30,307 nt of DNA from a virus, in IMG/VR virus record IMGVR_UViG_3300013094_000190, positions 1-30,307 of that record, one strand, 5' to 3'. The notes below the pieces were generated by a model. That model saw only the letters and a list, made by a program, of their open reading frames with translations, did not search any database and was not told the origin of the DNA. Both the position numbers and the translations under genes were made by a program. This document shows, in pieces, positions 1 to 30,307 of this stretch; positions within the stretch are counted from its first letter, which is position 1, and the number at the start of each line of letters is the position of its first letter.

Positions 1-1
1 T

Positions 2-736
2 GTTGGTATTGGTAACAGCGCACCGACGACTAGATTGTCAGTCAACGGTACAACATACTTACAGGGTAACGTAACATTTACACAGGGTATCGTTGATTCG
101 ACGGGCAGTCAGGGTACAGCCGGTCAAGTACTTACATCTAATGGTAGCGGTAACGTATATTGGTCAACTGTATCCGGTGGCGGTGGTGGTTCAGTAAACG
201 TTGCTGCTCAGTATACATGGACTAATACACAGACGTTTACAAATACAATTACGTTTAGTGGTTCTATTGTAGCAAATACTATCAATGCTACTTCTATTGT
301 ACTTTCTACAAATACTTTATCTATTGGAACTGCAGCATATCACGTTGCAAACGGCAACTTAGGTCTCGGTACTTCATCACCAGCTGCGACACTCGATGTC
401 GTTGGCACTGTGAATACTTCGAAAGCTAATACGCTTCAACAGACACTGACTTTTAATGCTACTCAGACTTGGGATACTTCACTCGGTCAAATAGCTACAG
501 TGACTTTGACAGCCAACGTAACTTTCTCTGCACCCTCTAACTTGAAAGTCGGTACTTATATTCTTCACATATATCAAGACTCGACTGGTGGTAGAACTGC
601 TACATGGAACTCGATATTTAAGTGGCCAGCTGGTGTTGCCCCAGTATTAACTACTAACGCATCAGCACATGACGTATTATCATTCGTCTCAGACGGTACC
701 AATCTTTATGGATCATTCTTACCTAATGTCAAATAA
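2..736 (+). CDS. Tail fibre protein, 3' part (5' end outside window)
   Basis: The reading frame is open from base 2, so this is the C-terminal part of a longer gene; the TTG at 35 is internal, not a start. The visible 244 residues are rich in Thr, Asn, Ser and Gly with short beta-type repeats. They contain a phrase typical of marine T4-like fibres (a Gly-Gln-Val-Leu-Thr-Ser-Asn-Gly segment followed by a poly-Gly hinge). The last 103 residues (425-733) form a compact domain that recurs at the end of the next gene. By analogy with other phage fibres this is an elongated trimeric protein of the distal tail that touches the host surface; that role is inferred from composition and neighbours, not from a recognised receptor-binding domain. 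Confidence 0.75.
   Translation, partial: VGIGNSAPTTRLSVNGTTYLQGNVTFTQGIVDSTGSQGTAGQVLTSNGSGNVYWSTVSGGGGGSVNVAAQYTWTNTQTFTNTITFSGSIVANTINATSIVLSTNTLSIGTAAYHVANGNLGLGTSSPAATLDVVGTVNTSKANTLQQTLTFNATQTWDTSLGQIATVTLTANVTFSAPSNLKVGTYILHIYQDSTGGRTATWNSIFKWPAGVAPVLTTNASAHDVLSFVSDGTNLYGSFLPNVK
425..733 (+). repeat. Duplicated fibre C-terminal domain, copy 1
   Basis: This segment encodes 103 residues that match, without gaps and at about two thirds identity by hand alignment, the 103 residues encoded by 1116-1424. The duplication covers only the end of each gene; the N-terminal parts are not alike. Confidence 0.85.
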
Positions 737-740
737 ATAA

Positions 741-748
741 CATAAATA
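741..748 (+). promoter_or_regulatory. Candidate T4-type late promoter (CATAAATA)
   Basis: It matches 7 of 8 bases of the T4 late box TATAAATA and lies 23 nt upstream of the 771 start in an intergenic gap; a second weaker box (AATAAATA) is at 732-739. It would drive the second fibre gene and, without a visible terminator, much of the rightward accessory cluster. Confidence 0.45.
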
Positions 749-770
749 GCCAACAGGGGAAAGTGAACCA

Positions 771-1427
771 ATGGCAGACGTCAATTTTAAAGTCAAAAAT
801 ACATTAGTCGTTAATACGGCTTTTTCGGCAAATTCTACGGTCGTTAATCTAGGCAACGTTACGATCACACCAACCAATATAACAATTGGTAATTCTTCTG
901 TCAACGTTAGTATCAATTCTACTTCCGTATCTACAAATTCTGCTATTACAGTCGGCGTAGCTTCTATCAATACTACTGCGCTCGTTGCTGGAGCTAACGT
1001 TTATTTAGACACTTCTAAATTAAATCTTGGTAATAGTACTGTTTATGTTATAGCTAATTCTTCCGTCGTAAGTATGTCGAACGGTATGTTTACCGGTACC
1101 ATTTCTTCAGCACAAGCAAACGTATTATCTCAGACACTCGCTGACGGTACGACTATCAATTGGGATACTTCTGTTGGTCAAATAGCTTATGTAACATTGG
1201 GAGGCAATAGAACTATGGCTGCTCCCTCAAATCTTAAAGTAGGAACATATATATTACATGTGAATCAAGACGCCACAGGAAGTCGTACATTGACATGGAA
1301 TTCTGTATTCAAGTGGACAGCTGGAGTTTCTCCAGTTCTTTCTACTGGTGCTAATAAAAAAGACATCTTTACATTTATGAGTGATGGTACAAACTTGTAC
1401 GGATCATATCTACCGGACGTAAGGTAA
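771..1427 (+). CDS. Second tail fibre-like protein with shared C-terminal domain
   Basis: A 218-residue protein rich in Asn, Ser, Thr and Val. Its N-terminal two thirds read as repeated beta strands with many Asn-Ser-Thr triplets. Residues 116-218 align without gaps to the last 103 residues of the preceding fibre gene, about two thirds identical, including a Pro-Ser-Asn-Leu-Lys-Val-Gly-Thr-Tyr-Ile-Leu-His core and a Ser-Asp-Gly-Thr-Asn-Leu-Tyr-Gly end. A late-promoter-like box and a GGGGAAAG ribosome site lie in the 34-nt gap upstream. It is probably a short fibre or fibre-tip subunit made by duplication of the upstream gene's end; the exact position in the virion is unknown. Confidence 0.7.
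   Translation: MADVNFKVKNTLVVNTAFSANSTVVNLGNVTITPTNITIGNSSVNVSINSTSVSTNSAITVGVASINTTALVAGANVYLDTSKLNLGNSTVYVIANSSVVSMSNGMFTGTISSAQANVLSQTLADGTTINWDTSVGQIAYVTLGGNRTMAAPSNLKVGTYILHVNQDATGSRTLTWNSVFKWTAGVSPVLSTGANKKDIFTFMSDGTNLYGSYLPDVR
1116..1424 (+). repeat. Duplicated fibre C-terminal domain, copy 2
   Basis: Second copy of the 103-residue fibre end domain (copy 1 at 425-733). The conserved centre and the C-terminal Ser-Asp-Gly-Thr-Asn-Leu-Tyr-Gly motif suggest a folded trimerisation or tip domain rather than low-complexity similarity. Confidence 0.85.
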
Positions 1428-1431
1428 TCAA

Positions 1432-2877
1432 ATGTTTGTAGCCTTTATTCCTAGACCAACACAGATCGTTAACATATCTTCTGCTGCTAACAACGTTAAT
1501 TTGTATACGCAGGCAAACAGTCCTACGTATCCGTTGAATCTATTAGCTTTTATCAACGCTTCAGTTGGTTCTTCTTCTAATACGAATCCAGCTTTTAGAA
1601 CTGGTACAGGTTGGACTCCGGGTACATGGCTCTATATTCAAAATTCAAACACGATCACTGGTGGTGTTGGTCCGACCGGTAATACCGGTTCTCCAGGTTC
1701 TCCGGGTTCTCCGGGATCGACTGGTTCTCCCGGTCCTGCGGGTTCTCCGGGTGCTACGGGTTCTACTGGTTCTACTGGTTCATACGGTTATGGAGGTGCC
1801 GGTGGTGCTGGTGCTTATGTAAATTATCAGGGTTGGGGGGCTAATTATCCAAGCGAACCAGTAAACGGTTATGGAGGTAGCGCAGCTTCTTCGGGTGCTC
1901 CGGGTGGTACTGGTGGTCCTGGAGGTACAGGTGGTGCAGGAACTCCCGGTGGTACTGGTGGTCCCGGTGGTGCAGGAACTGCGGGTGGATCTGGCGCGCC
2001 GGGAGGTAACGGCGGTATCGCTTTTCAAGCAGATACAGTATCGGGTCTTATTACTGTATTGAATAACACGACGACTATTAGTGGTGGAACTGGCGGACCT
2101 GGCGGTCCCGGCGGACCTGGCGGTCCCGGCGGACCTGGCGGTCCTGGTGGTCCAAGAGGTGCTGGTGGTCCGGGTGGTCCAGGTGGTCCAGGTGGTCCGG
2201 GCGGCATCGGAGGTGGTGGAGGCGGCGGCGGTGGCGGCGCTGGTTTCTATAACCCAGGCTTTTATTTACCGGGTTCTGCTTTAATGTATACGATCGCTGG
2301 ATCTGGTGGCGGTGGTGGTGCAAGTTGGACTTCTCCAGGTGCTGGTGGGTCTGGTGGTTTTGTAACTATTCCGGCCTATACGACTTATGCACCTGCACCA
2401 AAGGGTTGTTCACCGATAGCAACATATCATCCTGCGACTAATTATTATGCATCCGGCGGTGCGCCGGCTTCGGGTTCATCACCGGGCGGTGGCGGCGCAG
2501 CTTGGGGTTATGGAGGTGCTGGTGGTGCTGGTGGTGCTATAAATGGTTCTGGAGGTAATGGTGGTAATGGTAACGCTCGTGCGACAGCTCACTATGCTCC
2601 TGCTCCTAAGGGTTGTTCTCCTGTCTTCACCGGTTATACTTACGATCTATACACAGTAGGCGGTGCTGGTGGTGCTGGTGGTGGTAACGGATCGACAGGA
2701 CCTACTGGTCCTGTCGGATCACCGGGTTCACCGGGTAGTACAGGACCGACAGGACCTGCTGGTTCTCCTGGTTCGCCCGGTCCTATTGGACTTGCAGGAT
2801 CACAGGGTCCAGCAATATCAGGCAATTCAAACATAGTTTACGTAAGCGCGGGTACACGTAACGGACCAATTAGCTAA
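1432..2877 (+). CDS. Collagen-like / polyglycine-rich tail adhesin candidate
   Basis: A 481-residue protein. Residues 1-76 form a non-repetitive beta-type domain (Asn/Ser/Thr rich, ending in a Trp-Leu-Tyr-Ile-Gln-Asn strand) of the kind that precedes Gly-rich stalks in phage tail proteins. Residues 77-118 are collagen-type Gly-X-Y triplets. Residues 119-195 and 218-310 are Gly-Gly-X repeats with a run of ten Gly near 260. Two Gly-poor inserts carry the same decapeptide (319-328 and 388-397). Residues 410-460 return to Gly-X-Y triplets. Gly-rich motifs separated by variable loops recall the polyglycine-II sandwich of S16 gp38-type adhesins, but no homology is claimed. Its place directly after two fibre genes supports a tip or adhesin role. 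The two Cys in the whole protein are both in the decapeptides. Confidence 0.7.
   Translation: MFVAFIPRPTQIVNISSAANNVNLYTQANSPTYPLNLLAFINASVGSSSNTNPAFRTGTGWTPGTWLYIQNSNTITGGVGPTGNTGSPGSPGSPGSTGSPGPAGSPGATGSTGSTGSYGYGGAGGAGAYVNYQGWGANYPSEPVNGYGGSAASSGAPGGTGGPGGTGGAGTPGGTGGPGGAGTAGGSGAPGGNGGIAFQADTVSGLITVLNNTTTISGGTGGPGGPGGPGGPGGPGGPGGPRGAGGPGGPGGPGGPGGIGGGGGGGGGGAGFYNPGFYLPGSALMYTIAGSGGGGGASWTSPGAGGSGGFVTIPAYTTYAPAPKGCSPIATYHPATNYYASGGAPASGSSPGGGGAAWGYGGAGGAGGAINGSGGNGGNGNARATAHYAPAPKGCSPVFTGYTYDLYTVGGAGGAGGGNGSTGPTGPVGSPGSPGSTGPTGPAGSPGSPGPIGLAGSQGPAISGNSNIVYVSAGTRNGPIS
2092..2145 (+). repeat. Three tandem 18-bp units in the Gly-rich gene
   Basis: The unit GGCGGACCTGGCGGTCCC occurs three times in a row, the last copy with one base change. 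It encodes Gly-Gly-Pro repeats. Near-identical DNA here, against the varied codons used elsewhere in the gene, points to recent slippage or unequal recombination that would change stalk length. Confidence 0.9.
2386..2415 (+). repeat. Decapeptide repeat YAPAPKGCSP, copy 1
   Basis: Encodes residues 319-328 of the Gly-rich protein. It is identical in protein to 2593-2622 but differs at five synonymous third positions. Confidence 0.9.
2593..2622 (+). repeat. Decapeptide repeat YAPAPKGCSP, copy 2
   Basis: Encodes residues 388-397 of the Gly-rich protein. Its Cys395 and Cys326 in copy 1 are the only cysteines in the 481-residue product. Confidence 0.9.
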
Positions 2878-2888
2878 GGTAAAAAGAC

Positions 2889-3344
2889 ATGGACATTCAC
2901 TACAAAATCATTAAAGTATTTCCAGAAGAACACTCTATAGTCGTTAGATTTTTTACTGACGTATTGACAGAAGAAAAGCTGTCTGTTGATCCAGATATTA
3001 CTAATAAACTGTCTGATGGATCTCCAGAAAGATGCAGAACTGATTATAACATAAATCTTCCAGTACCTGCACCTGCTGACGGCGAATTAGAAAAATACAT
3101 TATGTTACATGCTCCGGTTCAGTGGTTTATAATGCATGAAAAAATTGCAGATCCAAATGTTGACACTTCACTTTCGCATATTCAACCATTGATAAATGCA
3201 AAAGTTACAAAAACTATTGGACCCGAATCTACATCTATCACTCTACCTACACCTACGTCGATGGATACTAGTGGTGGTGCTATGTCAGACGATGATATTG
3301 CTAATCTGTTAAAGAAAGTAACGATCGATAAATCTACTAAGTAG
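2889..3344 (+). CDS. Unrecognised small protein after the tail fibre genes
   Basis: A 151-residue acidic protein that I do not recognise. The first 75 residues look like a mixed beta domain. The middle holds a Trp-Phe-Ile-Met-His segment, and the C-terminus (after a Thr/Pro/Ser linker near residues 115-130) ends in a short acidic then amphipathic helix (Asp-Asp-Asp-Ile-Ala-Asn-Leu-Leu-Lys-Lys). It starts 11 nt after the Gly-rich gene, so it is probably co-expressed with the fibre genes. A fibre chaperone or small baseplate/tail protein is possible from position only. An AAGG at about 8 nt from the ATG could serve as ribosome site. Confidence 0.65.
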   Translation: MDIHYKIIKVFPEEHSIVVRFFTDVLTEEKLSVDPDITNKLSDGSPERCRTDYNINLPVPAPADGELEKYIMLHAPVQWFIMHEKIADPNVDTSLSHIQPLINAKVTKTIGPESTSITLPTPTSMDTSGGAMSDDDIANLLKKVTIDKSTK

Positions 3345-3346
3345 TT

Positions 3347-4435
3347 ATGAAATATAGTCAAAAATTAGTTGATGACATCTATTATTATGATGGCGAAAAC
3401 AACGTGTATGATAATAGACATGATCTTCTATTATCTACACGTTCTAAAACAAAGCTGTTCTATTATTATGATGACAAGTTTGATAAAGTAGAATGGACTA
3501 AAGAACCAATCGAAGATTTGCAGACTCTATATACTCGTAGAGCTCAACAAATTCGAGATCAATACGAATACGTGATATTGTGTTGGTCTGGAGGTGTTGA
3601 CTCTACGACTATATTAGAAACTTTCTATTACAATAAAATTCATATCGATGAGATCTTATTAGTAGGTGCTTTTTCTCAAGATTCGGCTAGAGGCGATGAC
3701 TCAAATCATAACGGAGACATCTATCATAATGTATGGCCTACTCTAAAAACTTTAGATCTTCCTAATACTAAAATTACAGTCAAAGATTACTCATTAAACT
3801 TCGATAATCCTAATAATTTTTCATTGATCAAAGATTATTCTGATGATTATATGAAATTCTTAGGTCCAATGATTAGTGTTCACAATCTGTTTTGGTATGA
3901 TCTTAAAAAGTTTGTCTTACCTAATAATGAAAAAAAAGCATGTTATATCATGGGGTCCGATAAGCCTAGATTGAATATTGACTCTTTTAAAAATAGCTTT
4001 TTTACTGAATTCAACGATGCTTCAGTAACAGACTACGGGGCAAACTTTAAAGATGAAAACTTAGAACGAGTTAATTTTTATGCTCATCCAGATGCTGAAG
4101 CTATTATAAGAAAACAATTACATATTTTATTAAAGTTCTATATTAAGAACGTACAAATTGAAAAAAATATGACTCATGATGATTTTCAAAAACATTATAT
4201 CACGATCGTGAATACTTTGATGTATGATTTGAAAAATCCTTTAAGACACAAATCTAAAAAATCTGTAATAGCTTGTATCAGTGAGAGAGATAACTTTATA
4301 GTCAATAAGCAAGATTCTGAAATATATAAATTGTTTAGAAACAATCTTCTTAAGATCGATAAAAGAATAGCTTACAAGAGACAAGCTTTTCAAACGAAAA
4401 GATATTATATCACGGAAAGATTATCAACCCCATGA
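3347..4435 (+). CDS. PP-loop ATP-pyrophosphatase family protein (copy A)
   Basis: A 362-residue protein with the PP-loop signature SGGVDS at residues 81-86, preceded by a hydrophobic strand (Tyr-Val-Ile-Leu). This is the nucleotide site of N-type ATP pyrophosphatases (the fold of QueC, TilS, asparagine synthase C-domain and PAPS reductase), which activate a substrate by adenylation. The flanking motif Arg-Ala-Gln-Gln-Ile-Arg-Asp-x-Tyr (residues 65-73) and a GSDKP motif at 203-207 are shared with the proteins at 7001 and 10427, so the three form one family. The N-terminal 60 residues have a Tyr-rich beta pattern also shared. No glutaminase, thiouridylase or zinc-binding partner domain is seen, so the substrate is unknown. 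It starts 2 nt after the previous stop with no strong ribosome site. Confidence 0.85.
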   Translation: MKYSQKLVDDIYYYDGENNVYDNRHDLLLSTRSKTKLFYYYDDKFDKVEWTKEPIEDLQTLYTRRAQQIRDQYEYVILCWSGGVDSTTILETFYYNKIHIDEILLVGAFSQDSARGDDSNHNGDIYHNVWPTLKTLDLPNTKITVKDYSLNFDNPNNFSLIKDYSDDYMKFLGPMISVHNLFWYDLKKFVLPNNEKKACYIMGSDKPRLNIDSFKNSFFTEFNDASVTDYGANFKDENLERVNFYAHPDAEAIIRKQLHILLKFYIKNVQIEKNMTHDDFQKHYITIVNTLMYDLKNPLRHKSKKSVIACISERDNFIVNKQDSEIYKLFRNNLLKIDKRIAYKRQAFQTKRYYITERLSTP

Positions 4436-4899
4436 TGTATGTTTTCTATTTTCTTTTGTGGACATTTGTGGTATACTGTATGCACAGAATAGTGCATGTA
4501 CTTCCTTATGTCAATAAGATTCATAGTGATCATCATAAACAAGTTTCTCAGGCCACGATACGTGGATTACATTGGACTAACTTATTTTTATATTTTGACA
4601 GTTGGAAAAGTACAGCAGATCAATGGATTACTGAAGTCATTCCTACTATAATTTTAGCTTGGATGACAGGGCAATGGTGGCTATTTGGTTTTTATTATAT
4701 TTGGGCAGCATTGATTCAAGAATCAATTGAACACAATCCTAAGTTTAATTTATATCCATTCATAACGAGTGGACAATGGCATCTTATTCATCATAAAACG
4801 CCTTCTAAAAACTATGGTGTGTTTTTTCCTATTTGGGATATGATATTTGGTACATGGCAGGGTTTAGATGGCGACATACAAAAATTGGCTAACAAGTAA
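4432..4899 (+). CDS. Fatty acid hydroxylase / sterol desaturase-like membrane protein
   Basis: A 155-residue hydrophobic protein with the histidine boxes of the FA_hydroxylase (di-iron) superfamily: HRIVH at 18-22, H31 with HH at 34-35, a lone H101, and H117 with HH at 120-121. Membrane segments are visible at residues 1-16 and about 68-95. Family members hydroxylate or desaturate lipids, sterols or carotenoids with O2 at the membrane. The length is short for the family but all boxes are present, as in compact beta-carotene-hydroxylase-type members. The start overlaps the previous stop by 4 nt, and either of two adjacent ATG codons could be used. It sits between two PP-loop genes, so it belongs to the accessory island; the substrate is unknown. 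Confidence 0.8.
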   Translation: MMYVFYFLLWTFVVYCMHRIVHVLPYVNKIHSDHHKQVSQATIRGLHWTNLFLYFDSWKSTADQWITEVIPTIILAWMTGQWWLFGFYYIWAALIQESIEHNPKFNLYPFITSGQWHLIHHKTPSKNYGVFFPIWDMIFGTWQGLDGDIQKLANK

Positions 4900-5758
4900 C
4901 ATTGTAGAACGTAAAGATACTGGTATTGACTTAAAAGTCACATTGACAAAGATCGATGAATGGGAACTAGATACTTCTTTCGAAGAAGCTTCTATCAATG
5001 TAGTCAAAACTATCACCAATTTGAACAAACCTCTTTATATTGGTCTTAGTGGAGGTTTAGATTCAGAATATGTTTGTCGTATATTTGATGAAGAGTATGT
5101 CCCATATACACCAGTCGTAATAGAAACGCCGGGTAATCAATTAGAATTGAGTTATGCTTATAAGTTTTGTAAAAAATATAATAAAGAACCCGTCATTATA
5201 AAAAAGACAGAAGCTGATATGCTTCATCATTACTACGATGAAATTCTAGTAAAATGTTCTGGTTTTGGTCATAATTCAGTCGCGATGTATATCATAGGTC
5301 AATATGCAAAAGATAGAAACGGCATATTTGTAATGGGTGAACATCTGATCGATGAAAAAGAAAAAGGTGGATTCAATGTAGGTGCCAACGAGTGGGATTT
5401 CTACAATGATCTTATATTAGGTGAAGATAATACACACTACTTCTTCAATTATACACCTGAAATAAGTTATGCTATGATCAGAGATTTTCCAATCTATAAA
5501 GATATACAGAAGTGTAAGTCTGAATTGTATGGTCTTGAATATAGACCAAAAATGATATATCAGTATAGTGACAAATATGTATCCACTTTAAGAATTTTGA
5601 GACATAGCAAAGTGTTGCCTCACAATCCTAACTTTACTTTTGGTGATAGAGATACATATCTAGATCTATTAAAATCTATGAGAGATAAAGATGGAAGAAC
5701 CAAAAGTAACGATAGACGAAGAAAACAAACTCGTAGAGTCAAAACAAAATCTGCGTGA
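4868..5758 (+). CDS. PP-loop ATP-pyrophosphatase-like protein (divergent, copy D)
   Basis: A 296-residue protein with SGGLDSE at residues 61-67 after a Tyr-Ile-Gly-Leu strand, the PP-loop signature of the asparagine-synthase/NAD-synthetase/QueC superfamily. It lacks the Arg-Ala-Gln-Gln and GxDKP motifs of the other three PP-loop proteins in this window, so it is a separate branch. A later His/Gly stretch (around residues 130-160, with Gly-Glu-His) may form the rest of the active site. The gene overlaps the upstream hydroxylase by 32 nt and the downstream gene by 68 nt. The last 20 or so residues, encoded in the second overlap, are very basic. Substrate adenylation is inferred from the motif; no function is assigned. 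Confidence 0.8.
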   Translation: MATYKNWLTSNIVERKDTGIDLKVTLTKIDEWELDTSFEEASINVVKTITNLNKPLYIGLSGGLDSEYVCRIFDEEYVPYTPVVIETPGNQLELSYAYKFCKKYNKEPVIIKKTEADMLHHYYDEILVKCSGFGHNSVAMYIIGQYAKDRNGIFVMGEHLIDEKEKGGFNVGANEWDFYNDLILGEDNTHYFFNYTPEISYAMIRDFPIYKDIQKCKSELYGLEYRPKMIYQYSDKYVSTLRILRHSKVLPHNPNFTFGDRDTYLDLLKSMRDKDGRTKSNDRRRKQTRRVKTKSA

Positions 5759-6596
5759 GCTTAGAGCTAACAGCGCTAAATGGGCATGGGAATCAGATGC
5801 CTATACAGATTTTGAACAGACTTATGGCAAGTATTTGTTACTTCCGTTTGCTATACCTATCATTCAACCAAAAAGTATGGATAGATTTTTAGAATTTTTC
5901 TTTACTAAATCAAAAGATGCGGTAAAGATAAAAGCAGATATGTTAAGTGATGAAGCAACAAAAAGATCATGGTCACCTTACCGTCAAATAACAAGCGTAT
6001 CTGGTAAACATTCTGATATTTGGTCTGATAATCAACAACCGGAAATCTATACACAGTTTCCTGAACTTTTTGAACAGATTCATGAATACATGCCTTTTAT
6101 AGATCGACCAGATTTTAAATGGTTTATGTGGTCTGCTAATAAAGACGTGCCTGCACACAGAGACTATGGATCACAAATCGATGCGCCGGTTGGCATCAGA
6201 ATAATGTTGTATGATGATAATCCCGTCCAATCTCTTAGCTTAAAAGTCGATCCTATTGATAAACCTGACTATAAATCTGACTACTATCCAATAGTATATC
6301 CGAAAGAAGAAACTAATACTTTTGCTTGGAATAATTTAAGACAGAAGCATGCAAGTTTCTATACCAAAGGACATAGAAAGATTCTTATGATTGTTTCAGC
6401 CAAAGAAGTATCAAGGATCGTTAGTACAAAAGAAAACAAAAAGAGACTCAATCAATACGTAGACTTATTGGATAGAAGCATCTCAAAATATAAAGACTAC
6501 GCAGTAATCGATACAGACAATGATTATAGAGACTATTTGGCATTCGATGGGACAGAACCTATAAATAAAGTCATGAGTCACGGAGAAACGAAATGA
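5691..6596 (+). CDS. 2OG-Fe(II)/aspartyl-hydroxylase-like oxygenase candidate
   Basis: A 301-residue protein. The centre shows an HxD pair (H156, D158 in Pro-Ala-His-Arg-Asp-Tyr-Gly), a distal His (H220) and a downstream Arg (R229 in a Gly-His-Arg-Lys-Ile-Leu strand), with spacing that fits a double-stranded beta-helix 2-oxoglutarate/Fe(II) oxygenase, perhaps of the aspartyl/asparaginyl beta-hydroxylase type. The N-terminal 45 residues are charged and helical; the last 60 are lysine/aspartate rich. The ATG chosen overlaps the upstream gene by 68 nt; no later start keeps the N-terminal helix, and the ribosome site is weak. The family call rests on motif spacing alone, so it is moderate. It lies between PP-loop genes on the same strand and is probably co-transcribed. 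Confidence 0.6.
   Translation: MEEPKVTIDEENKLVESKQNLRELRANSAKWAWESDAYTDFEQTYGKYLLLPFAIPIIQPKSMDRFLEFFFTKSKDAVKIKADMLSDEATKRSWSPYRQITSVSGKHSDIWSDNQQPEIYTQFPELFEQIHEYMPFIDRPDFKWFMWSANKDVPAHRDYGSQIDAPVGIRIMLYDDNPVQSLSLKVDPIDKPDYKSDYYPIVYPKEETNTFAWNNLRQKHASFYTKGHRKILMIVSAKEVSRIVSTKENKKRLNQYVDLLDRSISKYKDYAVIDTDNDYRDYLAFDGTEPINKVMSHGETK
6560..6567 (+). promoter_or_regulatory. Candidate late promoter (exact TATAAATA) inside the oxygenase gene
   Basis: An exact match to the T4 late box, 26 nt upstream of the ATG at 6593, with a GGAG ribosome site between (6582-6585). The spacing equals that of the gp22 and gp18 promoters in this window. It would give the second half of the island separate late expression. 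Confidence 0.5.
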
Positions 6597-6994
6597 CTGC
6601 TAACGTACACCAATACTTTTATAAGACCGCCAATCAATCATGGAATGACGTAAAATCGACGGCAAATACAACTCAGACTGATGCATGGAAAGCTTGGCAA
6701 AACAACGTAGTTCAGGCTTATCCAGGTTTTATTGCCGTACTTTCAGATGAAAATATCGATGCTAATACGATGCGTAAGACATGGTCATTGGCTAATGATT
6801 CTGTGGCTAAAGCTTTTTGGAATACGACTCATGATGCTAACAATTCTTATTATGCAGCCGTATTATCAGAAATTATCAATACACCATCTTTCGAAAAACA
6901 TTATTTTAAAGTGACAGTCGAGTATCAAGACGGTACAGAAAAAACACTGATCAATCCACTACCTCAAGCAAATATTGCATCTTCTAATACATAA
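6593..6994 (+). CDS. Unrecognised 133-residue protein
   Basis: I do not recognise this protein. Residues 1-90 are helical with regularly spaced Trp (about residues 17, 32, 35, 64, 76) and Asn/Ala/Thr-rich faces. Residues 95-120 read as a two-strand beta segment (Phe-Lys-Val-Thr-Val-Glu-Tyr, then a turn and Thr-Leu). The C-terminus is a loose Ser/Asn tail. It has no membrane segment or signal peptide. Its 4-nt overlap with the oxygenase gene, a good GGAG ribosome site and an exact late promoter box just upstream support it as a real, well-expressed late gene. It could be a small virion protein or a substrate/carrier for the neighbouring enzymes; both are guesses. Confidence 0.7.
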   Translation: MTANVHQYFYKTANQSWNDVKSTANTTQTDAWKAWQNNVVQAYPGFIAVLSDENIDANTMRKTWSLANDSVAKAFWNTTHDANNSYYAAVLSEIINTPSFEKHYFKVTVEYQDGTEKTLINPLPQANIASSNT

Positions 6995-7000
6995 TGATTT

Positions 7001-8263
7001 ATGCCCTTACATCTTATAGGAAAAGCAAACAGACAACAGATAACGAGTGTTGGCAATAAGTTATCTTTTAGTCATTTGCATTGTGGATATTATGTTTATA
7101 ATAATAAGATGTATATAGATCGAGAAGATCTTCTTGATGATATGCTTATAAGCGAAGATGATAATAGAGTATACTTTTATTTCAATGAAGATGTATTCAA
7201 TTATATTGATTGGACTATTGAACCCGATATTTCTTTAAAAGAACTCTATAGATTAAGAGCACAACAACTTCGTGATACTTACGACTATCTGATTTTGAGT
7301 TATTCTGGGGGTTCTGACTCTCATGAAATACTGATGACTTTTCTAGAGAATGATATTTTTATAGATGAAATTCAAACAGTACATCATTATTCTCTCATAG
7401 AAAAAGTCGACCGTGCATTCTTAAAAGGTAATAGTAATCTTGCAACATTACTAGAATTTGAAATGGCTGTCTTGCCAGTATTACAAAAAGTAGTTGAAAA
7501 AAGTCCAAAAACAAAATTAAAATTGATAGATGCTTCTGATTATACAGTACAAAATGCTGTTAAAGAAAAGAAGTTTTCTTTTATGGGTATAGATGGTAAA
7601 AAAATAAATACGACTTTTATAACGCAGACTACTCCGTTTGTTAGAACTTTTTATCAGCATCATTATAATAATACTAGAACAGATCTGCCAACAAAAGTAG
7701 GGTTTATTAGAGGCACCGATAAACCTAACTTAAAAATGAATAAAAATAGATTGAAGTTTGCTTTTACTGATGTGACTATGCACGGAGCAAAGCTAATCAA
7801 TAAAAAACAAATAGGTGATGTCTATACGATTGAAAACTTTTATTGGAATCCTGAAATACCACTTATTCCTATAAAACAATCACATGTCATTAAAAAAGCA
7901 TTAGAAAACGATGCTAATTTTTATGCTATGTTCATGCTTAATCAAGACAAGTCAGCTAAGCATGTTGAATTCAATATGAAGGGACATCCGAGCGATTATT
8001 ATTTCACAAGAAAATATAACAGATACATATATCATTATTGGAACGATCAATTTTATCAAGCACCTAAAAAAATAACAGAATCGGGTGAATTATTGATTCT
8101 AGATAAACTTTTTAATGATACGACATATAGAGAAGTACTAAAAGAACAACAAGATTACACGTTTAAAAAGTATAATAAAATAGACGATAAGAAGCTCATA
8201 AATAGAACGATCATTTCTAATGTATATGATGTAGGAGAATTGAATGTTACGTGGGATAATTAA
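7001..8263 (+). CDS. PP-loop ATP-pyrophosphatase family protein (copy B)
   Basis: A 420-residue protein with SGGSDS at residues 102-107, the upstream motif Arg-Ala-Gln-Gln-Leu-Arg-Asp-x-Tyr at 86-94, and RGTDKP at 237-242 followed by a Thr-Met-His-Gly-Ala-Lys segment. It is closest to copy C at 10427 over most of its length and more distant from copy A at 3347. The N-terminal part has the shared Tyr-rich beta region, with about 20 extra residues before it compared with copy C. The PP-loop implies ATP cleavage to AMP and pyrophosphate with substrate adenylation; the substrate is unknown and no accessory domain is seen. It overlaps the following Bug-type gene by 20 nt, so the two are probably translationally coupled. 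No strong ribosome site precedes its own ATG. Confidence 0.85.
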   Translation: MPLHLIGKANRQQITSVGNKLSFSHLHCGYYVYNNKMYIDREDLLDDMLISEDDNRVYFYFNEDVFNYIDWTIEPDISLKELYRLRAQQLRDTYDYLILSYSGGSDSHEILMTFLENDIFIDEIQTVHHYSLIEKVDRAFLKGNSNLATLLEFEMAVLPVLQKVVEKSPKTKLKLIDASDYTVQNAVKEKKFSFMGIDGKKINTTFITQTTPFVRTFYQHHYNNTRTDLPTKVGFIRGTDKPNLKMNKNRLKFAFTDVTMHGAKLINKKQIGDVYTIENFYWNPEIPLIPIKQSHVIKKALENDANFYAMFMLNQDKSAKHVEFNMKGHPSDYYFTRKYNRYIYHYWNDQFYQAPKKITESGELLILDKLFNDTTYREVLKEQQDYTFKKYNKIDDKKLINRTIISNVYDVGELNVTWDN

Positions 8264-9149
8264 AACTATTATAGGACTGATGATGATCAGTCCTGTTTAT
8301 GCTACTGAACAAGTAGAAATCATAACTAGTATTCCTGTAGCCGGATCTGGAGGACAGATCGGTGCAGGTATCACACAAATTCTTAATAAAGTTCAAACAG
8401 AACGAGAATATAAGTTTGTAGTTAGCCCGGGAGCACAGGGTGATACTTCTGCACTAAAAGCTATAGCAGATGCAAAGACACAAAATGTCGTAATGTTTAA
8501 TGGCATTTCAGTCACTACAACAAATAGACTTCTGAATGTTAATCCAGGTTTTGATAGAGATAAAGACTTTATTCATACAGTTGGCATAGGTAAAAACTAT
8601 TATGCTGTGATGGTTAGTCAAGATTCTCCTATTAAAAATATCGATGATCTTGTGAGTTCAATCAAAAATAAACAAGAGTCTTATTTTTCTACTACTCTGA
8701 CTGCTCCAGGATCTGTCATTTTGAACGACATTTTCATGAAGAAATATAGTCTAGAAAACAAAATTAAAACCATCAACTATAAGACTCCACAAGAAATTAT
8801 TTTAGCACTAAATAACAAAGAATCAGACTATACAATCTTTACTATTTCAGATATGATCAATCTGAAAGCGATCTTAGTATCATCGGAAAACAGGTTAATT
8901 CAGTTTCCTGATGCTCCGACTGCTAGACAGTCTGGTTTTGATGCATTCTCGTTGTCTTCTATTTTAGTTTTCTCTATTCCTAAAGAAAGAGAAGCTTTTG
9001 AAAAAACATTCGAAGAAGACATGAAAAAAGTATGTGCTGATCCAGACTATGAACGCGTAGCTAATATAAGAGCACCATATAGATCCGAATGTATGTCGCC
9101 TGTCGATACTAATAAGACTATCGACAATGAACTTAGGACGATAAGATAA
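8244..9149 (+). CDS. Exported TctC/Bug-family periplasmic binding protein (1)
   Basis: A 301-residue protein with a Sec signal peptide: positive N-terminus, hydrophobic residues 5-16 and an Ala-type cleavage site after residue 20. Family signs of TctC/Bug (tripartite tricarboxylate transporter binding proteins) include a Gly-rich ligand loop near 33-38, a Phe-Asp-x-Asp-Lys-Asp-Phe segment at 103-109, Ser-Pro-Ile-Lys-Asn-Ile-Asp-Asp-Leu at 128-136 and an Ala-Pro-Thr-Ala-Arg-x-x-Gly-Phe motif at 224-232. The family binds small carboxylates in the periplasm. No membrane partners (TctA/TctB) are in the window. Cys264 and Cys283 match a Cys pair in the Bug protein at 11625 and may form a disulfide. 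A strong AGGAG site lies 6 nt before the ATG, inside the upstream PP-loop gene. Confidence 0.8.
   Translation: MLRGIIKTIIGLMMISPVYATEQVEIITSIPVAGSGGQIGAGITQILNKVQTEREYKFVVSPGAQGDTSALKAIADAKTQNVVMFNGISVTTTNRLLNVNPGFDRDKDFIHTVGIGKNYYAVMVSQDSPIKNIDDLVSSIKNKQESYFSTTLTAPGSVILNDIFMKKYSLENKIKTINYKTPQEIILALNNKESDYTIFTISDMINLKAILVSSENRLIQFPDAPTARQSGFDAFSLSSILVFSIPKEREAFEKTFEEDMKKVCADPDYERVANIRAPYRSECMSPVDTNKTIDNELRTIR
8273..8294 (+). other. Perfect 9-bp hairpin in the signal-peptide codons
   Basis: AGGACTGAT and ATCAGTCCT pair perfectly around a GATG loop. The hairpin begins 10 nt after the stop of the upstream PP-loop gene and 29 nt after the Bug start codon. No T-run follows, so it is not a standard terminator; it might affect translation or mRNA decay. 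Confidence 0.5.
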
Positions 9150-10430
9150 ATGTTTACCGATAAAACGTTCTGCACTCTTCCTTGGTCACATATTCAAATC
9201 AATACCACTGGTAATTTTAAAGTATGTTGTTTCACGGGTGATCCAGAAAAACATATCGGTGAACACGGCATTTCTACAGACGATGATGGTAATGTCATGA
9301 ATATCATGACACATTCTCTAGAAGATGCAATGAATAGTAAGATCCATAAAGAAATAAGACTGCTGCAGTCTATGGATCAGAGACACGGCGCTTGTAGAAT
9401 GTGTTGGGATAAAGACGATGCTAATGTTGAGTCTATGCGCACGCTACAAAATAGAAGAAACATTGGTATAGACGGCTTTATATTTAGAGACGAAGCCGAT
9501 TCTCGTATGTCGTCAGACGGCACAATTAAAAACATTCCAGTTTCTTTAGACATTCGTTTTGGTAATCTTTGTAATGCAAAATGCATTCACTGTGAACCTC
9601 TCTATAGTACACTTTGGTACGAAGACGTAGAAGCAGTATGGGGTACTAATAAGTTTCGTGTAGGTCCTGAGACATACGAAATTAGAAAAGAAAACGGTAT
9701 CTATAAAGCAGATCTTAAAAAATGGTGGGAATCTGAAAACTGGTTAAAAGAATACGAGAAGATCAAATATCAGATTAGAGAACTTTATATTACCGGTGGT
9801 GAACCAATGGTAGTTCCATATCACGCCGAATTTCTTGATAGATTGATAGCTGATGGTGTTGCTGGTAATATAAGACTTGGATACGATACAAATCTTCTTG
9901 CGGTAAATCAGAACATCATTTCAAAGTTTAAGCACTTTGGAAGTACGATGATCTCTGTAAGTACTGACGATATAGAAGAGAGATATGAGTATATCAGATT
10001 TCCTTCGAAGTGGGATAAGCTCCAGCGCAATATGCAGTTGATGAAAGAAAATAACATCAAGATAGATAGAGTTTCTCTATGTGTCGGCATATATTCAGTA
10101 CATTCTTTGTTTAGAATGGTTCCCTTTTATAGTGATTTGGGGTATAATATAATCAGACAACGTATCTTGAATTCGCCGGTCATGTTTGATATGAAGTGGT
10201 TACCCAAAAAAGCTAAATTAGAAACCATACAAAAATACGAAAACTCTAATATCGGTAGAGACAACTATCAGATGACGACAGGTTATCTTTATAATACGTT
10301 GGATATTCCGGAAAATCCAAAGATGTTATCAGCCTTTGTACAGCGTATGAATAAGTTCGATGAGATTCGTAAATTAGACTGGAAGAATACATTCCCTGAA
10401 GTAGCTGAAATGGTTCAAAAATATATATGA
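9150..10430 (+). CDS. Radical SAM protein with N-terminal twitch/SPASM-like Cys region
   Basis: A 426-residue protein. The radical SAM motif CxxxCxxC is at C141, C145 and C148, followed by a GGEP motif at 216-219 for SAM binding. Ahead of it, residues 1-90 hold Cys8 in a Cys-Thr-Leu-Pro-Trp segment, Cys26-Cys27 and a CxxC at 82-85, the pattern of SPASM/twitch auxiliary iron-sulfur cluster regions, here placed before the core rather than after. Known SPASM/twitch enzymes modify peptides, proteins or small molecules by radical chemistry. The size and N-terminal Cys region argue against QueE, and no queuosine genes are nearby. It follows the first Bug gene directly and overlaps the next PP-loop gene by 4 nt, so it sits between the two PP-loop/Bug pairs. 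Confidence 0.9.
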   Translation: MFTDKTFCTLPWSHIQINTTGNFKVCCFTGDPEKHIGEHGISTDDDGNVMNIMTHSLEDAMNSKIHKEIRLLQSMDQRHGACRMCWDKDDANVESMRTLQNRRNIGIDGFIFRDEADSRMSSDGTIKNIPVSLDIRFGNLCNAKCIHCEPLYSTLWYEDVEAVWGTNKFRVGPETYEIRKENGIYKADLKKWWESENWLKEYEKIKYQIRELYITGGEPMVVPYHAEFLDRLIADGVAGNIRLGYDTNLLAVNQNIISKFKHFGSTMISVSTDDIEERYEYIRFPSKWDKLQRNMQLMKENNIKIDRVSLCVGIYSVHSLFRMVPFYSDLGYNIIRQRILNSPVMFDMKWLPKKAKLETIQKYENSNIGRDNYQMTTGYLYNTLDIPENPKMLSAFVQRMNKFDEIRKLDWKNTFPEVAEMVQKYI

Positions 10431-11623
10431 AATTAAGACATGCACATACTGGTCATTATCTGTATAAAGACCGTATATATGTAAAAAGAACAGATGTTTT
10501 AGATGAGATGATTCGAACAAGAGATTATTCTGGTCGAATGTCTTTCTATTTCAACGATGATGTGTTCGATTCATTGAGTTGGCATACTGAAATAAATGTT
10601 AGCTTAGATAAGCTCTATACGTATAGAGCACAACAACTCAGAGACAAATACAAGTATCTAATTTTAGCTTTTTCTGGAGGAAGTGATTCAGTACAAGTTC
10701 TGAATACTTTTCTTAAAAACAATATTTTTATAGATGAAATCATAACGTGTCATCACTCAGATCTAATCAAGAATATAGACGAATCAGTTCTTTACAATAG
10801 TGAAGAACTATCTACTTTCTTAGAATACAAATATGCAACGACACACTATCTTAAAAAGATCAAAGAACAAAGTCCCAATACTAAAATAACCACTTTAGAT
10901 CTGTCTAATTTTCTATATGAACAACTGGTAAACAAAAAGTTTGGTCACATGGGCGGCGATCAAAGACTGACACATACAAACAGTCGTGTTTTTGCCATAT
11001 TTCCACGTTCTTATATGCATGCCATAACACTCAATCTTATAAATCGTGATACAGCAGGAATGGCCTTGATAAGAGGTGTAGATAAACCCATCTTAAAAAT
11101 TAGAAACGATAATCTATTCTTCTTATTTAGTGATATTACTATGCACGGTGCAAAGCACTTTAATACGGGTGAATTAGATCATATATTTTCTTTTGAAGAT
11201 TTTTTCTGGTCAAGAGATATGCCACTTATACCCATAAGACAGTCTCAAGTTATCAAGAAAAAATTAGAGATGGATAAAATGTTCTATATGAATTTCTGTT
11301 TCTTCAATGAAGACATAGATCGTTATTATCTAGAAAATAGAGACGGTCATAGTAGTGGTGGTGACTTAGAAAGACTTTATAGTAATCTCATTTATCCAGA
11401 TCATAATCCACTTTTATTTGCTGCACCAAAACCCAAGAAGAAATCTCCAGAATTCACATTGATGGAAACTGTTGTAGGTAGACATTTTGGTAAAGATTTC
11501 TTAAATGAATTGAGACAAGAAGCATATCAAAAATATGATAAGATAGTTTATAAAGATCAACTCAATAAATTCATTTATTCTAAGAAATATCATCTTGGTA
11601 AAATAGAACCTGAATGGAGTTAA
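10427..11623 (+). CDS. PP-loop ATP-pyrophosphatase family protein (copy C)
   Basis: A 398-residue protein with SGGSDS at residues 83-88, Arg-Ala-Gln-Gln-Leu-Arg-Asp-x-Tyr at 67-75 and RGVDKP at 216-221 followed by an Asp-Ile-Thr-Met-His-Gly-Ala-Lys segment. It aligns with copy B at 7001 from its residue 5 onward, including the Ile-Pro-Leu-Ile-Pro-Ile-(Arg/Lys)-Gln-Ser segment late in the protein, so the two arose by duplication. The ATP-pyrophosphatase activity is inferred from the PP-loop; the target is unknown. It overlaps the radical SAM gene by 4 nt and ends one base before the second Bug gene's ATG, so it is in the same operon. Confidence 0.85.
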   Translation: MKLRHAHTGHYLYKDRIYVKRTDVLDEMIRTRDYSGRMSFYFNDDVFDSLSWHTEINVSLDKLYTYRAQQLRDKYKYLILAFSGGSDSVQVLNTFLKNNIFIDEIITCHHSDLIKNIDESVLYNSEELSTFLEYKYATTHYLKKIKEQSPNTKITTLDLSNFLYEQLVNKKFGHMGGDQRLTHTNSRVFAIFPRSYMHAITLNLINRDTAGMALIRGVDKPILKIRNDNLFFLFSDITMHGAKHFNTGELDHIFSFEDFFWSRDMPLIPIRQSQVIKKKLEMDKMFYMNFCFFNEDIDRYYLENRDGHSSGGDLERLYSNLIYPDHNPLLFAAPKPKKKSPEFTLMETVVGRHFGKDFLNELRQEAYQKYDKIVYKDQLNKFIYSKKYHLGKIEPEWS

Positions 11624-11624
11624 A

Positions 11625-12551
11625 ATGTTAAAGAAGTTATTGCTTGCATTGATGATAGTGACACCGGCTTATGCTGGTCAACAAGTAGAAATTGTAACTA
11701 GATTTGGTCCTTCTACTTCGTCTGGCAGATTTGCTATAGAAGCTATGAATATGCTCAATGAAATGCAGAAAGACTATGACTTTAAAGTTTCAGTGATCAT
11801 AGGTGCTAACGGTGAAGCTGCTGATCAGAGAGCTTTAGTTATTGGAAAAACACAACCGATTCTGTTATGGAATAGTTCTTCTTCTTATACTTTTAACAGA
11901 TACTTTGTCGGTAATACGTATGATAGAGACAACGATCTAATACCACTTCAAGGAATGGCAAGCGTACCGTTTTCTATTCAGGTCGCTCCCGATTCACCTA
12001 TAGAAACTTATGAAGATTTTATTAAGTTTGTCAAGTCTAAGCCCGTAGTTTATATGGGAAACACTGCTAGTTCAAGTTCTGTTAATCTTTTAAAAGCTAT
12101 TCTTGTAAAAACTAATAAGATCGATAACATAAAAGACTTGGTCTATGAAAAGCCGTTTGATATTACTAGGGCTGTATTGACAAAAGAAGCTGATTTTACT
12201 ATCTTTAATCCAGCAGACGTGGTAGGTTTAAAACAACTAGTGACGAGTAGTCCCGATAGAACGTTTAAATATAGAAACGTACCTATTGGTAAAGAAGTAA
12301 ACATGCCTGATTTTATATATACTTCACAGACTCTGGTATCAGTACCAAAAGAACAAAAAGAATTTGGCGAGAAGATTCAACCTCTTCTCGCCAAGATATG
12401 TTATGATCAAAGATTTTCTGATATCGTAGAAAAGTCTAATTATTTTTCAAGTTGTTTAGGTCCTAATGGCATGAAGAAGAGAATAGTCGAAGAGATGAAA
12501 CTTATTGAAAAATACAAAGACTCTTTAGATTTGACACCCGGTCCTAAGTAA
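11625..12551 (+). CDS. Exported TctC/Bug-family periplasmic binding protein (2)
   Basis: A 308-residue protein with a Sec signal peptide (Met-Leu-Lys-Lys, hydrophobic 5-12, cleavage after Ala17). It is a paralogue of the protein at 8244: the same first strand after cleavage (Gln-Val-Glu-Ile), a Tyr-Asp-Arg-Asp-Asn-Asp segment at 99-104, Asp-Ser-Pro-Ile near 123 and a Cys pair at 259 and 277. The Ser-rich loop at 30-34 takes the place of the usual Gly-rich ligand loop, so ligand choice may differ from copy 1. The ribosome site (TGGAG) lies in the last codons of the PP-loop gene. The gene ends the rightward accessory operon and its stop overlaps the stop of the leftward oxygenase gene by 8 nt. 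Confidence 0.75.
   Translation: MLKKLLLALMIVTPAYAGQQVEIVTRFGPSTSSGRFAIEAMNMLNEMQKDYDFKVSVIIGANGEAADQRALVIGKTQPILLWNSSSSYTFNRYFVGNTYDRDNDLIPLQGMASVPFSIQVAPDSPIETYEDFIKFVKSKPVVYMGNTASSSSVNLLKAILVKTNKIDNIKDLVYEKPFDITRAVLTKEADFTIFNPADVVGLKQLVTSSPDRTFKYRNVPIGKEVNMPDFIYTSQTLVSVPKEQKEFGEKIQPLLAKICYDQRFSDIVEKSNYFSSCLGPNGMKKRIVEEMKLIEKYKDSLDLTPGPK
12364..12394 (+). other. Perfect 12-bp hairpin inside the second Bug gene
   Basis: TTGGCGAGAAGA pairs perfectly with TCTTCTCGCCAA around a 7-nt loop. It lies in coding sequence about 160 nt before the stop and has no T-run, so it is not a standard terminator. Confidence 0.6.
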
Positions 12552-13158
12552 ACTTTGGACCGATAACCCATACTACCAAAGACTTACGAATACCAGAAGT
12601 CACCGGTTTTACTCTATGAGTCATAAAGGAAGGGAATAAAATAGCCCTTCCTTTTTTTGTATCTACGTCTATGGGTGTCTCTTGATTACCATCGCATACT
12701 TGAAATTCGCCGCCCTCGTAATCATCATTTAGTTGCAATGTCAATGAAAGCTTACGAGTTTCAGCCATATTTTCTGTCATTTGGCCCATAGCCATATCCA
12801 TGTGCCAATCATAACGACCTAATTCTTCTGATCTATAGACAGTATATTGAAACGAATCATAACCGTTCAAATCAAAACCATAATACATCTCGTTGATACT
12901 TTGAATAACAAAATTGAGTTTATCAAAGATCCACATAGTTTCTGGATTTCTACCGAAAAACTTAACGTCTGACTTTCTGACTTTTTCAGTAAGTTCTTGA
13001 TCTCCGGAAAAAGTAGTACCTCTTTCAAGTTGTTCTTGTTCACAATATGTCTGAATGGCTTCTAGTTCACCTTCAGTAAAAGCATCGTCCCAATAAGTCC
13101 AAGGATGAGTAAGTCTAGCTCTTGTATGTGGATCATTATAGATCGTTGTGTATTTCAT
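12544..13158 (-). CDS. 2OG-Fe(II) oxygenase (prolyl-4-hydroxylase/PKHD-like)
   Basis: A 204-residue protein with all motifs of the 2-oxoglutarate/Fe(II) dioxygenase fold: iron ligands H119 and D121 in a Trp-His-Met-Asp segment, H181 after Phe-Pro-Ser-Phe-Met-Thr, and the 2OG-binding R191. A Tyr-Glu-Gly-Gly-Glu-Phe turn at 147-152 is typical of PKHD/P4H-type enzymes. These hydroxylate proline or other residues or small molecules. It is the last gene of a leftward three-gene operon and overlaps the gene before it by 23 nt. Its stop overlaps the stop of the rightward operon, and its sequence carries that operon's terminator. Cyanophages and other marine T4-like phages often carry such oxygenases, with targets mostly unknown. 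Confidence 0.9.
   Translation of the reverse strand: MKYTTIYNDPHTRARLTHPWTYWDDAFTEGELEAIQTYCEQEQLERGTTFSGDQELTEKVRKSDVKFFGRNPETMWIFDKLNFVIQSINEMYYGFDLNGYDSFQYTVYRSEELGRYDWHMDMAMGQMTENMAETRKLSLTLQLNDDYEGGEFQVCDGNQETPIDVDTKKGRAILFPSFMTHRVKPVTSGIRKSLVVWVIGPKFT
12626..12658 (+). terminator. Intrinsic terminator for the rightward operon, inside the antisense gene
   Basis: AAGGAAGGG pairs with CCCTTCCTT (9 bp, 10-nt loop) and runs into seven T on the + strand (12652-12658). On the - strand the tail is poor, so it acts rightward. It lies 75 nt past the stop of the second Bug gene and inside the coding sequence of the - strand oxygenase, where it encodes ordinary residues. Confidence 0.75.
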
Positions 13159-13843
13159 TTCTGAAGATTCTCCAGTTAGATGTTGGTTGAATTCCTGTAG
13201 GTCTAGGCATGTTTTTTCTGTAAGTAAAAATAATGTCTCCTGCTAGACAAACTCTCTTTGTATATAGATCACTTACGTGTTTGCAACCGGTATCTCGTTC
13301 TTCAGTACCATACCCGACTGTATAGTGATTCAGAGTTGAAGGAAATATAAAAAGATCACCCTCAGACGGAACAAATGTGTGATCGTATTCGTTCCATCTA
13401 TTAGTTTCGTTAGCATTGAACTTGATCATGCCATAATAAGGATCGTTGTTATGAGGAGGCGCATTACAGAAAACCAATGGCTTTTCTAGATTTTCTGGAA
13501 TGTTTGTGTAGTAAGTAAAAGAAAGTTGAGCGTCTTCATGATTATGAAAAGGAGTGTGTCTTTCTTTAGTAATGTTCATCCATGTCTTGATGATATTGAT
13601 ATCGAATATCTCAGGATCAATACCGATAGCTCTGACATACTCTGCAATCATTTCACTGATGTAAACAAATAGAGGTGCATAGGCTTCTTCATGATGTATA
13701 TTGACATGACCGGTAAATTCGCTCGAGAACCCATCGATCGTCATATACTTCATTAACTTATTCATAAATATGGGTTTGAACTCGTATGCATTTGGATATT
13801 GATCCTGAATGATTAGAGTAGGAAAGATTGCGTGTTTAATCAT
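13136..13843 (-). CDS. Putative 2OG-Fe(II) oxygenase (phage type)
   Basis: A 235-residue protein that resembles the putative 2OG-Fe(II) oxygenases common in marine T4-like phages. A Trp-Met-Asn strand (88-90) leads to H100 within a His-Asn-His-Glu-Asp segment followed by a Ser-Phe-Thr-Tyr-Tyr strand; then come Pro-Ser-Glu-Gly-Asp-Leu-Phe-Ile-Phe-Pro (159-168), a distal H173 and R197. The metal site would be H100, an acidic residue at 103-104 or H102, and H173; the first site is less canonical than in the neighbour. It overlaps the upstream Bug-type gene by 4 nt (ATGA) and the downstream oxygenase by 23 nt, so the three are one operon. The substrate is unknown. Confidence 0.75.
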   Translation of the reverse strand: MIKHAIFPTLIIQDQYPNAYEFKPIFMNKLMKYMTIDGFSSEFTGHVNIHHEEAYAPLFVYISEMIAEYVRAIGIDPEIFDINIIKTWMNITKERHTPFHNHEDAQLSFTYYTNIPENLEKPLVFCNAPPHNNDPYYGMIKFNANETNRWNEYDHTFVPSEGDLFIFPSTLNHYTVGYGTEERDTGCKHVSDLYTKRVCLAGDIIFTYRKNMPRPTGIQPTSNWRIFRNEIHNDL

Positions 13844-14799
13844 CGTTTATCCTCGTTCAACTTTTTAAGTCTTTCTTTCATATCTTCAGAGATTGAACTC
13901 TCATACTTTACTAATTTTAAAGCTTCTTTATAGTCTATAAGATTGACTTCAAAATTCATCTTTTTAGCTTCGATCAAGTAGTCTTGATCGTTTACGGCTT
14001 TGATGAATGCTTCTCTTAGTTCTTTTGCTTTATTTTCTGGAATTCCTGGTGGAGCGACAAATGGTCTTAACAAAGCATATCCTGCTTCTACAACAGACAA
14101 TAATTTTTTGTCATCTTCTGATTTTACCATTTCTGCTAGTGTTTGTACATCTTTATATTCAGGATGTCTTGTAGTTCCATTTCCGAACTGTATATAAGCT
14201 TTGATGCCAGATCCTGGTTCTAACCAATAGGGCTTTTGTGTCTTGATGCCAATAAGATTATAGACAACAGTGTCTACTTCTCTATTTTCAAATGCTAATC
14301 TTGCGGCTCCTGTTGTAGCATATCCTGTCACTATCTTAGCATCTAGATGTGCCAATTCTTTAACCAAAAATGCAGGATTCACACCCATATAGTTTTCTGA
14401 ACCGATTATTTCGGGTTCATATACGTTACACCATACAATGACTGCATCTTTTCTGCCGTCAGCATTTGATCCTAACCATGTGAATTTTTCAGGATCAAAC
14501 ATGACGTTTTGATCGCCCAAGACACCGATGAGCGAGATCTCTTTATAGAGGGTACCGATGACTGTGCCATCTTTTGGAGCTACATTATACAGATAGTTGG
14601 CAGCTACGAGACTAGCAGCACCCGGCATCGCTTGGATTACTATGTCTGGATGATTGGGTAAATACTTAGAAATATACTTTCCTAAAATACGTGCATTTAT
14701 ATTATAACTATCGTTCTCAGAAGGCACGATTATTTTAAGTGTGTCAGCCATAACGGGCGTGACTATTAGACTAAAAGCGATCAAAATCGCGCGAAACAT
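13840..14799 (-). CDS. Exported TctC/Bug-family periplasmic binding protein (3)
   Basis: A 319-residue protein read from the ATG at 14799. This start has a GGAG site 7 nt upstream and begins a clean signal peptide (hydrophobic 4-13, cleavage after Ala18); the frame could extend upstream to 14832 but that would spoil the signal. Family features include Pro-Gly-Ala-Ala-Ser near residue 60, a Lys-Asp-Gly-Thr segment, Phe-Asp-Pro-Glu-Lys-Phe and a C-terminal Ala-Pro-Pro-Gly-Ile-Pro motif, which is a classic TctC/Bug sign. It looks closer to ordinary cellular Bug proteins than the two + strand copies and lacks their C-terminal Cys pair. It is first in a leftward operon with two oxygenases, driven by an exact late promoter box. 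Confidence 0.85.
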   Translation of the reverse strand: MFRAILIAFSLIVTPVMADTLKIIVPSENDSYNINARILGKYISKYLPNHPDIVIQAMPGAASLVAANYLYNVAPKDGTVIGTLYKEISLIGVLGDQNVMFDPEKFTWLGSNADGRKDAVIVWCNVYEPEIIGSENYMGVNPAFLVKELAHLDAKIVTGYATTGAARLAFENREVDTVVYNLIGIKTQKPYWLEPGSGIKAYIQFGNGTTRHPEYKDVQTLAEMVKSEDDKKLLSVVEAGYALLRPFVAPPGIPENKAKELREAFIKAVNDQDYLIEAKKMNFEVNLIDYKEALKLVKYESSISEDMKERLKKLNEDKR

Positions 14800-14814
14800 A
14801 ATAGATCTCCATAA

Positions 14815-14822
14815 GATAAATA
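14815..14822 (+). promoter_or_regulatory. Candidate late promoter for gp13 (GATAAATA)
   Basis: Seven of eight matches to the T4 late box, 31 nt upstream of the gp13 ATG. It is the only candidate in the gap and would start the rightward neck/terminase operon. Confidence 0.5.
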
Positions 14823-14835
14823 ACAAAGACAAACA

Positions 14836-14843
14836 TATTTATA
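14836..14843 (-). promoter_or_regulatory. T4-type late promoter for the leftward operon
   Basis: The - strand reads TATAAATA exactly, 37 nt upstream of the ATG at 14799. It faces the gp13 promoter box at 14815-14822, so the two late promoters point toward each other within 30 bases. Confidence 0.7.
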
Positions 14844-14853
14844 GGGCTCAAAA

Positions 14854-15594
14854 ATGGTCGCAATTGCTTCAAGATCAGACTTTAAAGAATATTGCTTGAG
14901 AAAGCTCGGAAAGCCAGTGATCGAGATCAATGTAGATGACGATCAGGTAGAAGATCGTGTCACTGAAGCTATTAGCTACTACTGGGACTATCACTTCGAC
15001 GGTGCAGAAAAGACTTATTACAAGTATCAAATTACTGCAGCGGACATCAATAACAAGTACATTACTATGCCGGACAACATCATCGGTGTAGTCAATATGT
15101 TCCCTGTAGGTCAGGCTCTTAATACTAACAACCTCTTTAACATTCGCTATCAGATCGCATTGAACGATCTATATACTCTGACATCTGTCAGTATGGTGCC
15201 TTACTATATGGCACTTCAACACATTCAGTTTCTTGAGCAGTTTCTAGTCGGTCAACAACCGTTAAGATACAATCGTATCATCGGCAAGTGCTATATCGAC
15301 ATGGACTGGACTATCGTTAATGTCGGCGACTATCTAATTTTAGAATGTTATCAAGTCGTAGATCCTGAAGTTTTCAATAAGGGTTATAACGAGCGTTGGC
15401 TTCAAAACTATGCCACAGTCTTGATTAAAGAACAGTGGGGCACAAACCTTAAAAAGTTTGATGGCATGCAGATGCCCGGCGGTCTCAAATTCAACGGTCA
15501 AAAGATCTACGATGAAGCGCGTCAAGAACGTGCTGCTATGGAACAAGAGATGATTTCTGGCTTCAGTATGCCTGTTCACGATATGATCGGATAA
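14854..15594 (+). CDS. 13: Neck protein gp13 (head completion)
   Basis: A 246-residue homologue of T4 gp13. The N-terminus (Arg-Ser-Asp-Phe-Lys-Glu-Tyr-Cys-Leu-Arg-Lys-Leu-Gly) and the Ile-Glu-Ile-Asn-Val-Asp-Asp-Asp-Gln-Val-Glu-Asp-Arg motif at about 23-35 are typical, as is the long Tyr-rich middle. Gp13 and gp14 close the filled head at the portal and make the site for tail joining. It is shorter than T4 gp13 (309 residues), as in other marine T4-like phages. It opens the conserved late structural block and is followed 2 nt later by gp14. Confidence 0.88.
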   Translation: MVAIASRSDFKEYCLRKLGKPVIEINVDDDQVEDRVTEAISYYWDYHFDGAEKTYYKYQITAADINNKYITMPDNIIGVVNMFPVGQALNTNNLFNIRYQIALNDLYTLTSVSMVPYYMALQHIQFLEQFLVGQQPLRYNRIIGKCYIDMDWTIVNVGDYLILECYQVVDPEVFNKGYNERWLQNYATVLIKEQWGTNLKKFDGMQMPGGLKFNGQKIYDEARQERAAMEQEMISGFSMPVHDMIG

Positions 15595-15596
15595 CA

Positions 15597-16319
15597 ATGG
15601 CAACCAATTTCTATTTCAATAACTTTCAGGCTTCAGGTGAACAGTCTCTACTCGAGAATCTGATCATTGAAGCTATTAAGATGTACGGAGAGGATATGAT
15701 CTATATCCCACGTAACATCGGAAAGTTAGACCAACTCTATACTTCAGACGATCAGTCATATTATAAGCAGACTTATGATATCGAGATGTATATTAAGTCT
15801 GTCGACGGCTTTTCGGGTGATGGTAACTTCATGTCTAAGTTTGGTCTTGAAATTAGAGACCAAGTCATATTTTCAGTTTCACAGAGAATCTTCTCTCAAG
15901 AAATTGGCGCTTATACTGCTCAAGTTCGTCCAAACGAAGGCGATCTCATCTATTTCCCACTTAATAAGAAATGTTTTCAGATCAAGTTTGTCAATAAGTT
16001 TGAGATGTTCTATCAATTAGGAACATTACAGACATGGGAAATGACATGTGAATTGTTCGAATACGCAGACGAGTTGATGGAAACTGGTATTCAAGAGATC
16101 GATTCATTACAGACAAAATATAGCACTAATGAACTAGACTATGCATTGAGAGATACTCTCGGCAATCTATTGCAAAATGAAAACGGTGATTTCATCATGA
16201 ATGAAAACTATAATCTTGATACTATCATCGGTACAGGAACTAACGACGTTATGGCTAATGAATCAAATGGATTTATTGATTTTAGTCAGGTAGATCCGTT
16301 CAGTGAGGGACACTTCTAA
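15597..16319 (+). CDS. 14: Neck protein gp14
   Basis: A 240-residue homologue of T4 gp14. It begins with the typical Asn-Phe-Tyr-Phe-Asn-Asn-Phe segment, then Gly-Glu-Gln-Ser-Leu-Leu-Glu-Asn-Leu-Ile-Ile-Glu-Ala-Ile-Lys and a Tyr-Gly-Glu-Asp-Met segment. With gp13 it forms the neck between portal and tail. The C-terminal 60 residues are Asn/Asp rich and look disordered. The position between gp13 and gp15 and the size (T4: 256 residues) agree. Its stop codon overlaps the gp15 ATG by one base. Confidence 0.88.
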   Translation: MATNFYFNNFQASGEQSLLENLIIEAIKMYGEDMIYIPRNIGKLDQLYTSDDQSYYKQTYDIEMYIKSVDGFSGDGNFMSKFGLEIRDQVIFSVSQRIFSQEIGAYTAQVRPNEGDLIYFPLNKKCFQIKFVNKFEMFYQLGTLQTWEMTCELFEYADELMETGIQEIDSLQTKYSTNELDYALRDTLGNLLQNENGDFIMNENYNLDTIIGTGTNDVMANESNGFIDFSQVDPFSEGHF

Positions 16320-17149
16320 TGTTCGGTCAAAACTTCTACTTTTCTACTATCAGAAAATATGTCACACTATTTGGTACGCTGTTTGATGACATCTCAGTTA
16401 TCAGAACAAATAGTAATGGTGATTTGACTGCTGTCATTAAAGTACCTATCACTTATGCACCAAAAGAAAAGATGCTAGCTCGTGTGACTCAAGATCCAGC
16501 GATAGATCGTCCTACAGCTACTCCTACTTTACCCTTTATGTCATTTGAAATGACAAATCTTGCTTATGATTCAGCTAGAAAGCTGAATACAGTAGGTCGT
16601 ATCACGACAGCCAATGGTCAGTCTAATAACAATTACAAATATCAATACAATCCAGTGCCCTATAATATAGGATTTAGACTGTACATATATGTCAAAAATC
16701 CAGAAGACGGTACGAAGATAGTTGAACAGATCTTACCATTCTTTACGCCGGACTTTACGACTACACTCAAATTGATTCCTGAAATGAGTGTGACTATGGA
16801 TGTTCCGACTATCATGAATAGTATTTCACAAGAAGACACTTATGATGGTAACTTTTTACAAAGAAAAGCTATCATTTGGACTCTTGATTTTACTATGAAG
16901 GGTTATATCTACGGACCAGTTAAGAAGTCTCCTATCATTCTTTTCTCGAATACTGTCTTCTATGTTCCTACAGGAAATGCTGCTTCTGGTGTAAATATAA
17001 CAGACTATTCATCTTATGTTCATATTCAACCGGGTTTGACTGCTAACGGTCAACCCACATCAAATGCATCATTATCTATAAGTCCCTATGACATTTTGGC
17101 GACTGATGATTATGGTTATATTATAACAGAAGGCGACAGTGATACATGA
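16319..17149 (+). CDS. 15: Tail sheath stabiliser / tail terminator gp15
   Basis: A 276-residue homologue of T4 gp15 (272 residues). The start (Met-Phe-Gly-Gln-Asn-Phe-Tyr-Phe-Ser-Thr-Ile-Arg-Lys-Tyr) and the Leu-Phe-Asp-Asp-Ile segment are characteristic, as is a central Val-Pro-Ile-Thr-Tyr-Ala-Pro-Lys-Glu-Lys strand. Gp15 forms the hexameric cap that ends tail tube and sheath and docks the tail to the neck. It overlaps gp14 by 1 nt and gp16 by 4 nt. Confidence 0.9.
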   Translation: MFGQNFYFSTIRKYVTLFGTLFDDISVIRTNSNGDLTAVIKVPITYAPKEKMLARVTQDPAIDRPTATPTLPFMSFEMTNLAYDSARKLNTVGRITTANGQSNNNYKYQYNPVPYNIGFRLYIYVKNPEDGTKIVEQILPFFTPDFTTTLKLIPEMSVTMDVPTIMNSISQEDTYDGNFLQRKAIIWTLDFTMKGYIYGPVKKSPIILFSNTVFYVPTGNAASGVNITDYSSYVHIQPGLTANGQPTSNASLSISPYDILATDDYGYIITEGDSDT

Positions 17150-17571
17150 CCGCAAACAATGATCCGTTAGGCAAAGCGCTTAACCTGACACCGTTTAATA
17201 CGGATAACGCAGTAAAATCGATCGTAGCAAAAGCACATGATGATAGTGCTAAGAATGATTTTGAATTAGCAAGAGCTAACATTCATGAAGTCATTCAGAA
17301 CGGATTGAGTGCTATCGATAAGTTATCTCAGATTGCAGATCAGAGTCAACATCCCCGTGCTTTTGAAGTCTTGAGTACACTCATGAAAACTATGTTGGAT
17401 GCCAATAAAGACTTGCTCGAACTTCAGAAGAAGATCAGAGAGATCGATGCAGCAGATGCACCATCAAATGAACAGGCACAACAGGTGACAAACAATCTTT
17501 TTGTTGGATCTACAGCCGACCTTCAAAAAGTTATTCAGGATATGAAGAATGGTGGATCTAAGCAAGCTTAA
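17146..17571 (+). CDS. 16: Terminase small subunit gp16
   Basis: A 141-residue helical protein. Residues 37-100 form two long helices (Phe-Glu-Leu-Ala-Arg-Ala-Asn-Ile-His-Glu-Val and Leu-Met-Lys-Thr-Met-Leu-Asp-Ala-Asn-Lys) that match the central coiled-coil of T4 gp16, which makes the ring that regulates packaging by gp17. The motif Pro-Arg-Ala-Phe-Glu-Val-Leu is typical of marine T4-like versions. It is shorter than T4 gp16 (164 residues). It overlaps gp15 by 4 nt and gp17 by 23 nt. Confidence 0.85.
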   Translation: MTANNDPLGKALNLTPFNTDNAVKSIVAKAHDDSAKNDFELARANIHEVIQNGLSAIDKLSQIADQSQHPRAFEVLSTLMKTMLDANKDLLELQKKIREIDAADAPSNEQAQQVTNNLFVGSTADLQKVIQDMKNGGSKQA

Positions 17572-19192
17572 GGGTTATAACGGTAATAGAAATCTCAAGA
17601 AAGCTAACCAAGCCATTGAGTGGACTCCCGAACTTGTTTCAGAATACATAAAGTGTTCTGAAGACCCGATCTATTTCATAGAAACTTATATGAAGATCAT
17701 CAACATCAACGAAGGTTTGGTGAGCTTCAAATTATATGACTATCAAAAAGAGATGGTCATTGCTATGAAAGAGAATCGTTTTAATATCATTGCTACTGCT
17801 CGTCAGGCAGGTAAGTCTACCGTTACTTGCGGATTCATTCTATGGTACATCATATTTCATACTGACAAGACAGTTGCTCTATTGGCTAACAAGGGTGAAA
17901 CTGCTAGAGAAATTCTGGGTCGTGTTCAATTAGCTTATGAACACTTGCCTCGTTGGCTTCAGCACGGTGTCAAAGAATGGAATAAAGGTTCATTTGAACT
18001 AGAAAACAATTCGCGTGTTATTGCGGCAGCGACTTCTAAAGACGGTATCCGCGGTTATTCTATCAACTTACTATTCATCGACGAAGCTGCATTCATTGAG
18101 AACTGGGAAGACTTCTTTACTTCGGTCTATCCTACTATTTCTTCTGGTCTTGAGTCTAAGATAGTTTTAGTGTCTACACCAAACGGACTCAATCACTTTT
18201 ATGCACTATGGGTTAATGCAAAAGACAATAAGAACGGCTATCATCCGATCCAAGTCATGTGGAATGCGGTTCCCGGACGAGACGAGAAGTGGAAGCAAGA
18301 CACTCTAGCTTCTATGAACTTCGACACAGAGAAGTTTGAACAAGAATACTGTGTCGAGTTTATGGGTTCTTCTGGTACTCTTATTGCTGGTTGGAAGCTA
18401 AAAGAACTCGTACCTCAGATGCCTATCTTTAAAGAGAACGGTGTCTATCAATACGAACAAGTACAAGCTAATCATGCTTATGCTATCATAGCGGACGTTT
18501 CAAGAGGCAAGGGTCTTGACTATTCAGCATTTCATGTGATAGACGTGACACAGATGCCATATAAGCAGGTATGTGTCTACAGAAACAATACTATCACCCC
18601 ATTAGACTATGCAGCTGTGATTCATAAGACGGCTAAGACTTATAACAATGCAACTGTCCTTGTTGAAATCAATGACATAGGTGAACAAGTTGGGCAGTCA
18701 CTCAACTATGACTATGAATATGAAGGCGTCTTACAGACTGAAAGCGCAGGTCGTGCTGGCAAAAGAATCACACAGACTGGTGGTCCCGGTGTCGACTGGG
18801 GTATCAGAACTACTAAGATAGTGAAAAATTCAGGATGTTCTATCTTAAAACTTTTGGTAGAACAGAATCAACTTATCATTAATGATTTTTATACGATTGA
18901 AGAACTGGCCACTTTCTCGAGAAAGGGCCAAAGCTATGAAGCTGAAGAGGGTAAACACGATGACCTTGTAATGGGTTTAGTTTTGTTTGCATGGCTCTCA
19001 GATCAACAGTATTTCAGAGAATACACAGACATAAATACTTTACATAAACTTCGTGAAAAGACAGAAGACGAGATCATGGAAGAGATGCTTCCTATAGGTT
19101 TTGTCGTAGATGGCCGCGAAGAATATAGAGAAGAGCTCGAATTGCCCTCCAGCTGGATGTTTGTCTCTGATATAGAGAATGAGTTTTTATAA
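17549..19192 (+). CDS. 17: Terminase large subunit gp17 (packaging motor and nuclease)
   Basis: A 547-residue protein with a complete ATPase and nuclease. Walker A-like ATARQAGKST is at 82-91, Walker B Leu-Leu-Phe-Ile-Asp-Glu at 174-179 (catalytic E179), and the coupling motif Ser-Thr-Pro-Asn-Gly at 209-213. The RNase H-type nuclease has acidic residues D316 (Ala-Asp-Val-Ser-Arg-Gly), E373 (Val-Glu-Ile-Asn-Asp) and D471/D472 (His-Asp-Asp-Leu-Val). It pumps DNA into the prohead at the portal and cuts concatemers to headfuls. The ATG at 17549 lies inside gp16; a GTG at 17552 follows at once. A late promoter box for gp18 overlaps its stop codon. Confidence 0.97.
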   Translation: MVDLSKLKGYNGNRNLKKANQAIEWTPELVSEYIKCSEDPIYFIETYMKIININEGLVSFKLYDYQKEMVIAMKENRFNIIATARQAGKSTVTCGFILWYIIFHTDKTVALLANKGETAREILGRVQLAYEHLPRWLQHGVKEWNKGSFELENNSRVIAAATSKDGIRGYSINLLFIDEAAFIENWEDFFTSVYPTISSGLESKIVLVSTPNGLNHFYALWVNAKDNKNGYHPIQVMWNAVPGRDEKWKQDTLASMNFDTEKFEQEYCVEFMGSSGTLIAGWKLKELVPQMPIFKENGVYQYEQVQANHAYAIIADVSRGKGLDYSAFHVIDVTQMPYKQVCVYRNNTITPLDYAAVIHKTAKTYNNATVLVEINDIGEQVGQSLNYDYEYEGVLQTESAGRAGKRITQTGGPGVDWGIRTTKIVKNSGCSILKLLVEQNQLIINDFYTIEELATFSRKGQSYEAEEGKHDDLVMGLVLFAWLSDQQYFREYTDINTLHKLREKTEDEIMEEMLPIGFVVDGREEYREELELPSSWMFVSDIENEFL

Positions 19193-19195
19193 ATA
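19188..19195 (+). promoter_or_regulatory. T4-type late promoter for gp18
   Basis: Exact TATAAATA, 44 nt upstream of the gp18 ATG and overlapping the gp17 stop codon. A strong GGAAGGAG ribosome site follows at 19225-19232. Confidence 0.75.
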
Positions 19196-19239
19196 TCGCA
19201 GATCTATAGCATACATTTTCCACTGGAAGGAGAAATCAA

Positions 19240-21381
19240 ATGCCTTTTCAACTTAGCCCAGGCGTTAACGTTACTGAGATCGACCTGACAACGGTCGTTC
19301 CTGCAGTCGCTACATCAACGGGCGCTATTGCCGGTGTCTTCAATTGGGGACCTGTCAATGAACGCGTTCTAATCGATAGCGAAACAAAGCTTGTCAATAC
19401 TTTTGGTAAGCCTAATTCAAACAACGCCGAAACATTTTTCACAGCAGCAAACTTCTTGAGCTATACTAATAGCCTATATGTCGTGCGTACTGCTAATACT
19501 ACAAATGCTTTAAATCCAAACACTGGTACAATGTCTGCTGTAGCTAACAACGGTGCAATTCTCAATCAGGCAAATGAAACAGTAATCAATCATCATGATT
19601 TTGAATTAAGCTATAATCTAGCAGCAGGTATCAACACATTCGATGCGAATACTCGCTTCGTAGCACGTTGGCCAGGTGCTCTTGGTAATTCATTAAAAGT
19701 ATCGATGGTCGATGCCACATCACAGTACATTTCAACTGTTTATATGGATGGCGGTCAGGTAAACAGCACTTATGCTAATGCTTCATTGACTTTCACTACA
19801 TCTATTGGTTCTAATGCTATCATCATTACATGTACATCTACTCAGGGTAACGTAGCAGCAAACGTAGCAGCTTCAAATGCTTATCTCAACTATGCTGTAA
19901 CTCAGTTCGCACAGTCTGATTATCTAACAATAGGCAATTCTTCTATCGGCACTGCATATATGCAGTTTGCTGGTAACAGCGCGATGTCTACAAATTCTAC
20001 GACATCTTATTGCACGATTTACACTTATGACAACTATATGTTGAATCAGCCTTACATCGCTAATACGACACAAAATACAACATTAAACCATCTTTGGGAA
20101 TACTTTGATGTAATCGGTACACCTCCTGGTCAAACAGATTATCAAGCACAGTTTGGTAATACTTCTGCTCAAGATGGTGTTCACGTTGTAGTCGTTGATA
20201 GACTAGGTAAGTTTACTGGTGTTCCAGGCACAGTGCTTGAAACATATCAGAACTTATCTCGTGCTACAGATGCTAAGACAGTAGGCGGTCAATCAAATTA
20301 CTACCAGACTGTAATCAATCAGAATTCACAGTATGTTTGGTCAGTTCGTGATCGTACTAATGCACCTTCAAATACTGCAGTCAATTTGGCAAATTCTACT
20401 TCTGCTAACGTTGCTCGCTATATCTTTAGTGGTGGCACAGACGGTTATTCAGAACAGACAGCTCCATTGTATGTTTTAACTGATGGTTATGACATGTTTG
20501 CTTCTGCAGAAGACGTAGACGTTTCATTGATTCTTCAGGGTAAACCAACAAATGGTTCTGCAGTAGTCAATGGTATGACAGTTTCTAACTTCCAGTTAGC
20601 TAACTATCTCATCGATAATATCGTTGAAGATAGAAAAGATTGTGTAGTTTTCATTACTCCAGACGACGGTGCAGTAACATCTAACTATGGCAATGAAGCT
20701 ACAGCTCTTGTTAACTGGAGAAATGCAGTACATAGCAGCTCTTATGCAGTAATCGATTCTGGTTACAAGTATCAGTACGATCGTTATAACGATGTATATC
20801 GTTATATTCCTACAAACGGCGATATTGCTGGTCTATGTGCTCGTACAGACAGCACACGTGATCCTTGGTGGTCACCAGCCGGTCTAAACCGTGGTCAGAT
20901 CAAGAACATTGTAAAACTACGTTACAATCCAACTAAATCTGACAGAGATCTATTGTATCCAAACGGCATCAATCCGGTAGTAACTTTACAGGGTCAAGGT
21001 ACTGTACTCTTCGGTGATAAGACTGCACAGTCTCATCCATCAGCTTTCGATCATATCAATGTTCGTCGCTTGTTCATTGTTCTTGAAAAAGCTATCGCTA
21101 CTGCAGCTAAGTTTACACTGTTCGAATTCAACGATGAGTTCACAAGAGCACAGTTTAAGAACTTGGTTACACCATATCTTCGTGACGTACAGGGTCGTCG
21201 TGGTATTACAGACTTCTTAGTAGTTTGTGACGCTACAAACAATACGCCAGAAGTTGTTGATACTAACCAGTTTGTTGGAGACATCTATATCAAGCCTGCA
21301 AGATCTATCAACTACATCCAGTTGAACTTCGTTGCGGTTGCTACAGGTGTTCAATTCTCCGAAGTCGTCGGACAGTTCTAA
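19240..21381 (+). CDS. 18: Tail sheath protein gp18
   Basis: A 713-residue contractile sheath protein. The N-terminus (Ser-Pro-Gly-Val-Asn-Val-Thr-Glu-Ile-Asp) and the following Thr-Gly-Ala-Ile-Ala-Gly-Val-Phe-Asn-Trp-Gly-Pro are signatures of the T4 family. The C-terminal 180 residues hold the conserved core, with Trp-Trp-Ser-Pro-Ala-Gly-Leu-Asn-Arg-Gly near residue 545, Gly-Gln-Gly-Thr-Val-Leu-Phe-Gly-Asp-Lys and Ile-Asn-Val-Arg-Arg-Leu-Phe. It polymerises around the tail tube and contracts on infection. It is slightly longer than T4 gp18 (659 residues); the extra length is in the Asn/Thr/Ala-rich middle domain, which faces outward in T4. It has its own late promoter and a strong ribosome site. 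Confidence 0.97.
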   Translation: MPFQLSPGVNVTEIDLTTVVPAVATSTGAIAGVFNWGPVNERVLIDSETKLVNTFGKPNSNNAETFFTAANFLSYTNSLYVVRTANTTNALNPNTGTMSAVANNGAILNQANETVINHHDFELSYNLAAGINTFDANTRFVARWPGALGNSLKVSMVDATSQYISTVYMDGGQVNSTYANASLTFTTSIGSNAIIITCTSTQGNVAANVAASNAYLNYAVTQFAQSDYLTIGNSSIGTAYMQFAGNSAMSTNSTTSYCTIYTYDNYMLNQPYIANTTQNTTLNHLWEYFDVIGTPPGQTDYQAQFGNTSAQDGVHVVVVDRLGKFTGVPGTVLETYQNLSRATDAKTVGGQSNYYQTVINQNSQYVWSVRDRTNAPSNTAVNLANSTSANVARYIFSGGTDGYSEQTAPLYVLTDGYDMFASAEDVDVSLILQGKPTNGSAVVNGMTVSNFQLANYLIDNIVEDRKDCVVFITPDDGAVTSNYGNEATALVNWRNAVHSSSYAVIDSGYKYQYDRYNDVYRYIPTNGDIAGLCARTDSTRDPWWSPAGLNRGQIKNIVKLRYNPTKSDRDLLYPNGINPVVTLQGQGTVLFGDKTAQSHPSAFDHINVRRLFIVLEKAIATAAKFTLFEFNDEFTRAQFKNLVTPYLRDVQGRRGITDFLVVCDATNNTPEVVDTNQFVGDIYIKPARSINYIQLNFVAVATGVQFSEVVGQF

Positions 21382-21387
21382 TAAATA
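21380..21387 (+). promoter_or_regulatory. Candidate late promoter for gp19 (AATAAATA)
   Basis: Seven of eight matches to the late box, 21 nt before the gp19 ATG, with AAGGAG at 21395-21400. The box overlaps the gp18 stop. Confidence 0.4.
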
Positions 21388-21408
21388 AGAGGACAAGGAG
21401 TAAAACAA

Positions 21409-22005
21409 ATGGCTTCAGGTTTCAATATTAGTACATTCAAGTCAAGAGGTCTTACATCAGGTGGTGCAAGACCTTCCCTCTTCGAAGTGTATTTAACTAT
21501 CCCGCCTTTCGTAGCAGCAGCTACAGGTTCGGATACAAAGTTCCGCTTTACCTGCCGTGCTGCTCAGCTGCCGGCAGCAACGATCGGTACAGTCAACGTG
21601 CCTTACTTTGGTCGCACTATTAAGTTAGCTGGCGACAGAGTATTCGCTGACTGGACAGTAACAGTCATGAACGACGAAGATTTCTTAGTTCGTTCTATGT
21701 TCGAAAAGTGGTCAAACGAACTCAACAAGCTTCAAGCTAACGTTCGTCAAACATATAACAGCGAAGCTGACTATAAAGCAGTTCTCAATGTTATTCAGTA
21801 CAGTAAAGATGGCAACGTGATTCGTTCTTATGACATCATCGGTGCTTTCCCGACAACAGTAGATGCGATCACTCTAGACTGGGATACAACAAACCAGATC
21901 GAACAGTTTGGCGTAACATTCTCTTACGATTACTGGTTGCCGACAGAGGGTACTGAACTGGTTAACGCGTACTATGGTGACGCAACCAGCCCAGTATCTA
22001 CCTAA
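21409..22005 (+). CDS. 19: Tail tube protein gp19
   Basis: A 198-residue homologue of T4 gp19 (163 residues). It carries the conserved segments Arg-Pro-Ser-Leu-Phe-Glu-Val-Tyr-Leu, Phe-Thr-Cys-Arg-Ala-Ala-Gln-Leu-Pro, Gly-Arg-Thr-Ile-Lys-Leu-Ala-Gly-Asp-Arg and Asp-Trp-Thr-Val-Thr-Val-Met-Asn-Asp-Glu, and the closing Leu-Asp-Trp-Asp-Thr-Thr-Asn-Gln-Ile strand. Hexamers stack to form the DNA channel inside the sheath. It has a strong AAGGAG ribosome site and is followed by a terminator, which fits the need for a high, separate dose of a major virion protein. Confidence 0.97.
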   Translation: MASGFNISTFKSRGLTSGGARPSLFEVYLTIPPFVAAATGSDTKFRFTCRAAQLPAATIGTVNVPYFGRTIKLAGDRVFADWTVTVMNDEDFLVRSMFEKWSNELNKLQANVRQTYNSEADYKAVLNVIQYSKDGNVIRSYDIIGAFPTTVDAITLDWDTTNQIEQFGVTFSYDYWLPTEGTELVNAYYGDATSPVST

Positions 22006-22026
22006 TATCCGATATTGGTTATTGAT

Positions 22027-22052
22027 GGGGGAGCTCGTCTCCCCCTTTCTTT
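22027..22052 (+). terminator. Intrinsic terminator after gp19
   Basis: GGGGGAG pairs with CTCCCCC (7 bp, 5-nt loop) followed by TTTCTTT. It lies in the 60-nt gap between gp19 and gp20; the T-run is broken by one C, so read-through to gp20 is likely. Confidence 0.75.
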
Positions 22053-22065
22053 GAAAGGAAAATAG

Positions 22066-23826
22066 ATGGCAGAATTATTCGGCTACGAGTTTAAACGTAA
22101 AGTAAAAGAAGACATATCACCGTCGTTTGCTCCTAAGGATCAAGAAGATGGTGCCGTTGTCGTTGCCGCGGGTGGATCGTTTGGCACTTACGTTGATCTC
22201 GACGGCACAGTCCGTACAGAAGCTGAACTCGTTACTAAGTATCGTGAAATGGCATTACAACCAGAATGCGATAACGCAGTAGACGAAATAGTAAACGAGA
22301 TGGTCGCTTTAGACGAGAAAGAACTCGTTAAGATCGACCTAGACGAATTAGATATTCCTGACAATATCAAAAAAGCTATTAGAGAAGAGTTTAAGAACTG
22401 TCTTAATCTTCTTGATTTCCGTCGTCATGCTTATGAAATCATGAGACGTTGGTATATCGACGGTCGTCTATACTATCATAAGATCATCGACGAAAAAGAT
22501 CCTAAAGCTGGTATCAAAGAATTACGTTACATCGATCCTCGTAAGATTAGAAAAGTACGTGAAGTCGTAAAGAAGAGAGTTCGTGGTGGTCAACAGGGTG
22601 ATCCTGTCATGACTAAGACACAAAACGAATACTATATCTTTAACGATAAGGGCTTCAACTACGGTAATAAAACAGTTGGTCCTGCTACAGCTGGCTTAAA
22701 GATCGCGAAAGATACTATTCTTCATATCACTTCTGGTTTGACTGATACTAATGGCACTATGATACTTTCGTATCTACACAAAGCTATTAAAGCTCTCAAT
22801 CAGTTACGTACTCTTGAAGATGCGCTCGTTATCTATCGTATCGCGCGTGCTCCAGAACGTCGTGTTTGGTACATCGATGTCGGTAACTTGCCTAAGATGA
22901 AAGCCGAACAATACATTAGAGACATGATGGTTAAACATAAGAATCGTCTGATCTACGATGCTGATTCTGGTAATATCAGAGACGATCGTAAGTTCATGAC
23001 CATGTTAGAAGATTATTGGATAGCACGTCGTGAAGGCGGTAAGGGTACGGAAGTTACTACCCTTGCTGGTGGTCAAACACTCGGCCAGATGGATGATGTT
23101 CTCTATTTCCAGAAGAAGTTTTATCAGACACTAAACGTGCCTGTCAACAGACTTAATTCTGACGCTTTGTTCTCGTTGGGTAGAGCTACCGAAGTTTCGA
23201 GAGACGAGTTAAAGTTCGCTCGTCTTATCAATCGTCTCAGAGGTAAGTTTGCCGAAATCTTTACTAAATTGCTTGAGACTCAACTCGTCTTAAAGCAAAT
23301 CATGACGATCGAAGACTTTAATAATATTGCAGCCGACATCAAGTATGACTTTGCTAAAGACAACTACTTTGCAGAATTGAAAGACGGCGAGCTTATGGAT
23401 AACCGTATCAATCTTGCTCGTAACATGCAAGATATGGTCGGTAAGTATTATTCACAAGAATGGTTACGTAAGAACATTCTTCAACAGTCTGAAGATGACA
23501 TCAAAGAGATGGACGATCAGATCATTGAAGAGAGTGAATCCGGTGATCCTCGTTGGATCAATCAACAAGTCTTACAAAATGAACAGATGGAGCAACAGCT
23601 TAATATGCCTGTTGGTCCAGACGGTAATCCAATTCAGGGTGAAACAGATCAACAACCTGCATCTGGCGATGATGACGTAGCTGTCACACCAGAAACAGAT
23701 GAAAAGACAAAGAAGCTACAGAGTGCTAAAGCAACGTATGATCTATTGTCACAGAAGAGAAATAGATCACTTTCAGACGAAGCAAAGCTTAAATCTGCAG
23801 CTCAAATTCTAGCTAAGAATAAATAA
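22066..23826 (+). CDS. 20: Portal vertex protein gp20
   Basis: A 586-residue homologue of T4 gp20 (524 residues). The family pattern is clear: Tyr-Val-Asp-Leu-Asp-Gly (about 43-48), Tyr-Arg-Glu-Met-Ala-Leu-Gln-Pro-Glu-Cys-Asp-Asn-Ala-Val-Asp-Glu-Ile-Val (66-83), Arg-Arg-Trp-Tyr-Ile-Asp-Gly-Arg (128-135), Tyr-Ile-Asp-Pro-Arg-Lys-Ile-Arg and Ala-Pro-Glu-Arg-Arg-Val-Trp-Tyr-Ile-Asp. It forms the dodecameric ring at one head vertex through which gp17 moves DNA and to which the neck attaches. The last 90 residues are Gln/Asp/Lys rich and probably flexible. No late box is seen directly upstream; transcription probably comes from read-through. Confidence 0.97.
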   Translation: MAELFGYEFKRKVKEDISPSFAPKDQEDGAVVVAAGGSFGTYVDLDGTVRTEAELVTKYREMALQPECDNAVDEIVNEMVALDEKELVKIDLDELDIPDNIKKAIREEFKNCLNLLDFRRHAYEIMRRWYIDGRLYYHKIIDEKDPKAGIKELRYIDPRKIRKVREVVKKRVRGGQQGDPVMTKTQNEYYIFNDKGFNYGNKTVGPATAGLKIAKDTILHITSGLTDTNGTMILSYLHKAIKALNQLRTLEDALVIYRIARAPERRVWYIDVGNLPKMKAEQYIRDMMVKHKNRLIYDADSGNIRDDRKFMTMLEDYWIARREGGKGTEVTTLAGGQTLGQMDDVLYFQKKFYQTLNVPVNRLNSDALFSLGRATEVSRDELKFARLINRLRGKFAEIFTKLLETQLVLKQIMTIEDFNNIAADIKYDFAKDNYFAELKDGELMDNRINLARNMQDMVGKYYSQEWLRKNILQQSEDDIKEMDDQIIEESESGDPRWINQQVLQNEQMEQQLNMPVGPDGNPIQGETDQQPASGDDDVAVTPETDEKTKKLQSAKATYDLLSQKRNRSLSDEAKLKSAAQILAKNK

Positions 23827-23839
23827 TTGGAGATGAACA

Positions 23840-24091
23840 ATGACTGACACACAACACACTATACAAGATCTGATCTCAACTGCTTATGAACAAAAGCCAG
23901 TCGAATTTCAGGATACATTCAACGACTTGATGCTGGACCGTCTTGCGGCAGCAGTAGACGCTAAAAAGTTGGAAGTAGCCACAACGATGTTCGGTGATCA
24001 AGCAGGCAGCGAAGACTATGCAGATGTAAACGTAGAAGTTGATGCGGTCGAAACAGAACAAGAGGAACAGCAAGATGGCGAAACCGCTTAA
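23840..24091 (+). CDS. 67: Prohead core protein gp67-like
   Basis: An 83-residue protein between portal and protease, the place of T4 gene 67 (80 residues). The first 50 residues form helices with a Lys-Pro-Val-Glu-Phe-Gln-Asp-Thr-Phe-Asn-Asp-Leu-Met segment typical of gp67 proteins in marine T4-like phages; the last 30 are highly acidic. In T4, gp67 is an internal scaffold peptide precursor cleaved by gp21. A GGAG site lies upstream. The next gene begins inside its last codons (17-nt overlap). Confidence 0.75.
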   Translation: MTDTQHTIQDLISTAYEQKPVEFQDTFNDLMLDRLAAAVDAKKLEVATTMFGDQAGSEDYADVNVEVDAVETEQEEQQDGETA

Positions 24092-24974
24092 AGATATTCT
24101 AAAGCAAGCTCATGATAGAATCAAGGGCGTGCACGCTGCGCAGACATCTGCTGGCTCATTGGGTAAAGATCCGGGAGTCGATTATCAACCTAAGTCGGGT
24201 GACGAAGATGAATTCGTTGCTAAGCATAGTGTTGAAAGATGGGATGAACCAGAAGGTAATCCTGATCATAGCAAGAACGTAAAGTATTCTTTAGACACAC
24301 CACAAAATTCTCGTATGGGTAATAATCACGAAAAGTCAAAGAAAGATTATTTCGTTCCCGTAAAAGAATCAGAAGATGTTAAGTGCAATCACACACCTAA
24401 GGGTAAAATGTGCCCTGTTCATGGTATGTTAGAGTGCTGGTCAGCGAAGCCAATTAAAGAAGTATCAAAAGTAAATGAAGTACTAACAAAGTCAACGACA
24501 GCTGGCGAAACAATTCACGATTTCGTTCATTCAAAGAATCCTAAGTTTGCTGGTAAGTCAAAAGAGAAGCGTAAGCAAATGGCTCTCGCTGCTTACTATG
24601 CAAAGCAGAACGAAGAAGTTAAAGAAGATCTCGCTATGCCTCTTCTTGGTTCAGTGCACGGTTCTTCAGATATTGCAAAATATAAGACAGACGATACGGG
24701 TGCAGAGATCGATATGGTTCGTACAGAACTAAAAGCGATCGCTAATAAGACTATGCACATGCTTTCAAATATGCCAGCTGATAAACACATTGAACCTTGG
24801 GTTCAAGCTAAAATTGCTGCTGCTAAAGAAATGATCGGTGCAGTACATGATTATATGGTATACAGCGATCATGAAGAAAATGAAACAACTGATACACCAA
24901 TGCAGATGCCTTCAAATCCTTCATATTCAGCACCAGATTTTTCAGCAGATGTTAATTCAGGAGTTAATGTATGA
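24075..24974 (+). CDS. Prohead core/virion-associated protein with Cys-His knuckle
   Basis: A 299-residue protein read from the ATG at 24075, which has GAGGA 8 nt upstream; the frame extends to 24039 but without a ribosome site. Residues 104-121 hold Cys104, His106, Cys113, His116 and Cys121, a possible zinc knuckle. Residues 155-176 carry a Lys-Phe-Ala-Gly-Lys-Ser-Lys-Glu-Lys-Arg motif followed by an alanine-rich helix, a motif seen in many marine phage head-region proteins. Residues 205-265 are two helices with a Trp-Val-Gln-Ala-Lys-Ile-Ala-Ala-Ala-Lys segment, also common there. The C-terminus is Pro/Ser/Asp rich. The position between gp67 and gp21 suggests a prohead core component; it is much larger than T4 gp68 (141 residues) and may not be homologous. 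Confidence 0.7.
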   Translation: MAKPLKDILKQAHDRIKGVHAAQTSAGSLGKDPGVDYQPKSGDEDEFVAKHSVERWDEPEGNPDHSKNVKYSLDTPQNSRMGNNHEKSKKDYFVPVKESEDVKCNHTPKGKMCPVHGMLECWSAKPIKEVSKVNEVLTKSTTAGETIHDFVHSKNPKFAGKSKEKRKQMALAAYYAKQNEEVKEDLAMPLLGSVHGSSDIAKYKTDDTGAEIDMVRTELKAIANKTMHMLSNMPADKHIEPWVQAKIAAAKEMIGAVHDYMVYSDHEENETTDTPMQMPSNPSYSAPDFSADVNSGVNV

Positions 24975-25237
24975 CCGAATTTGTAAAATCAATTGGCACA
25001 GAACAATTTTGTAATTCTACAGCAAATACTATTAGTGGTGCTAGATTTGTTCGTCTGTTAAATTCAAATACAACTACAACATTTCTTATTACTCGTGCAA
25101 ATACTACTGCCAATGTAGGAACATTTACAATAGGTGCAGGACAAACTGTAGTAACTGAAAAGTATTTCACAGAAACATTAGTTGCAAATACAGCGACTAA
25201 TGTTATCTTTGCTGCACCAGTAGCATTTAAGGGATAA
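24971..25237 (+). CDS. Small beta-rich protein in the head gene block
   Basis: An 88-residue protein with alternating Thr/Asn/Val strands: Gly-Ala-Arg-Phe-Val-Arg-Leu-Leu-Asn, Thr-Phe-Leu-Ile-Thr-Arg and Val-Thr-Glu-Lys-Tyr-Phe. No signal peptide or helix is seen. It overlaps the gene before it by 4 nt (ATGA) and ends 4 nt before gp21. The pattern suits a small beta-sandwich head protein such as a decoration or core protein, but I cannot name it. Confidence 0.65.
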   Translation: MTEFVKSIGTEQFCNSTANTISGARFVRLLNSNTTTTFLITRANTTANVGTFTIGAGQTVVTEKYFTETLVANTATNVIFAAPVAFKG

Positions 25238-25241
25238 TAAG

Positions 25242-25910
25242 ATGAAACTCATCACCGAACTCTATGAGAATATGGAATACATCACCGAAGCAAAAGAGAG
25301 CGGTGAAAAAGACCATTATATCAAGGGTATCTTTTTACAAGCTGGTATCAAAAATAGAAACGGTCGCATATATCCATTAAACATTATGGAAAATGCAGTG
25401 AATCGTTATGTAAATGATGTAGTAAAAAATAATCGTGCATACGGTGAATTAGGTCATCCTCAGGGTCCATCTATCAATCTTGATCGCGTTTCACATATCA
25501 TAACAGAACTTTATCGTGACGGTGATAACTTCATCGGTAAAGCAAAGTTGACTGATACTCCAATGGGTAATATAGCTAAGGGACTTTTAAAGTCTGGTGC
25601 TAATCTAGGTGTGTCTTCACGTGGTATGGGTACTCTAACACAGGGTAAAGACGGCGCGATGGTAGTAGGTGAAGACTTCCATCTTGCTACAGCCGCCGAT
25701 ATCGTAGCCGATCCTTCAGCCCCTAATGCTTTCGTTAAGGGCATTATGGAGAACGTAGAATGGATCTATGATCCAGTCAAGGATACATGGCACGAAGAAA
25801 AATTACATGAAGTCAAGAAAACAGTTCATAAGATGTCAAAAAGACAGCTAGAAGAGAGCCAATTGCGTATCTTTGAGAGCTACGTAGAATCTTTGACATT
25901 TAAGAAATAA
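25242..25910 (+). CDS. 21: Prohead protease gp21
   Basis: A 222-residue homologue of T4 gp21 (212 residues). The catalytic His is H72 in Gly-Glu-Leu-Gly-His-Pro and the Ser is S125 or S126 in Gly-Val-Ser-Ser-Arg-Gly. The Lys-Asn-Arg-Asn-Gly-Arg-Ile-Tyr-Pro segment near residue 40 is also conserved. It is a herpes-type serine protease that matures the prohead by cleaving scaffold, core proteins and the capsid protein after a (Leu/Ile)-x-Glu site, then itself. It is placed directly upstream of its main substrates gp22 and gp23. Confidence 0.95.
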   Translation: MKLITELYENMEYITEAKESGEKDHYIKGIFLQAGIKNRNGRIYPLNIMENAVNRYVNDVVKNNRAYGELGHPQGPSINLDRVSHIITELYRDGDNFIGKAKLTDTPMGNIAKGLLKSGANLGVSSRGMGTLTQGKDGAMVVGEDFHLATAADIVADPSAPNAFVKGIMENVEWIYDPVKDTWHEEKLHEVKKTVHKMSKRQLEESQLRIFESYVESLTFKK

Positions 25911-25914
25911 AACG

Positions 25915-25922
25915 TATAAATA
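25915..25922 (+). promoter_or_regulatory. T4-type late promoter for gp22
   Basis: Exact TATAAATA, 29 nt upstream of the gp22 ATG, with an AGGGGAGA ribosome site in between. Confidence 0.75.
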
Positions 25923-25951
25923 CTAGTAAATTCCATAGGGGAGACCTTTAA

Positions 25952-26998
25952 ATGACTGATCAAGTAAAAAACGAAATTGAAGAAGGCACAATGGCTGCCG
26001 ACTCTCTACATCCTGCAGCACGTCCAGTAACGGACGATCAAAAGTCAAAGTTCGAATATATCGCTCACATGATCGGCGCAATGCATGCAATGCGTAAGGA
26101 AGATCTTGTTAAGTGGTTTAACGATCAGCAACATGTTTTTGGTCCTGGTAAAGACCACGGCGTAGGCGATAAGTCTGGTTCAAATCAATCTTCTGTTGAT
26201 ATGCACGCTTCTTATGCTTCACACTCAACTGGTCCTAAGACAAAAGATCCTATGCCAAAGCTTTCTGTTAGAGAAGATGTTGAAGAACTATTTGTTGGTT
26301 CAGATCTTTCAGAAGAATTCAAAGATAAGGCATCTACACTTTTCGAAGCTGCTATTACAGCTCGTGTAATTGCAGAAACAGCACGTCTTGAAGAAGAATT
26401 CGAAAAGAATCTTGAAGTAGCTGTTTCAGAAATCAACGAAGAACTTACAACTAAAGTTGATTCATATCTCGACTATGTAGTTGAGCAATGGATGGAAGAA
26501 AATTCAGTAGCTGTTGAATCAACACTACGTAACGAAATTATGGAAGAGTTCATTGGTGGCTTGCAAAAGCTCTTTACAGAACACTACATCAACATTCCTG
26601 AAGATAAGGTCGACGTTCTCGAATCACTAGCTGATAAGGTAGAAGAACTCGAAGCAAAGCTTAACGAACAGTTTAATGAAAACATTGAGCTCAAGAAAGC
26701 TTTCGTAGACGTAGAAAAGAATCAAGTATTCGAATCTTATGTTGGTGAGCTAGCACTTAGCCAGCAGGAAAAATTCAAAGCTCTCGCTGAGAGCATTGAC
26801 TTCGACGGCGACGTCGAAACATACGCCAAGAAGCTTTCCATCATCAAGGAAAAGTACTTCGCCAGCGAGAAGACTGCACCTGTTTCAACAAACATCGAAG
26901 AAGAAACTTTCGAAGCTGGTGAAACAGTAACTGAGACATTTACTGATCCTTCAGTAAACAGATACGTGCAAGCTATTTCTAGAACTCTTAAGAAGTAA
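25952..26998 (+). CDS. 22: Prohead scaffold protein gp22
   Basis: A 348-residue, highly acidic helical protein. Residues 110-290 form long coiled-coil helices (Glu/Lys/Leu/Val heptads), as in T4 gp22 (269 residues). Several (Leu/Ile)-x-Glu sites are available for gp21 cleavage. The N-terminal 95 residues are less charged, with an Ala-His-Met-Ile-Gly-Ala-Met-His-Ala-Met-Arg segment, and are not part of the coiled coil. It forms the internal core on which gp23 assembles and is degraded during maturation. The late promoter box upstream and the position before gp23 agree. Confidence 0.92.
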   Translation: MTDQVKNEIEEGTMAADSLHPAARPVTDDQKSKFEYIAHMIGAMHAMRKEDLVKWFNDQQHVFGPGKDHGVGDKSGSNQSSVDMHASYASHSTGPKTKDPMPKLSVREDVEELFVGSDLSEEFKDKASTLFEAAITARVIAETARLEEEFEKNLEVAVSEINEELTTKVDSYLDYVVEQWMEENSVAVESTLRNEIMEEFIGGLQKLFTEHYINIPEDKVDVLESLADKVEELEAKLNEQFNENIELKKAFVDVEKNQVFESYVGELALSQQEKFKALAESIDFDGDVETYAKKLSIIKEKYFASEKTAPVSTNIEEETFEAGETVTETFTDPSVNRYVQAISRTLKK

Positions 26999-27003
26999 TT
27001 CTT

Positions 27004-27011
27004 AATAAATA
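27004..27011 (+). promoter_or_regulatory. Candidate late promoter for gp23 (AATAAATA)
   Basis: Seven of eight matches to the late box, 31 nt upstream of the gp23 ATG; AAGGAG is at 27031-27036. Confidence 0.5.
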
Positions 27012-27042
27012 ATATACAACCAGAAACAAAAAGGAGACAAAA

Positions 27043-28476
27043 ATGTTTCTAGCTGAGGAAATCCAAAAGAAATGGGCTCCGGTCCTCGATCACGAGGCAC
27101 TTGGTGCTATTAAGGACCAGAATCGTCGTTCAGTAACTGCTGTTGTTCTTGAAAACACAGAGCGTGCTCTTCGCGAAGCTGGTGCACACGGTCAGTTCCA
27201 GACTCTTACAGAATCACCATCTGCTGCTTCTGTAGTACCTGCCAACTATATGGGTGGTTCGTCTTCAACAGCGGGTTCAGGCGGTATCGATACATTCGAT
27301 CCTGTATTGATCTCACTCGTTCGTCGTGCGATGCCTAACCTTATCGCTTACGACATTGCTGGCGTTCAGCCAATGACAGGCCCAACAGGCTTGATCTTCG
27401 CAATGCGTAGCAAGTACAATAACCAAGGTAACGGTACTTCTTCAACTTCTTATTCTGGCAACCAGGGTAACGAAACTTTCTACAACGAAGTTGATACAAC
27501 ATTCTCAACTGTTCCTGGCAACAACACAACTCAAGCTACAAGCTTTGGTTCAGGTAACAGCACAACTTCTGCATTCACAGGTACAATTCCTGGTGCAACA
27601 AACACTTCACCACTGTCAACAACTTATGCCTATAACACAGGTACAGGTATGTCAACAGCACAGGCTGAAGCGCTTGGCACATATCAGAACACTGACTTCG
27701 CTCAGATGGCCTTCTCAATCGAAAAGGTAACTGTAACTGCTAAGTCACGTGCTCTCAAGGCAGAATACACAATGGAACTTGCACAAGACTTGAAGGCAAT
27801 TCATGGTCTTGACGCTGAGACAGAACTTGCAAACATTCTTTCGGCTGAAATTCTAGCAGAAATCAACCGTGAAGTTGTTCGTACAGTTAACATCACAGCT
27901 GTTGCAGGTGCTCAGGACAACACAACAACTGCTGGTGTGTTCGACCTCGATACAGACTCTAACGGTCGTTGGTCAGTTGAAAAGTTCAAGGGTCTTATGT
28001 TCCAGCTTGAACGCGAAGCTAACCAGATCGCTAAGCAAACCCGTAGAGGCAAGGGTAACATCCTCATCTGTTCATCAGACGTTGCGTCTGCTCTTCAGAT
28101 GGCTGGTGTTCTCGACTACACTCCTGCTCTTAACAGCAACAACCTTCAGGTTGACGATACAGGTAACACTTTCGCAGGTGTTCTCAATGGTCGCCTCCGC
28201 GTTTACATTGATCCTTATGCGATCGGTGGTAACTATCTCACAGTTGGCTATAAGGGTTCTTCAGCGTTTGACGCTGGTCTCTTCTACTGCCCATACGTTC
28301 CGCTCCAGATGGTTCGTGCAGTTGATCAGTCAAGCTTCCAGCCTAAGATCGGCTTTAAGACACGTTACGGAATGGTTGCAAACCCATTCGCAGAAGGTCT
28401 TAACAAGGGTTCAGGCGAGCTTCTTCTGTCAACAAACAAGTACTATCGCCGCGTGATCGTTAATAACCTGATGTAA
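27043..28476 (+). CDS. 23: Major capsid protein gp23
   Basis: A 477-residue homologue of T4 gp23 (521 residues) with the HK97-type fold expected. The N-terminal propeptide has the classic Lys-Trp-Ala-Pro-Val-Leu-Asp-His motif (10-17) and Leu-Glu-Asn-Thr-Glu. A gp21 site Leu55-Thr56-Glu57 would give a mature chain from Ser58. Other conserved parts are Arg-Arg-Ala-Met-Pro-Asn-Leu-Ile-Ala-Tyr-Asp, Lys-Ala-Glu-Tyr-Thr-Met-Glu-Leu-Ala-Gln-Asp-Leu, and the C-terminal Tyr-Tyr-Arg-Arg-Val. The Ser/Thr/Gly-rich stretch at about 130-205 is the variable insertion region. Cytosine-ending codons are more common than in the accessory island, fitting high expression. A strong terminator follows. Confidence 0.98.
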   Translation: MFLAEEIQKKWAPVLDHEALGAIKDQNRRSVTAVVLENTERALREAGAHGQFQTLTESPSAASVVPANYMGGSSSTAGSGGIDTFDPVLISLVRRAMPNLIAYDIAGVQPMTGPTGLIFAMRSKYNNQGNGTSSTSYSGNQGNETFYNEVDTTFSTVPGNNTTQATSFGSGNSTTSAFTGTIPGATNTSPLSTTYAYNTGTGMSTAQAEALGTYQNTDFAQMAFSIEKVTVTAKSRALKAEYTMELAQDLKAIHGLDAETELANILSAEILAEINREVVRTVNITAVAGAQDNTTTAGVFDLDTDSNGRWSVEKFKGLMFQLEREANQIAKQTRRGKGNILICSSDVASALQMAGVLDYTPALNSNNLQVDDTGNTFAGVLNGRLRVYIDPYAIGGNYLTVGYKGSSAFDAGLFYCPYVPLQMVRAVDQSSFQPKIGFKTRYGMVANPFAEGLNKGSGELLLSTNKYYRRVIVNNLM

Positions 28477-28518
28477 AATATATATTTTTATAAAAAGACG
28501 GTTTCAAGCCGCAAACTT

Positions 28519-28545
28519 AACGGGGCCTTCGGGCCCCGTTTTTTT
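28519..28545 (+). terminator. Strong intrinsic terminator after gp23
   Basis: AACGGGGCC pairs with GGCCCCGTT (9 bp) around a TTCG tetraloop and runs into seven T. It ends the gp22-gp23 transcription unit. Confidence 0.95.
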
Positions 28546-28546
28546 A

Positions 28547-28574
28547 TGTACAACTATAAAAAATACTGTATAAT
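28547..28574 (+). promoter_or_regulatory. Possible sigma70-type promoter upstream of gp3
   Basis: TGTACA, a 16-nt spacer and an exact TATAAT -10 box directly after the terminator. The -35 box is weak (4 of 6). A late box follows closely, so the gap may serve both early and late expression. Confidence 0.4.
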
Positions 28575-28590
28575 AGCTTACAGCAGCTGT

Positions 28591-28598
28591 GATAAATA
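28591..28598 (+). promoter_or_regulatory. Candidate late promoter for gp3 (GATAAATA)
   Basis: Seven of eight matches to the late box, 23 nt upstream of the ATG at 28622; a GGAG site is at 28612-28615. Confidence 0.45.
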
Positions 28599-28621
28599 TC
28601 TAGAACAAACTGGAGATATGC

Positions 28622-29146
28622 ATGTCTGCCGTCGATAATACGCCTGTCAATAAGAACTTTCTTAGTCCGCTGAACTTTAAGTTCTTGCTGAAAAGAGCTC
28701 CTCATATCAATTTCTTTGTTACGAAAGCTAACATTCCGTCTATCTCGATTCCACAGATAGACATTCCAAACATGTTTGTTCCTATTCCAACGACAAGAAC
28801 ACACTTGACTTATGGAACGTTTGGCATCACTTTCCAAGTAGACGAAGATCTGACAAACTATATGGAGATTCATAATTGGATTCGAGCTCTTGGTTTTCCA
28901 GATAACTTCGATGAATACTCAGCTTTATCAACTGTTCCTCAGTATACTGGTGAAGGATTGAGATCTGATCTTGGTCTAATCATTTTAAATTCAACTAAGA
29001 CTCCAAACTTTGAATTCTCTTTTAGAGACGCTTTTCCTACATATCTCTCAGACGTTACTTTCGATACGACTATGCAAGATGTCCAGTACGTTACAGCTAG
29101 CGCAGAATTTGCTTATACAATGTACGATGTAATCCCACCTCAGTAG
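28622..29146 (+). CDS. 3: Tail completion and sheath stabiliser gp3 (tail-tube-fold protein)
   Basis: A 174-residue protein, the length of T4 gp3 (176). The pattern of an N-terminal Phe-Lys-Phe strand, an Ile-Pro-Ser-Ile-Ser-Ile-Pro segment, Leu-Thr-Tyr-x-x-Phe-x-Ile-x-Phe-x-Val-Asp-Glu-Asp-Leu and a Tyr-Met-Glu-Ile-His-Asn-Trp-Ile-Arg helix matches what I recall of gp3-type proteins. Its position between gp23 and uvsY is the gp3 position in cyanophages. Gp3 terminates the tail tube in T4 assembly. Another tail-tube-fold protein such as gp54 is possible but less likely given size and place. It is a single gene between a terminator and the uvsY promoter. Confidence 0.72.
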   Translation: MSAVDNTPVNKNFLSPLNFKFLLKRAPHINFFVTKANIPSISIPQIDIPNMFVPIPTTRTHLTYGTFGITFQVDEDLTNYMEIHNWIRALGFPDNFDEYSALSTVPQYTGEGLRSDLGLIILNSTKTPNFEFSFRDAFPTYLSDVTFDTTMQDVQYVTASAEFAYTMYDVIPPQ

Positions 29147-29175
29147 TTTACAAACTGTCATTGTTATGATATAAT
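29147..29175 (+). promoter_or_regulatory. Sigma70-type promoter for uvsY-uvsW
   Basis: TTTACA, a 17-nt spacer and exact TATAAT; it begins at the base after the gp3 stop. Transcription would start near 29182, just upstream of the GAGGGAAAT ribosome site of uvsY. Host RNA polymerase could use it early in infection. Confidence 0.75.
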
Positions 29176-29197
29176 GTAAATTATTTGTGAGGGAAAT

Positions 29198-29629
29198 ATG
29201 AAACTTGAAGAGATCTATGAAGAGTGGAATAAAGATTCTGAGATCGATAAAACAGAACTCGGTGATGAAGCACTAAAGATTCCAAAACTACATCATAAGT
29301 ATTATCAGATCTACACTACTGAGCGTATGATCTTGCGCAAATATGAAAATGATTTTAAGCAGCTTAAACTAGCTAAGTATGAATTCTATACTATGGGTCC
29401 GAGCGAAGAGACTCCGTCTAGTTGGAGACTTCCACCCAGAGGTATGATCTTGAAAGCAGACGTTCCGATGTATATGGAATCTGATAAAGAAATAATCGAT
29501 ATGTCTCTCAAGATTGGTATTCAGCAAGAAAAAGTTGAACTCTTAGAGTCTATCATCAAGAGTCTAACGAATAGAGGCTTTCAAATAAAGTCTGCTATCG
29601 AATGGACCAAGTTTACGATGGGTGCATGA
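29198..29629 (+). CDS. uvsY: UvsY recombination mediator
   Basis: A 143-residue homologue of T4 UvsY (137 residues). The N-terminal Leu-Glu-Glu-Ile-Tyr-Glu-Glu-Trp segment, the His-His-Lys-Tyr-Tyr-Gln-Ile-Tyr motif at 32-39 and the C-terminal helical region with Asn-Arg-Gly-Phe-Gln-Ile-Lys-Ser-Ala-Ile-Glu-Trp are diagnostic. UvsY loads the UvsX recombinase onto gp32-coated single-stranded DNA during recombination-dependent replication. It has its own sigma70-type promoter, unlike the late genes before it, and its stop overlaps the uvsW start (ATGA). Confidence 0.93.
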   Translation: MKLEEIYEEWNKDSEIDKTELGDEALKIPKLHHKYYQIYTTERMILRKYENDFKQLKLAKYEFYTMGPSEETPSSWRLPPRGMILKADVPMYMESDKEIIDMSLKIGIQQEKVELLESIIKSLTNRGFQIKSAIEWTKFTMGA

Positions 29630-30307
29630 CAGACATAATAGAGATCACAAAACTAGACGAAACGTTTAACAAGATTACTTGTGAACCGGGTATAGCTTAT
29701 GAACTGAACGAGTACTTTACATTCGAAGTACCCGGAGCAAAGTTCATGCCCGCTTATAAGAATAAGTTTTGGGATGGTAAGATCAGACTCTACAACGTCA
29801 TGACTGGTACATTATATGCTGGTCTAAATTCTAAAGTAGAAGAATTTGCTAAGAGTAGAAACTATGAGATAGAATATAAGTCAGACTTTTCTCAAGAAGA
29901 GTTTTCATTAAAAGAAGCTCATGAATTTATAGATAGTCTTGGTATACCAAGTAAATATGAAAGAAGAGACTACCAAGATGAAGCTTTTGCTTATGCTGTT
30001 CGTAATAAACGCGCTCTTATGTTATCACCAACTGCATCAGGCAAATCATATATAATTTACTTACTTGTGAGGTACTATGAAAACTATCTTAGGGACAACG
30101 GCTTCCGCACTCTTATTATTGTGCCAACTACTTCTTTGGTGCATCAGCTTGCCAGCGATTTTATTGACTATGGTTATAGTGATCCCAGCAACATTCATAG
30201 AGTATTTGCAGGACAAGATAAGAAAACAGATCATCCTATTGTCATATCGACATGGCAATCGATTTACAAACTGGACAAAAAGTATTTTGACTCGTTTAGC
30301 GTTGTAA
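29626..30307 (+). CDS. uvsW: UvsW helicase, N-terminal part (3' end outside window)
   Basis: The frame runs open from the ATG at 29626, which overlaps the uvsY stop, to the window end (227 codons seen; T4 UvsW has 587). The N-terminal domain has the Gly-Lys-x-Met-Pro-Ala-Tyr-Lys-like segment followed by Phe-Trp-Asp-Gly-Lys-Ile-Arg-Leu-Tyr (48-56) found in UvsW. A Tyr-Gln motif at 115-117, Walker A SPTASGKS at 134-141, motif Ia Val-Pro-Thr-Thr-Ser-Leu-Val-His-Gln at 166-174 and a Ser-Thr-Trp-Gln-Ser at 208-212 identify a superfamily 2 helicase. UvsW unwinds branched DNA and R-loops and helps switch T4 from origin- to recombination-dependent replication. Confidence 0.95.
   Translation, partial: MTDIIEITKLDETFNKITCEPGIAYELNEYFTFEVPGAKFMPAYKNKFWDGKIRLYNVMTGTLYAGLNSKVEEFAKSRNYEIEYKSDFSQEEFSLKEAHEFIDSLGIPSKYERRDYQDEAFAYAVRNKRALMLSPTASGKSYIIYLLVRYYENYLRDNGFRTLIIVPTTSLVHQLASDFIDYGYSDPSNIHRVFAGQDKKTDHPIVISTWQSIYKLDKKYFDSFSVV

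Follow-up and report, generated by a model that had tools for sequence, protein, structure and literature searches.

A late-region island of PP-loop synthetases, exported binding proteins and oxygenases co-inherited in uncultured T4-like phages, with a possible role in carboxylate chemistry

The window analysed here is a stretch of 30,307 nt of the viral record IMGVR_UViG_3300013094_000190, in which an island at 3,347-14,799 is flanked by fibre and collagen-like adhesin genes on one side and by gp13, followed by gp14 and gp15, on the other. Four of the proteins it encodes are of the PP-loop kind and three are exported Bug-type proteins; it also encodes three oxygenase-type proteins, a di-iron hydroxylase of the membrane and a radical SAM protein of the twitch type. 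The reading frames of all its named genes are open and full-length. This composition and the place between the fibre genes and gp13 had been proposed in a first-pass annotation, and were confirmed by the reading frames, Pfam and NCBIfam matches, profiles and structural models. The features are the following:

1432-2877, + strand: adhesin-like protein, collagen-like and rich in glycine, encoded where the fibre cluster ends (Pfam Collagen, 2.3e-7)
2889-3344, + strand: g2889, small conserved gene linking the adhesin gene to the module (adjacency in relatives)
3347-4435, + strand: PP1, PP-loop synthetase of the PP3/PP4 family (SGGxDS; alignment with PP3/PP4)
4432-4899, + strand: FAH, small membrane di-iron hydroxylase (PF04116, FA_hydroxylase, 6.9e-16)
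4868-5758, + strand: PP2, predicted AsnB-class PP-loop synthetase, partner of FAH (AlphaFold, pLDDT 92.7)
5691-6596, + strand: OX1, probable Fe(II)/2OG oxygenase (conserved metal-site motif)
6560-6567, + strand: T4-type late promoter TATAAATA, 25 nt upstream of orf6593 (by position)
6593-6994, + strand: orf6593, small conserved protein (relatives at the same position)
7001-8263, + strand: PP3, PP-loop synthetase, partner of BUG1 (alignment with PP1/PP4; pairing with BUG1)
8244-9149, + strand: BUG1, exported Bug/TctC-type binding protein (PF03401, 1e-9; signal-like N-terminus)
9150-10430, + strand: twitch radical SAM protein, optional (NF033640, 8e-87; radical SAM, 7.4e-12; SPASM, 3.6e-7)
10427-11623, + strand: PP4, predicted AsnB/beta-lactam-synthetase-class synthetase, partner of BUG2 (AlphaFold, pLDDT 93.7)
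11625-12551, + strand: BUG2, exported Bug/TctC-type binding protein (PF03401, 1.2e-5)
12544-13158, - strand: OX2, 2OG-Fe(II) oxygenase (PF13640, 8.8e-17; phrog_61, 6.8e-33)
13136-13843, - strand: OX3, 2OG-Fe(II) oxygenase (PF13759, 4.6e-10; phrog_81, 6.8e-25)
13840-14799, - strand: BUG3, exported Bug-like binding protein with its ATG at 14799 (profile to BUG1/2; signal-like N-terminus)
14836-14843, - strand: T4-type late promoter TATAAATA, 36 nt upstream of BUG3 (by position)

The plus-strand genes are packed as first described, with overlaps at 6 of 9 junctions and gaps of 0-6 nt at the remaining ones. The minus-strand operon had been said to repeat the same protein classes; it does so except that the PP-loop class is missing, and it is conserved in its own right. 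In relatives, the collagen-like adhesin gene was found repeatedly upstream of the module, and the linker gene g2889, which belongs to no family by Pfam and PHROG searches (zero matches), neighbours the collagen gene in 25 of 28 cases and PP1 in 21 of 28. The late promoter sequence occurs 4 times against 3.2 expected, which is not above chance, so it is informative by position only. While the copy upstream of orf6593 is conserved in 4 of 8 relatives, the one upstream of BUG3 is conserved in 3 of 25, close relatives only, and is thus no general feature.

The PP-loop proteins gave almost no Pfam signal (best 0.0026), and a sequence search of the PDB with the PP4 family matched nothing meaningful; the SGGxDS ATP motif is nevertheless present in 182 of 187 relatives of PP1-PP4. 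AlphaFold models were obtained for PP2 and PP4, one for each PP-loop subfamily, and when compared with PDB folds they scored higher with the AsnB class than with other PP-loop enzymes. By VIA-align, PP2 reached a Z of 14.5 (244 aa) to human ASNS and 13.9 to E. coli AsnB, and PP4 a Z of 11.9 (288 aa) to AsnB and 11.0 to beta-lactam synthetase. In both models the predicted fold is a synthetase fold like that of AsnB and beta-lactam synthetase. This fold is shared with the AsnB/beta-lactam/carbapenam synthetase class over nearly the whole of each protein, together with the SGGxDS motif, but identity is below 20% and the glutaminase Cys after the start Met is lacking: Met-Cys was found in 0 of 131 PP1/3/4 and 2 of 60 PP2 proteins, and in none of those of the window. 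GMP synthetase, LarE and NAD synthetase gave lower fold scores than AsnB, yet they have the same core and may serve as functional models too; the reaction does not follow from the fold class. Queuosine synthesis, sulfur transfer and phosphorothioation were rejected for want of any family match, the weak QueC and PAPS-reductase matches lying at the ATP motif only, in agreement with the earlier judgement that queuosine and phosphorothioation pathways do not fit.

FAH falls in the FA_hydroxylase superfamily, with the HxxHH histidine box occurring twice in 46 of 46 relatives. Of the three oxygenase-like proteins first proposed, OX2 and OX3 were established by family matches and OX1 by a conserved metal-site motif only. 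OX1 had no match in Pfam or in a PDB sequence search, nor did its profile match OX3; the residues H156-x-D158, H220 and R229, invariant in five relatives, indicate that it is probably an Fe(II)/2OG oxygenase. As a class, the 2OG oxygenases of the island are ordinary. OX2 is a PKHD-related oxygenase.

Next to these enzymes lie the Bug-type proteins. BUG1 scores above the Pfam cut-off and BUG2 slightly below it, while BUG3 scores no better than 0.096 in Pfam yet has a full-length match to BUG1/2 in a profile-profile comparison (97%, 6e-11). A mixed Bug profile searched against the PDB retrieved the solved Bug27 and terephthalate-binding proteins (4e-20). Small carboxylates are the ligands of Bug proteins. 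Signal-like N-termini are present in 88 of 99 Bugs and in 0 of 191 PP proteins. The phage Bugs share sequence family and signal-like N-terminus with the Bug/TctC receptors of tripartite tricarboxylate transporters, but differ from them in being paired with synthetases and in that eight related viral records (three above 150 kb; several partial and maybe fragments) yielded no TctA or other transporter gene. A phage-borne transporter was rejected on that absence.

The gene set was found again in dozens of contigs, a recurrence that the first-pass annotation had suggested testing, and is therefore not a chance assembly. PP2 was present in 42 of 42 non-redundant FAH-bearing viral contig groups, directly adjacent to FAH in 38, and the loci found by FAH query were selected independently of PP2. 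The FAH-PP2 pair is a core, alongside the conserved OX2-OX3-BUG3 operon. On the other hand, the radical SAM gene occurs in only 5 of the 42 FAH groups and is optional, and OX1 in only 8. Asked whether the genes occur independently of one another in related phages, our data say no for PP, FAH, Bug and OX2/OX3, yes for radical SAM and partly for OX1.

The second kind of linkage joins synthetases to binding proteins. Nearly every Bug1/2-type gene has a PP-loop gene beside it, whether the contig is T4-like or belongs to a much larger phage, and Bug2 genes have a PP4 or PP3 neighbour in 31 of 33 cases, in a collection of which part was gathered with PP queries, so that the PP-Bug linkage is not wholly unbiased. 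A scan seeded by Bug returned contigs already in the set plus one more, L175, which carries an adjacent PP4-Bug2 pair. Adjacent same-strand PP-Bug pairs numbered 45, 32 of them overlapping, and PP divergence followed Bug divergence with r=0.86. In the 17 pairs with gp13, the PP-gp13 correlation was 0.41 and the partial PP-Bug correlation was 0.78 after phage phylogeny was removed. PP/Bug copy numbers were 0/0 in 14 groups, 1/1 in 16, 2/2 in 3 and unequal in 10. After gp14 removal, partial co-variation amounted to 0.73 for PP1-BUG3, 0.80 for PP1-OX3, 0.70 for PP2-OX3 and 0.72 for OX3-BUG3; module genes on the plus and on the minus strand co-vary more than the phage backbone explains. For PP1-OX2, the 0.87 of a first Mantel test in the pair set (n=18) was discarded because the larger group set gave 0.31. 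PP3-BUG1 and PP4-BUG2 are linked, co-diversifying pairs, to which PP1-BUG3 is added by co-variation. Co-variation of neighbours could reflect linked inheritance rather than function; conserved adjacency and order, copy numbers and co-variation together support the earlier proposal of one functional module. Variant loci retain the chemistry, with a QueC-like PP-loop gene next to Bug3 paralogues, Amidoligase_2, and binding proteins of the DctP and NMT1 types.

The site itself is the hypervariable host-recognition cluster already described in marine T4-like phages (PMC7029224): in the window and its relatives, as in Mosig, a variable island lies between fibre and neck genes. With this cluster of Mosig EXVC030M, pelagimyophages and cyanomyoviruses (the hyperplastic AMG region) the island shares its place, the late region, OX2/OX3-related 2OG oxygenases and radical SAM cassettes; Mosig has there four 2OG oxygenases, PcyA, heme oxygenase and ferrochelatase. 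By contrast, PP-loop synthetase, Bug and FAH were undetected in the Mosig, Melnitz and DLP6 regions and, by tblastn, elsewhere in INPHARED, and no homologues of the PP, FAH, OX1 or Bug3 proteins were detected among 50,697 phage records. Among sequenced phage isolates the cassette went undetected; its carriers are uncultured T4-like phages. A bacterial origin of the PP3/PP4 family was rejected, with a single occurrence in 398 Pseudomonadota genomes, on a 3 kb MAG contig; PP2 gave no more than local PP-loop matches there, and PP4 none among plasmids. Anti-phage defence was likewise rejected, since PADLOC returned only weak pVip (radical SAM) and generic 2OG hits, and weak QueC and REase_II hits for the QueC-like protein of L091. 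We found no description of the gene set, or of the enzyme and exported-receptor pair, in the literature.

Taken together, we tentatively read the island as a set of phage genes that is inherited together, expressed late and used for ATP-driven chemistry on carboxylates. Among the roles first proposed, the capture or synthesis of a small molecule of the host is also the best-fitting one, though unproven. An exported Bug would bind a carboxylate in the periplasm and, as no phage TctA was found, host transport would serve; a cytoplasmic synthetase of the modelled fold would adenylate the carboxylate and join it to an amine or ammonia, and the di-iron and 2OG oxygenases would hydroxylate the product. 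Late expression with the fibre genes suggests a product that acts at the cell envelope, on virions or at release, and not in DNA replication. Against capture and activation, Bug is in the periplasm and the PP-loop protein in the cytoplasm, and the two cannot meet directly.

Remodelling of the host envelope, in which modified lipids or surface glycans would block superinfection or alter receptor recognition, recalls the pelagimyophage host-recognition cluster, whose glycosyltransferases have been proposed to alter the surface (PMC7029224), and seems rather unlikely to us. FAH is in the membrane, three proteins are exported, AsnB-class amidation of sugar acids is conceivable, and in related contigs there are genes for curli secretion, for a porin and for a barrel protein of the outer membrane. 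However, neither a glycosyltransferase gene nor an LPS gene is part of the module of the window, little time is left when expression is late, and to our knowledge Bug proteins have no surface-modifying role.

It is unlikely, too, that unrelated auxiliary genes with separate functions were collected in a hypervariable hotspot. A variable island is known in T4-like phages (PMC7029224, PMC2984593), the Mosig oxygenases and the PcyA, heme oxygenase and ferrochelatase genes sit in the same place, and radical SAM and OX1 come and go, but the linkage of FAH with PP2 and of PP with Bug, the agreement in copy numbers and a co-variation that exceeds phylogeny all argue against it.

The clavulanic acid cluster, which combines beta-lactam synthetase, clavaminate synthase and OppA2, a binding protein implicated in biosynthesis (PMC7830376), has three classes in common with the cassette, namely an AsnB-class synthetase, a 2OG oxygenase and a binding protein; the latter, however, is phage-borne, has another binding-protein family and lacks the other clavam genes; the analogy is architectural only. 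On that analogy the cassette might be a clavam/carbapenem-like specialised-metabolite pathway making a new amide or lactam late in infection, each Bug being reserved for the ligand of the synthetase with which it is paired, which we hold to be doubtful; the compound could then serve signalling, killing of competitors or protection of the infected cell.

Modification of the fibre or adhesin had also been proposed; in that case the collagen-like protein would be hydroxylated and would receive amide links. In its favour, the module comes directly after the fibre and adhesin genes and shares their late operon, a short PP-loop/Bug3 pair follows fibre-like genes in the unrelated phages L160, L161 and L170 (less clearly in L171 and L174), and the PKHD-related OX2 would find a collagen-like target. 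But partial correlation of the long fibre with the module drops to 0.03 to 0.24 once phylogeny is removed, the Bugs are exported, and PP/Bug pairs lie away from fibres in the large-phage contigs L024, L030 and L076, which makes this role improbable. Least probable is nutrient scavenging, in which the Bugs would supply host transporters with carboxylates during infection: phage-borne pstS, as in cyanophages, is likewise an exported binding protein without its own transporter, and related phages carry further binding-protein families, but pstS is unpaired with synthetases, and late expression and tight synthetase pairing would be left unexplained.

Phage accessory genes are usually interpreted singly, whereas this set of several genes, spread over two strands, is inherited jointly. 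Since the PP-loop and FAH proteins have no detectable relatives among the phage records and PP3/PP4 are nearly absent from the sampled bacteria, the chemistry may be phage-specific. The pairing predicts that each Bug binds the substrate or the product of its own synthetase. If carboxylates are indeed captured and activated by this cassette, phages would have a new use for carboxylates from the environment or the host, or the cassette would be a natural-product pathway of phages.

The right half of the 30,307-base IMG/VR record is a T4-like late region. PHROGs identified gp13 and gp14, with terminase, sheath and scaffold following gp13-gp15, Pfam recognised gp14-gp15, and the major capsid protein was assigned from similarity to capsid genes of phages; the closest capsid proteins in phage records are ~63-67% identical (DLP6, Sinorhizobium phages, Mosig and Melnitz). 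Fibre proteins and a collagen-like protein lie at the left end, and between these and the late region is the flagged island:

Genes of the island
3347-4435, +, PP1, PP-loop synthetase-type protein
4432-4899, +, FAH, small membrane di-iron hydroxylase
4868-5758, +, PP2, PP-loop protein
5691-6596, +, OX1, probable 2OG-Fe(II) oxygenase
between OX1 and PP3, +, orf6593, small conserved protein
7001-8263, +, PP3, PP-loop protein
8244-9149, +, BUG1, exported TctC-type binding protein
9150-10430, +, radical SAM protein
10427-11623, +, PP4, PP-loop protein
11625-12551, +, BUG2, exported TctC-type binding protein
minus strand, OX2 and OX3 (2OG-Fe(II) oxygenases) and BUG3 (exported Bug-type protein)

The first-pass annotation had named these genes correctly, including OX1 as oxygenase-like, a call that rests on an invariant HxD...H...R set without a family match. 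A small, family-less gene, g2889 (2889-3344), nearly always separates the collagen-like adhesin from the module.

The module sits in the pelagimyophage host-recognition cluster, a region that holds fibres, glycosyltransferases and radical SAM cassettes (PMC7029224), and in the same place Mosig carries PcyA, heme oxygenase, ferrochelatase and four 2OG oxygenases, which the OX2 and OX3 profiles match. Neither the location nor OX2 and OX3 are thus unusual; the PP/Bug/FAH content is. In a tblastn search of 50,697 phage records, PP1, PP2, PP4, FAH, OX1 and BUG3 had no match, BUG1 had one (24%, in a record labelled Salmonella) and the radical SAM protein one (25%); the queries PP4 and BUG1 represent the families that also include PP3 and BUG2. 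Among 398 Pseudomonadota genomes, one gave a match to the PP3/PP4 family, located on a MAG contig of 3 kb.

Scanning viral contigs with protein seeds yielded 122 loci in 83 non-redundant groups. PP queries collected ~70% of the loci, and less bias attaches to what the FAH and Bug scans show; the contigs are mostly fragments, which makes absences weak. The recurring order is fibre, collagen-like, g2889, PP1, FAH, PP2, (PP/Bug pair), then OX2, OX3 and BUG3 on the opposite strand, and gp13, and it is kept even where gp13 identity falls to only ~50%. PP2 is present in all 42 FAH-bearing groups (adjacent to FAH in 38), and 31/33 Bug2 genes adjoin PP3/PP4; the radical SAM gene (5/42) and OX1 (8/42) are an optional and a minority gene of these groups. 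L005 has the PP/Bug pair inverted, L008/L009 have it duplicated, and in L013-L015, L065 and L123 its two genes stand in reverse order; L047 and the 374 kb contig of L076, where TctC was confirmed by Pfam, carry the pair too. In L091, L107 and L112, which miss PP3/PP4, a QueC-like PP-loop protein sits with Bug3 paralogues instead, and in L160, L161, L170, L171 and L174 a short PP-loop gene followed by Bug3 lies directly behind fibre-like genes, with no T4 genes in view; in some of these five the two genes precede lysis-type genes.

Several neighbouring genes were also observed. Amidoligase_2 proteins, predicted to be another amide-forming enzyme in place of the module, lie beside the QueC-like/Bug3 pairs at L107:9239-10030 and L112:2985-3803. 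The large-phage contig of L076 (4471-14425) carries three Bug genes, three PP3 genes and an NMT1/phosphonate-type binding protein, and at L081:4488-8654 two Bugs flank a DctP (TRAP-type) binding protein (1.2e-46). In some relatives the module is separated from gp13 by a curli (type VIII) secretion block, as at L021:14504-19784 (CsgF, CsgG, curlin-repeat proteins, FecR, CHASE2-adenylate cyclase), with similar blocks in L023, L038, L101, L103 and L104; blocks of this kind have been reported before in pelagiphages (PMC7029224, PMC9599517). The 168 kb contig of L002 carries 32 tRNA genes and the 158 kb contig of L101 carries 28. The former also encodes an outer-membrane beta-barrel protein (1.2e-10, L129:18488-19039) and, beside PP3-type and radical SAM genes, a Porin_2 protein (4.7e-45, L124:15689-17083). 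Porin_2 is known from alphaproteobacteria, and such a host is only hinted at.

For T4-like marine phages, NATAAATA/TATAAATA has been published as the late promoter (PMC2984593). All four exact TATAAATA sites of the window, a number not above chance, lie 25-44 nt upstream of orf6593, BUG3, gp18 and gp22. Against an expected 0.008 per 125-nt window, relatives carry the site upstream of fibreA (18/22), gp18 (6/7), orf6593 (4/8), gp13 (7/25) and BUG3 (3/25), in 1/30 cases upstream of PP1, and in none upstream of FAH, PP2, PP4 or Bug2. The + strand module genes are thus most likely transcribed from the late promoter of the fibre.

PP4 (71 sequences, pLDDT 93.7) and PP2 (35 sequences, pLDDT 92.7) were modelled. 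The best solved structures for PP4 were AsnB, beta-lactam synthetase and carbapenam synthetase (Z 11.9, 11.0 and 9.6; GMP synthetase next at 7.7), a placement that rests on a second aligner because the Foldseek E-values were weak (best 2e-3). PP2 gave Z 14.5 to human ASNS, 13.4 to carbapenam synthetase and 13.3 to beta-lactam synthetase, with LarE next at 11.2. By alignment to PP4, PP1 and PP3 probably belong to the same class. AsnB-type enzymes adenylate a carboxylate and then form an amide; no glutaminase Cys after the start Met was found in the PP proteins.

The profile of BUG1-BUG3 matches the solved structures of Bug27 and terephthalate-binding proteins. A simple heuristic gives signal-like N-termini for 88/99 Bug proteins and 0/191 PP proteins, and a search of eight related records turned up no TctA gene. 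PP and Bug protein distances correlate at 0.86 (45 same-strand adjacent pairs, 32 of them overlapping), and copy numbers are equal in 33/43 groups. In the 17 pairs with gp13, PP-Bug was 0.81, PP-gp13 0.41 and partial PP-Bug 0.78. With gp14 removed, co-variation of the core spans both strands (partial r: PP1-BUG3 0.73, PP1-OX3 0.80, PP2-BUG3 0.67, PP2-OX3 0.70, OX3-BUG3 0.72); for module genes it was 0.03-0.24 with the long fibre, 0.25-0.50 with the collagen-like protein and a moderate 0.38-0.52 with g2889. These values are indications, since the distances are uncorrected and the groups few (9-17).

An AsnB-class synthetase and a 2OG oxygenase also occur together in the clavulanic acid cluster, alongside OppA2, a binding protein with an implicated role in that pathway (PMC7830376); the likeness to the phage cassette is an analogy of parts and is not evidence of a lactam. 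Rival readings are that the genes remodel the envelope, have accumulated at a hotspot, modify the fibres or serve scavenging. The preferred but tentative reading is that the module is a cassette that would capture and activate a carboxylate.
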